Positions 1 through 48,534 of a DNA stretch of 48,534 nt are shown piece by piece (within the stretch, counting starts at the first letter, position 1; each line of letters begins with the position of its first letter). Under the pieces are notes generated by a model. That model searched no databases. It worked only from the letters and a program-made list of their open reading frames with translations, and was not told the origin of the DNA. The translations under genes were made by a program, and so were the position numbers. The stretch lies in contig PWHV01000028.1 of the NCBI GenBank assembly GCA_003555025.1, forward strand, positions 1 to 48,534, read 5' to 3'. The stretch is from Methanomassiliicoccaceae archaeon (lineage in GTDB: Archaea; Thermoplasmatota; Thermoplasmata; Methanomassiliicoccales; Methanomethylophilaceae).

Positions 1-1293
1 CACTCCCAGAATAGCCTTGGCATTGGCTGTGACATAGGTGATCACTGGCACGCCCTCCTCGATGTCATAGATGTACATAAACACTGGGATGTGGCAGATT
101 ATGAACTCAATAATGTCCCTCTGGTACTGGGACTGTTTCTTGGCCTCCTCTTGGTCGCTTATGTCCTTCACGTGCTCGATGATGTACTCCACCCTTCCTT
201 CTTTGCCAAACATGGGGTAGGAGGTGATCTCATGCCAACCCTGGGGATCATTTTCAGAAGGCCATGGCGTGATCTCTGTTTGCATCTTCCCCGTTTCTAA
301 CGTTTTTACCGCTGGGCACCACTGACAGACCGTGTCCTTTTGCTGGAATGTATTATAGCACTTCTTACCCACCAAGGGTTCCATGTCGGAGTACACTGTC
401 TCTATCCAGTGGTTCGTCCTGATGACGTTCATTTCGCGGTCGAGGACGCAGATGCCGTCCTGGATGCCGTCAAAGACGGCCTCCATGAAAGCCTGCGCGT
501 CTTCGAGGTCGTCGCTGACCCTCTTCCTATCGCTGATGTCCCTGCTGGACACCAGCACCCTCGCCCTTCCCTGACTGTCATTGTAGGTGGTGACAACCGC
601 CTCTATCCACGTCTCCCCCCCGTCCGGGTGGAGGTAGCGGTACTCCATCATCCCGTTTTGCGATGATTCCAGAATCTCTTGGAAACGCTCCTGTGCAACG
701 AGGACGTCCTCGGGATGGATGTGTTCGAAGAGCGATCGGCCGACCACGTCATCGCGTCCCAGTATGCGCAGGTGGGAGGGCGTTGTGTACTCGATAACCC
801 CCTCCATGTCCGTCTCCAGAATGACGTCGTTGATGTTGGAGTTGATCAGCCTGAGCCTGCCCTCGTTCTCCTCCAACTGTTTCCAGGCGCGGCGATTCGC
901 CACCGCGTAGTCCATCATGCTGAACAGCTCTCCGAACTGGGATTTGGGATCGCCGCCTTTCTGCACGTAGAAGTCGGCACCCTCGTTCAGGGCGCTGATG
1001 GCCACCTCTTCCCTGCCGCGCCCTGTGAACATTATGAACGGGGTCTCGTCTTCTCTGTGCTTCATTGCCCTGAGGAAGTCCAAGCCGTCCATCTCCGGCA
1101 TCTCGTAATCGGATACGATGATGTCGAATGACATTCGGGAGAGGATGTCCAACGCCTCTTTGGCCCCGGAGGATGTGGTGACCTCGAAGACCCCCTCCTT
1201 CTCCATGAACAGCTTGCCCAGGTCCAACAGCCCCGGCTCGTCGTCAACGAGCAGAACGTCCATCGAGGAGCAGCTATAGGTCTTCTTCTTCAT
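1..1293 (-). CDS. Receiver-PAS signalling protein, probable histidine kinase (3' end cut by window edge)
   Basis: About 431 residues are visible and the frame runs off the left edge, so any kinase domain is not seen. The N-terminus is a CheY-like receiver: acidic pocket VDDE, phosphoacceptor Asp in IIVSDYEMPEMDG, then the FTGRG and KGG loops. At least two PAS domains follow, joined by ISDRK/ISDQEE linkers; one carries a Cys motif (KKCY... CQWC). Two starts are in frame, ATG 1293 and ATG 1263 just before the receiver. I chose 1293 because a TATA-like TTATATACC lies about 25 nt upstream, as expected for a leaderless archaeal mRNA. Family knowledge: such proteins are cytosolic sensors in methanogenic archaea; the signal is unknown. 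Confidence 0.85.
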   Translation of the reverse strand, partial: MKKKTYSCSSMDVLLVDDEPGLLDLGKLFMEKEGVFEVTTSSGAKEALDILSRMSFDIIVSDYEMPEMDGLDFLRAMKHREDETPFIMFTGRGREEVAISALNEGADFYVQKGGDPKSQFGELFSMMDYAVANRRAWKQLEENEGRLRLINSNINDVILETDMEGVIEYTTPSHLRILGRDDVVGRSLFEHIHPEDVLVAQERFQEILESSQNGMMEYRYLHPDGGETWIEAVVTTYNDSQGRARVLVSSRDISDRKRVSDDLEDAQAFMEAVFDGIQDGICVLDREMNVIRTNHWIETVYSDMEPLVGKKCYNTFQQKDTVCQWCPAVKTLETGKMQTEITPWPSENDPQGWHEITSYPMFGKEGRVEYIIEHVKDISDQEEAKKQSQYQRDIIEFIICHIPVFMYIYDIEEGVPVITYVTANAKAILGV

Positions 1294-1313
1294 TCAATTT
1301 AAACTAGGTTATG

Positions 1314-1323
1314 GTATATAAAA
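1314..1323 (-). promoter_or_regulatory. TATA-like promoter element of the receiver-PAS gene
   Basis: On the minus strand TTATATACC lies 21-30 nt before ATG 1293, the spacing expected if transcription starts at or next to the start codon. No Shine-Dalgarno site is visible, which fits a leaderless transcript. Confidence 0.5.
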
Positions 1324-1399
1324 AAACATCGTTTATTCGATTGATGATGAAGCGGAAAAAGGAAGCGGTATGCTTTTTTTTGGCCTAGATGCACGACTT

Positions 1400-1759
1400 T
1401 CAGGGGAGGGCCGTGCGGACCCCTTGCATCGCCCGCATCACACGGGGGGCGACCTGCTCCGCCCACTCGCCCCTCTTATCGCGTCGGTAGTCGAACCACT
1501 CGTCGAGGTCGTTGATGTCGGAGAGCATCAGGCCTAGGCCCACGCATCCCCAGAACGGGCTCTTTACGCCGGTCGCCGCCGCGCCGGCCAGCGCCCCGAA
1601 CTCACCATGGTGCATCACGCGGTTCCTTTTCCATTCCAGCTGCTGCTCCTCGGAGCATCCCCGGTACATGATATTGGCCAGCTCGCCGGCGGTGAATCCC
1701 ACAGCGACACCGGCGGCGGCGCGGACCAGCGGATTGGCCCAAATCAACGGTACGGCCAT
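1400..1759 (-). CDS. Small Gly/Ala-rich protein of unknown function, coupled to an RHH protein
   Basis: A 119-residue protein I do not recognise. Residues 12-30 (AAAGVAVGFTAGELA) and 55-78 (GALAGAAATGVKSPFWG) are small, Gly/Ala-rich hydrophobic stretches resembling glycine-zipper membrane segments; the C-terminus is charged (DEWFDYRRDKRGEW). Its ATG directly follows the TGA of the upstream ribbon-helix-helix gene, so the two are almost certainly one transcript and translationally coupled. The layout (antitoxin-like regulator first, small partner second) resembles a toxin-antitoxin pair, but the partner lacks PIN, RelE or HEPN motifs. A toxin or membrane role is inference only. Confidence 0.65.
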   Translation of the reverse strand: MAVPLIWANPLVRAAAGVAVGFTAGELANIMYRGCSEEQQLEWKRNRVMHHGEFGALAGAAATGVKSPFWGCVGLGLMLSDINDLDEWFDYRRDKRGEWAEQVAPRVMRAMQGVRTALP

Positions 1760-1951
1760 TCAGCGCTCCTCCTTTTCTTCCAAGGCCTCGAGGATCCTGT
1801 TGACCCCTAGACCTTCCAGGACCTCGTTGGCGGCGACGCCGATGGCCTCCCCCAGGCTCACGGTGCGGCCGGCTGCCATCTCCAGCTTCCCCCTCGCCTT
1901 AACCAGCTGCCGGTAAACCTCCTCATCGAGGGCTATGGTCTTGCGGGTCAT
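1760..1951 (-). CDS. Ribbon-helix-helix (VapB-like) transcription regulator/antitoxin
   Basis: A 63-residue protein with the N-terminal pattern of archaeal VapB-type RHH antitoxins: a short strand (RKTIALDEEVYRQLVKA), then two amphipathic helices and an acidic tail. The family binds DNA as a dimer through paired strands and usually represses its own operon. It starts at ATG 1951, and a perfect palindrome lies 24-33 nt upstream over the expected TATA position. The stop abuts the next ATG. What is unusual is the partner: not a recognisable toxin but a Gly-rich small protein. Confidence 0.7.
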   Translation of the reverse strand: MTRKTIALDEEVYRQLVKARGKLEMAAGRTVSLGEAIGVAANEVLEGLGVNRILEALEEKEER

Positions 1952-1974
1952 GATTCCGATATGCGTTCACTACT

Positions 1975-1984
1975 ATGTATACAT
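1975..1984 (-). promoter_or_regulatory. Palindromic TATA/operator candidate before the RHH gene
   Basis: ATGTATACAT is a perfect 10-bp palindrome 24-33 nt upstream of ATG 1951. It sits where the TATA box should be, so an RHH dimer bound here could block TBP. Autorepression is inferred from family behaviour. Confidence 0.45.
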
Positions 1985-2204
1985 TGCACACAATATGCTC
2001 AGATTTCATAGCGCCTAGCGCGGCCGAACTCTGCTCATGCCGCTACTGCCGCAAGAAAAGGTATTATAGCCATCAAGGGAATCGCTACCATCCAAGGCCA
2101 GGGTAATGAGGGCTAGGCATCAAGGGTTCGCCGGGAAGGGTCGCCAACGGAAAAGCCCTCTCCCATAATCGTCCCCGGCACAAGCATCAGCAGGTGAGAC
2201 GACG

Positions 2205-3404
2205 ATGACGGACGAGGACAGGAGGCTTATCTTCCGCCGCCGCGGCGAGGACGGAGAGGAGATCGACGACCGTTTCGATGTGGAGCTTCCCAAGAAGGCG
2301 TTGCTGCTTTTGGTCGCCCTGTATACGGTCTTCCTTTTCATCCAGTATTATTACATGAACCTGCGCAGCTTCGAGTTCGCCCCCTCGGCGGCGGTGAGCG
2401 TGCTGATACTGCTGGCGCTCACGCTGGTCCCGCTGCTGCTGTGGGCCGGCCTCGGACCGGCGATAGCCGAGAGGCTGGTGCTGAGGTGGGTGGGCAAGGT
2501 CGAGAAGAACAAGATCCCATCCCCCAACCAGATATTGGTCGGCTTCCCGGCGGCCACCAAGGACCTGTACTACGTGGAGGCCAACTCCATGGACGTGAAG
2601 ATGGGGAATTTCTTCCAGGTCATCGACCGCATCAAGGAGGTCGTTTTCCTGTCCATCGGCATTTGCATACTCACCGCCGGCATATTGGGGACCTTCTTCT
2701 TCGACAGGCTGGAGCGGTATTGGGACGTGGTGATGGGCGACCCCTACTACGGGACCAACGAGCTGGTGTTGGACACCGCCATATGGCTGGGTCCGTTCGC
2801 GCTCCTCCTTCTCTTCATGGTGATACCTCTTTTCTGGATAGCCGAGGACATGCAGATATACCGCATCGACAGGTTCCAGGACACCAAGCGGGTGGGCTGG
2901 TTCCTGCGAACCGGGCTGTTGGCCAAGGTGCTGGGGTTCATCGGCATCATCTTCGCCTATGATGTGGCGAACGGATACGCCGTGGAGGTGCACGGTCCCG
3001 ACGCCGCTGCGCTGACGATCTACGCCACCACCTTCGAGACTTTCTTCCTTATATTCCTGGCCTGCGCGGGGGCGCCCTTCCTGGTGGCGACCATATACCT
3101 CCTCAAGTACCATGAGGTGTGGGTGAACAACATCCGCATAAAGGCCAGCCAATTCCTTCCCGTGGGGACTATGGAGGTCTCCAGGGTTGAAAATGAAAAC
3201 CTGCATTGGCTGGGCCAGGAAGGCGAGGTGAAGATGGTCACCGACCGCCTGGTATGCTTCCTCAAGACTCCGAAGGGCAAGATCGTTCTGATAGCGTTGC
3301 TGCTTTTGGGCATCGCCGGCACCATGTTCATGGGCTTCGTGTTCACCGGTGTGTGGAGCGATCCCATAGGCCTATGGAGGGAGGTGCTGCCATTCACGAT
3401 ATGA
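2205..3404 (+). CDS. Polytopic membrane protein of unknown function
   Basis: A 399-residue protein I cannot assign. A charged N-terminus (about 30 residues) is followed by roughly seven hydrophobic segments near residues 31-50, 62-88, 147-168, 196-216, 243-262, 281-305 and 366-388. Between the second and third lies a cytosolic-looking stretch with NQILVGFPAATKD, and a soluble portion near 305-360 carries KASQFLPVGTMEVSRVE. No transporter or enzyme motif stands out. AGGTGA seven nt before ATG 2205 supports the start. The next gene on the same strand starts 25 nt downstream. Confidence 0.75.
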   Translation: MTDEDRRLIFRRRGEDGEEIDDRFDVELPKKALLLLVALYTVFLFIQYYYMNLRSFEFAPSAAVSVLILLALTLVPLLLWAGLGPAIAERLVLRWVGKVEKNKIPSPNQILVGFPAATKDLYYVEANSMDVKMGNFFQVIDRIKEVVFLSIGICILTAGILGTFFFDRLERYWDVVMGDPYYGTNELVLDTAIWLGPFALLLLFMVIPLFWIAEDMQIYRIDRFQDTKRVGWFLRTGLLAKVLGFIGIIFAYDVANGYAVEVHGPDAAALTIYATTFETFFLIFLACAGAPFLVATIYLLKYHEVWVNNIRIKASQFLPVGTMEVSRVENENLHWLGQEGEVKMVTDRLVCFLKTPKGKIVLIALLLLGIAGTMFMGFVFTGVWSDPIGLWREVLPFTI

Positions 3405-3429
3405 CCTTTCCATCCTGGAAGGTGTTGGA

Positions 3430-3975
3430 ATGAGGACCGCGGTGCTGGGGTGGGGATCGCTGATATGGGACCAGCGCGAGCTCCGCACCGCGGGCGGATG
3501 GCGGAATGACGGCCCATTGCTGCCGCTGGAGTTCGCCAGGCTGTCGGCGAGCTGGCCGCTCACGCTGGTGATCCATCCCCCCTCGCCCCCATCGCCGGCC
3601 CTATGGGCTCTTTCCAAGGAGGGGTCCTTGGACGAAGCGATGAGAGCGCTCGCCCGCCGCGAGGGATGCTCTGGCGACATGATAGGGCGTGTCCGCCTGT
3701 CGGGAGAACGGGCGAGCGATGTCGCTCCGGGCACTGAGGCGCAGGCCATATCACGTTGGGCGACCGAGAGGAATCTCGATGCTGTCGTATGGACGGCTCT
3801 GCCGTCCAATTTCCAGGAGAGGACAGGGATGCCGTTCAACATGGACAACGCCATCGCCTATCTCCGCAATCTCGGCCCCAAGGACAAGGAGAGGGCGAGG
3901 GAGTACATCGTTAACGCTCCGCCACAGGTGCGCACCCCGCTGCGGCAGAGGGCCGCCCGGGAGATGGGCTGGTGA
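3430..3975 (+). CDS. Gamma-glutamylcyclotransferase-fold (GGCT/AIG2-like) protein
   Basis: A 181-residue protein opening with RTAVLGWGSLIWD, matching the substrate-binding YGSL-type loop after strand 1 of the GGCT/AIG2 fold. Family members act on gamma-glutamyl amines or peptides using a conserved glutamate; I cannot place that residue confidently here. Ribosome site AAGGTG six nt before ATG 3430. It follows the membrane protein by 25 nt and probably shares its transcript. The substrate is unknown. Confidence 0.55.
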   Translation: MRTAVLGWGSLIWDQRELRTAGGWRNDGPLLPLEFARLSASWPLTLVIHPPSPPSPALWALSKEGSLDEAMRALARREGCSGDMIGRVRLSGERASDVAPGTEAQAISRWATERNLDAVVWTALPSNFQERTGMPFNMDNAIAYLRNLGPKDKERAREYIVNAPPQVRTPLRQRAAREMGW

Positions 3976-4041
3976 GCGCCGCCCACTCCGGCGGAAAATT
4001 GTTTATCCTCACCATCGGCTACATGGGACGGTGTCTTTCCG

Positions 4042-6126
4042 ATGAAGGGCGATGAGGGGGGCGGCAACGATCATGAGGGCGGCCACGGCCAGCATCAAGG
4101 CCGTCAGCACCGCGAGGAGCATGACGGCGGCCAAGAGGACGGCCAGCACCATGGCGGAGGGGGCCATGATGGCCAAAGCGACCATGCCCACCATGCCCCG
4201 GAGATGTTCCGCGACCGCCTCCTGGCGGTGCTGCTGCTGAACATACCTGTGCTCGCGTACAGCCAAGATATTCAGCGCTGGTTCGGTTTCAGCGCCCCGG
4301 TCTTCCCCGGCTCGGAGTACGTCACCTTCGTCTTTGGCACCGCCATCTTCGTCTACGGAGGGGCGGTGTTCGTGCACGGCGCGGTCGCCGAGCTGCAAGG
4401 CCGTAAGCCCGGTATGATGACGCTGATCTCGTTGGCCATAACCGTCGCCTACGTCTACAGCGCCGCCGTCACCTTCGGATTCCCCGGGCACGCCATATAC
4501 TGGGAGCTCTCCACGCTGGTGGCGGTGATGCTCCTTGGCCATTGGGCGGAGATGCGCTCCGTGCAAGGGGCCAAGGGCGCCCTCGAGGAGCTCACCGAGC
4601 TGTTGCCAGCCACAGCCAACCGGGAGACCGACGGCAAGGTGGAAGAGGTGCCCTTGAGCGAACTGAGTAAGGGGGACGTGATCCTTCTCAGGCCAGGGGA
4701 CCGAGTGCCATCGGACAGCATCGTCATCGAGGGCGAGTCCTATCTGGACGAGTCCATGCTCACCGGCGAGTCGGTGCCCGTCTTCAAGCGGGACGGTGAC
4801 GAGGTCATCGGCGGCACCATCAACCAGGACGGCTCCCTCCGCGTACGGGTGGAGAGGACTGAAGAGGACACCGCCCTGGCGGGCATAATGCGCCTGGTCC
4901 GCGAGGCGCAGGAGTCCAGTTCTCCCTCGCAGGCGCTGGCGGACCGTGCCGCCTTCTGGCTGGTGATCATCGCCCTCACCGCCGCCGCGCTGACAGCGAT
5001 AGCCTGGACCGCGCTCGGCGAGAGCGGCGTATTCATCATCGAGCGGGTGGTGACCGTGCTGGTCATGACCTGCCCCCACGCCCTCGGCCTGGCCATCCCT
5101 TTGGTGATCGCCATATCCATAACCCTCTCCGCCAAGGGCGGCCTGCTGGTGAGGGACCGGAGGGCCATGGAGGACGCCCGCTCCATCGACTGCGTGGTCT
5201 TCGACAAGACCGGGACACTCACCGAAGGGGAGCAGCGGCTGACGCGCATCGACGCGATGAGAATGGACGAGGACGAGATACTGCGCCTGGCAGCGGCGGC
5301 GGAGGCCGACTCGGAGCACATGATCGCCCGGGGCATCGGTGAGGCGGCCGCCGCCAGGGGACTCGAGGTGTCTCGGGCCGAATCCTTCCGCTCCCTGCCT
5401 GGCCGCGGGGTGGAGGCTACCGTCGATGGTCACAAGGTGCAGGTGGGCGGCCCCAACATGCTGGAGATGCTCGGCATCGACCCGCCCGAAGGGGTGGGAG
5501 GCCCAGATATGAGCGCCCTCCATGTGGTGGTGGACGGGGAGCTCGAAGGCTCCCTGTCCATGGCGGACGCGGTGCGCCCGGAGTCAGAGGAGGCCGTTGA
5601 ACGGCTGCGCGCCGACGGCGTAAGGGTGGTCATGCTGACTGGCGACTCCGAGGCTGTCGCCCGTAGGGTCTCTGAGGAACTCAATATAGACCAGCATTTC
5701 GCCGAGGTCCTCCCCGAGGACAAGGCCAGCAAGGTCCGCCAGCTCCGTGGCGAAGGCTACAAGGTGGCCATGGTGGGCGACGGCGTCAACGACGCGCCGG
5801 CGTTGGCGGCCGCCGACCTGGGGATAGCCATCGGCGCCGGCACCGATGTGGCGGTGGAATCGGCGGGAATAGTGCTGCTGCGCAACGACCCTCGTGACGT
5901 GGCCCGGCTCATGAGCCTCTCCAAGGCCACCTACTCGAAGATGCTGCAGAACCTGGCCTGGGCGACCGGATACAACGTGGTGGCCATACCTTTGGCCGCG
6001 GGAATCCTGGCGGGCATCGGCTTCATTATGCCCATGGCCGTCGGGGCCGTGTTGATGTCGACGAGCACGGTCATCGTCGCCGCCAACGCCCAGCTGCTGA
6101 GAAGGCTCGACCTGGATTCCGCATGA
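4042..6126 (+). CDS. copB: CopB-type P1B-3 heavy-metal (Cu/Ag) translocating ATPase
   Basis: A 694-residue P-type ATPase. Residues 1-55 are very rich in His, Gly, Asp and Gln and probably bind metal. Membrane pairs follow near 60-140; the actuator loop carries MLTGES (about 240); the transport helix carries CPH (TCPHALGLAIP, about 345), the signature of the CopB/P1B-3 group rather than CPC. DKTGT (about 392) holds the phosphorylated Asp, and MVGDGVNDAP the hinge. The nucleotide-domain SEHP motif reads SEHM, a substitution at the normally invariant proline. The family exports Cu or Ag at the cytoplasmic membrane. GGTG lies eight nt before the ATG and a TATA-like TTTATC further upstream, so it is probably its own unit. 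Confidence 0.92.
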   Translation: MKGDEGGGNDHEGGHGQHQGRQHREEHDGGQEDGQHHGGGGHDGQSDHAHHAPEMFRDRLLAVLLLNIPVLAYSQDIQRWFGFSAPVFPGSEYVTFVFGTAIFVYGGAVFVHGAVAELQGRKPGMMTLISLAITVAYVYSAAVTFGFPGHAIYWELSTLVAVMLLGHWAEMRSVQGAKGALEELTELLPATANRETDGKVEEVPLSELSKGDVILLRPGDRVPSDSIVIEGESYLDESMLTGESVPVFKRDGDEVIGGTINQDGSLRVRVERTEEDTALAGIMRLVREAQESSSPSQALADRAAFWLVIIALTAAALTAIAWTALGESGVFIIERVVTVLVMTCPHALGLAIPLVIAISITLSAKGGLLVRDRRAMEDARSIDCVVFDKTGTLTEGEQRLTRIDAMRMDEDEILRLAAAAEADSEHMIARGIGEAAAARGLEVSRAESFRSLPGRGVEATVDGHKVQVGGPNMLEMLGIDPPEGVGGPDMSALHVVVDGELEGSLSMADAVRPESEEAVERLRADGVRVVMLTGDSEAVARRVSEELNIDQHFAEVLPEDKASKVRQLRGEGYKVAMVGDGVNDAPALAAADLGIAIGAGTDVAVESAGIVLLRNDPRDVARLMSLSKATYSKMLQNLAWATGYNVVAIPLAAGILAGIGFIMPMAVGAVLMSTSTVIVAANAQLLRRLDLDSA

Positions 6127-6261
6127 CGCTGTTCCTCCGAAGGAGGAGGCGACCCCGGTGGACGTCCGTATGGAGTGCACGCATACGCCATGGAGACCTT
6201 CCTTATCCCTTCCTGCGACTCCATCCGATCTGAAGCCTGGTATATTGGAATCCCGATAAAA

Positions 6262-6299
6262 CGTCCGCAGAGAAAAACCCCTCCGCCTTGCAGCGGACG
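6262..6299. repeat. Perfect 7-bp inverted repeat in a 290-nt intergenic region
   Basis: CGTCCGC and GCGGACG flank a 24-nt loop in the non-coding stretch after copB. A second short hairpin, CCTCC-GAA-GGAGG, lies at 6134-6146 just past the copB stop. Neither has a clear U-tract. They may be transcript-end structures; nothing else was seen in this gap except the promoter of the next gene. Confidence 0.3.
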
Positions 6300-6370
6300 C
6301 GATCGTAACGTGGTTTCGCTTAAATGCGGTGGAGGTCAGCGATGAGGGCATGGAGATATCCCCCTTCGGG

Positions 6371-6380
6371 ATGAAAGTTT
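6371..6380 (+). promoter_or_regulatory. Upstream promoter motif shared with the paralogous gene at 7823
   Basis: ATGAAAGTTT lies 37-46 nt before ATG 6417. The paralogous gene has ATGAAAGTTA 42-51 nt before its start. The surrounding DNA is otherwise unlike, so the shared decamer may be a common regulator or BRE-like site. Confidence 0.4.
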
Positions 6381-6416
6381 TATCTATGCAGTAACTTTAA
6401 ACATACCTGGGATGGC

Positions 6417-7271
6417 ATGAGCTACCTAGATGACGATTGGTGCGATCTAGAATGGTCGGATTGGTACCCACTCTTGGGCGGCAAGAGGCTGCACAAGAGG
6501 CTGATTAAAGGCCCGGGTTTTTACCGCGTGCGCTGCACCGGAAGGGATAAGATCGCCTACATCGGCGTCACCGTCAAGGACATCAGGGAGAACCTGGAGA
6601 AGCTCAGGGAGGAGGCGGGGGCGAGCACGGTGAACCCGGACATGAAGCATTTCGCCGCCCCCTGCCTATTCACCTACCGCAAAGTGGAAGGCTACGATTT
6701 CGAGGTGTCCGCTTGCCCCTACAAGGCAGCGGACTCCAAGCGGCTTGCTCTCAAATGCTACATGTTCTGGAAATATCGCCTGGAGGCGGGCGAGTCCCCG
6801 CTCTGCAACTTGGGCCGCTTCCATCCTTCCTACGAGGTGGTCATCGATGCTGAGAAAGGGGTCAAGGTGCGCCGCCTGGAGTCGGCGATGGAGGGGAGGT
6901 ACGACAAGAGCTCGCCGCCGCTCCAGTACACAGGCCCCTTCAAGGAGCCGGACTGGATGGGGTTGAACTGGTCGAAGTGGGACGAACTGAACAAGAAGAG
7001 CGTCAAAAAGACGGAGGAGACCCCGTGCATCTACCGCATCGCCGACAAGGACATCTCCCAGCTGCTCACGGTGGGCACCACCGACAACCTCAAGAGCACC
7101 CTGGAGAGCCTGAGGAGCGAGAAATGGGCCAAGAAGGTCGTCTTCGCCACCGCCCTTGCCGGGTTCGAATTCACCCCCACCTATCTGCTGGAGATAAAGA
7201 ACGACATGATCGGCGGCTATTACGAGGAGACAGGCGGCCCGCCGGCCTATCAGTTCATGGGCGGGGAGTGA
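6417..7271 (+). CDS. Protein with two GIY-YIG-like domains (paralog 1)
   Basis: A 284-residue protein built from two similar halves, each starting with a DW..L.WS.W motif (residues 7-16 and about 179-188). The first half has GFYRV (34-38) and YIGVT (48-52), the GIY and YIG strands, and ends with SPLCN as in nuclease-fold GIY-YIG domains. At the catalytic Glu position there is a Lys (LALKCY, K113). The second half keeps CIYRI and a VGTTDNL segment but lacks the YIG tyrosine, and ends EETGGPPAYQF. The family cuts DNA; this copy looks catalytically impaired, so DNA binding or a structural role is as likely. It is a clear paralog of the protein at 7823-9007. Confidence 0.6.
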   Translation: MSYLDDDWCDLEWSDWYPLLGGKRLHKRLIKGPGFYRVRCTGRDKIAYIGVTVKDIRENLEKLREEAGASTVNPDMKHFAAPCLFTYRKVEGYDFEVSACPYKAADSKRLALKCYMFWKYRLEAGESPLCNLGRFHPSYEVVIDAEKGVKVRRLESAMEGRYDKSSPPLQYTGPFKEPDWMGLNWSKWDELNKKSVKKTEETPCIYRIADKDISQLLTVGTTDNLKSTLESLRSEKWAKKVVFATALAGFEFTPTYLLEIKNDMIGGYYEETGGPPAYQFMGGE

Positions 7272-7287
7272 ACCTCGGCCCGCCTGT

Positions 7288-7689
7288 TCACAGCCCCTTC
7301 AGGGCCTTTTTGAGAGCGGTTACGGCCAACACGGCGCAGTGCTCCTTCTCCGGCGGAAGGCCGTCCAAGGCCTCCAGCAGCTCAACGGAGTCCATCGACC
7401 GGGCCTGCTCCACAGTCCTGCCTTCGGCCAGCACGGTGGCCATGCTCCCCGATGCCACACTGGTGCCGCAGCCGTCGGTAGTGAAGGATGCGCCGAGCAC
7501 AACGCCGTCCCGCACCTTGACCCACATCCATACAGTGTCGCCGCAGGGCCCGTTGAACACCCCTTCGCCGTCGGCGTCCTCCATGGGTCCGTGGTTCCGC
7601 GGCTCCATGAAATGGCCTACAACGGTCCGGGAGTAACTCTTCAACGCGTCCTCCACCATCCTCCTTTGCAGCTCGTCGAAGTCGTCCAT
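7288..7689 (-). CDS. IscU/NifU-like Fe-S scaffold protein (second copy)
   Basis: A 133-residue IscU-type protein with all three cluster-ligand cysteines in family context: GPCGDT, TDGCGTSVASGSMAT and EHCAVLAV. It has HFMEPRNHGP near the N-terminus, as IscU does. I chose ATG 7689; the reading frame stays open further upstream, but the family alignment begins here. The family assembles [2Fe-2S]/[4Fe-4S] clusters in the cytosol from a cysteine desulfurase. No desulfurase adjoins it, unlike the copy at 20785. It lies convergent to the gene at 6417 and divergent from 7823, in the middle of the GIY-YIG pair. Confidence 0.85.
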   Translation of the reverse strand: MDDFDELQRRMVEDALKSYSRTVVGHFMEPRNHGPMEDADGEGVFNGPCGDTVWMWVKVRDGVVLGASFTTDGCGTSVASGSMATVLAEGRTVEQARSMDSVELLEALDGLPPEKEHCAVLAVTALKKALKGL

Positions 7690-7771
7690 GTCACGAATTA
7701 AGAGTATTAACGGATTAAAATCTGTCCCATGGGGAGAACTGCCACGGGCTGGGTGTGCTGATGTTTGGGTT

Positions 7772-7781
7772 ATGAAAGTTA
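7772..7781 (+). promoter_or_regulatory. Promoter motif of GIY-YIG paralog 2, with TATA box
   Basis: ATGAAAGTTA at 7772-7781 matches the decamer before paralog 1. A TATA-like TTATAAAC follows at 7790-7797, 26-33 nt before ATG 7823. Confidence 0.45.
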
Positions 7782-7822
7782 TTAGTATGTTATAAACCCA
7801 ATCTGACATTCCGGGGTAGTTC

Positions 7823-9007
7823 ATGAATCATCTCAATATGGATTGGTGTGGCCTACGGTGGTCTCGTTGGGTCCCTTTAATGGAGAAGAAGAGTCTATCG
7901 GGGGGCATAGACAAAGGTCCAGGGATATACAGGATCAGGGACGGTGACGACCTGCTTTACATCGGCAGGACATCGAAATGTCTGCTCAAGGAGTTAAAGG
8001 GCCTGAACAAGGGGATCCTCAAGGGAAAGGTGGCCAAGAGCGACCATCCCGCCGCCCAGTGCCTTTGGGCTTTTTACAACGAGGGCGCGGACAACCAGGA
8101 GGTCTCCGTTCTGCATCACGACGGCGGCGAGGATGAGAAGACCGTGCTGGAGTGCTATCTGGTATGGAAGTATCGACTCGCCAAAAGGGAATCCCCCCAT
8201 TGCAACTTCAAGCGCATCCATCCTGTTTACATGAAGGCGGAGACGAAGGACGGCATAGGCCTGGAGCGGATGGAGGACTCCGACTCCCTCACAGTGAACG
8301 TCAGCCAGCCGCCGCTGGACTACGGCTCTTCATTCAAAGAGAATGATTGGATGGGCCTCCATTGGAGCGACTGGGGGGGTTTCGAGCGCAAAGCACTGAA
8401 GGCGCTTCCGAATAAGCAAGGATTCTACCGCGTTGCAGACGCTGATATGACGCAGATGCTGCTCCTCCGCCGCGTGGACAACCTGAAGGCGGCATTGAAG
8501 AAACAGGGCAAGGAGAAATGGGCCCGCCACGCGCTCTTCTCCTACACGCTGTCCGCCGAGGGCCTGGAAGGCGCGAGTATGGCGGAGGTGGAGAACGACC
8601 TCATCGCCGGGTACTACGAGGAGACGGGGTTACCACCCACCTACCAGTTCGGATACCGCAAGGCGGAGGAGGTCGTCAAGACGGTGATCAACGACACTCC
8701 AGAGCCCAGCGTTCCCGCGGAGGAAGAAGGAGCGGCCGAGGAGGCCGGGCAGGAGCCTCCTGAGGAGGAGGCGACCCAGTTTGAAGAGGACCTTCGCACG
8801 GGATTCCCCGATGACGAAGAGGCCGGGGAAGAAGTGGACCACAGCCCCGAGGATGCTCCAGAAGAGCCAGAATTGGGATGGGGGCAGCCTAATCCAGGGC
8901 CTCTGTCCATGGAAGACGTCCCCCGCACGGAATCCTTTCTGGGAGAGGAGGATGGCGAGGGTGACAAGCGCGGGAAGAAGAAAAAGTCCAAGAAGCGACG
9001 GAAATGA
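7823..9007 (+). CDS. Protein with two GIY-YIG-like domains and an acidic then basic tail (paralog 2)
   Basis: A 394-residue paralog of the protein at 6417-7271. The first domain is the better preserved: DW.GL.WS.W (7-16), GPGIYRI (32-38), LLYIGRT (44-50), candidate catalytic Glu in LECY (E110) and SPHCN (124-128). The usual Arg helix after YIG is Lys-rich. The second domain (about 176-276) has GFYRV but LLLRRV in place of YIG, ending EETGLPPTYQF. Residues 290-380 are strongly acidic and likely disordered; the last twelve (RGKKKKSKKRRK) are basic. A nuclease or DNA-binding role is plausible for domain 1 only. The tail has no counterpart in paralog 1. Confidence 0.6.
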   Translation: MNHLNMDWCGLRWSRWVPLMEKKSLSGGIDKGPGIYRIRDGDDLLYIGRTSKCLLKELKGLNKGILKGKVAKSDHPAAQCLWAFYNEGADNQEVSVLHHDGGEDEKTVLECYLVWKYRLAKRESPHCNFKRIHPVYMKAETKDGIGLERMEDSDSLTVNVSQPPLDYGSSFKENDWMGLHWSDWGGFERKALKALPNKQGFYRVADADMTQMLLLRRVDNLKAALKKQGKEKWARHALFSYTLSAEGLEGASMAEVENDLIAGYYEETGLPPTYQFGYRKAEEVVKTVINDTPEPSVPAEEEGAAEEAGQEPPEEEATQFEEDLRTGFPDDEEAGEEVDHSPEDAPEEPELGWGQPNPGPLSMEDVPRTESFLGEEDGEGDKRGKKKKSKKRRK

Positions 9008-9044
9008 ACTCTGCCTGCCCCCGGGAGAACTAGAAGCCGGGCGT

Positions 9045-9272
9045 TCATCGTCCGCCGGCGCTGATGCGCGAGTAGAGCACAGTGGCCAACGTCAAGAGGA
9101 GGCCGGCGGCGATCATGATGACCCCGATGCCCTGCGCGTCCGGACCGGCGACCTCGGACTGCAGCAACACGCCAGTCAACAGAAGCGAGAGGCTCAGCAG
9201 CTTTCCCGCGCCTGACAGCCGGTCATCCCCTTCTTCAATATCGGCGGCGTCATGCCCCGCGCTCCCAATCAT
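9045..9272 (-). CDS. Small two-helix membrane protein
   Basis: A 75-residue candidate gene with an acidic N-terminus (about 22 residues) and two hydrophobic segments (near 24-38 and 48-66: IGVIMIAAGLLLTLATVLY). I do not recognise it. It fills the space after the convergent gene ending at 9007. No strong ribosome site is seen; an AT-rich TTTTCTATCC lies about 25 nt before the ATG and would fit a leaderless start. Confidence 0.45.
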   Translation of the reverse strand: MIGSAGHDAADIEEGDDRLSGAGKLLSLSLLLTGVLLQSEVAGPDAQGIGVIMIAAGLLLTLATVLYSRISAGGR

Positions 9273-9599
9273 AGGGGCGAATCGTTGTCGGGATAGAAAA
9301 CCTTGTCCGCGCTACGGACGCAAGCTATGCGCAATTGCGGTCCAGAAATTTTGACGTGACCTGTCTTGGCCCCGGACGGGTTCAGAGCTCGCGGCTGTCG
9401 TATTCATTGCATGCCTGGAACTCAAATGCGCTTATTTCCAGCATATCAACGGGCACCATTTACCATCGTCAATGGAAATGTTTGCCTCCTTGGCTGCTGT
9501 GAAATTCATTTGATATAATCATTTATTCGATACATTTTCAAAGCAATCATTATAGGCTTCATTCGTTTGTTCCAAGTTTCTCCGTCACTGTTATCACCT
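9273..9599. other. Intergenic region without a recognised gene
   Basis: About 330 nt with no convincing reading frame and no tRNA-like fold I could build. Base composition falls to AT-rich from about 9480 onward (TTTGATATAATC and neighbours). It separates the end of the methyltransferase operon from the small membrane protein, both read leftwards. Confidence 0.4.
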
Positions 9600-9617
9600 G
9601 AAAAAAAGGGAAAAGGT
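9600..9617 (-). terminator. Oligo-T terminator of the methyltransferase operon
   Basis: Directly after the DUF1638 stop the minus strand reads CCTTTTCCC then seven T residues. Archaeal transcription ends at such oligo-T tracts, and this is the only one at this end of the operon. Confidence 0.55.
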
Positions 9618-10430
9618 TCAGATGTCCTCTGACTTCTGAATCCCTACGATATCTTTCGCCTTTTTATAGGTTTCATGCACAAGTGAGATGTCGCCCTGCA
9701 GATGCTTACGGGCGAAGTTGAACAACTGAGCGAACTCATCCACCTTTTCCTCGAAATGCTCCTCATCACCAAGGCCCGTGTCGATTTTAACAACTTTATC
9801 GTACCCAACCGCATCGAACACATAACGGGCGCCCTCTATGTCTTCTTCAGAGGGCATGATCTGCACCTTATGCAGCATCTCCCTCCAGTTGGAGCCCCAC
9901 ATCGGGGTGAGGAAGAAGGCCCCTTTGAATTCCTTCAGCTGCTTCAGGTACTCGTCCGTCCCTCCCAGCACGGCGCCGATGCAATCATCGACAACCTGTC
10001 CCTGGGAATCTCTCAGGATTAGGATGGGGACCTCCGCATGGTCCTCCAGCTCCTGAACCTTCTTGAATGCGTTGCCGCAGAGGCCGTAGAATAGGAGAAC
10101 GAGGTCACAGGAATCCCTGAGGATGCGGAGAGTGTCCGCCACATCGTCATGGAGCTTTTCAGGCTTCTGGTGCAAAGCCATGGGCTTCATCCATACTATG
10201 ATGGTGTATCCTTCGGTTGAGACCTCGGACATCTGGTCCACGTGAACGACCCTTATGTCCGTCGTCTGGTTTTTACGTGGCATCTTCCTGATGAAGCCGT
10301 CGCTCTCCTTGCCTCCTTGGCCATCGTTGATGACCAGGATCCTGTCTATATCTCCGTCCCTGCTGAGGACATCGATCATCTCGTCCTCCATTATCTCGCA
10401 TCCCACCATTCCCAGTGTGCCGTGGCTCAT
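9618..10430 (-). CDS. DUF1638 protein of the methyltransferase operon
   Basis: A 270-residue protein with features I associate with DUF1638: GMVGCEIMEDEM at the N-terminus, LLFYGLCGNA (about 134-143) and LILRDSQGQVVDDCIGAVLGG (about 161-180). Family members recur beside corrinoid methyltransferases and RamA-type activases in methanogens and acetogens; their biochemical role is unknown to me. The Cys residues in GCEI, GLCGN and DDCIG could bind a metal or corrinoid (inference). Its ATG 10430 overlaps the ramA stop as ATGA, so it is translated from the same message. It is the last gene before an oligo-T terminator. Confidence 0.75.
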   Translation of the reverse strand: MSHGTLGMVGCEIMEDEMIDVLSRDGDIDRILVINDGQGGKESDGFIRKMPRKNQTTDIRVVHVDQMSEVSTEGYTIIVWMKPMALHQKPEKLHDDVADTLRILRDSCDLVLLFYGLCGNAFKKVQELEDHAEVPILILRDSQGQVVDDCIGAVLGGTDEYLKQLKEFKGAFFLTPMWGSNWREMLHKVQIMPSEEDIEGARYVFDAVGYDKVVKIDTGLGDEEHFEEKVDEFAQLFNFARKHLQGDISLVHETYKKAKDIVGIQKSEDI

Positions 10431-12067
10431 ACCATCCCTCCGCTTTCGACCTTGAGAGAATGTAGCTTGAGGAATTTGCTCTTGCATGCCCTCTCGCACC
10501 TTTTGCAAGCGGTACCCAGGCATCTGCCGGTGTTGACCTCGATCACCATGACGCTGCCGTCAGGACGGAGCGAAAGGGCTTCTTCGTTGCATGATTTGAT
10601 GCATCTTCCGCACTCGTTGCACTCGGAAAGTTCGCCGCGGAGGACAGTGCCCACATTCTCCACCACCGTCAAGCCGTGCATCCCTAGGTCATGTATGTCC
10701 CTTTCCCGGATGCGGATGACATCTGGGTCGGGATTCAGAGGCGGGCGGGGCTCGAGTCCGAAGTGCTTTCGCATCCCCTCTTCCTGATCGAACGGCATGC
10801 CTTGGACCCAAACCCCCATCTCTACCGCGAAAGCGTTCTCGAACACTTTGGACTCGGCGAACATCAGGTGCTTGGCTCGTATCGAGTCTGCCGTCTCTTG
10901 CAAGATGTCTAACATGCCGGTGTCCCGCACGATGTCGCAGGCCAGCGCCAGAGAGGTGTTGCCTACCTGCATGACCTTTTCCACAGTGCCAGGTACGAGA
11001 CCCAGCTTCATGGCCTTGAAGGCGTCCACGTAGGTACCGGTGGCGCCGGTCATGTACATGTTCTTTATGTCCCTAAGAGATATGCCTGACTCCTGGGTCA
11101 GGGTCATGTGTCCTGAGGTGAAGGCGGCGATGGTCTTGCCCACTTCACGTAGGTCTTCCTGCGAGAATTCAATGCCCTTCTGCAGTCTGACTAGATTCTC
11201 CTCGTTGTTTATTTTACCGGGCGACATGAGGCCGGTGTCCATTCCAGTGGACACCAGAGCCACAACGCCTGTTCCGGTTATACCCTTTGCCTCGTACTCG
11301 CCCTTTTCCACGATCTCGCCGCTGTTAGGATCGATCACCGCCCCTCTGCTCTTATAGAGGTCGCGGTTCAGCACATATGTGTTAACGAGGCCATCCTCGC
11401 GGGGGTCGATATCGGATATCGCCCCCGGGGCGGCGAGCATGCCCTTACCCACATGCTGACCTTCGATCGCAGGCCCCGCCGCGGCGGAACCGGTGATGAT
11501 ATCATTCCCGATTTTGATGGCCATCTCGGCGTTGGTGCCATAGTCGGTGACCATTGATATCTCATCGGTGGTAAGGAAGTCGGTCTTGTACATCATAGCC
11601 AGCGCATCAGCGCCTATCTCGTGTTTGACGGCGGGCGGTATGTACCCCTCCGCCTCTGGATGGACGTTCAGGCCCAGGGAGCCTGCGTCAAGTACCCTGG
11701 CGTCCCTCTTGATGTTTTCAATGCCCAGCTTTTTCTTAGCCCTCTCCCCCGAATAGGCGAGGTCCCTTATCTCCATGTCCTGGAAGATGGAGAGCTGGAT
11801 CGGATTGCCGCAGACGGCGACACGCTCCACACGGCCCAGGTCTATCCTCAGCCTCTCCAGAAGACTGTTGAGGGAGCTCAGTATAAGGTTCCTAGCCATG
11901 GACTTCTCCATATCTATGGCGAAGTCCAGATGGTCCATAACATTGGCCCCTGGGACGGGATGCCCCATTGTTATGGCCGTGGCCAGTACCTTATCTTGAT
12001 TGAGGTCTATGCTCTGAGCCCTCAGGCCGCTGGTACCTATGTCTATGGCTATCCCGTAATCTCTCAT
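10427..12067 (-). CDS. ramA: RamA-like corrinoid protein reductive activase
   Basis: A 546-residue protein with an ASKHA-type ATPase fold, opening YGIAIDIGTSGLR, with DYGTNAEM and GITGTGVVALVSTGM phosphate/adenosine-loop motifs in the middle. The C-terminus carries ferredoxin-like cysteines, CNECGRCIKSC and CLGTACKRCERAC, enough for two [4Fe-4S] clusters. The family uses ATP to reduce the Co(II) corrinoid of methylamine or other methyltransferase proteins back to Co(I). Start: ATG 12067, after AAGGTG; a TTG three nt earlier is less likely. It lies between two UroD-type methyltransferases and DUF1638, so it most likely serves the corrinoid protein encoded upstream. Confidence 0.9.
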   Translation of the reverse strand: MRDYGIAIDIGTSGLRAQSIDLNQDKVLATAITMGHPVPGANVMDHLDFAIDMEKSMARNLILSSLNSLLERLRIDLGRVERVAVCGNPIQLSIFQDMEIRDLAYSGERAKKKLGIENIKRDARVLDAGSLGLNVHPEAEGYIPPAVKHEIGADALAMMYKTDFLTTDEISMVTDYGTNAEMAIKIGNDIITGSAAAGPAIEGQHVGKGMLAAPGAISDIDPREDGLVNTYVLNRDLYKSRGAVIDPNSGEIVEKGEYEAKGITGTGVVALVSTGMDTGLMSPGKINNEENLVRLQKGIEFSQEDLREVGKTIAAFTSGHMTLTQESGISLRDIKNMYMTGATGTYVDAFKAMKLGLVPGTVEKVMQVGNTSLALACDIVRDTGMLDILQETADSIRAKHLMFAESKVFENAFAVEMGVWVQGMPFDQEEGMRKHFGLEPRPPLNPDPDVIRIRERDIHDLGMHGLTVVENVGTVLRGELSECNECGRCIKSCNEEALSLRPDGSVMVIEVNTGRCLGTACKRCERACKSKFLKLHSLKVESGGMV

Positions 12068-12076
12068 CAAGACACC

Positions 12077-13096
12077 TTACCTCTTTCCATACTTCACCGT
12101 GGCCTTCGCCATGGCCTGCATGTTAGCAAGCGGGGTCTCGGAGGCGAAACCGCATCCAGGGGCGATTATGTCCACGCCGCCTTCTATGCATCTTTTAACC
12201 TCCGCTTCGACCTCGGCCTGCCCCTTCTTGAGGAGGGTGTTCGTTGGGCTGACGTTGCCTATACTGGCGCATCTGCCCCGCAGTTGCTCGGCCACCCACG
12301 CTATGTCCATCTGCTGATCGACGCTTATCCCGTCAGTAGCGGTCCTGACCATGGCATCCAATGTCTTGATGGTGTTGCCACAGATATGCAATATAGAGAG
12401 GCCACCCTCTTTCCTTATCGCGTTAGCCACCCGTCGCTGGTAAGGCAATGCGAACTCCTCATACTGCTTCGGGCCCAGCACGCTCCCGGATGAGGTGGCG
12501 TCGACCATGGTGACCACGTCCGCCCCCGCTTCGAGGGCGGCCTTGGAGAACTCGATGTTCCACTCCGCAGCAAGGTCCAGCACCCCTTTGATGAAGGCAG
12601 GGTTCTTGATTGTGTCCATAATGGCCATCTCGTCGCCGCGCAACTGACCGGCGAGCATGAAAGGCGACACCGTCGCACATATCACCGGCACTTCTTCCAG
12701 ATCGTTAACCAGTTCGCGCACCGCCTCGAGGACTATCGGCGCTCTGCCGTCCTTGTGTGGGTCGGGGACTTCTGCTGATTCCAACTCCTCTGGAGTGGTG
12801 ATGGGCCTTTCCATTATGGCCGGCTGACGGTCGATGCTCTCCTTCCCCGTAACGGCCCCGAAGGCCGTGGCATCAACGGCCACATCGAACGGGACCCGCA
12901 CATTCTCGATGCCGCCCACGGTATGGGCGGCCATTGCAAGCTTAGCCATGAGCGCGGAGTCGTTGTGGGCGTCCGGCCAATAGGACGCCGAAGCCTCCAT
13001 CAGGTCGAGGGTGCCAGTTTGGAGGGGGCTGGTGCAAGGCACCCTGTCTACCTCCTCCTGTTTGAGTGCCGAGATTAATCTATCTTTCTCGTTCAT
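12077..13096 (-). CDS. MtbA/MtaA-type methylcobamide:coenzyme M methyltransferase (UroD family)
   Basis: A 339-residue UroD-fold TIM-barrel protein. H237 and C239 (LHICGNT) with C315 (PGCGF) form the His-X-Cys...Cys zinc site that activates coenzyme M in MtaA/MtbA. The family moves the methyl group from a methyl-corrinoid protein to coenzyme M in the cytosol, feeding methyl-CoM reductase. AAAGGAGG ends six nt before ATG 13096, which fixes the start over an upstream in-frame codon. It follows the other UroD-family gene by 26 nt and precedes ramA by 9 nt. The N-terminal half lacks the arginines of true uroporphyrinogen decarboxylase. Confidence 0.8.
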   Translation of the reverse strand: MNEKDRLISALKQEEVDRVPCTSPLQTGTLDLMEASASYWPDAHNDSALMAKLAMAAHTVGGIENVRVPFDVAVDATAFGAVTGKESIDRQPAIMERPITTPEELESAEVPDPHKDGRAPIVLEAVRELVNDLEEVPVICATVSPFMLAGQLRGDEMAIMDTIKNPAFIKGVLDLAAEWNIEFSKAALEAGADVVTMVDATSSGSVLGPKQYEEFALPYQRRVANAIRKEGGLSILHICGNTIKTLDAMVRTATDGISVDQQMDIAWVAEQLRGRCASIGNVSPTNTLLKKGQAEVEAEVKRCIEGGVDIIAPGCGFASETPLANMQAMAKATVKYGKR

Positions 13097-13122
13097 AGGA
13101 TGCCTCCTTTCCCTCGCTGGCG

Positions 13123-14187
13123 TCAATAGGCGCCGTACTGCTTCGCCGCCTTGATCATGGCGAAGATGTTCTCCTCCGGTAGTGCGTGGTGCACCTCGCA
13201 GCCAGCGCTGAGCCAGAATTTGCCTCCCGGCTTTCCGACCTCCAGCGTCTTCCTGGTTTGCTCCTTCACCTGCTCCGGGGTCCCGCTGTAGAGAACAGCG
13301 TCAGCCTCGGAGACTCCGAGGTTGCCGGCTAGGACCACGTCCTTCCCGTACTTCTCCTTGGCCCAGGCCAGGTCGACCTTCTCATGGAAGGCCACAGCGG
13401 CGGTGCCGGTGGCGACGATGTCGTCCATGAACGGCGTAGCGTCCTGGCATTGGTGGTAGCTGTAGGGGACGCCCACCTTTCCGATGATCTCCCTGTGGTA
13501 CGCAGCGACGAACTCGGCGTAATCCTTCGGGCCGATGGTGAGGTTGTTGAAACCTCCGCTGACGGTCGCCAGAGCATGCGCTCCGGAGTCCACCATCGCT
13601 TTGCCGAATTCCACCAGATGCTCGGTTATCTTCGACAGCAGTTTGTGCATGGATTCCTTGTCGGTCGCTATCATCGGCAGCACGGTCGAATAGTTGCCCG
13701 CGATAACGTCGGTGGCAACGTCGGGCGGGGAGTTGAGGAAGCCTACGATGGGCACCTCGTTACCGTACTTCTTGCTGAGCTTCTCGATGGTCTGCAGTAT
13801 CACCGGGCAACGCCCATCCTTATACGGGTCGGGTATTTCCAGGTCATCAATCTCGTCCACCGAGTTTATGGCGTACTCGGTGACCACGGGCATGCGGTAT
13901 CCGCAGCCGCAGCGCAACTCGTATTGGGACTTGCTTCCGAAAGCCTCACCGTTAACCCTAAAGTCAGGTGGGAGGAAGAAGTTGTCCGCCCCGTAGTGCT
14001 CATACTGCCTCAGCACGTTCTTGTACAACCTGATGGGGCTGTTGAGCACCTCTTTCCAGGTGTAGTCGTCGTTCATCATTTGGAATTGGGCCGCAGACAT
14101 GAAATATAGCGCGATAGGCACACGGTCAGGCGTTTCGCCTTTCAGTGTGGCTACGACCCTCTCCAACGGTGTCATCTCTTCCTTCAT
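13123..14187 (-). CDS. UroD-family corrinoid methyltransferase, candidate substrate-side enzyme
   Basis: A 354-residue UroD-fold protein, distant from its neighbour at 12077. It has a His-X-Cys...Cys pattern (H245, C247 in YHQCQD; C330 in AGCEVHH) and an extra CGCG pair (C93, C95). In such operons one UroD protein demethylates the substrate and another methylates coenzyme M. Because 12077 is the better MtaA/MtbA match, this one may act on the methyl donor, as UroD-fold O-demethylases do (inference). The start is uncertain: GTG 14196 or ATG 14193, 14190 or 14187 are in tandem; GAGGTG six nt upstream favours 14187. It follows the corrinoid gene directly. The substrate is not evident. Confidence 0.7.
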   Translation of the reverse strand: MKEEMTPLERVVATLKGETPDRVPIALYFMSAAQFQMMNDDYTWKEVLNSPIRLYKNVLRQYEHYGADNFFLPPDFRVNGEAFGSKSQYELRCGCGYRMPVVTEYAINSVDEIDDLEIPDPYKDGRCPVILQTIEKLSKKYGNEVPIVGFLNSPPDVATDVIAGNYSTVLPMIATDKESMHKLLSKITEHLVEFGKAMVDSGAHALATVSGGFNNLTIGPKDYAEFVAAYHREIIGKVGVPYSYHQCQDATPFMDDIVATGTAAVAFHEKVDLAWAKEKYGKDVVLAGNLGVSEADAVLYSGTPEQVKEQTRKTLEVGKPGGKFWLSAGCEVHHALPEENIFAMIKAAKQYGAY

Positions 14188-14199
14188 CATCATCACCTC

Positions 14200-14850
14200 T
14201 CATTGAGTCTGCTTCTTCAACCACTGCACAGCCTCAGTCTCGTTGTTGGTGTAGACATCGGCACCGATCTCCTCGCAGAACTCCTCGTCCACCGGACCGC
14301 CGCCGATCATGACCTTGAGGTCATCCCTCAGCCCCTCCTCGACCAGTTCCTTGACGATGCGGTCCATGTTCTTCATGGTCGGCGTCATCAGCGTGGACAG
14401 GGCGACGAAGGATGGGGAGTTTTCTTCCACCGCTTCGGCGAAGTTCTCGATGGGCACGTCCCTGCCGAGGTCTATGCAACTGTAGCCGTTGGCCTCCATC
14501 ATGGTCTTGACCAGGTTCTTCCCTATATCGTGGATGTCGCCTTCCACCACACCTATCACGATCTTATGGCCAGGACCTTCTCCTCCTTCTTCCAGCATTT
14601 TCGGTCTTAGGATGTCGAAGGCCGCATAGAAAGCTGCAGCGGATGCCAGGACCTGGGGCAGAAATATCTCCTCCGTGTCATAGAGGTCCGCTACCTTCTT
14701 CATTCCTTTCACTAGGCCGTGGTTGATTGCTTGGACCGCGCTTTCACCATCATCGACCACTGCCTGGGCGACTGAGGCGGCTAGCTTCTCATCCATTTCA
14801 AGCACAGCCTTTTCCAGCTCCGATACATGTTCCGTCATCGTATCACACAT
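14200..14850 (-). CDS. Methyltransferase corrinoid protein (MtbC/MttC-like)
   Basis: A 216-residue protein with the two domains of methanogen corrinoid proteins: a helical cap (about 10-90) and a B12-binding Rossmann domain with the base-off motif GDIHDIGKN (104-112, H107 as lower cobalt ligand), then LSTLMTPTM and VMIGGGPVD. It carries the methyl group between substrate methyltransferase and the CoM methyltransferase. It is the first gene of the operon. ATG 14850 is used; ATG 14838 is possible, as neither has a strong ribosome site. A stem-loop lies just upstream in the presumed leader. Confidence 0.9.
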   Translation of the reverse strand: MCDTMTEHVSELEKAVLEMDEKLAASVAQAVVDDGESAVQAINHGLVKGMKKVADLYDTEEIFLPQVLASAAAFYAAFDILRPKMLEEGGEGPGHKIVIGVVEGDIHDIGKNLVKTMMEANGYSCIDLGRDVPIENFAEAVEENSPSFVALSTLMTPTMKNMDRIVKELVEEGLRDDLKVMIGGGPVDEEFCEEIGADVYTNNETEAVQWLKKQTQ

Positions 14851-14859
14851 CCCTTGTAA

Positions 14860-14892
14860 CCGCAGCGTGCGATCGTCGATCGTAACCTGCGG
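14860..14892 (-). promoter_or_regulatory. Stem-loop in the 5' leader of the methyltransferase operon
   Basis: On the minus strand CCGCAG and CTGCGG pair as an outer stem and CGATC-GAC-GATCG as an inner hairpin, separated by a 4x4 internal loop. The structure ends nine nt before the first ATG, so it could affect ribosome access or RNA stability. It matches no riboswitch I know. Confidence 0.4.
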
Positions 14893-15152
14893 TCAAGAAA
14901 AATTATCAGACTCATGTCCTTAAGAATCTTTTTTAGGCTGGTTGGTACATCCAACAACTATATAAATGATAACTATTGAATTATGCAAAGGTTATCCAGG
15001 TTATATATAAAAATTAGTAAATAAACTATATATAGGATGGATGAGAAATCCATTATATATACATATATACATTAATATAATATATTAATAAATTTATTAT
15101 TATTTTACCCTTTTGATTGTAGCAGAGTATAAGTCTGGTTCAAGGTTTCAAA

Positions 15153-15171
15153 GTTGAAATAAGTTTTCAAC
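15153..15171. repeat. Perfect hairpin in the AT-rich region
   Basis: GTTGAAA, a 5-nt loop, then TTTCAAC. It may belong to a small RNA or be a protein-binding site; no coding frame crosses it. Confidence 0.3.
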
Positions 15172-15414
15172 CTAACCCTTCATCAACACCTAAACATGCT
15201 GTCATCATCCAAGACCGTATACTATTACAATATAATTTGAACATAATACCTACTATCGAATTGGTTATAAATCAAAGAAAGTGTAATTCGTTTTGAGATC
15301 CGCGGAATGTGCCATAATGCTGTGTCAAACCACCGTGGTCATCCCTCCTACGGCAGCTTCAATACCAACTTCATTCGGAAACGTTATTGTTCACAGTAAA
15401 TAAATACCGACGAA

Positions 15415-15432
15415 CAGAAAAAACATTTTCTG
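15415..15432. terminator. Hairpin near the end of the small membrane gene
   Basis: CAGAAAA, a 4-nt loop, then TTTTCTG lies about 85 nt past the stop of the minus-strand gene at 15518. T-runs on that strand here and at 15489-15494 make this the likely transcript end. Confidence 0.35.
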
Positions 15433-15517
15433 GGTAAACACGGTCAACGCCTTTGATCGACCGGTTGCGGCAATATCGAAACCAGTTGAAAAAACGGTTC
15501 GGAAAGCCTTAGGCTAT

Positions 15518-15820
15518 TCACAGCTCGCAGCTGTCGCATTCCTTGTCCACCCTGGAGTCTTTTGCGGTGACAGCCAGGACGATCACTATGACCAAGGCGC
15601 CCGCTGCCAGGAAGAGAGCTCCCATCTGGTATGCCTCAAGGTCGATCCGGCCACGGTAGAGGGATATGCCGAGCAGCATCATGGCGAAGGACGACAGGAT
15701 GACCCTCCAATTCGAGAGCAGCCCCTCCATCATGAGAGAGGCGTCGAACCTTTTGGACCGGTCCCATCTCCAGCGGCGGTCGGCGACCTCCGCCCCCTTC
15801 TCTAGGCAACGTCTCACCAT
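15518..15820 (-). CDS. Small two-helix membrane protein of unknown function
   Basis: A 100-residue protein: a basic, Trp/Arg-rich N-terminus (CLEKGAEVADRRWRWDRSKRF), two membrane helices (about 38-56 and 65-86), and a C-terminus with a CDSC pair. A longer in-frame start exists at 15895, but TATA-like AATATTATATT lies at about 15845-15855, 25-35 nt before ATG 15820, so the shorter leaderless form is preferred. This promoter also separates it from the cooCS genes 134 nt upstream. I do not recognise the family. Confidence 0.6.
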   Translation of the reverse strand: MVRRCLEKGAEVADRRWRWDRSKRFDASLMMEGLLSNWRVILSSFAMMLLGISLYRGRIDLEAYQMGALFLAAGALVIVIVLAVTAKDSRVDKECDSCEL

Positions 15821-15953
15821 CGTCTTTGTGATGCGCCGGGGAGAATATAATATTTGACGAATTACGGCCGATACGTCCCTTCGCCGACGGGCCATCGCAT
15901 CCGCTCCGCTGATTCTACTGTTTTGAAAGCGGGGGACATCGGTCGTCGATGAT

Positions 15954-16793
15954 TCAGCACAGGTAGTCCAGCAGCTCCTTGACCGCCTCCGAGTAAGGCC
16001 CTCCTCTGCCGATTATGGTCGACATGTCGGGCTCGCTCTCCCTCACCGTTGGGTCGTAGGGTAGGGCGAAGACATGGTCGAAGGATTCGAACGACAACGT
16101 ATCGGCGGCCGACTCCAGCTCCACCGGGTCGTAGACCTTGTTGAGCACAAGGTCGACCTCCTTCATGTCCAGCTCCCGAGCCAGGGCGGCTATCCTCTCC
16201 GCCACCTTCAACGAGTTGAAGCTCACCTCGGAGACGATGAGGACGACATCGAAACCCTGGGTGACGGAGCGTCCGAAGGGCTCCATGCCCGCTTGGGCGT
16301 CCATCAGCACCAGGTCCTCGTCCCGCGTATCGACGAAACGCACCAACGCCCCCAAAAGAGCGTTCTCTGGACAAAGGCAGCCGGTGGCGGAATGTACCAC
16401 ACCCCCCATGACGAGGAGGCCGAGGTTCTCCTGCACGAACACGCCGAAACGATCGACCACATCGGAAACGTCGGGGTTGAGGCTGACCAGCCCCCCGTGC
16501 CCACCGGGGCGGGACCCTGTTTTCTCCTCTATGAGATCGGCCTCGTCGGTGATCGGCCGCAGGCCCTCCGCCTTGTCGGTTGGGTATCCCAGCGAGTAGG
16601 CGAGGTTCTGCTGCACGTCCTGGTCGAGGGCGAGGACCCTGCGCCCCTCTCCGGCGGCGATGAGGCTCAGCGAGGCGGCGAGGGTGGTCTTTCCCACGCC
16701 GCCCTTGCCGGCCACCACCACCCTCCTGCCCCTGAGCTCGCCCGGGCTCTTGCCCAGCTCGTCGCTGAGCTCCTTGGCCGCCTTGCGGCTCAT
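15954..16793 (-). CDS. cooC: CooC-type nickel-insertion ATPase for CO dehydrogenase
   Basis: A 279-residue SIMIBI-class ATPase. GKGGVGKTT (29-37) is the deviant Walker A with signature lysine; LALDQDVQQNLA follows. The CXC metal motif of CooC is present as CLCPENALL (C139, C141), through which a dimer binds Ni(II). LVLMDAQAGMEPFGR is the switch/Walker B region. The family loads nickel into the C-cluster of CO dehydrogenase. Its ATG overlaps the cooS stop (ATGA), fixing the start and showing co-translation with its client. Confidence 0.9.
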   Translation of the reverse strand: MSRKAAKELSDELGKSPGELRGRRVVVAGKGGVGKTTLAASLSLIAAGEGRRVLALDQDVQQNLAYSLGYPTDKAEGLRPITDEADLIEEKTGSRPGGHGGLVSLNPDVSDVVDRFGVFVQENLGLLVMGGVVHSATGCLCPENALLGALVRFVDTRDEDLVLMDAQAGMEPFGRSVTQGFDVVLIVSEVSFNSLKVAERIAALARELDMKEVDLVLNKVYDPVELESAADTLSFESFDHVFALPYDPTVRESEPDMSTIIGRGGPYSEAVKELLDYLC

Positions 16794-18721
16794 ATTCCCA
16801 GGCCCGCCCTCTTCGCCTCGATGTGGGCCTCGATGATGTCAGCGCATTTCACCGGGTCGGCCTCGACCCAGAACTTGGCACCCACCGCTCCATCCAGGCC
16901 TTCGGTCAGCAGATTGACGACGTTCTCGCTGCCGGTGATCTTGGGCATGACGCCCAGGGCGACGCTTATGCCCGAGCCGACGAAGTAAGCACCGATGGCC
17001 ACCGCTTTGGGGGAGTACCACTCCGGCGCCGCCCCCGCGACCGGGAGCTGGTCCATGCGAGCGCCGGCCAGGTTGGCCAGCTCGGCCGCCAGCGTTAGTA
17101 TGCGGGTGTTGTCCACGCAGGAGCCCATGTGCAGCACCGGCGGCACGCCCAGCGATTCACAGACCGCTTTGAGGGAATCGCCCGCCTGGTCGGCGGCCTC
17201 CGGCCTCATCAGCCCCGCCTCGGCGCAGGCGACACCGGCGCAGCCGGTCTCCACCACGATGATGTTGCGCTTGATGAGCTCCTTCGCCAGGGTTATGTGC
17301 CCGTAGTCCTGCTTGATCTTGGGGTTATTGCAGCCCACCACACCCACGGCGCCGCGGATGTCGCCCTTTAGTATCAGGTCGAGAAGGGGCTGCAACGTAC
17401 CTCCCAGGGCCTCGCGCAGGGCCTCAACGGAGAAGCCGACGATGGCGCTCACTGGGCCGTCCGGTATGAGGACGCGCTCCTTCTTGCGCTTGGGGAAGTT
17501 ACCGATGGCGATCTCTAGCATCTCCTTCGACTTCTCGTGGGCGTTCTCCGGGTTGACCTCGATGTGCTCGCCTCCGGGGATGACCGCCTTCGGTGATGTG
17601 GTTATCACCGAGGTGTGGTAACACGCGGCCACATGAGGCAGCGACGGGAAGATGCACTGGTAGTCGACGATCATCGCCTCCAGGGCCCCGGTGGTGATGA
17701 CCAGCTCTTGGCTAAGGTGGTTGCCCGCCTGGGGCACGCCCTTGCGCATGAGCAGCTCGTTGCCGGTGCAGCACAGGCCGACGAGGTTGATTCCCTTCGC
17801 GCCCGCCGCCTCGGCCTTCTCCACCATCTCCGGGTCGGAGGCCATCTTGACCACCATCTCCGACAGCACGGGGTTGTGACCGTGCAGCGCCACGTTGACA
17901 TGGTCCTCCTTCAACGTGCCGAGGTTGACCATCGTCTCCCTTATCCCCGGGGTGCCGAACAGCACGTCCGAGAGCTCGGTGCCGATCATCGATCCGCCCC
18001 ATCCGTCCCCCAGCGATGTTTTCACTCCGTGCGCGAGGATGTTGGAGTAATCGGCCCCGACGCCCATGTGCACCCGGTGCATTGCTTCCACGATCTCCCG
18101 GTCGATGGAGCGCGGCAGGAGCCCTGCGCCCTTCAAGAGCGAGTAGGTGCCGGGCGGCATCCTCTTGGCCATGGCCAGCTCGCCTCTGAGCGTGCCGAAC
18201 TCCTCCAGCATAGCTAACGCCAGCTGCTCGGCGGTCTTTTTCTCCCCGGCGGAGCTGTCGATCCCGTACTCCTCGGCCAGGGCCGCCAGCTTCACCGGGT
18301 CGCTTATGCTGTAGTTCTCCGCCCTGCCGGTGGCTGTCGCCAGCAGGGTCTCAGCCACCTCCCTTCCGTGGTCGGAGTGCGATGCCGCTCCGGTCGCTAT
18401 GGTGTCCAACAGGTTCCTGGATACCACCAGGTCGGCGTCCGCGCCGCAGACCCCGCGGTCCCTGTCGCCGCCTAGGATGCGGCAGGGTCCCATGGCGCAG
18501 CGTTGGCAGGACACGCCTGTGGCGCAGGACTTGCAGGGTGGCTGCTGGTTGCGGAAGCGATCCCATACCGTCTGGACCCCATCCTCCATTGTCTTCTGGA
18601 GGACCTCTTTTACCTGGGGGTCCACCGCCCTCTCCTCCACCATGTAAGGTATGTCGCCCTCCCTTATGCAATCGGGCGGGACCTTGAGGCAGTCCGCTTT
18701 CTTCTCTTCACCGTCCGTCAT
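16790..18721 (-). CDS. cooS: Monofunctional Ni-Fe CO dehydrogenase catalytic subunit
   Basis: A 643-residue CooS protein. The N-terminal cysteines (C63, C66, C72, C75, C80, with C92 after) fit the D- and B-cluster pattern CKSCATGVSCQRCAMGPC. C-cluster motifs are all present: LHGHNP (His ligand), LCCTGNE, VGCNNPK, VETGCAGVAC and MGSCVDNT. It catalyses CO + H2O to CO2 with low-potential electrons, in the cytosol. GGAGG eight nt before ATG 18721 supports the start; a TATA-like TTGATATAA lies at 18780-18788. No acetyl-CoA synthase subunit or CooF ferredoxin adjoins it, so it is probably a stand-alone CO-oxidising or CO2-reducing enzyme whose electron partner is elsewhere. Confidence 0.95.
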   Translation of the reverse strand: MTDGEEKKADCLKVPPDCIREGDIPYMVEERAVDPQVKEVLQKTMEDGVQTVWDRFRNQQPPCKSCATGVSCQRCAMGPCRILGGDRDRGVCGADADLVVSRNLLDTIATGAASHSDHGREVAETLLATATGRAENYSISDPVKLAALAEEYGIDSSAGEKKTAEQLALAMLEEFGTLRGELAMAKRMPPGTYSLLKGAGLLPRSIDREIVEAMHRVHMGVGADYSNILAHGVKTSLGDGWGGSMIGTELSDVLFGTPGIRETMVNLGTLKEDHVNVALHGHNPVLSEMVVKMASDPEMVEKAEAAGAKGINLVGLCCTGNELLMRKGVPQAGNHLSQELVITTGALEAMIVDYQCIFPSLPHVAACYHTSVITTSPKAVIPGGEHIEVNPENAHEKSKEMLEIAIGNFPKRKKERVLIPDGPVSAIVGFSVEALREALGGTLQPLLDLILKGDIRGAVGVVGCNNPKIKQDYGHITLAKELIKRNIIVVETGCAGVACAEAGLMRPEAADQAGDSLKAVCESLGVPPVLHMGSCVDNTRILTLAAELANLAGARMDQLPVAGAAPEWYSPKAVAIGAYFVGSGISVALGVMPKITGSENVVNLLTEGLDGAVGAKFWVEADPVKCADIIEAHIEAKRAGLGI

Positions 18722-19060
18722 ATGTAATGCCTCCGTGCAGGCCTCCTCGGCCTTTGCTGAGGTTAAAATTGACCAGTTCGTTATATCAAGGTTGTTGTGC
18801 TAAGGTGCCTGTTCCGCTCATTCCGTTCCCTTTGTGAGCCCCCGTCCTTACATGGAGCGGGAGGAGAACGAATAGGTCTAGGCCCCTCGTAAGAGCGGTT
18901 CTCGCTGAGTGGGGCATCCGCTTACGCTGAAACAAGACATTTCAACCCCAATGCTTTCCGCCCCGCCTCGCTCCTGTCGCATCGATGGACCCTCAACCCG
19001 TTTTCGCGATGTTCGGTTATCTTTTTCAACGCGTTCCAACGATATCTCTGCGGTGCATCC
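18722..19060. promoter_or_regulatory. Divergent intergenic region between cooS and a CobW-like gene
   Basis: About 340 nt without a convincing gene. It carries the cooS promoter (TATA-like TTGATATAA on the minus strand at 18780-18788). Toward the right end, GCGGTG five nt before ATG 19061 is a ribosome site. I see no strong inverted repeat. Confidence 0.4.
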
Positions 19061-19687
19061 ATGCTTTTCGTGATGCTGTCCGCCCCGATGGGGGTCAACA
19101 GGTCCGCGGTCAGCTCCGCCCTTATACGGGGGCTTCGCGCCGAAGGTCTGAGGAGGGTCACCGTTCTCAGCAATGACGTGGCCGTCGACAGTGCAGATGC
19201 AATGAACAGCAGGATCTGCGAGTTGGAGAGAAGGACCCTGAACAACGCCTGCGTCAGCTGCTCCCTGAAGCCGGACCTCGTCGAGGAGTTACGCAGGATG
19301 GAAAGGGAGTCAGACCCTCAAGCGGTCATCTTCGAGGCCAATCCCAACGCCCATCCCGTCATGGTCCTCGATGCGCTGGAGGACCTCAATGGCCTGACAA
19401 TATCCAATGTGGCGGTCGTAATGGTCCTGGATGCCGTTATGTTCCATGAGAGGGCGGCCGTCCACGAGCGCCCGTTGCGGCAGCAGCTCGGGCTGGCCGA
19501 CCTGGTGGTTATGGACAACGCCGACGGGGTCGCGTACGAGGAACTGGAAGAGATGGAGTCCACCGTCGCCTCCTGGGGTCATAGGGGCCCGTTCCTCCGC
19601 ATGCTCGATGGCGGTTACGGACATGACTTAAGCCCCCTCATCGACCTGGCGATGGGCACGACCGTTGAATCCCGTCAGAAAGATTAA
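19061..19687 (+). CDS. Degenerate CobW/G3E-type protein without a standard P-loop
   Basis: A 208-residue protein with the order of a G3E (CobW/UreG/HypB) domain. At residues 7-16, where GxxGxGKTT should be, it reads SAPMGVNRSA, so nucleotide binding is doubtful. NNACVSCSLKPDL (61-73) parallels the CobW metal motif with C64 and C67. ADLVVMDNAD (146-155) parallels the NKxD guanine-specificity region, also altered. The gene lies 61 nt before a UroD-type methyltransferase on the same strand and opposite the CO dehydrogenase genes. A metal or corrinoid chaperone role for either neighbour is conceivable but inferred. Confidence 0.5.
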   Translation: MLFVMLSAPMGVNRSAVSSALIRGLRAEGLRRVTVLSNDVAVDSADAMNSRICELERRTLNNACVSCSLKPDLVEELRRMERESDPQAVIFEANPNAHPVMVLDALEDLNGLTISNVAVVMVLDAVMFHERAAVHERPLRQQLGLADLVVMDNADGVAYEELEEMESTVASWGHRGPFLRMLDGGYGHDLSPLIDLAMGTTVESRQKD

Positions 19688-19748
19688 TCATTCCCTGCGT
19701 TGTTTTTTCACAATCGACAAAGCGTTTCACTGGGAGGAGAGGATCAGC

Positions 19749-20747
19749 ATGAACGGAAGGGAGAGGGTTCTGGACGCCATCGCCATGAAGGAGACCGACC
19801 GGGTGCCGGTGCTACCGCCTTTCCAGGGGTACTGGGCCCTGGGCGAGGCGGGGATCTCCGTGCGGGATTCGATCGACAAGCCGGAGGCCGCCGCCCAGGC
19901 AAACATCGAACTTTCCGAGAGATGCGGCTTCGATGGCTATGAGGCGATGTGGGACTGGCTAACGATGGTGGAGGCGGTCGGCTGCGAGGTGAAGATACCG
20001 GAGACGGGAACGATACCCACCATGGAGCCGGTGTTGAGGACGCCGGACGACCTCGATGCCCTGGAGCGGCCTGACCCTCACAAGGACTATCGGATGCTGA
20101 GCTCCATACGCTCCATGGAGTACATGAGGAAGAAGGTGGGCGATGAGCGCTTCATCTACATGGAGGTGGTATCGCCGTTCACGCTGGTGGGCGAGATGAG
20201 AGGGGTGGAGGAGCTGATGATGGAGACCTTCCTCGAGCCCTCGTTCGTGGAGGAGATGCTGATCTTCAGCAACGCCGTGGTCAAGGACTACTGCCGCGCC
20301 TGTCTCGGCACCGACACCGACATGGTCACGCTCTGCGAGCCCACTGCCTCTGGATCACTGATCTCCCCGGATGGCTTCAACCGCTTCTCGGCGCCTTACA
20401 TGAGGGACTGCTCCAAGCTCATCAAGGATGACGCTAGGATTGCGATGGTCCATATATGCGGGGACACCAACGACCGCCTCGAGGACGTGGAGGCCATCGA
20501 CGCCGACGTGTTCTCCATGGACGCGCAGGTCGACGTGGGCCTGGCGTCACAGAAGATGGGGCATGCGATACTGGGCAACATAGACCCCACGGAGGCGCTG
20601 TACTCGGGGACGCCGCAGGGCGTCCGCGAGGAGGTCTCCCACATACTCGCGAAAGCCAGGGACCGCGGCTTCATCCTCGGTGCCGGCTGCGATATAGCCA
20701 CCGGCTCGCCCTTGGACAACGTGATGGCGATAATGGACTCCCTGTGA
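19749..20747 (+). CDS. UroD-family methylcobamide:CoM methyltransferase-like protein (third copy)
   Basis: A 332-residue UroD-fold protein of the MtaA/MtbA type with zinc ligands H235 and C237 (VHICGDT) and C314 (GAGCDIA). It shares DPHKD and EPTASGS loops with the protein at 12077. GGAGGAGAGG upstream selects ATG 19749. The family transfers methyl groups from corrinoid proteins to coenzyme M. No corrinoid protein or substrate methyltransferase adjoins it; the only partner is the CobW-like gene before it, so its donor is encoded elsewhere or it is shared. Confidence 0.75.
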   Translation: MNGRERVLDAIAMKETDRVPVLPPFQGYWALGEAGISVRDSIDKPEAAAQANIELSERCGFDGYEAMWDWLTMVEAVGCEVKIPETGTIPTMEPVLRTPDDLDALERPDPHKDYRMLSSIRSMEYMRKKVGDERFIYMEVVSPFTLVGEMRGVEELMMETFLEPSFVEEMLIFSNAVVKDYCRACLGTDTDMVTLCEPTASGSLISPDGFNRFSAPYMRDCSKLIKDDARIAMVHICGDTNDRLEDVEAIDADVFSMDAQVDVGLASQKMGHAILGNIDPTEALYSGTPQGVREEVSHILAKARDRGFILGAGCDIATGSPLDNVMAIMDSL

Positions 20748-20784
20748 GCTCACTGGGACGTTCGCCGCCGCTCGCAACGGGGAT

Positions 20785-21216
20785 TCAGATCTCGGTCTCC
20801 TCGTCCAGCTTATCGTAGCCGTCGATTAGCTCCGAGGGGTCCTCACCCTTCTGGCGGTAGTGCTCGGCGATGGCCTTCTTCATCGCTTTCACCGCCAACA
20901 GCGAGCAGTGCACCTTCTTCTGCGGAAGCCCCTCCAGCGCATCGACGATGTCCGACTCTTTGAGCTTGAGCGCCTCGGAGACGGTCCTCCCCTTCACCAT
21001 TTCGGTAGCCATCGATGACGAGGCGATCGCCGCTCCGCAGCCGAAGGTCTTGAAACCGATGTCCTCTATGACCTCGTCCTCGTTTATGCGCATGTATATG
21101 CGCGTCTTGTCGCCGCAGTTGGGATTCCCCACCTCGCCGACGGCGGTGGCGTCCTTTATCTCGCCGATGTTGCGGGGCTCGTTGAAATGCTCCATCACCT
21201 TCTCGGAATACTCCAT
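20785..21216 (-). CDS. iscU: IscU Fe-S cluster scaffold
   Basis: A 143-residue scaffold with the three ligand cysteines C34 (NPNCGDK), C60 (FGCGAAIASSSMAT) and C104 (VHCSLLAVKAM). The Asp after C34 (CGD), which controls cluster release in the family, is present. It starts four nt after the stop of the cysteine desulfurase gene, so the pair is one operon that builds Fe-S clusters in the cytosol. AAGGAGG upstream supports ATG 21216. A diverged second copy lies at 7288-7689. Confidence 0.93.
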   Translation of the reverse strand: MEYSEKVMEHFNEPRNIGEIKDATAVGEVGNPNCGDKTRIYMRINEDEVIEDIGFKTFGCGAAIASSSMATEMVKGRTVSEALKLKESDIVDALEGLPQKKVHCSLLAVKAMKKAIAEHYRQKGEDPSELIDGYDKLDEETEI

Positions 21217-21220
21217 CTGA

Positions 21221-22399
21221 TCAATCCTCCTTCTTGCCGCAGTTGCACAGCGGCGAGAGAGAACGCAACCTCTCCACCACCACAGGCATGTGCTCCAATA
21301 TATGGTCTATGTCTTCCTCGTTGTTACCGTCGCCGAGGGAGAAGCGCACCGACCCGTGGGCCAACGTCTCGGGGATCCCGGTGGCGGTGAGCACGTGCGA
21401 GGCCTCCAGGGAGCCGGTGGAGCACGCGGAGCCAGTGGAGGCCTGGATTCCGCGGTAGTCCAGCATGAGGGCTGCCGATTCGCCCTCGATGCCATCGAAG
21501 GCGAAGGAGGCGCTGCCCGGCAGCCTCCTTTCGGGATGGCCGGTCAGGTGCGCCCCCTCTATACTCAGAACCCCTTCGATGAGACGGTCGCGCATCGCTC
21601 TGAGTCGCTTGTCGGCCTCGGACATGCCGCGTATCGATTCCTCCAGGGCCACCACCATCCCCAGTATGGCGGCGACGTTCTCAGTGCCGCCGCGGCGCCC
21701 CCTCTCCTGCCCTCCTCCGTGTATGAGGGGAGGGAGCTTTATCCCTTGGCGGACGTAGAGGGCGGCCGCCCCCTTGGGCCCTCCGAACTTGTGGCCGGCC
21801 ATGGTGAGCATGTCGACCTGCAGCTCGTTCACGTCCACCGGCAGGTGGCCCACGGTCTGCACCGCGTCGGTGTGGAACAGCACCTCATTGTCCTTGCATA
21901 ACTGGGCCATATCCTCTATCGGCTGTATGGTGCCGATTTCGTTGTTGGCCATCATGACCGAGACGAGAACGGTGTCCTCCCGCATCTCTTCCTTGAGGGA
22001 CTCCACCGAAGCTTCGCCGTTATCATCAACCGGAAGATAGCTTATCTCGTATCCCTGTTCTCGAAGGTGCTCGCAGCTGGCGATTATGGCGGGATGCTCC
22101 ACCGAGCTGGTGATGACATGCCTGCCCTTGTCCTTCATGATTTCAGCGGCGCCCTTTACGGCCCAGTTGTCGGCCTCGCTGCCGTTGCTGGTGAAATGTA
22201 TCTCGTTCTTCCGCGCGCCGATGGCGCTGGCGATCCGTTCCCTCGCGTCCTCTAGGGCCTTCTTGGCGGCCTGGGCGGAGGAATGGAGACCGGACGGGTT
22301 TCCATGGTGCTCCTTCATGAACGCCGTCATGGCCTCGAGGGCGGCCTCGGAAACAGGGGTGGTGGCGGCGTGGTCGGCGTATACGGTTCTGGTCATCAT
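21221..22399 (-). CDS. iscS: Cysteine desulfurase (IscS/NifS)
   Basis: A 392-residue PLP enzyme. It opens with YADHAATTPVSEAA; the PLP lysine is in AGHKFGGPKG, and the catalytic cysteine in GSACSTGSLEASHV, a flexible-loop arrangement typical of group I IscS/NifS proteins. It takes sulfur from cysteine as a persulfide for IscU, encoded four nt downstream. GGAG seven nt before supports ATG 22399 (ATG 22396 is also possible). An AT-rich TCTAATATC about 70 nt upstream is the likely promoter. Confidence 0.95.
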   Translation of the reverse strand: MMTRTVYADHAATTPVSEAALEAMTAFMKEHHGNPSGLHSSAQAAKKALEDARERIASAIGARKNEIHFTSNGSEADNWAVKGAAEIMKDKGRHVITSSVEHPAIIASCEHLREQGYEISYLPVDDNGEASVESLKEEMREDTVLVSVMMANNEIGTIQPIEDMAQLCKDNEVLFHTDAVQTVGHLPVDVNELQVDMLTMAGHKFGGPKGAAALYVRQGIKLPPLIHGGGQERGRRGGTENVAAILGMVVALEESIRGMSEADKRLRAMRDRLIEGVLSIEGAHLTGHPERRLPGSASFAFDGIEGESAALMLDYRGIQASTGSACSTGSLEASHVLTATGIPETLAHGSVRFSLGDGNNEEDIDHILEHMPVVVERLRSLSPLCNCGKKED

Positions 22400-22545
22400 T
22401 GTCGCTCTCCAGATATCGTGTGGCTATCGGTGGTGTTTTCGGATTGTGTAACAATGGTTAAGATATTAGACCTTTGCGCGAAATTGCTCAGACGTCCGCT
22501 CCTTTTTCTTGTCAGACTGCGACACCCATGTTCCTCGCTGAAGCG

Positions 22546-23370
22546 TCAGCGCTTGCCGCTTCTCACGGCCGCGACCGTCCATCCGACCTCGTCGCGGTCT
22601 ACGGGCCGGTGATAGGGGAACGCTATCAACGTGACGCGGTTCTCCGCGCACTCCTCCTCCTTGATGAGGTCCCGCTCCTTCACATCCCGCAGGCGGTCCT
22701 CATCGGAAGCGTTCGCCCACTTCTCGTAGTGCTCCGGTCCGCGGTGCTCGAGGGCGATGCCGATGCCGGGAACGTAAACCTCCAATGGGCCGGAGCTGAG
22801 CCATTCCGGGTAATGGTTGCGCAGGACCTCCTCGTTGGGGAACAGGGCCTGCACTATGCGGAACAGCTCGTCATTGTCCACGTCGGTCTCGCCGCGCCCT
22901 CGGAAGCCGTACATCCTCCTTATGGAATCGTCGGCGGCGTTCCAGAGGTCCTCTGCCCCCCTCACCTCTCCCTCTTTGGCGGCCATCTCGACGGCCGTCC
23001 TCATGATGTAGGCGCCGTAGCGGCGTTCGAACTCATCCATTCCGTCGAGGTCTTCCGAATAAAGATGGGTGGATGGCAGGTCGAGGCAGAGCTCGCATGC
23101 CATTCCGCTGTAGGGTATGTGCTCGACGAGGGCCTCGATCTCCTCCCTCTCCCTGCCGGTGGACTTCATCAAGGCCTCGATGTCATGGTCGCGGGGGAAT
23201 TCGAGCACGGAGGATGCGGCGTCCATCGACTCCATGGCCTTCATGAAGCACTTGCAGATGCAAAGCTTGCCGCACTTGACGCATTCCCATATGAGCTTCC
23301 ATTCTCCCGGGATGTCATTGAACAGCCGGTATCTGTGCCGGCACAGGGCGGGATCGTTCTTTTCCGTCAC
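22546..23370 (-). CDS. Cys-rich protein with a Vsr-like (PD-(D/E)XK) nuclease-type C-terminus
   Basis: A 274-residue protein. The N-terminus has a dense Cys cluster (C30, C33, C37, C39, C41) and a second pair C92/C95 (CELC), probably zinc sites. The C-terminal part (about 175-254) follows the strand-helix order of Vsr/PD-(D/E)XK folds: PLEVYVPGIGIALEHRG, then HY, K-rich RDLIK and VTLIAFPY. E197, E208 and K237 are candidate catalytic positions; the first acidic residue is Glu rather than Asp. I do not know the family. Start: GTG 23370, six nt after GGAGG. It stands alone, 146 nt before iscS on the same strand. Confidence 0.5.
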   Translation of the reverse strand: MTEKNDPALCRHRYRLFNDIPGEWKLIWECVKCGKLCICKCFMKAMESMDAASSVLEFPRDHDIEALMKSTGREREEIEALVEHIPYSGMACELCLDLPSTHLYSEDLDGMDEFERRYGAYIMRTAVEMAAKEGEVRGAEDLWNAADDSIRRMYGFRGRGETDVDNDELFRIVQALFPNEEVLRNHYPEWLSSGPLEVYVPGIGIALEHRGPEHYEKWANASDEDRLRDVKERDLIKEEECAENRVTLIAFPYHRPVDRDEVGWTVAAVRSGKR

Positions 23371-23785
23371 ATCATTCCTCCATGGTACATGCCGAGGGAC
23401 GTCCTTAACGGAACTGGTTATTGAAGCGAGCCCATCCAGGTCCGCGATTCGCATTGACCGACTCATGCCACGCGTCTATAGGATATTCCAGTCCCGTCAT
23501 TCTCACTGATGGCAATCCCCTTGCCTCATAGAAATAATGTGCCTTTTTACCATTGCACGAAACCCCCGCCCCTGGTGGTCTGGAACACCATTGCCCGCTT
23601 TGAAAGAAGAGGACAAACGCAGCAACGGATTGCCGTGGACCTCGCCCGGCATCAGCGGTCGCGTTCGCTCGGCCATCGGACAGCCCTCCGGCATATGCGG
23701 TCCTCATCATTGATGGCCCCCGCGTCAATAAGACCGTTCAATCCAGCGCGGCATCGTAGAACGAGGCGGAGTCACAGTGCGGTTT
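23371..23785. other. Intergenic region without a recognised gene
   Basis: About 415 nt. Reading frames here lack ribosome sites and recognisable composition. I could not fold a tRNA on either strand. Confidence 0.35.
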
Positions 23786-23983
23786 TCAAACGGTTTTCAA
23801 TTTCACCCGCGGAGCGCTCACGCGGAATCCGCAGAATGAGCAGTGCTCCCTCCCCCTGCGGACGGCCTCACCGCAGACGCTGCAGTTCCCCTGCAAAGAG
23901 TTGGCGCAGTTGGGGCAGTAATGCCATCCGCCCTCGCGGAACGCGGCGCAATGGCCGCACTGCGAGCCCACTATCCTCGCCAT
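23786..23983 (-). CDS. Small double zinc-ribbon protein
   Basis: A 65-residue protein with four CXXC knuckles: CGHC, CPNC, CSVC and CSFC. This is enough for two zinc sites, and the basic tail (APRVKLKTV) suggests nucleic-acid or protein contact. Such short zinc ribbons are common in archaea and mostly uncharacterised. It is followed 75 nt upstream by the flavoprotein gene on the same strand, with no evident shared role. Confidence 0.7.
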   Translation of the reverse strand: MARIVGSQCGHCAAFREGGWHYCPNCANSLQGNCSVCGEAVRRGREHCSFCGFRVSAPRVKLKTV

Positions 23984-24057
23984 GAGCGGACCATGCTCCC
24001 GTTGGGTTATTGAATCATTATGCTACATGAAGCCTACATCAGGCGTATGAGGATGAT

Positions 24058-24675
24058 TCAAACGTTCTTCCGACGCAGACCGGTGTTCAACTCCAGCGAC
24101 CTCTGCAGCCTGATGCCCGCCTTGGTTGCATCACCCAACGCCGCATCGCTGCCCCGCGCCTCCCCCGGCGAGAAAAGGTGCAGGGCCTTCACTTCATGGA
24201 CAACTCGGAAACCTAGCACCTCCAGCGTCATCCTCATAGTGTCTGCGGTGAAGCCCATGTCGCGGACGTCCTCCTGCTCGCACACCGAGACTGTCACCGC
24301 GTACCCCGCGCCCCGCGTCTCCCTGGAGGTCGTCCAAACTGAGCGGTCGTCCTTGTGGAACACCACGCGGCAGTACATCCGGTCGATGAACGCCTTCATG
24401 TCCGAGCTCACGTTGTAGAAGTAGGTGGGCGAACCCAGGACCAAGGCGTCCGCCTCGTCGACCTTCGCGTATATCTCCGACATGCCGTCATCGATCACGC
24501 ACTCATTGGTGTCATAGCATCCATCGCAGCCGTCGCATCCGTTGATGCCGTGGTCTCCGAGGAACATCAGCTCCTTCTCCCAACCCCTGGAAGGCAAGGA
24601 GTCCATTACTTTGCGCACCAGTGTCGCGGTGTTGCCCTCCTTGCGTCTGCTGCCAACCAATGCCAATACCTTCAT
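24058..24675 (-). CDS. Iron-sulfur flavoprotein / NADPH-dependent FMN reductase family
   Basis: A 205-residue flavodoxin-fold protein. GSRRKEGNTATLV (8-20) is the FMN phosphate loop; C47, C50, C53 and C59 (CDGCDGCYDTNEC) match the compact cluster motif of methanogen iron-sulfur flavoproteins; SPTYFYNVSSDMKAFIDR is the second flavin loop. The family (Isf type) passes electrons between ferredoxin and oxygen, peroxide or other acceptors as a homodimer. GAGAGG seven nt upstream favours ATG 24675 over ATG 24681 and 24690. It is divergent from the NYN-LOTUS gene. Confidence 0.85.
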   Translation of the reverse strand: MKVLALVGSRRKEGNTATLVRKVMDSLPSRGWEKELMFLGDHGINGCDGCDGCYDTNECVIDDGMSEIYAKVDEADALVLGSPTYFYNVSSDMKAFIDRMYCRVVFHKDDRSVWTTSRETRGAGYAVTVSVCEQEDVRDMGFTADTMRMTLEVLGFRVVHEVKALHLFSPGEARGSDAALGDATKAGIRLQRSLELNTGLRRKNV

Positions 24676-24823
24676 CGTCATTCCTCTCAAGGTCCATGCC
24701 CCGCATGGTTCTTATCGATGTCGGCGGTTAAGCGGAAGGAAACGCACTGGACAGTAAATTATAATTAATGACATAAAAAAATGGTTAAATAATGCTTCCC
24801 GCATTTCAAAGCAAGGTGCGCCC

Positions 24824-25627
24824 TTGAGGAACAAGATTCTAGACCTGGAGTCCCAGTCCGACACCGACCGCATGATGGCCCTCTTCATCGACGGGGACAA
24901 CATCTCCCACAACTACATCAACGACATCATCAAAGAATCGTCGAAGTTCGGCCAGGTCGTCATGAAACGCGTCTACGGCAACTGGAACTCCGATGAGATG
25001 CGCGGTTGGAGGGACAGGCTGCAGGACAACGCGCTCACCCCCTGCCAGGTCTTCCCCAACGTCAAGGGCAAGAACGCCACCGACTCCGCCCTCATAATCG
25101 ATGTGATGGACATCATGCACGAAGGGACCATCGGCGGCTTCTGCATCGTCACCAGTGACAGCGACTTCACCGCCTTGGCCCTGAGGGTGAAGGAGCACGG
25201 CAAGTTCGTCCTCGGCCTCGGCTCGCGCAGTACCCACAAGTCATTCACCAACGCCTGCACCAAGTTCACCCTGTTGGAGAACCTCGGCGAGGGGGGCTCC
25301 AAGAAGCAGCCCGTCAAGAAGGCCCCTCCCAAAAAGCCAGAGAAGCCCAACGGCAACGGCGCCGCGGAGAAGAAGCCTGCCAAGCCCAAGAAGGAGGAGG
25401 ACGAGCTTCTGGAGCTTCTGCTGGACGCCTATGACAACGTCGACACCGACAAAGGCTCGGTGCATCTTTCGGTGGTCATCGAGTACATCAACAAGATCGA
25501 CCCCGGATTCGACCCGCGCAACTACGGAGTGAGCAAGAGCATCAAGCTCATAGAGATGTACCCCGAGCATTTCTCCATCGAGAAGGAGAAGGGGTACTCG
25601 GTGGTCATAAGCAAGATATCCAAATGA
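24824..25627 (+). CDS. NYN-domain nuclease with C-terminal LOTUS/OST-HTH domain
   Basis: A 267-residue protein. Residues 17-150 are a NYN (PIN-like) domain with acidic sites D23/D25 (FIDGDN), D87 (ATDSAL) and D112/D114 (TSDSDF), the constellation of metal-dependent RNases. A Lys/Pro/Glu-rich linker (156-192) leads to a LOTUS-like winged helix (193-265), an RNA-binding domain. The architecture is that of the LabA/DUF88 group; an RNA-degrading role is inferred. Start: TTG 24824 after AAGGTG; the first in-frame ATG (24872) would remove 16 residues but leave NYN intact. TATA-like TTAAATAAT lies at 24784-24792. Confidence 0.8.
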   Translation: MRNKILDLESQSDTDRMMALFIDGDNISHNYINDIIKESSKFGQVVMKRVYGNWNSDEMRGWRDRLQDNALTPCQVFPNVKGKNATDSALIIDVMDIMHEGTIGGFCIVTSDSDFTALALRVKEHGKFVLGLGSRSTHKSFTNACTKFTLLENLGEGGSKKQPVKKAPPKKPEKPNGNGAAEKKPAKPKKEEDELLELLLDAYDNVDTDKGSVHLSVVIEYINKIDPGFDPRNYGVSKSIKLIEMYPEHFSIEKEKGYSVVISKISK

Positions 25628-25657
25628 GGCCTTGCCTCACCCAGCAGGGAAAACACA

Positions 25658-25665
25658 TTTTATAC
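25658..25665 (+). promoter_or_regulatory. TATA box of the Cap15-like fusion gene
   Basis: TTTATACG lies 23-30 nt before ATG 25688, which has no ribosome site. The gene therefore appears to have its own leaderless promoter, although it follows the NYN gene by only 60 nt. Confidence 0.5.
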
Positions 25666-25687
25666 GTCCAAAGGGATTGGTATCCGC

Positions 25688-26785
25688 ATGGTCCGCTACA
25701 CGGTGAACAATGACGACCTCAGGAACACCTACATCGCGGTCGCAGCGCTCACCATGATGCTGTTCATCGCCCTCTACCTGGCCATGAACGAGCCCCAGGT
25801 GGGCTCATGGGAGCTCGCCATATTCATACTTCCGTGGGTCGCCGCGGCAGCGTATCTACTGTACAGTGCCACCGACCTCTACATTTGGAGGGGGCTCAGC
25901 ATGCTGGGCATCTTCCGCACGCCCACTTTGAAAGGGAGCTATCAGGGCAAGTACTGGGCCTCGGAGAAGGACTACGCCTCGCCCGGCGATGTGAACGTCA
26001 ACATCAGGCAGACGCTATCCGATATAGAGGTGGAGCTGGTAACGGAGGGGGAGGACCGCAAGAGGAAGAAGTACGAGGGGGTATCCGCCTCGGTCATCGA
26101 CCAGCCTTATCTCTCCTACTTATACTACCCTTTCAGCTCCGAGGAGGCCGATGACAGCGATGAGCTGAGGACCCTGCATGAGGGCTTCTGCGCCTTGGAG
26201 TTCGACAAGGACCGCTATCATGTACGCGGTCGCTACTTCACCGACGAGAAAGGAAGTATATCCGACGGGGTCCTCTCCATGGAGAGGCTCAGCGCCGAGG
26301 AGGCCGCCGACGGAGCGGCAGCGCCCGATATGGGGCCTTACACCTTGGAACGCCCCGTCCCCAAGACGGAGGCTGCCCATTCCTCTCCGGACGCCAAGGC
26401 GAAGAGGAGGAAAACGCGGTCCACCACCAACTATTCCGAGAGCCATCTCCTGGAGGGGAAATCCGACCAGATGCTGGAGATCTACGACGAGCTGAGGCGC
26501 CGCATGCTGGAGATCGACGACGGGGTCCAAGTGGTGCCGATGAAACACCACATCACATTCAAGGGAAAAAGCCCGTTCGTGGACCTGCAGCTGCAGAAGA
26601 CGCAGATAAAGATATGGTTGAACCTGAGCATCGGCGAGCTCGATGACCCGCGGGAGATCGCCCGCGACGTTTCCGACGTTAAGCACTGGGGCAGCGGGGA
26701 GTACGAGCTGGTGGTGAAGTCCGGCGAGGACATGGACTATCTGCTCATGCTCATAAAGCAGTCCTACCGCCGCAACAACTTCTGA
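25688..26785 (+). CDS. Two-helix beta-barrel (Cap15/S-2TMbeta-like) protein fused to DUF5655
   Basis: A 365-residue protein in three parts. Two membrane helices (about 12-32 and 41-62) lead into a strand-rich domain (80-201) with LKGSYQGKYW, VNVNIRQT, YLSYLYYP, TLHEGF and RGRYF in the order I recall for the S-2TMbeta domain of CBASS effector Cap15. A charged linker (202-253) joins a C-terminal DUF5655 domain (254-362: HHITFKGKSPF, KIWLNLSIGELDD, LLMLIKQSY). Cap15 is a cyclic-nucleotide-triggered membrane effector; DUF5655 often sits on nucleic-acid-processing proteins. No nucleotidyltransferase is encoded nearby. The DUF5655 call is the firmer one; the barrel call is by pattern. Confidence 0.6.
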   Translation: MVRYTVNNDDLRNTYIAVAALTMMLFIALYLAMNEPQVGSWELAIFILPWVAAAAYLLYSATDLYIWRGLSMLGIFRTPTLKGSYQGKYWASEKDYASPGDVNVNIRQTLSDIEVELVTEGEDRKRKKYEGVSASVIDQPYLSYLYYPFSSEEADDSDELRTLHEGFCALEFDKDRYHVRGRYFTDEKGSISDGVLSMERLSAEEAADGAAAPDMGPYTLERPVPKTEAAHSSPDAKAKRRKTRSTTNYSESHLLEGKSDQMLEIYDELRRRMLEIDDGVQVVPMKHHITFKGKSPFVDLQLQKTQIKIWLNLSIGELDDPREIARDVSDVKHWGSGEYELVVKSGEDMDYLLMLIKQSYRRNNF

Positions 26786-26791
26786 GCTGCG

Positions 26792-27154
26792 TCATCGGCC
26801 CTCGAAGCGGAACCTGCCCTCCGGCACGCGCATCTCGAAGCACGCCCCCTCGCCGGGCACGCCGTTCTCCACGATGCTGATGCCGCTGATGTCCAGTATC
26901 TCTTTTATGAGGGGGAGTCACAGGCCGCTGTTCCTGCCCGCTCCGCGCTCGAAGATATTCTCCTTGTCCTCCGCGGACACGCCCTGGCCGTCGTCCTGCC
27001 ATGCGATCACCAGCTCCCCGCCGTCCGCTTCACAGAGGACCTCCGCCGTGGCCGCTCCGCCGGAATGGCGTGCGGTGTTGTTGAAGAGATTGTAGAAGAC
27101 CTTGTCGATGAGAGGGTCAGCCAGCACCATGAGGCCTTTGCAACGGTCGTTCAC
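26792..27154 (-). pseudogene. Histidine-kinase ATPase-domain fragment with one in-frame TGA
   Basis: Reading from GTG 27154, 120 codons are open except for one TGA at codon 79 (26918-26920). The product matches the HATPase C-terminus of archaeal PAS kinases: LADPLIDKVFYNLFNN (N-box), WQDDGQGV (G1), IFERGAGRNSGL, then after the TGA LPLIKEILDISG and GEGACFEM. The TGA falls where GLGL usually has the second Gly (GGA to TGA). No histidine-containing domain precedes it; the GTG overlaps the cfbB stop. It is most likely a decaying kinase remnant. A sensor with the same C-terminal style is intact at 41284-44580. Confidence 0.75.
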
Positions 27155-28494
27155 CCTCGGTGCCGCTGGGCCATGGTGGCGAGCATGCGCAGCCATCCCT
27201 GATCCGCCACCGCATGTCGATGCATGTAGGTGCCGACCGCGTTGCCGGACACCATGCCGTCATGGCTGCCGTCTATGCCCGAGCCGCGCAACAGGTCGAA
27301 GGCGTACGGCAGCTCCTTGTGCAGGCGCACCCGCGAGTAATGGAACTCGTGGGCCCTCAGCCTCCGCCCGTCCCCGCGTGCCGTTGCTTCCACGTAGCAA
27401 GGCCCCTGTCTCTGGGGGGCCATCTCGGCGCTGGCGGGGAACACGCCCGCCATGCGATGACTCCGCCCCTGCGAATCCTTCAGGTCCTGGCAGAGCACCA
27501 TCATCCCGCCGCACTCCCCGTGCATCGCCGCGCCCTCCTCGTTGGCATTCTCCAGGCCTTCAAGGAAGTCGCGGTTCCCGGCCAGCTCGGCGGCGTACAG
27601 CTCGGGGTACCCGCCGCCGAGATAATGGATGTCCGCTTCCGGCAGCATGTCCCCGTCCACAGGGCTGTATCTGACCGTTGTCGCCCCCGCGGCCTCCAAG
27701 GCCTCGATGTTCTCCGGATAGTAGAAGCAGAAGGCGCGGTCATCGGGCACGGCGGCGATGAGCCCCTCCAATCCCCCGCCGCTCCGGGCCGGCTCCTCAG
27801 GGGCCTCGAGCGCGGGGGCCTCGGAGGCGATCTCCTTCAGGCGGTCGATGTCCACCTCCTCCACCAGGGACCTCAGCCTCTCGCGCAGCCCGTTGAGGGC
27901 GTCCCCGTCGTGGAGGGTGTGCAGACCAAGATGACGCTGCGGAAGGCTCTCCTCCGGCCTTCTCCTCACCACGCCCAGCACCTCCACGTCGGTGTAATGG
28001 GCCATCGCCTCCGTCAGCTTGCGGCGGTGCCCCTCTCCGGAGACGTTGTTCAATATCACCCCGGCTATGTTCACATCCGGATCGAAGGAGCGGAAGCCGT
28101 TGACCATGGCCGCGGCGCTCCTGGTGAGGGACCGGGCGTTCACCACCAGCACCACCGGGCAGCGCAGTGACTTGGCCAGCTGGGCGGTGGAGGCAGCATC
28201 GCTCAGAGCCTCCAGCCCCTCGTACAGGCCCCTGACGCCTTCGAGGACGGCGATGTCCGCCCCCGCCGATGTCCTAGCGAAATGCCCCCGCATGGCGTCC
28301 TCCGGCATCATGTAGCCGTCCAGGTTACGCGACGGTCTGCCGGTGAGGGCGCGGTGGTACATGGGGTCGATGAAGTCCGGGCCGATCTTGTAGGGCTGCA
28401 CCGCGCCGCCATCGCTCAGCACCGACATTATCCCCGAGGATATCGAGGTCTTGCCGGAGCCGCTGGAGGTCCCGGCGATGAGCAGGCGGTCCAA
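27151..28494 (-). CDS. cfbB: Ni-sirohydrochlorin a,c-diamide synthase
   Basis: A 447-residue CobB/CbiA-type amidase: AGTSSGSGKTS (7-17) is the P-loop, KIGPDFIDP the following family motif, and the C-terminal class I glutaminase has its nucleophile in MHGECGGMM and a His in HEFHYSRV. In the cfb pathway it amidates the a and c acetates of Ni-sirohydrochlorin using glutamine and ATP. Identity as CfbB rather than cobyrinate synthase rests on its position next to cfbD/cfbE. The start is TTG 28494, one nt after the cfbD stop. It is the last gene of the F430 run. Confidence 0.92.
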   Translation of the reverse strand: MDRLLIAGTSSGSGKTSISSGIMSVLSDGGAVQPYKIGPDFIDPMYHRALTGRPSRNLDGYMMPEDAMRGHFARTSAGADIAVLEGVRGLYEGLEALSDAASTAQLAKSLRCPVVLVVNARSLTRSAAAMVNGFRSFDPDVNIAGVILNNVSGEGHRRKLTEAMAHYTDVEVLGVVRRRPEESLPQRHLGLHTLHDGDALNGLRERLRSLVEEVDIDRLKEIASEAPALEAPEEPARSGGGLEGLIAAVPDDRAFCFYYPENIEALEAAGATTVRYSPVDGDMLPEADIHYLGGGYPELYAAELAGNRDFLEGLENANEEGAAMHGECGGMMVLCQDLKDSQGRSHRMAGVFPASAEMAPQRQGPCYVEATARGDGRRLRAHEFHYSRVRLHKELPYAFDLLRGSGIDGSHDGMVSGNAVGTYMHRHAVADQGWLRMLATMAQRHRG

Positions 28495-28495
28495 T

Positions 28496-29575
28496 TCAGG
28501 CCTCCCTGTCGCTGAGCAGCTGGCGGATGGTGTCCCCGGTCTCCGAGGGTATGACTTCGCTGGCGCCCATGACCAGAGAGTGGGAGGCTATCTCCCCCAC
28601 CGCCGCCCGGTGCCCTCTCTGGAGCAGATGGGCGAGTATGCGGGGCTGGTCGGTGACCAGCACGTCATCCGCGTCAAGGGGGTCGTAGGCGTGCGGCACG
28701 CCGGTGAAGACCAACAGGTCGCTGTCGCGGCCCTCCAGCAGGGCTTTTGTCCTCTCGCCGGTGACGGCGTACTCGTCCAGACCTCCGGATATGTCCGGGT
28801 CAATGCCCGCCGCCTCCATGCAGGCTTCGATGTCCCTCGCGTAGCGCCTGATCCTCGGGAGTCCCGCCCCGGTATCGATGTTCATGATGTGGCCGGCCTC
28901 CCCTCCCAACGCCTCGGCGGCCTCCTGCACCGCGGCGTTGATGTCGGCGAAACGATAGCCCAGCTCCTTCTTGGCGTTCATGACCACGTCCACCCTGCCG
29001 CCCGCGGACAGCACGTCGGCGATCCTTTTGGCCACGGCGTACTTGGTGGGCCCGCGGGAGGGGGTTATGTATCCTCCCTTGGCCATGCCGCCCCGCCTCT
29101 CCATGGCGGTGGCGGACCGCAGCAGCCGCTTCTGCCTCTCCAGCTCGCGACCGTCGATGATGCCGGCCTTGGAGGCCGCCTCCATGGTCCGCACCGCGCC
29201 CTCGGTGTTGTCGCCCATGCAGCCATGGACGTCCACGAACAGCACCGGGGCATCGACTCCCTCCAGATGGACGGCGTTGAAGTCCTCGCCGATGATCATC
29301 GAGGCGCAGGTCCCCACCACCCCTATCCGTTGCGGTGAGAACAGCCCGTCCACCTCCCGTATGACGTCCTGGAGGGAGTCGGTGGCGCCGAATATCAGCC
29401 CCGTCTCGTCCATGGCGGTGGTGACCACCCGCACCCCCGCCTCCTCCAGCATGCGGGAGGCCATGAACCCGCAACCGGAGGGCCCGTGCATGACTATGAC
29501 GTCGGCGTCGAGGTCGCGGAGGGTGTACATGGAGGCGACGATGGGGTTGGGCCGCGGATGCAGCACGCGGCTCAT
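28496..29575 (-). CDS. cfbD: Ni-sirohydrochlorin a,c-diamide reductive cyclase, NifD-like subunit
   Basis: A 359-residue nitrogenase-like protein. Cysteines in HGPSGCGFMA, GVVGTCASMIIGED and VHGCMGDN are in the positions that hold the inter-subunit [4Fe-4S] cluster in this family. With the NifH-like CfbC it carries out the ATP-driven six-electron reduction and gamma-lactam ring closure that makes seco-F430. Its ATG overlaps the cfbE stop (ATGA). The partner cfbC is in the same run but eleven genes away, at 37758-38522. Confidence 0.93.
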   Translation of the reverse strand: MSRVLHPRPNPIVASMYTLRDLDADVIVMHGPSGCGFMASRMLEEAGVRVVTTAMDETGLIFGATDSLQDVIREVDGLFSPQRIGVVGTCASMIIGEDFNAVHLEGVDAPVLFVDVHGCMGDNTEGAVRTMEAASKAGIIDGRELERQKRLLRSATAMERRGGMAKGGYITPSRGPTKYAVAKRIADVLSAGGRVDVVMNAKKELGYRFADINAAVQEAAEALGGEAGHIMNIDTGAGLPRIRRYARDIEACMEAAGIDPDISGGLDEYAVTGERTKALLEGRDSDLLVFTGVPHAYDPLDADDVLVTDQPRILAHLLQRGHRAAVGEIASHSLVMGASEVIPSETGDTIRQLLSDREA

Positions 29576-30780
29576 CGGTAGGCCTCCTTCTGCAGCAGCA
29601 CCGCCGCGCCATGCTTGTCTGCCAACAAGGAGGGCTCCATGCCCTGCCCCTCCTGGTCAACCACCAGGCTCATACCTCTCCTTTCCACCGCGTCCCTTAT
29701 CGCATCGATGTCCAGGCTCTCGCAGACCTTCCTGTCCGCCGGCACCAGTACCACCGGCCTGCTGCAGGCGGGGAGCGAGTCGAGGAGATGCAGAATCGAC
29801 GGCAGCGATATGCCAGGGTTCCTCTCCAGGATGTAATGCCCTTCCCCGTGGGCATGCATCTCCCCTCTCCCCGGCACCCCCGGGAAGGAGGAGAGGGCGT
29901 CGCAGACCGTCCTCTCGTCCACTCCCATCATCAGGGCGGCGGCCACCGCCACCTCTATGGCGCTGCGGTAGGCGGCGCCGACGTACGACCCATCAAGGGT
30001 GAGGTCCACGTCCTCACTGAGATGCAATGTGGCCTTCTGACCTTGGCCCAGGGGCGGCGTCTCATGCAAGGTCAACCGTTGGCCGTGGTGTTCGACTGCG
30101 CCCACCCCCGCATCGGCGGCCAGATGATGGCCCATGGGCAGCAGGTTCCTGCCCCGGGCGGTGAGCACTGAGGCCTTGGCCTCCCTGGCGCTCCTGGTCC
30201 CGGCGGCGATGGGGTAATCGCCGCCGTCGGTGAGTACGCCGATGTCCGCCGACCCGCTCCCTCCCAATGAGACCTCGGCGACGACGACCTCCGCCCCGGT
30301 CTCAGGAACGGTGAGCAGCGAGGTGGGGTTTATGCTCAGCTCCCTCTGCAGCTGCTCCTTGCCGTCCGCGGACCAGAGCTCCCTCCCTCTCGAGGTCTGC
30401 AGCAGGACGGTCCTCCCGTGGCGGTTGAGGATGTGGGCCAGCAGGTGGCAGCTGGAGGTCTTCGCCTTCACGCCGGTCACCTCGATGCGGAACGCCGTCC
30501 CGTCGATGAAGCCCCCCACGGCCTCATGGAAGCTCCGCCGTTCCCGGCATCTCGCCGGGAGGACCAGCGCGTCGGGGCAGTGGACCGGCGAAACCAGGAG
30601 GTCGAACTCCCTCTCCGGCGGCGAGCGTTCGGCGGAGATGCCGTCGGCGCGCAGCGATGCCAGCGCCTCGTTGCTGCAAAGGCCGTACACATCCACCGCG
30701 GTCACCTGATGGCCTTGCCGGGCGAACCGCCTCGCCAGCACTTCGCCGCCGTGGGTCAGGTCGAGTATCAGGACTTCCAT
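29572..30780 (-). CDS. cfbE: Coenzyme F430 synthetase (Mur ligase-like)
   Basis: A 402-residue protein related to Mur ligases. It starts with a Rossmann-like EVLILDLTHGGE, and has VTGVKAKTSSCHLLAHIL as the modified ATP loop, PTSLLTVPETG, and a C-terminal VLVPADRKVCESLD. In the family it closes the six-membered carbocyclic ring of 15,17(3)-seco-F430 in the last step. Its ATG 30780 is ten nt after the cfbA stop. Assignment is strengthened by the cfbA-E-D-B order. Confidence 0.92.
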   Translation of the reverse strand: MEVLILDLTHGGEVLARRFARQGHQVTAVDVYGLCSNEALASLRADGISAERSPPEREFDLLVSPVHCPDALVLPARCRERRSFHEAVGGFIDGTAFRIEVTGVKAKTSSCHLLAHILNRHGRTVLLQTSRGRELWSADGKEQLQRELSINPTSLLTVPETGAEVVVAEVSLGGSGSADIGVLTDGGDYPIAAGTRSAREAKASVLTARGRNLLPMGHHLAADAGVGAVEHHGQRLTLHETPPLGQGQKATLHLSEDVDLTLDGSYVGAAYRSAIEVAVAAALMMGVDERTVCDALSSFPGVPGRGEMHAHGEGHYILERNPGISLPSILHLLDSLPACSRPVVLVPADRKVCESLDIDAIRDAVERRGMSLVVDQEGQGMEPSLLADKHGAAVLLQKEAYR

Positions 30781-30790
30781 CCCTTCTCCC

Positions 30791-31180
30791 CTATCGGAGC
30801 GTCTCTATCCTTTCCATGAGGATCTCCGCGATCCTCGGGTCGTTCCCCAGGGGCTCGCCGTATTTGACCAGCGCCTTGTGGCCGTTCATCTCCACCGTGC
30901 CGCCGTCGCTGCCCTCCGGGATCCCCAGCTTGCGGGGTATGTCCCGGGTTATGTGCACACCTGAGGCGATGAACACCGGCATCGCGTACACGGTGTCGTA
31001 CCCCTGCTCCATCATCTCGGCGAGCTTGTCGCCCACCAAGGGCATGGTCTTCTCGTTGTAGCCTATGAACACGTCCTCATGACCCTGGCGGCGGAGGTTC
31101 TCCGCCTGCAGCTCCAGGACCTGCTTGTTGTAATCGAGCTTCGAGCCGTGTCCTATCAGAAGTATCGCTTCCTTTGTCAT
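30791..31180 (-). CDS. cfbA: Sirohydrochlorin nickelochelatase (short CbiX type)
   Basis: A 129-residue short chelatase, the size of archaeal CbiX-S/CfbA. ILLIGHGSKL holds one catalytic His (LIGHGSK) and VFIASGVHITRDIP the second, the metal-binding pair. It inserts Ni(II) into sirohydrochlorin as the first committed F430 step; cobalt is also used by the family. AGGTG five nt upstream fixes ATG 31180 over an earlier in-frame codon at 31207. The 87-nt gap before it is the only sizable break in the run and carries a probable internal promoter. Confidence 0.93.
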   Translation of the reverse strand: MTKEAILLIGHGSKLDYNKQVLELQAENLRRQGHEDVFIGYNEKTMPLVGDKLAEMMEQGYDTVYAMPVFIASGVHITRDIPRKLGIPEGSDGGTVEMNGHKALVKYGEPLGNDPRIAEILMERIETLR

Positions 31181-31213
31181 TTCGGCACCTGGTAACACGA
31201 AAGGCATCCATTC

Positions 31214-31252
31214 TTAATATTAATTGTGCTAACAATTGTAATAATATTGTTA
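31214..31252 (-). promoter_or_regulatory. Internal promoter and inverted-repeat operator before cfbA
   Basis: The AT-rich gap between hemD and cfbA has TTAATATTAA (31214-31223), a TATA-like element 34-43 nt before the ATG. Directly upstream is a perfect 7-bp inverted repeat, TAACAAT, nine nt, ATTGTTA (31230-31252). This would allow cfbAEDB to be made separately from the heme-precursor genes. Confidence 0.5.
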
Positions 31253-31267
31253 CCAAAATTTTTTCCA

Positions 31268-32047
31268 TCATGACCGCAGGAACGCCTTCACGTCCTCGAG
31301 CATGCATCTGAAATCGGCCTGCGACGCTACCACGTCCACCCTAACGTCCTCATTCCGCAGGGCATCGGCGGTGGGGGGTCCGATGGCGGCCACCGTCGAA
31401 TCCGCCAGCGCCGCGCGCGCCGACCCCTCTCCCAGCAGCCGGAAGGCGTGGTCGAGGAAAGTGAGCGCCGAGAGGGCGGAGCTGAACGCGAACGCGTCCA
31501 CATCGCCGGACGCGGCCTCCGCGGCAATGCGCTCCATATCCTCGCCGATGGCCTCGGCCTCAAGGCGGTAGGCGTGAATCTCGCGTACGTCGGCCCCTGC
31601 CGCCGCCAGGGCCTCTCTGAGGAGGGGCGTCCCTTTGTCGGAACGCAGCAGCACCGCCCTCTTTCCCGCGAGGGAGGAGGAGAAATCCTCGATCAGCCCT
31701 TCCGAGGTGTAGGCGGCGGGCATCAGCGCCTCTTCCGCCCCCAGCTGCGCGAGCCTGTCCCGGGTGGCCCTTCCTATCGCTATCAGTTCGCAGCGGCGCA
31801 GCAGACGCGCCAGCCCGCCCTCGTCCCCCAGGCGGCGGGCGCAGGCGTCCACCGCGGTCACCGATGTGAACAGCGCCGCGTCCACCTTCCCGGAGGCCAG
31901 CTCGGCGAAGAACGAGTCCATCGCCTCCCCGTCCCCGGGCAGTACCCGCAGGGAGGGCGCCGCCAGCGGGCGGAAGCCCAAGGACTCGGCCGCTCGCACG
32001 GACCCCTCGAGCCTATCGCGGGGGCGGGTGAATGCTATCGTTGTCAC
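31268..32047 (-). CDS. hemD: Uroporphyrinogen-III synthase
   Basis: A 259-residue protein with the low-conservation bilobal HemD pattern: IAFTRPRDR at the start, DAALFTSVTAVDA near 60, YTSEGL then KRAVLLRSDKG at the domain swap, DAFAFSSALSALTFLDH and AAIGPPTADALR near the end. It closes hydroxymethylbilane with D-ring inversion. The start is GTG 32047, overlapping the cobA stop as GTGA. Being between cobA and cfbA makes the call secure despite weak sequence signatures. Confidence 0.88.
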   Translation of the reverse strand: MTTIAFTRPRDRLEGSVRAAESLGFRPLAAPSLRVLPGDGEAMDSFFAELASGKVDAALFTSVTAVDACARRLGDEGGLARLLRRCELIAIGRATRDRLAQLGAEEALMPAAYTSEGLIEDFSSSLAGKRAVLLRSDKGTPLLREALAAAGADVREIHAYRLEAEAIGEDMERIAAEAASGDVDAFAFSSALSALTFLDHAFRLLGEGSARAALADSTVAAIGPPTADALRNEDVRVDVVASQADFRCMLEDVKAFLRS

Positions 32048-32787
32048 CGCAGGTCCCCCAACGTTACCATCCTCTCGACGCAGCCGCCGATGACGATGAT
32101 GCCGGGGGCCTTGAGCCCTGCGCGCTCCACATCCTCGGCGGCTGTGCCCAGCCTGCTAACCAGCGTCCGCTGGCCTTCGGTGCTTCCCTCGGTCATCACC
32201 GCCACTGGGGTCTCCGCCGGCATCCCGCCCTCCAGCAGGGAGGCGGATATGGAACGCAGGTTGCCCATGCCCATGAGGACCACTATGGTCCCCTTGCTCT
32301 CAGCGAGATGCGCCCAGTCGATGCGGTCCTCATCGCGGCCGGCGCGCTCATGGCCGGTCACTATGGTCACCTGCGAGGAATGGTCGCGATGGGTGACCGG
32401 CACGCCGCAGAGCTCGGGGACGGCGATGGCCGATGTCACACCGGGGACCACGTGGACCGTGATCCCGCGGCGCCGCAGGTGCTCGGCCTCCTCCGCGCCG
32501 CGGCCGAACAGGAACGGGTCGCCGCCCTTGAGGCGGACCACCATTTTACCTTGCTCGGCAAGATCGGCGAGCCTCTCGTTTATCTCCTCTTGACGGAGGG
32601 TGTGTTCCCCTCCCCGTTTGCCGGCGTCCACCCTCTCCGCCTGAGGATTCAGTTCGAGCAGGGAGCTGTCCACCAGCGCATCGTGGACCAAAACATCCGC
32701 CTGTTGTATCAGCTCCTTCCCCCGCACGGTGAGAAGCCCCGGGTCGCCGGGGCCGGCGCCCACCAGGTGGACCTCGCCCTCATTCAA
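32044..32787 (-). CDS. cobA: Uroporphyrinogen-III C-methyltransferase (SUMT)
   Basis: A 247-residue SAM methyltransferase with GAGPGDPGLLT at the N-terminus, MVVRLKGGDPFLFGRG near 80-97 and VVPGVTSAIAVPELCGVPVTHR. It makes precorrin-2 by methylating C2 and C7, the branch point toward siroheme, cobalamin and F430. Start is TTG 32787, overlapping the hemC TGA (TTGA). It is fused to no other domain, unlike CysG; the oxidase is the separate sirC gene at 37130. Confidence 0.95.
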   Translation of the reverse strand: MNEGEVHLVGAGPGDPGLLTVRGKELIQQADVLVHDALVDSSLLELNPQAERVDAGKRGGEHTLRQEEINERLADLAEQGKMVVRLKGGDPFLFGRGAEEAEHLRRRGITVHVVPGVTSAIAVPELCGVPVTHRDHSSQVTIVTGHERAGRDEDRIDWAHLAESKGTIVVLMGMGNLRSISASLLEGGMPAETPVAVMTEGSTEGQRTLVSRLGTAAEDVERAGLKAPGIIVIGGCVERMVTLGDLR

Positions 32788-33653
32788 GGACCCGCCTCCT
32801 TGAGCTTGGCAGCCATCGCCGCCAGGCCGTCGTCGTCTTCGAAATGCAGCGTCTCATCGCATGAGCGGCAGGAACCGTCCGACAACGAGAACGACATCGC
32901 CCTCACCCTCATGCCCCCGTCCTGCTCGCTGGCGAGTATGCCCACCGGAGAGGAGCAGTCAGCTCCCAGCATCTCCATCAACGTCCTCTCCGTCATGACC
33001 TCCCGGAAGGTGGCGTGATGGTTGACCCCTTCGAGGAGGGAGGCCGTCCCGTCATCACCCTCCCTGCAGGCCATGGCGATGGCCCCTTGCCCGGGCGCGG
33101 GGATGAAGTCATCCACGGGAAGGACGTGGTTCTCGCGGCGGATGCCGAGGCGCTCCATGCCCGCCCGGGCGAGTATTATCGCGTCGTATCGGCCCTCGTC
33201 GAGCTTGCGCAGCCTGGTGGTGACGTTGCCGCGTATGCTCTCCGCCTCCAGGTCGGGGCGGCAGCGACGCAGCATCGCCTCCCTCCGCACGCTGGAGCTG
33301 CCCACCTTCGCCCCCGGGGGCAGCTCATCCAGGGGGCAGGGGAGGACCACGTCCTCCACCGGGCCGCGGGGCAGGACCGCCGCTATCCTCACAGCTCCCT
33401 GCTGCAGCACCGGCATGTCCTTGAGGGAGTTGACGGAAACGTCGATCGCGGTGGCGGCGAGGGCGTTGTTCAGCTCGCGCACGAAGGCGCCGTAGCCTCC
33501 CAGGCGCTCCAAAGGGGTCTCGGTGTCCTGGTCGCCCTTGGTGCTGACCACCACCGTCTCCGTGGCGAGGGACGGCGACCGGCGCTGCAAAGCCTGGAGG
33601 AAAAGCTCTGTCTGCCTCAATGCCAGGGAGCTCCCCCTGGTGCCTACACGGAT
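32784..33653 (-). CDS. hemC: Hydroxymethylbilane synthase, apparently with an ATC start
   Basis: A 289-residue porphobilinogen deaminase. The frame carries the family N-terminus RVGTRGSSLALRQTE, then SLKDMP, SSVRREA and the cofactor cysteine in LGADCSSPVGI. No ATG, GTG or TTG precedes RVGTRG in frame. The next one downstream (TTG at 33620) would remove the GTRGSSLA substrate loop. GGAGGTG lies five nt before an ATC codon (33651-33653) that would give exactly the expected first residue, so ATC (or another rare codon) is the probable start. It overlaps the hemL stop by ten nt. Confidence 0.85.
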   Translation of the reverse strand: MRVGTRGSSLALRQTELFLQALQRRSPSLATETVVVSTKGDQDTETPLERLGGYGAFVRELNNALAATAIDVSVNSLKDMPVLQQGAVRIAAVLPRGPVEDVVLPCPLDELPPGAKVGSSSVRREAMLRRCRPDLEAESIRGNVTTRLRKLDEGRYDAIILARAGMERLGIRRENHVLPVDDFIPAPGQGAIAMACREGDDGTASLLEGVNHHATFREVMTERTLMEMLGADCSSPVGILASEQDGGMRVRAMSFSLSDGSCRSCDETLHFEDDDGLAAMAAKLKEAGP

Positions 33654-34918
33654 GGGTCCACCTCCCTCAATCCGGAGTCGAATGCCTCCAGCAGGCCGTC
33701 GAGGTGCTGGTTGTGATGCTCGGTGCAGAGGAAGTTACTCTCGAACTGCGACGGCGGCAGGTAATAACCCTGCTCGAGCATATGCAGGAAGAGGGCGCGG
33801 AAGGCGGCGGCGTCGCAGGCGGCGGCGTCGCTGCCGTTGCAGACCTGATCGGCACCGAGGAAGACCTGGAACATGGAGCCGACCGAGTTCACGCAGGCCT
33901 TGACGCCGCGGTCCGCGATGATGTCGCGCAGCCCGCCGGCCACCTTGTCCCCTTTGCTGTCCAGCGAACGGTAGGTCGCGGCGTCCAGATGGTTCAGGAC
34001 CGCCAGTCCGGCGGCGGCGGTCATGGGGTTTCCGGAGAAGGTGCCGGCCACGTACACCGGCCCCGAGGGGGACACCATCTCCATTATCTCCCTCCTTCCC
34101 AGCAGCGCGCCCGCGGGCAGCCCGCCGCCTATGGCCTTGCCCATGGTGCAAAGGTCCGCCTCCACGCCGTAGAGCTCCTGCGCACCGCCGGAGGAGACGC
34201 GCAGCCCGGTGATCACCTCGTCGAATATCAGCAACGTGCCGTTCTCCTCCGTCAATCGGCGCAGCTCGCGCAGATAGCCGGGCGCCGGGGGCACCACGCC
34301 GCAGTTGCCCATGACCGGCTCGACGATGACCGCCGCCACGTCCCCCTTCTCCAGGATGCTGGCGGCCGAATCCGGGTCGTTGAACTCCATCAGTGAGGTG
34401 GCCTCCACCGCCTCCGCGGGGACCCCGGCGCTGCCGGGCAGGCATCTCTCCATCGCCGCCGACCCCGGCTTCACCAGCAAGGCGTCGTGCGCTCCGTGGA
34501 ACCCGCCCACCGCTTTGACCACGCCGTTCCTGCCGGTGAAGCCCCGGGCCAGCCTGAGGGCATGCATCGTCGCCTCGCCGCCGCTGTTGGCCAGGCGCAT
34601 CATGTCCGCCCCGGGGACCCTGCCGACGAGCTTCTCCGCGAACTCCAGTTCCTGCGGCGAGGGGGCGCCGTAAAGCAGCCCCTCGTGCGCCTGGCGCATC
34701 ACCTCTTCGAAGACGGCGGGATGGCCATGGCCCAGTATCATCGGGCCGTAGCCGAGGCATAGATCCACCAGCCGGTTGCCGTCGACGTCGAACAGCAGAG
34801 GCCCGTCGGCCCTCTTGATGAATGACGGGAAGGGCGCGAAGGCCCGGATGGGACTGGAGACGCCACCGGGCATCACCGACCTGCTCCTTTCGTATAACCT
34901 CTCTGAATTCTCCCTCAT
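33644..34918 (-). CDS. hemL: Glutamate-1-semialdehyde 2,1-aminomutase
   Basis: A 424-residue PLP class III aminotransferase. SRSVMPGGVSSPIRAF opens the protein, LGYGPMILGHGHP and NSGGEATMHALRLAR follow, the cofactor lysine is in CTMGKAIGGGLPAG, and AGTFSGNPMTAAAGL near 300 is family-typical. It makes 5-aminolevulinate from the HemA product. The ATG follows the hemB stop by 14 nt. Together with hemA this defines the C5 route to tetrapyrroles. Confidence 0.95.
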   Translation of the reverse strand: MRENSERLYERSRSVMPGGVSSPIRAFAPFPSFIKRADGPLLFDVDGNRLVDLCLGYGPMILGHGHPAVFEEVMRQAHEGLLYGAPSPQELEFAEKLVGRVPGADMMRLANSGGEATMHALRLARGFTGRNGVVKAVGGFHGAHDALLVKPGSAAMERCLPGSAGVPAEAVEATSLMEFNDPDSAASILEKGDVAAVIVEPVMGNCGVVPPAPGYLRELRRLTEENGTLLIFDEVITGLRVSSGGAQELYGVEADLCTMGKAIGGGLPAGALLGRREIMEMVSPSGPVYVAGTFSGNPMTAAAGLAVLNHLDAATYRSLDSKGDKVAGGLRDIIADRGVKACVNSVGSMFQVFLGADQVCNGSDAAACDAAAFRALFLHMLEQGYYLPPSQFESNFLCTEHHNQHLDGLLEAFDSGLREVDPSV

Positions 34919-34932
34919 ATTATCCGGAACTC

Positions 34933-35895
34933 CTACAGCTTCGCAACGAGGTCGCGTGTGTAATAACTTGTTATGATGTCGGCGCCGCTCCTCTTGATGG
35001 CTGTGAGCGACTCGAGCATCGCCCGGTCGGCATCGAAGAGCCCCGCCGCCGCGCCGGACATGACCATGGCGTACTCCCCCGACACCTGGTAGGCGGCGAT
35101 GGGGACATCGAACGCGCCGCGGCAGTCGCTTATTATGTCCAGCGAGCTCATCGCCGGCTTGACCATGACCATGTCAGCGCCCTCGCCGATGTCCAGGGAG
35201 GCCTCCCGCATCGCCTCCCGGCGGTTGGCGACGTCCATCTGGTAGCCGGAGCGGTCGCCGAACGAGGGCGAGGAACAGGCCGCCTCCCGGAAGGGCCCGT
35301 AGAAGGCGCTGTCGTACTTCACCGCGTAGGACATGACCGGCACCATGTGGTGGCCCTCATCGTCCAAGGAACCGCGTATAGCCGCCACCATGCCGTCCAT
35401 CATGCCCGAGGGGGCGACGATGTCCGCCCCCGCCGCGGCGAGCGAGGACGCCGTCCCGGCGATGCGGGGAAGGGTGAGGTCGTTGTCCACCTCTCCGTCG
35501 CGGACTATGCCGCAATGGCCGTGGTCGGTGTACTCACAGAGGCAGACGTCGGCGATGACGTTCAGGTCCGCCGAGGACTTGATGGCCCGTACGGCGGACT
35601 GGGCGATGCCGTCCTCCTGCCAGGCGCCGCTTCCTTCCGCGTCCTTCCCCCGGGGGATGCCGAAGACCATCACCGACCGGACGCCCTCCGACTCGAGATC
35701 CTTCGCCAGCCTCGGGAGCGAGCGCAAAGGATGGGCCTCCACGCCGGGCAGGCAAGCTATCGGCCTCGCCTCATCATGCCTCTCGTCCACGAACAGCGGG
35801 AGGACCAGGTCCTCCGCTCGCAGCGCGGTCTCCCGCACCATCGAACGCAAGCCAGCGGCGGCCCGCAGGCGGCGCATCCTCACGGAGGGGAACAT
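34933..35895 (-). CDS. hemB: 5-Aminolevulinate dehydratase (porphobilinogen synthase)
   Basis: A 320-residue HemB. The zinc-type active site reads ADVCLCEYTDHGHCG with three cysteines; the Schiff-base lysines are in MSYAVKYDSAFYGPFREA and VMVKPA. It condenses two 5-aminolevulinates. Start: ATG 35895 shares its A with the hemA TGA (TGATG); a longer upstream frame runs inside hemA and is not used. The metal-binding cysteines imply Zn rather than Mg dependence. Confidence 0.96.
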   Translation of the reverse strand: MFPSVRMRRLRAAAGLRSMVRETALRAEDLVLPLFVDERHDEARPIACLPGVEAHPLRSLPRLAKDLESEGVRSVMVFGIPRGKDAEGSGAWQEDGIAQSAVRAIKSSADLNVIADVCLCEYTDHGHCGIVRDGEVDNDLTLPRIAGTASSLAAAGADIVAPSGMMDGMVAAIRGSLDDEGHHMVPVMSYAVKYDSAFYGPFREAACSSPSFGDRSGYQMDVANRREAMREASLDIGEGADMVMVKPAMSSLDIISDCRGAFDVPIAAYQVSGEYAMVMSGAAAGLFDADRAMLESLTAIKRSGADIITSYYTRDLVAKL

Positions 35896-37133
35896 CAGTC
35901 CCCCTCCAGGTCGAAGAGGTACTCCGCGGCCCGGCACAATTCCATGTCGCCGTTTCTGCACGCCTCCTTCAGACGCGAGAACGGGGCGGCCATGATCTTC
36001 GACACCAAAGCGCGGGAGAGGTCCTCGATGACCTCCTCGTTGCCATTGGCGGCCCTGCGCCGGCAGGCCCTGTCCATCTCCCGCTCCCGTATGCATGAGA
36101 CCTTCTGGTTGAGCACGCTTATCACCTTGTCCGCCTCCGTCTCGTCCCTTTCCCGCTGGTAACGGTCCAGCTCCTCGCAGACGATGCCCCCGGCGTCCGC
36201 CATCTCTTTGCGTCTGCGCTCGATGTTGGTCAACGCTATCTCCTTGAGGCCGTCCATGAGGCATAGCTCCACCCCGCCGACATCCTTCACCCCCGGGTCC
36301 ACGTTGGAGGGCATGGACACATCGATGACCAGCAGACCGGCCGCCCTGCCCTCCATCGCCTTCTCCACCGTCGCGCGGGAGAGGATCACATGAGGGGCGG
36401 CGGTGGCCACCAGCACGATGTCGCTCCGTCCCAGCACATGGGTCAGGGAGTCCATTCCCACGGCCACGCCATCGAGTTGATAGGCGAGCTCCTTGGCGTT
36501 CTCGTAGGTGCGGTTGGACACGAAGACCGCTCGCGGCCCCCTCCCCCGCAGGCTCTTGGCCACCAGGGTGGCCATCTCGCCTGCGCCCACCACGGTCACC
36601 ACCTTGCCCTCCAGGGTCCCCATGTGCTCCTCGGCCAGCTGCACCGCCGCTGAACCCACCGATACCGCCCCGTTGTTCAGCGAGGTCTCGGTCCTCACCC
36701 TCTTGCCCACTGAGAGCGCCTTCTCGAACAGGCCCCCCATCCTCGGCCCGGCGTCCCCCCTGTCCAACGCTTCAAGGTAAGCCTCCTTCACCTGATGCTG
36801 TATCTGGTCTTCGCCGATCATGAGCGAATCGAGCCCGCATACCACCTTGAAAAGGTGCTGGATGCTCTCCCTGCCCTCCAGAATGAACGAGGAGGCCCCC
36901 GTGCGGCTGTATGGGACCCGGTCCCTCACCAGTGATTCCAGCGACCGTTCTGCGGTCCCCGTGCCGTCGGAGGCTACGTACACCTCGAAGCGGTTGCAGG
37001 TGCTGAGCACCACATGCTCACATACGCCGTCCAACGCCAAGCCTTCTTCCACGAGCTCGCGCAGACGGGATATGGACCCTTCCAGCCCTTCCAAGCCCGC
37101 AGACAGGTGCGTCACATGCAGGCTCATGATCAT
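35895..37133 (-). CDS. hemA: Glutamyl-tRNA reductase
   Basis: A 412-residue protein with catalytic cysteine in LSTCNRFEVY (near 46), HLFKVVCGLDSLMIGEDQI, NADPH motif VVGAGEMATLVAKSL and a C-terminal dimerisation helix region. It reduces Glu-tRNA(Glu) to glutamate-1-semialdehyde. ATG 37133 overlaps the sirC stop (ATGA); a second ATG two codons on is also possible. Family regulation by heme is known elsewhere; nothing in the sequence shows it here. Confidence 0.96.
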   Translation of the reverse strand: MIMSLHVTHLSAGLEGLEGSISRLRELVEEGLALDGVCEHVVLSTCNRFEVYVASDGTGTAERSLESLVRDRVPYSRTGASSFILEGRESIQHLFKVVCGLDSLMIGEDQIQHQVKEAYLEALDRGDAGPRMGGLFEKALSVGKRVRTETSLNNGAVSVGSAAVQLAEEHMGTLEGKVVTVVGAGEMATLVAKSLRGRGPRAVFVSNRTYENAKELAYQLDGVAVGMDSLTHVLGRSDIVLVATAAPHVILSRATVEKAMEGRAAGLLVIDVSMPSNVDPGVKDVGGVELCLMDGLKEIALTNIERRRKEMADAGGIVCEELDRYQRERDETEADKVISVLNQKVSCIREREMDRACRRRAANGNEEVIEDLSRALVSKIMAAPFSRLKEACRNGDMELCRAAEYLFDLEGD

Positions 37134-37765
37134 GCGCCGTCCTCCAGGATGCGCATCGCCCTGTCCCTCGCCCGCTCATGATCGTTATCCGTCAACAGTC
37201 CCCATACCTCCTCATCGCGCATCACTGCGCGGAGGTAGCCGGCCCTCTCCTTTTGCCCGGAAAGCATCTGCCGCGCTATCGGCCGCATCTCCTCGAGCAA
37301 CCGCGCCATGGACTCGTAGCTCGGGCCGTAGAGCTCATCGGACCTCTCCATCAGGAACGGAGGGAGCACCGGGGCCCTTCCCTCGGTGGACGCGCAGAGG
37401 ACGAAACCGTCCCTTCTCCTCATCGAGGGTATCAGGAAATTGCCCCCTCCATGGACGGAGTTCACCAGCTTGCCCTCGCCCTTGGCCCTCTGCACTATGG
37501 CGTCGTTCAGATCCTTGTCGTCGGTGGCGGCAACCACCACGTCATGGGCCCTGATGAGGGACAGCGCATCCTCGTCCACGCTTTGCTCCAGGACCCTGGA
37601 AGCAAGGGGCTCCAGCTCCGGGAGCACCTTCTCGGCGACGACGGTGATCGCGCAGGACTGGAAATGCTCCGCCTTGCGCATGGCAACCCCGCCGCCGCCG
37701 AAGAACAGGGTCGACAGACGCTCCGGGGACACGAACAGCGGCACCATCTCCCGGTGCTCATTCAT
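37130..37765 (-). CDS. sirC: Precorrin-2 dehydrogenase (SirC/Met8-like)
   Basis: A 211-residue Rossmann protein: PLFVSPERLSTLFFGGGGVAMRKAEHF holds the NAD loop (GGGGVA, 24-29), then VVAATDDKDLN and a middle segment around NSVHGGGNFLIPSMRRRDG where the family has DDPELCDF-type residues. It oxidises precorrin-2 to sirohydrochlorin, the CfbA substrate. The Asp that serves chelation in Met8 is not evident, consistent with a dehydrogenase-only protein and a separate chelatase (cfbA). It overlaps the cfbC stop by eight nt. Confidence 0.88.
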   Translation of the reverse strand: MNEHREMVPLFVSPERLSTLFFGGGGVAMRKAEHFQSCAITVVAEKVLPELEPLASRVLEQSVDEDALSLIRAHDVVVAATDDKDLNDAIVQRAKGEGKLVNSVHGGGNFLIPSMRRRDGFVLCASTEGRAPVLPPFLMERSDELYGPSYESMARLLEEMRPIARQMLSGQKERAGYLRAVMRDEEVWGLLTDNDHERARDRAMRILEDGA

Positions 37766-38522
37766 CGCTCTCCACCTCTCTCTTCATCACGCTGTCCGCC
37801 AGCCGGCGGTAGATGGAGGCCAGGTCCCCGTCGGGGGAGTGCTCCATCACGGTCATGTCAGCGGCCTCGGCATCCTGCACCGCGGGGTGCCGCGGTATCC
37901 TGTCCACCACCCTGCTTCCCATATCCGCAGCGATGCCGTCGAGGATGTGGGCCTCGTCCTCTATGCCCCGCGAGTTCTGGATGACCCCGCAGAGCCGGGC
38001 GTAACCATGGGAGCGGAAATTGCCGATCGCCTCGGCGATGTTTCCCGCCGCGTAAGCCGACATCCTCTCCCCGGAGCTGACCACGTAGACCTCGCGGGCG
38101 TGGCCGTTGCGTATGGGCATGGCGAAACCGCCGCAGACCACGTCCCCCAGCACATCGTATATTACCACGTCGGGGCGGTGGGTGTCGAAGGCCTCCAGTC
38201 TGTCCAAGGTCTCAAAGGCGGTGATTATCCCCCTGCCGGCGCAGCCCACCCCGGGCCGGGGGCCGCCGCACTCGGCGCAGAGGACCCCGGCGAATCCGGG
38301 GCGGACGATCTCGTCAAGGACGGGCTCGCCCTCGCGACAGGCGTCCAGAATGGTCTTCTGCCGCCTTCCGTTCAGAAGCAGCGATGTGGAGTCGGCCTTG
38401 GGATCGCAGCCGACCTGCATGACCTTCACCCCCTGCGATGACAATGCGGCCGAGAGGTTGGAGGCGGTGGTGGACTTCCCGATGCCGCCCTTTCCGTAGA
38501 TGGCTATGCGCCTCCGACTCAT
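37758..38522 (-). CDS. cfbC: Ni-sirohydrochlorin a,c-diamide reductive cyclase, NifH-like subunit
   Basis: A 254-residue NifH-type ATPase. GKGGIGKSTTASNLS is the P-loop, QVGCDPKADS switch I, and the two cluster cysteines lie in GVGCAGRGI and DVLGDVVCGGFAMPIR, where NifH holds its bridging [4Fe-4S]. It feeds electrons to CfbD with ATP hydrolysis. ATG 38522 is chosen because the NifH fold begins there (RRRIAIYGKGG); an upstream frame to 38582 crosses the promoter. It is the first gene of the F430 run and has an inverted repeat upstream. Confidence 0.95.
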   Translation of the reverse strand: MSRRRIAIYGKGGIGKSTTASNLSAALSSQGVKVMQVGCDPKADSTSLLLNGRRQKTILDACREGEPVLDEIVRPGFAGVLCAECGGPRPGVGCAGRGIITAFETLDRLEAFDTHRPDVVIYDVLGDVVCGGFAMPIRNGHAREVYVVSSGERMSAYAAGNIAEAIGNFRSHGYARLCGVIQNSRGIEDEAHILDGIAADMGSRVVDRIPRHPAVQDAEAADMTVMEHSPDGDLASIYRRLADSVMKREVESDE

Positions 38523-38539
38523 CAATGGGCAATCAGGAT

Positions 38540-38571
38540 GGGTATAGTAATACTTTTTGCATACAAAAGTA
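38540..38571 (-). promoter_or_regulatory. Promoter and inverted-repeat operator before cfbC
   Basis: A perfect inverted repeat, TACTTTT, seven nt, AAAAGTA (38551-38571), lies 29-49 nt before ATG 38522. The TATA-like TTACTATACC (38540-38549) sits between it and the start. The repeat is just upstream of the TATA box, where archaeal activators or repressors bind. Confidence 0.55.
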
Positions 38572-38723
38572 ACACTAAACAATCGTTTCCGCCTTCCAGG
38601 CGTTTCCGTCGTCGCTTGTTCATCGCCGCTCTCGGATTAAGATGAGGAGACCGACGCTGGTCAAGGCGGACGAGGACATGGTGCCACCTGAGGGCGCCCC
38701 TTCGCCGATACCCTGATGAAGAA

Positions 38724-38864
38724 TCAAGCGAGGATGTAATAGGCGAAGAAGACGACGAGGGCCAGCAGCAGCAACAGCCTGATGGCCATCGGCAGCGGCC
38801 GCCCCCGTGGACGTCGGTAGAAGGACCTCCTCCTACCTCGGCGGGTCTTGAACGGAATGACCAT
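38724..38864 (-). CDS. Tiny basic single-helix membrane protein
   Basis: A 46-residue protein: an Arg-rich N-terminus (FKTRRGRRRSFYRRPRGR) and one C-terminal membrane helix (about 26-45, RLLLLLALVVFFAYYIL). Start ATG 38864 was chosen over a longer frame because TATATA on the minus strand (about 38879-38887) lies some 20 nt before it, as for a leaderless gene. Function unknown. Confidence 0.5.
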   Translation of the reverse strand: MVIPFKTRRGRRRSFYRRPRGRPLPMAIRLLLLLALVVFFAYYILA

Positions 38865-38901
38865 AGATGAAGAATCGGTCAATGGGTATATATGATGCTG
38901 T

Positions 38902-39435
38902 TCAGGCAAGCTTGTTCCGGTGCCCTTCCTGCAGGACCCTCATCTTGGGACCGATGACCAGACGGCAGTACGGGGCCCCGGGGTTCGAGCGGTAGTAATC
39001 CTGATGATACCCCTCGGCCGGATGGAAGGACCGGAACGGCACTATCTCCGTCACCACCGGGTCGGCGTATGCCTTCCTCCCCTCCAGTTCCTGAACCGCC
39101 TGCCGGGCGTCCTCCTCCTGGTCGCGGCCGCGGTGGAATATGACGGAGCGGTACTGCGGGCCGACATCGTTCCCTTGGCGGTCCACGGAGCTGGGGTCGT
39201 GGATGGAGAAGAACACGTCCAGAATCTCACGGAAGCTTATCACAGCGTCATCGAACAGGATGTCCACCGCCTCGGCGTGGCCGGTGCCGCCCCGCATCAC
39301 CTCGTCGTAGCCGGGACTTTCCACATGGCCGCCGGAGAAGCCCGATACCACCTCCTCCACGCCCTCCAGGCTGCGGAACGCGGCATCGAGGCACCAGAAG
39401 CACCCACCGCCCAGCGTCGCCTTCGCTTTCACCAT
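38902..39435 (-). CDS. msrA: Peptide methionine-S-sulfoxide reductase
   Basis: A 177-residue MsrA with catalytic GGGCFWCLD (C12 active site; C15 nearby), GFSGGHVESPGYDEVMRGGTGHAEAV, FFSIHDPSS and YHQDYY near the C-terminus, all diagnostic. It repairs methionine-S-sulfoxide in the cytosol. The reducing cysteine is probably C15, as no C-terminal Cys tail follows. The gene stands alone, divergent from the CARF-like gene. Confidence 0.95.
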   Translation of the reverse strand: MVKAKATLGGGCFWCLDAAFRSLEGVEEVVSGFSGGHVESPGYDEVMRGGTGHAEAVDILFDDAVISFREILDVFFSIHDPSSVDRQGNDVGPQYRSVIFHRGRDQEEDARQAVQELEGRKAYADPVVTEIVPFRSFHPAEGYHQDYYRSNPGAPYCRLVIGPKMRVLQEGHRNKLA

Positions 39436-39518
39436 GCGCCGTTCATTGGGCGGAGGGGGTAAAAAGGCAGCGTTCCCACTCGTTGCAGCACGGTAGCGCG
39501 CCGCTTCTGCGGCAAGGG

Positions 39519-39539
39519 GATAAGATAAATATCCTTATC
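39519..39539 (+). promoter_or_regulatory. TATA box inside an inverted repeat before the CARF-like gene
   Basis: GATAAG and CTTATC (39519-39524 and 39534-39539) flank ATAAATATC, which holds the TATA box about 25 nt before ATG 39556. No ribosome site is seen, so the gene is probably leaderless. The symmetry over the TATA suggests control by a dimeric repressor. Confidence 0.5.
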
Positions 39540-39555
39540 GTTTTATCAATATTCC

Positions 39556-40041
39556 ATGGCGAAGGTCCTTGTGTCGGTGATATCCACCAATGTTTACGGC
39601 CTCCTCAACTCCATGTGGTGCATGGTGCGCAGGTTCGGATTCCTTCCGCAGAAGGTGCACGTGCTGAGCTCGGAGGAGAAATCGGAGACGCATGCCATGC
39701 TGGGGGAGATGCTGGCGATAGTCCTTGAGGAGCATGGCATCGAGTCACCGCGGATAGAATGGCATAACTTCCCCAGCGGGGACCTCGCCGGCCTCGCCCG
39801 CCTGGTCTCCTCCATTGTGGAGGACGAGGTGTCGCAGGGCAACACCTTCGCCGTCGACGCCACCCCTGGGAAGAAGAACGAGATGATCGCCTGCCTGGCG
39901 AGGTCATTGGCCCATCCGAGCTGCGAGCACGTGTTCTACAGCGAGCTGAGCAGCTATGAGAACACCCGCAAGCCGTTCATCCTCATACCGTGGCAGTTCA
40001 TCACCCCCTACGACATCAAACAGGAGGCGAGAGGAGGATGA
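39556..40041 (+). CDS. CARF-like (ligand-sensing Rossmann) protein
   Basis: A 161-residue single-domain protein. Strand 1 (AKVLVSVIST, 2-11) is followed by helix and a second strand (KVHVLSS, 33-39), then residues 98-110 read FAVDATPGKKNEM, matching the (T/S)xGxK loop with following helix that binds cyclic oligoadenylate in CARF domains (usual form TGGTK). HVFYSEL after it is the next strand. CARF proteins sense cOA made by type III CRISPR complexes or other ligands. Here the nuclease is a separate gene overlapping by four nt (ATGA). Confidence 0.55.
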   Translation: MAKVLVSVISTNVYGLLNSMWCMVRRFGFLPQKVHVLSSEEKSETHAMLGEMLAIVLEEHGIESPRIEWHNFPSGDLAGLARLVSSIVEDEVSQGNTFAVDATPGKKNEMIACLARSLAHPSCEHVFYSELSSYENTRKPFILIPWQFITPYDIKQEARGG

Positions 40042-41165
40042 GCGTGTTCGTCGCCGGCAAGGAATTCCTCACCGCGGTGCTGAACGAGGTCTGCATGGAC
40101 GAGCGGTTCGACCGTTTCACCGTGCGGGATGAGTTCATGGGCCAGAAGCTATTCGACGTGAGATGCTCCGACCTGCGCCTGGACAACATCGCCTCGCGGG
40201 ACAGTATGGGCGAGGCGAGGGCCGAGCTCCTTCTGTCGATCGACTCGGCGCATCATCAGGAGGTGCCCTCTCACGACGACCTGCGGTCCTGTTTCCACTC
40301 GTCGTTGCTGCTGCCGCCGCAGAACATCGACGAGGTGGCGGGGGCCATCAACGACGCGGTGGCGGCCTCCCGCCGCCGCCAGGGCTTCCTCGGCCAGCAG
40401 GCGGTGTCCATCGACAGCAACCTCGCCTACAAGCGTCTGCTCAGCCGCCTCTACCTGGAGCGCTCGCGGTTCGGCATCGAGTACGAGAACCCCAAGGACC
40501 TCATGGTCACCATCTCGAAGGTGTCGATCAGGGAGCTCGCCCGGGCCTCCAACCATAAACTGGACCGCAGGAAGGACCCCGGGGGCTTGAAACGGGCCTT
40601 GCACGGAAGAAGCTTCGCCGATGCCCTCCCCAACCGACCGACCCTCCGAGCCACCAAGGCGCTGAACGCCCTCGCCGAGCACGGGGCGATAAGGGACATC
40701 TTCACCTATTACGAGGTGGACGGCGGGATGGACGACGTCCATGACAGCGCCGCCGCTGACGAGATGATCGTGCGCGAGCTTTCCGCCCACAACCGCCCCG
40801 GCCAGCTGGACCAGGTCTTTCTCACCGCCGATGACTCCATGAGCTCCCTCCTCGACGGGGAGAGGATGCGCCATGCGGTGATAAAGTATCCCAAAGAGCT
40901 GCCCTCCCGCCTTGATTCCACTCCTTGGCTGCTGCGCGAGCTGCTCTACGACCTCTCCCTGCTGTTCCGCTGCATAAGGATAGAGGGCACCGGCGTGAGC
41001 GTCATGGGGATATGGCCGGACAAGGCCAGCAATGACTACGGCAACGAGAGGATATGCATCGCCGTCGAGGAGGGCAGCCGCATCGGCGACGAGCTCCGGC
41101 GGGACCACCGCATCCTCCAACGCTTCCACGGTTCCGAGGGGATCGACCTGCGGCGACTGCGATGA
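40038..41165 (+). CDS. PIN-domain nuclease partner of the CARF-like protein
   Basis: A 375-residue protein. Residues 1-115 are unassigned. Residues 120-270 follow the PIN fold: QAVSIDSNLAYKRL (D126), ISKVSIRELA (E166), DVHDSAAADEMIVREL (D236, D241) and QVFLTADDSM (D265, D266), giving the acidic site of a metal-dependent RNase. The C-terminus (295-345) has a Leu-rich LLRELLYDLSLLF helix and VSVMGIWPDK. Start: ATG 40038 overlaps the CARF-like stop; GTG 40044, six nt after GGAGG, is an alternative. The overlap implies stoichiometric production and probably a complex with the preceding gene product. Confidence 0.6.
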   Translation: MSVFVAGKEFLTAVLNEVCMDERFDRFTVRDEFMGQKLFDVRCSDLRLDNIASRDSMGEARAELLLSIDSAHHQEVPSHDDLRSCFHSSLLLPPQNIDEVAGAINDAVAASRRRQGFLGQQAVSIDSNLAYKRLLSRLYLERSRFGIEYENPKDLMVTISKVSIRELARASNHKLDRRKDPGGLKRALHGRSFADALPNRPTLRATKALNALAEHGAIRDIFTYYEVDGGMDDVHDSAAADEMIVRELSAHNRPGQLDQVFLTADDSMSSLLDGERMRHAVIKYPKELPSRLDSTPWLLRELLYDLSLLFRCIRIEGTGVSVMGIWPDKASNDYGNERICIAVEEGSRIGDELRRDHRILQRFHGSEGIDLRRLR

Positions 41166-41249
41166 CGGCCATTCGCCCCGAAGGCCGAGTGGCCAAGGGC
41201 TGACACCCTCCGACCCCCGAGATGGGTCCGATAACCTTGTAGAATCAGC

Positions 41250-41263
41250 AATAAATATTATAA
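41250..41263 (+). promoter_or_regulatory. TATA box of the PAS kinase gene
   Basis: AATATTATAA lies about 21-30 nt before ATG 41284 with no ribosome site, so the kinase mRNA is probably leaderless. It also shows that the kinase is a separate unit from the PIN gene. Confidence 0.5.
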
Positions 41264-41283
41264 CCGGGATTCATAGGTTACCC

Positions 41284-44200
41284 ATGGCCCATCGATTGTC
41301 GGTCGGCGTTCCCGATCAAGGTTCGGTGCTGCTCATCTGTGACCGGAGCAGCCCACTGGAATGGGCCGACACGGTACTCAGTTCCGCTGGTTGCCGAACG
41401 GAGCGTTGCACCGTGTCCGACGCTTCGACGGTCTTGCGGGATAAGGCACACGATGCCGTGGTTTGCTTCATGCCCTCGGGGGACGAGCGTCCCTTGCGCA
41501 TCCTCGAGCGGCTGCGCGACGGCGGCGATGCCGTCCCTTATGCGTTGGTCTCGGAGATATGCGACGCTGATACGGTGATGCGCGCCCTCAATTCCGGAGC
41601 CGACCTGTTCCTGCCCCAGGGGGGCTCTCAGAACGAGGACGATCTGATGCGGTTCGTGGATAGGACATTGTCCAGGCCACGGGCGCCGATCAGTCTGGAC
41701 GGAGAGGCCAGCGGCCTGTTCGCGGTCCTCGATGAGCTGAAGGACGCCGTTGTGATGATCGATGGGGACGGCAATCTGATATACGCCAACCAGGCCGCCC
41801 GCGACCTGCTCGGTCTGGGGTGGGAGGACCTGGACGACATAGACCTTCTGGACATAGTGAGCCCACAGACCGAGGGCCGGTCCATGGAACCGATACGGGG
41901 GCGGATAAGGAGCAACCACTGGGATTTCAAGGAGTACCGGTTCCTCAACGCCGACGGAGAGGAGATCGTGGTGGAGGCCTCCGCGCTGCTGCTGAGACAT
42001 CATGGCAGGCCGGTCGACATGCTCATCTTCCGCGACATCACCGAGAGCAAGCGCGCCTCCGATTCGGTCGAGGAGGAGATGGATAAGCTGAAGTCGATGT
42101 TCGAAGCCGTGGACCAGTTGGTGTATGTGGTGGACATCGATCAATACGAGATCCTCTATCTCAACAAGGCCGCCAAGGAGAGGAACGGCAAATGCCTCGA
42201 GGGCGGTAGATGCTACCGCCACCTGCAGGGCAAGGACTCGCCCTGCGATTTCTGCAACAAGGACATCATCATGAAGATGAATGGGCAGCCTTACGTGTGG
42301 GAGCATTACAACGAGGTATTGGACAGGCATTTCCATGTCATCAACAGGATGATACCCTGGCCCGACGGCAGGATGGTGCGCTTCGAGATGGCCGTGGACA
42401 TCAGCGACAGCAAGAAGGCTTTGATGTCCCTCTCCGAGGAGAAGGAGAGGGCCTCCAGGATACTCGACTCCATGCCGGACATGGTCTTCATCATCGACAA
42501 AGGGTTCCGTATCGTGGACCACCGGACCGAGGACGGCAGCGGCGCGGGCATAGACGCGCAGAAGATGATCGGCAAAGGGTTGCGGGATGTCCTCGATGCC
42601 GAGGCCGCTGCGGATGCGGAAGCGAGGATCACGGAGGCGTTCCGCACCGGCATGACACAGGAAATGGACATCTCCGCGGACGTCGACGGCAATGAGGCCC
42701 ATTTCAGCGCCAGGGTGGCCAAGCTTTCCGACACGGAGGCCATCGCAGCGGTGCGTGACATCACCGAGGTCAAGAAGACCGAGGAGGTGCTCCGCGAGAG
42801 CGAGGAGCGCTACCGCAACCTCTTCGACAACGCGCCCGCGATGGTAGTGATCTACGACTGGAGTACGATGGACGTCGTCTACGCCAACCGCTTGGCGATA
42901 GAGGCCGGGGGCTACGATGACCTGGAGGACATGAAGCGCACTGGCATGCTCTGGTCCGACCCGCCTTACTCCCGCGACGACGCCTTCAAGGTGTTGCAGA
43001 GATTGGAGAGCGAGTCCGCTGTCGAGGTCGTATGGCCGAGCAAGCGCAAGGACGGCAGCACATTCTGGAAGATGCTCACGCTCAGCATCGTCCCCATCGG
43101 CGGAAAAAAGCGCATCGTCTCGATATCACAGGACATAAGCGAGAGGGTGGAGGTCTACCAAGCCATGAAGGATGCGGAGAGGCGGTACCGCACCCTGATA
43201 TCCGCATCGAACACCGGCGCATGGGAGTACCACCGCGAAGATGACCGTCTTTGGTCGAGCCCTGAGTACTTCAGCATGCTGGGGAGAGAGCCTCCTTGGC
43301 AGGAGGATGAGGGCGACCTCCGGAGCGATTGGGTGGAACTGATACATCCTGAAGACCGTCAAGGAGCGCTGAGCACTTTCCTGGATTACCTGGAGGAACA
43401 GCCGGACGAGATGTACGAGAACACCTTCCGCATGAGCCACGCCGAAGGGGGATGGGTATGGATATGGTCCCGCGGAAGGACTTTGCGCGATGAGCAGGGC
43501 AGGGCGACCGATGTCACGGTTGGCACTCACATAGACATAACGGAGATCAAGGAGATGCAGTTCGCCCTCGCTGAGAGCGAGCGTGCCTTCCGCACCCTGG
43601 CGGACAGCGGCCACGCCATCGTTTACACCACCGATTCCGATGGGGCGCTGACTTATCTGAGCAAAAGGTGGGAGGAATTCACCGGCAAGAGCGCAGAAGA
43701 AGGCCTAAAAGCCGGCCGGCTCGGTTTCGTCCACGAGGAAGACCGGCCCAGTGTCCGTGAGCAGTTCTCCGACGGGATCGAGGGCCGGAAGCCGTTCACC
43801 CTCAGCTACCGCCATCTCAACCGCGATTGCGGATACCGGTGGGTGCAGGACGGCGCCGTGCCCTTGTATGACGGCGAGGGTATGTACCAAGGGCACATCG
43901 GACAGGTGGTGGACATCCACGAGCTGCGAACCATGGAGGACTCGCTGCGGACGACGAACGCCAAGCTCAATCTGATGACCAGCGTCACCAGGCACGACAT
44001 CCTCAACCAGCTGATGGTAATGAAAGGATACATCACCCTCCTCAAGGAGAAGGCCGGCGATGAGGAGCTGAGAAAGTACGCTAAAAGCCTGGAGAGTTCG
44101 TCCGACCTCATACAGAAGCAGATCGAGTTCACCAACGAGTACCAGAAGCTCGGCGTCAATTCCCCGGAATGGCAGGATGTCGAGTCGGTCATCGCAGCTC

Positions 44201-44580
44201 AGACGCATCGGCCGCTGAAGATGGAGAAGAATGTCTCTGGCCTTGAGGTCTACGCCGACCCGTTGTTCGAGAACGTGTTCCGCAACCTCATCGACAACTC
44301 CAAGCGCCACGGCGGAGATGTGAGCATTATAAGGATATGGCATGAGGTCGGCCGCGACGGATGGCTCCGCCTGTACTACGAGGACGACGGACCTGGTATA
44401 CCTCGATCGGAGAAGGCCAGGGTTTTCCGGAAGGGCTATGGCAGCAACAGGGGGCTGGGCCTGTTCCTCGTCAAAGAGATACTGGATATCACGGATATGG
44501 AGATAACAGAGGCCGGTTCGAAAGGAGAGGGGGTCCTTTTCCGCATCGATGCACCTCCGGGAGCATACCGGTTCCGCTGA
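41284..44580 (+). CDS. Multi-PAS sensor histidine kinase with a degenerate receiver
   Basis: A 1098-residue protein. Residues 1-135 have receiver-like strand order, but where the phosphoacceptor Asp belongs it reads AVVCFMPSG, so it is a pseudo-receiver. About six PAS domains follow, linked by RDITESK/DISDSK-type motifs; the second has a Cys motif (GRCYRHLQGKDSPCDFC). The H-box is TRHDILNQL and the ATPase domain has NLIDNSKRHGG, YEDDGPGIP and GLGLFLVKEIL. No membrane helix is seen, so the sensor is cytosolic. ATG 41284 is preferred to an upstream frame because of the TATA spacing. The response protein starts 107 nt downstream. Confidence 0.93.
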   Translation: MAHRLSVGVPDQGSVLLICDRSSPLEWADTVLSSAGCRTERCTVSDASTVLRDKAHDAVVCFMPSGDERPLRILERLRDGGDAVPYALVSEICDADTVMRALNSGADLFLPQGGSQNEDDLMRFVDRTLSRPRAPISLDGEASGLFAVLDELKDAVVMIDGDGNLIYANQAARDLLGLGWEDLDDIDLLDIVSPQTEGRSMEPIRGRIRSNHWDFKEYRFLNADGEEIVVEASALLLRHHGRPVDMLIFRDITESKRASDSVEEEMDKLKSMFEAVDQLVYVVDIDQYEILYLNKAAKERNGKCLEGGRCYRHLQGKDSPCDFCNKDIIMKMNGQPYVWEHYNEVLDRHFHVINRMIPWPDGRMVRFEMAVDISDSKKALMSLSEEKERASRILDSMPDMVFIIDKGFRIVDHRTEDGSGAGIDAQKMIGKGLRDVLDAEAAADAEARITEAFRTGMTQEMDISADVDGNEAHFSARVAKLSDTEAIAAVRDITEVKKTEEVLRESEERYRNLFDNAPAMVVIYDWSTMDVVYANRLAIEAGGYDDLEDMKRTGMLWSDPPYSRDDAFKVLQRLESESAVEVVWPSKRKDGSTFWKMLTLSIVPIGGKKRIVSISQDISERVEVYQAMKDAERRYRTLISASNTGAWEYHREDDRLWSSPEYFSMLGREPPWQEDEGDLRSDWVELIHPEDRQGALSTFLDYLEEQPDEMYENTFRMSHAEGGWVWIWSRGRTLRDEQGRATDVTVGTHIDITEIKEMQFALAESERAFRTLADSGHAIVYTTDSDGALTYLSKRWEEFTGKSAEEGLKAGRLGFVHEEDRPSVREQFSDGIEGRKPFTLSYRHLNRDCGYRWVQDGAVPLYDGEGMYQGHIGQVVDIHELRTMEDSLRTTNAKLNLMTSVTRHDILNQLMVMKGYITLLKEKAGDEELRKYAKSLESSSDLIQKQIEFTNEYQKLGVNSPEWQDVESVIAAQTHRPLKMEKNVSGLEVYADPLFENVFRNLIDNSKRHGGDVSIIRIWHEVGRDGWLRLYYEDDGPGIPRSEKARVFRKGYGSNRGLGLFLVKEILDITDMEITEAGSKGEGVLFRIDAPPGAYRFR

Positions 44581-44687
44581 CGGCATCATTCCGCAACGGG
44601 ACTCCATCGTCGTGCAGTCCTGATAACCGGTCGAAAACGATTAAACGTCAAAAGAAAGATGACCTTCCCTCCGCATCCGGTGATCGC

Positions 44688-46544
44688 ATGTCAGGTCAGT
44701 CTTCCGGCAAGGTCAAGCTCCTCTACGTGGACGATGAGCCCCATCTCCTGGAGATGTGCAGGACATATTTCGAGCGCAACGGCGGAATGGCGGTCGACAC
44801 CGCCTCCGGAGCGGCCGAGGCCTTGGAGCTGGCACGCAGGAACGACTACCATGCCATAATATCCGACTACCAGATGGACGGCGCCGACGGCCTTCAGCTG
44901 CTGAAGGACATCCGCTCCAGCGGCGACCGGACACCGTTCATAATCTTCACTGGCAAAGGTGGCGAGGATGTCGCCATCCGCGCCCTCAACCTGGGCGCCG
45001 ACTTCTATATACGCAAGGACAGCGACGTCCAGCAGCTCTATGGCGAGTTGGAGGACGTGCTCCTCCGGCAGGTGGAGCGCTACCAGGAGGAGAGGCTGAG
45101 GTCGGTGGAGCTGGATCTTCTGAAGCTACTGGGCGGCGATGGGGCTACCCAGACCGTCCTGGACTCGATCGTCTCCATAGCCGAGGAGCACGACCCCTCC
45201 ATAGTTTGCACGGTCATGCTGTATGACGAGGAGGAGAATGTCCTCAGGCTCATCTCCGGTCCCGGTTTGGACGAGCGATACCGAGCCCTGTTGAGGGAGG
45301 GGTTCCCCGTGGGGGGGCGCCATGGCTCCTGCGGCACCGCCGCTCACACACTGTCCCTGGTCTCGGTTCCGGACATCGGCGAGAGCCCGTTGTGGCAACC
45401 ATACCCGGAAGTGCTGGGGGCCGTCGTATCATCGGGCCTCAGGTCATGCTGGTCCAAGCCCGTGATCTCCGCCGACGGCAGGCTGCTGGGAACCATCGCC
45501 AATTACGGACGCGCCCCCGGCCCGCCCACGGAGGCTAACATATCTGTGCTGGACTGGCTTGTCAGAGTGGCCGCCATAGCCATAGAGAGGCATTCGCTCG
45601 AGGACTGGTTCGCAAAAGCGTACGAGCGCTACAAGGAGATGCTGGCCAACTCCAATGAGGCGACGGTGCTCCTCGATGATGATGCGAGGGCGGTATACGC
45701 CAACCCCAAGGCGGAGGAGCTGCTCGATGACGGACTGGAGGGCAAGGACTTCAGCATGCTTCTCGAACCACTCTACAAGGAAAGGCTGACCACCATAGTC
45801 AAGGCGTTGGGGAAGGGGGACAACGCCGACATGGAAGCGCCGTTCCTCCTACGTTCGGGGAGGGCGCTGCCTTGCAAGGTCTCGCTGCGCGGCGACCGGA
45901 TCGAGGGAGCGGAGTGGAGTGTGAACGCGGTGATCAAGGATTGCCCCTCCAAAGTCCAGACCATAGATGAGGCCTGGGACGGCATCGAAGGTCCCGCGGA
46001 CCTCGAGGCGGCGATGGGCCGCATGTCCCGCCTCTTCTCCGCCGGCGAGGATTTCGATGTGAGCGTGGACAAGGCGTTGGCGATACTGGGCAAGCTCAGC
46101 GGCGCCAGCCGCACCTACCTTTTCCTTCTTAACGACGACGGCGAGGTCATGAGGAACAGCCACGAGTGGTGCGCCCAGGGCGTGGAGCCGCAGAAGCACC
46201 GGCTGCAGAACGAGCGCGTCGATGAGATAGTATGGTGGATCGATAGGTTGGAGAAGGACGGCGTCATCGAGATCCCCGACGTGTCGGAGATGCCGCCCGA
46301 GGCCGAGCGGGAGAGGAAAATCCTCGAACTGCAGGGTATAAAGTCCCTCTACGTACTGCCGGTGGAGATCGCTGGCTCGGTGGTGGGATTCATCGGGTTC
46401 GATGATGTGGACAACGTCGGCGATCGGTCCGCCGCGGACAAGAGGCTGTTGCGCGTAGGGGTGGGCATCATCGGGTCCTCGGTGGCCCTGGAGAGGGCCG
46501 AGAGGGAGCTGAGGGCCATGATGGCCGACTGCGAGGCCACATAG
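44688..46544 (+). CDS. Receiver-GAF-PAS-GAF response protein without a recognised output domain
   Basis: A 618-residue protein. The receiver (about 10-125) is intact: VDDEPH, Asp in IISDYQMDGADG and FTGKGGED. A GAF domain (about 135-285), a PAS (about 305-370) and a second GAF (about 430-590) follow. There is no kinase, HTH or cyclic-dinucleotide domain, so the output is unclear; it may relay a signal by protein contact. GGTGATC precedes ATG 44688. It lies 107 nt after the PAS kinase and is its likely partner. Confidence 0.88.
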   Translation: MSGQSSGKVKLLYVDDEPHLLEMCRTYFERNGGMAVDTASGAAEALELARRNDYHAIISDYQMDGADGLQLLKDIRSSGDRTPFIIFTGKGGEDVAIRALNLGADFYIRKDSDVQQLYGELEDVLLRQVERYQEERLRSVELDLLKLLGGDGATQTVLDSIVSIAEEHDPSIVCTVMLYDEEENVLRLISGPGLDERYRALLREGFPVGGRHGSCGTAAHTLSLVSVPDIGESPLWQPYPEVLGAVVSSGLRSCWSKPVISADGRLLGTIANYGRAPGPPTEANISVLDWLVRVAAIAIERHSLEDWFAKAYERYKEMLANSNEATVLLDDDARAVYANPKAEELLDDGLEGKDFSMLLEPLYKERLTTIVKALGKGDNADMEAPFLLRSGRALPCKVSLRGDRIEGAEWSVNAVIKDCPSKVQTIDEAWDGIEGPADLEAAMGRMSRLFSAGEDFDVSVDKALAILGKLSGASRTYLFLLNDDGEVMRNSHEWCAQGVEPQKHRLQNERVDEIVWWIDRLEKDGVIEIPDVSEMPPEAERERKILELQGIKSLYVLPVEIAGSVVGFIGFDDVDNVGDRSAADKRLLRVGVGIIGSSVALERAERELRAMMADCEAT

Positions 46545-46627
46545 GTCCACGAAGCGAAGGGTTCATCCGCCCGATCCCAATAGGTATTAATACAGCCTCA
46601 CGTATCGGCCCGCCGGTGGAGATTTAA

Positions 46628-47290
46628 ATGGTGGATATGATCAACGGACCGGTGTTGGATGCGGGGGAGTACCTGCTCTTTTTCATAACCCTGCTCTCGC
46701 TCTTCAGCCCGCCGGCCGCCATCGCCGCCTTCGCATCCCTAACCGAACGTTTCGCCGCCGACATCCAGAAGAAGGTGGCCAAACGGGTGGCGAGGAATTA
46801 CATCATCGTCATGTTCATATCCCTCACCGTCGGCGAGTACATCCTCATCGCGCTGGGCATAAACACCCCGGCGCTGATGGTCACCGGCGGCATCGCGATC
46901 TTCCTCGCCGGCATACCGATGATGACCTATGGTCAGAAACTGTCAACTGTCTCCAAGGAGGATGAATACCAGGCGGTCCCCCGGTCGGATTGGGAGCAGG
47001 TGGTCGCGGTGCCTATGACATTCCCCATGGCCTGCGGCGGCGCCACCATCGCCATCGCCATATCCACTGCGAGCATGACCAGCGCCCCCGTCGATTACCT
47101 GATTCTTCTCTTGATAACGGTGCTTATGGCCGCCATCGTGTACGGCATAACCCTGGCGGCGAGCGGACTGGCGCAAAGGCTGGGCGGCAGCATAGACATC
47201 CTCACCCGCGTCTCGGGCATAATAATCGTCGCCATCTCCATCCAGATTCTAGCCAGGGGCATCTCGGGACTGATTGAGATCTATGGTTAG
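46628..47290 (+). CDS. MarC-family integral membrane protein
   Basis: A 220-residue protein with about six membrane helices and the two-repeat pattern of MarC: LLSLFSPPAAIAAFASLTE near residues 21-39 and AVPMTFPMACGGATIAIAI near 127-145, each with the paired Pro/Gly signature. The substrate of MarC proteins is not settled. GGTGGAG six nt before ATG 46628 marks the start. TATA-like GGTATTAATAC lies further upstream. It is convergent with the permease gene. Confidence 0.85.
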   Translation: MVDMINGPVLDAGEYLLFFITLLSLFSPPAAIAAFASLTERFAADIQKKVAKRVARNYIIVMFISLTVGEYILIALGINTPALMVTGGIAIFLAGIPMMTYGQKLSTVSKEDEYQAVPRSDWEQVVAVPMTFPMACGGATIAIAISTASMTSAPVDYLILLLITVLMAAIVYGITLAASGLAQRLGGSIDILTRVSGIIIVAISIQILARGISGLIEIYG

Positions 47291-47291
47291 C

Positions 47292-48377
47292 TCAGCGGCA
47301 GCAGTCCCTTTTGCGTCTGAGAAGCAGGTAGATGAGCATCGGACCGCCGAGGAGGGCCGTTATTGCCCCCACCGGAAGCAGAACCGGCGCCACAGCAGTC
47401 TTGGCCACTATGTCCGCGGAAAGCAGCAGGCAGGCGCCGAAAAGTCCGGAGGCGGGTATCAGATAGCGCTCGTCACCGCCGATGAACAACCGCGATATGT
47501 GCGGCGCCAAGAGGCATATGAAACCGATGGCCCCGGTGAAGCAGATGACGGTGGCGGTGGCGAGGCATGCTGACAGGACGCCTATCAGTTTGACCCGCTC
47601 CACGTCCACGCCCATGCCTTTGGCGTCGTCATCGCCCATCTTGATTATGTTGATGTCCTTGGCGTGGTACATGTTGATGACGAGGAAAAGAACCAATGCC
47701 GTGCTTATGTAAGGTATCTGCCACAGGGAGGCACGTGTAAGGTCGCCGACCAACCAGAACACCGCAGAACGAAGCGCCTCATCGTCGGCGAAGAACTGCA
47801 GCAATGTGTTCAAAGCGCCGAATATGTAAGCCATGGCGACGCCGCATAATATCAGCGTCTCAGGCGTCACACCCCTACGCCGGGACGCCAAAAGAATGAC
47901 GAAGGCGGGTATGAGGGCGAAGAGGAAGGAGTTCCCTATCACCATCGATATCCCGGTGAAAACCCCCGCTCCAACTATGAAACCCACGGCGGCTCCGAAG
48001 CCGGCGCCGGCGCTGACCCCCAGCGTGTAAGGGGTGGCCAAAGGGTTCCTCAGTATGGCCTGGGTGACGCAGCCGGCCATGCCCAAGGTGGCGCCGGCCA
48101 GGGCCGCTATCGCCACTCTTGGCATCCTCAACGACCACACTATGGTGACTGATTTTTCGGTGACCTCGAACACATCGGGAAAATATCGGTTGAACACCGT
48201 CCTGTAAACCTCGGAGATGGATAGGTCGGCAGCGCCGATCGTCAAGGAATACAGAAAGAGGACCGCAACAAGGGCGGCGGTGGCGATGATGAAGGAGACC
48301 CTGCGGACCAACATCGATCTGATGTTCTCGCGCTCCATATGGCCAGGACAGTAATCGCCTGGATGCTGGCTGCTCAT
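47292..48377 (-). CDS. FecCD/BtuC-type ABC transporter permease
   Basis: A 361-residue permease with about ten helices. SLRMPRVAIAALAGATLGMAGCVTQAILRNPLATPYTLGV is the family core (cut by me into the segments RMPRV, GCVTQAI, RNPLA and PYTLG), and GFICLLAPHISRLFIG near 290 matches the family C-terminal motif. Such permeases import siderophores, heme or cobalamin; nearby corrinoid genes make B12 plausible but unproven. ATG 48377 overlaps the upstream stop (ATGA). An in-frame ATG 48389 lies within the previous gene. Confidence 0.9.
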   Translation of the reverse strand: MSSQHPGDYCPGHMERENIRSMLVRRVSFIIATAALVAVLFLYSLTIGAADLSISEVYRTVFNRYFPDVFEVTEKSVTIVWSLRMPRVAIAALAGATLGMAGCVTQAILRNPLATPYTLGVSAGAGFGAAVGFIVGAGVFTGISMVIGNSFLFALIPAFVILLASRRRGVTPETLILCGVAMAYIFGALNTLLQFFADDEALRSAVFWLVGDLTRASLWQIPYISTALVLFLVINMYHAKDINIIKMGDDDAKGMGVDVERVKLIGVLSACLATATVICFTGAIGFICLLAPHISRLFIGGDERYLIPASGLFGACLLLSADIVAKTAVAPVLLPVGAITALLGGPMLIYLLLRRKRDCCR

Positions 48378-48534
48378 CTCCCACCCCAACTCAGCATCGC
48401 AGTCCTCCGTTGCTGTCGTAATACTAGTCCGCCCTCCACGCGATCCAACAGGGGTGAGATGTAGCCCTCCACGTCCCCCCTACTGTCCTCGGGCACATTG
48501 TGAAACCTCATCTGCTCATCAACCGCCGACTGCA
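48374..48534 (-). CDS. 3' end of an unidentified gene upstream of the permease
   Basis: About 52 C-terminal residues are visible, including DEQMRFHNVPEDSRGD and YISPLLDRVEGG, ending SWGGR. I cannot identify the family. Its stop overlaps the permease start (ATGA), so it is co-transcribed and may belong to the same transport system. The reading frame is open to the window edge. Confidence 0.6.
   Translation of the reverse strand, partial: QSAVDEQMRFHNVPEDSRGDVEGYISPLLDRVEGGLVLRQQRRTAMLSWGGR

Follow-up and report, generated by a model that had tools for sequence, protein, structure and literature searches.

A two-gene pair of predicted CARF sensor and PIN nuclease, conserved in the Thermoplasmatota and mostly outside type III CRISPR

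The gene pair and its surroundings

The window, i.e. the whole stretch of DNA analysed here, comprises 48,534 nucleotides of a Methanomassiliicoccaceae archaeon (PWHV01000028.1 of GenBank assembly GCA_003555025.1) and forms contig 24 of a genome of 1.41 Mb and 97% completeness. Two genes on its forward strand are the subject of this report. ORF1 (39556–40041, ATG start) encodes a protein of 161 aa, predicted from PADLOC profiles, an AlphaFold model, PDB fold matches and conserved residues to be a stand-alone CARF_m1 sensor, while ORF2 (40038–41165; ATG at 40038, stop at 41165) encodes a 375-aa protein, predicted from PADLOC, Pfam matches of its homologues, AlphaFold and fold matches to be a PIN nuclease with N- and C-terminal domains of its own. 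The ORF1 stop and the ORF2 start share the sequence ATGA (40038–40041, forward strand), the four-base overlap already read from this locus in a preliminary description. Across homologous loci the junction is likewise a short overlap or a short gap, ranging from −14 to +15 bases when starts are set by a simple start-codon rule.

A TATA-like element, ATAAATAT (39525–39532, forward strand), stands 24–31 bases 5′ of the ORF1 ATG, within the palindrome GATAAATATCCTTATC (39524–39539). Of the earlier proposal of a leaderless promoter with a symmetric TATA, the first part stands: ATAAATAT(CC) also occurs upstream of the ORF1 homologue in four members of the same genus, a recurrence that fits what would be expected of a leaderless archaeal promoter and transcript. 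The second part does not, as the palindrome GATAAATATCCTTATC is absent from the upstream regions of those four homologues and its symmetry is therefore taken to be incidental.

Among the neighbouring genes, a minus-strand cluster at 31268–38582 for heme, siroheme and coenzyme F430 synthesis is typical of a methanogen and includes hemA, hemB, hemD, a siroheme-type NAD-binding protein and a NifH-like protein that is probably CfbC; msrA is also among the neighbours, and matches to a methylcobamide:CoM methyltransferase and to RamA fall in other parts of the window. The genes that directly follow the pair (41284–46541) encode a large multi-PAS histidine kinase and then a response regulator with a GAF domain, an arrangement that is kept beside the pair only within the genus, barring scattered PAS-domain matches. 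PADLOC matches to DndA/SspA in the window most likely represent a NifS/IscS-type cysteine desulfurase and were set aside.

ORF1, a predicted CARF protein

Direct sequence searches of both proteins against the PDB returned nothing of note, neither window protein matched Pfam or NCBIfam above cut-off, and PHROGs gave no matches. ORF1 is identified by the PADLOC CARF_m1 models, with E-values of 6.9e-18 for PDLC01972, 2e-14 for PDLC01973 and 1.2e-12 for PDLC01971; it covers PDLC01971 and PDLC01972, the stand-alone CARF_m1 families, at nearly full length. Its AlphaFold model, built with 52 homologues as input, has a pLDDT of 92.5 and shows a Rossmann fold of alternating strands and helices, and almost all of the best 50 PDB fold matches listed are CARF proteins, both CARF effectors and ring nucleases, led by SiRe_0806 and followed by Csm6, Cam1, Sis0811, Can2 and Card1. 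A profile of the ORF1 family likewise found Sso2081, SiRe_0806, Sis0455 and Card1 among the sequences of solved structures. The same profile matched TAL-effector repeats (E-values down to 7e-14), which we treat as a composition artefact because these matches fall in the helical middle of the protein and nearly all lack any single stretch that passes on its own. By profile and predicted structure, then, ORF1 belongs among the CARF proteins, in the minor clade CARF_m1, and lacks a DNA-binding domain, and the CARF call first made by eye is sustained; profile and fold matches alike pointed to CARF and to no other Rossmann family.

The likely ligand loop is the motif DATPGKK (codons 101–107, D101–K107; 39856–39876, forward strand), which in the model follows the fourth strand of the Rossmann fold. 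Conservation across the phylum is high among the 52 homologues at N18 (52 of 52), P31 (50), D101 (49), T103 (49) and K107 (48), and P140 is also among the conserved residues; K107 or an arginine equivalent is missing from three homologues.

Through one homologue (L123), the loop aligns with the DITGGRK loop of the ring nuclease Sis0455. This alignment of the K107 loop, together with the recovery of Sso2081 and its relatives by the family profile, would suit a reading in which the main task of ORF1 is to clear a cyclic oligonucleotide as a ring nuclease, with ORF2 controlled in some other way. The position equivalent to S11 of Sis0455, however, is serine in only 23 of the 52 homologues and asparagine in the window protein; ORF2 carries no other recognised sensor domain in scans of Pfam, NCBIfam and PADLOC profiles; and searches of the window's own genome yielded nothing that would supply a cyclic oligonucleotide. 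We consider such a role for ORF1 very improbable.

ORF2, a predicted PIN nuclease

ORF2 matches positions 188–456 of the PADLOC CARF_m1 CARF_PIN model (PDLC01973; E = 6e-9), and its homologues, though not the window protein itself, match Pfam PIN_4 and PIN_12. The AlphaFold model has a pLDDT of 90.3, and in the PDB fold search SiRe_0806 once more ranks first, with the isolated PIN domain 3i8o next. An approximate PIN core, whose boundaries were judged from the model and the alignment, spans residues 118–290 (40389–40907, forward strand) and holds five conserved acidic residues: D126 (51 of 51 homologues), E166 (49), E214 (50), D241 (51) and D265 (49). Two homologues lack E166 and two have glutamate in place of D265. 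The N-terminal domain is conserved in homologues as well, and the C-terminal domain carries a conserved GxWxxK motif (residues 324–329; 41007–41024, forward strand) with G324 in 45, W326 in 50 and K329 in 48 of the 51 homologues. The profile match, the catalytic residues and the fold search all mark ORF2 as a protein with a PIN nuclease domain and predicted nuclease activity, as the preliminary description had supposed; across the 51 homologues D126 and D241 are invariant, and E166 and D265 nearly so.

In VapBC operons two genes overlap and the PIN gene comes second, and the overlap and order of ORF1 and ORF2 are of the same kind. ORF2 might accordingly be a constitutively active PIN toxin held by a bound ORF1 antitoxin, and be released by loss of ORF1 rather than by a ligand. 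A CARF domain can indeed repress: RtcR becomes active when its CARF domain is removed (PMC9650030). Yet ORF2 is much larger than VapC, ORF1 lacks a domain for binding DNA, its ligand-loop residues are kept across the phylum where a mere plug would not need them, and fused CARF-PIN relatives exist. A toxin-antitoxin-like module thus appears distinctly unlikely.

Distribution and evolution of the pair

Of the 284 Thermoplasmatota genomes, 49 carry the CARF_PIN family. All loci with two complete genes share one layout, in which the CARF gene immediately precedes the PIN gene and is read in a different frame, and no fused version was found in the Thermoplasmatota loci examined; the split sensor-nuclease pair first noticed in the window is thus real and is conserved in every complete locus of the phylum. 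Within the genus, dN/dS is 0.08–0.25 for the CARF gene and 0.08–0.20 for the PIN gene, which shows both to be under purifying selection. Because all complete loci keep the two homologues in one order and dN/dS is low, the pairing is far beyond chance. The CARF and PIN distance matrices are correlated (r = 0.75; none of 2000 permutations was as high), although shared vertical descent alone would also give rise to such a correlation.

No third gene was found to be conserved with the pair across lineages, and the neighbours common to pair loci reflect local synteny; in six loci, Csa3-like CARF3 regulators are found close to the pair. The loci that depart from the complete pair are those at contig ends or assembly gaps, together with one truncated PIN remnant that lies inside a contig of genome G050 (L050:2872–3711, also L140), lacks a CARF gene and the first half of the nuclease, and represents either a copy that has decayed or a misjoin in the assembly. 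Genome G147 has three copies of the pair (L098, L099, L100) on three contigs, as opposed to the single copy found elsewhere. Relatives of ORF2 were not found in plasmids, phages or viral contigs, so there is no sign of mobile carriage. A separate collection scan used a 16-member subset of the PIN alignment, as the diverse alignment was too variable, and reached only Methanomassiliicoccales-type records, which belong to methylotrophic methanogens of the Thermoplasmatota.

CRISPR and cyclic-nucleotide synthase context

The window contains no CRISPR-like direct-repeat array, and a PADLOC scan of its 43 main ORFs (a set without ORF2) gave no Cas matches. The whole genome (97% complete) gave no match to any of six marker families, namely Cas10, RAMP, Cas1, mCpol, SMODS and DAC; that is, it has neither the Cas10 and RAMP genes expected around a type III accessory effector nor the SMODS CD-NTase or mCpol synthase of a CBASS or mCpol system. 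The earlier remark that no cas gene or array is visible at the locus is thereby extended to the genome, which lacks detectable type III machinery.

CRISPR genes and cyclic-oligoadenylate synthases, which the preliminary description had suggested seeking in the gene neighbourhoods of homologues, were surveyed across the 284 Thermoplasmatota genomes, which are mostly draft assemblies and in which divergent synthases could escape the marker profiles. Cas10 passed its cut-off in 3 of the 49 genomes with the pair versus 4 of the 235 others, and RAMP genes were found in 4 of 49 versus 6 of 235 (P = 0.07), an enrichment that allows a weak link to type III systems. Taken together, Cas10 or RAMP matches occur in 4 of the 49 pair genomes, and 45 have neither; the pair lies mostly outside type III CRISPR. 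Strong Cas1 matches were present in 16 of 49 pair genomes and 59 of 235 others. Weak, two-piece Cas1-like matches were also seen in frames of about 320–440 aa in ten genomes (G017, G022, G036, G060, G138, G193, G210, G214, G219 and G226), and these are possibly divergent Cas1 relatives or false matches.

With regard to other synthases, mCpol was found in none of the 49 pair genomes and SMODS exceeded its cut-off in three. DAC, the c-di-AMP cyclase, was more widespread (22 of 49), but it is missing both from the genome of the window and from every pair-bearing member of the Methanomassiliicoccales, and so is no general source of the ligand.

These counts bear on whether the pair is an orphan cyclic-oligoadenylate effector, which would answer Cas10-made cA4 as its fused relative does, with genomes that lack Cas10 explained either as keeping the leftover of a lost type III system or as meeting the synthase on incoming mobile elements. 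The fused homologue has been crystallized with cA4 (PDB 9jxx), RAMP and Cas10 matches are slightly commoner in pair genomes, and the CARF-less PIN remnant of G050 could be read as decay. On the other hand, a leftover should decay generally, whereas in the 45 pair genomes without Cas10 or RAMP the genes are intact and ordered, and within the genus they are under purifying selection. On balance we regard an orphan effector of this kind as unlikely.

A proposed working of the pair

The reading that we favour, and consider probable, is that the two proteins form a two-subunit, ligand-gated ribonuclease, a split form of the CARF_m1 CARF-PIN effector. CARF proteins are known to bind small oligonucleotide ligands and to gate the nucleases attached to them (literature and PDB structures). 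By analogy, ORF1 would dimerize as other CARF proteins do, and the pocket that includes the conserved residues N18, D101, T103 and K107 would bind a small, oligonucleotide-type ligand. ORF1 may sit on the N-terminal domain of ORF2 much as the CARF domain does in the fusion, so that ligand binding would turn on the PIN site (D126, E166, D241, D265). Activated ORF2 would then cut RNA, and the cell might be slowed or stopped under stress or infection.

We infer that a second messenger controls the pair. Because the window's own genome has no known synthase and type III genes occur in few of the pair genomes, Cas10 is most likely not the source of the ligand, which could be a cyclic oligonucleotide from an unrecognized synthase or a product of RNA damage, as proposed for RtcR, whose CARF domain binds tRNA fragments as well as RtcA and RtcB and which oligoadenylates do not activate; RtcR thus offers a precedent for CARF signalling that does not use oligoadenylates (PMC9650030). 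A broader view, namely that these loci constitute a widespread archaeal CARF-gated RNase system wholly independent of Cas10-made cyclic oligoadenylate, in which a separate CARF subunit senses the messenger of an undescribed synthase or an RNA-damage product, we advance tentatively, as a possibility held at somewhat under even confidence.

If correct, a Cas10-independent pair would represent a branch of CARF signalling that is independent of CRISPR. What is understood of CARF effectors comes almost wholly from cyclic oligoadenylates made by Cas10, and here a conserved sensor-nuclease pair occurs in 49 genomes of one phylum, 45 of which have no detectable type III genes. Because the sensor does not share a polypeptide with the nuclease, either protein can be purified and assayed by itself, and what CARF domains sense outside CRISPR therefore becomes directly testable.

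Comparison with known systems

The CARF and PIN folds, the fused architecture and the stand-alone CARF_m1 models are already known. Two CARF families linked with PIN domains were noted in a 2014 survey, in which both cas1 and cas10 were missing from only nine of 145 CARF-bearing genomes (PMC4012209), and a later study of Csa3 considered homologues from Cas10-less organisms to be of high interest in the search for other CARF ligands (PMC8844856). The pair had been described as uncharacterized; this is apt for its split, two-gene form, but less so for its components, given the fused CARF-PIN family with its cA4 crystal structure (9jxx) and the stand-alone CARF_m1 models in PADLOC. As far as the tools used here show, what is new with respect to that survey, the PADLOC models and the cA4-bound fused structure is the consistent two-gene form across the phylum and its independence from Cas10.

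The closest relative is SiRe_0806 of Sulfolobus islandicus (PDB 9jxw, apo; 9jxx, with cA4), which has the same domains in the same order as ORF1 and ORF2. Since the two proteins match successive stretches (2–151 and 188–456) of one fusion profile, PDLC01973, and both have SiRe_0806 as their top fold match, we identify them, on profiles and predicted structures, as a natural split of a SiRe_0806-type CARF_m1 CARF-PIN effector. There are two differences. First, SiRe_0806 and the CARF_m1 CARF_PIN family of PDLC01973 are single polypeptides, whereas the window and all complete Thermoplasmatota loci have two genes. Second, the SiRe_0806 lineage has type III CRISPR, whereas no Cas10 was detected in the genome of the window. 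The stand-alone CARF_m1 families PDLC01971 and PDLC01972 resemble ORF1, but the PADLOC library pairs them with no partner PIN family.

More distantly, Csm6/Csx1, Card1/Can2 and Cam1 share with ORF1 the CARF fold and a conserved loop after the fourth strand, but their effector domains are different ones, fused to the CARF domain and controlled by messengers that Cas10 makes. VapBC likewise is an overlapping two-gene operon with the PIN gene last; it combines a DNA-binding antitoxin with a small PIN toxin, neither of which is found here, as ORF1 is a predicted CARF protein and the 375-aa ORF2 is far larger. Finally, the CARF domain of RtcR signals outside CRISPR and does so with partner proteins and ligands derived from RNA (PMC9650030), but RtcR is a transcription activator and not a nuclease, such that its likeness to ORF1 and ORF2 is one of functional analogy only.
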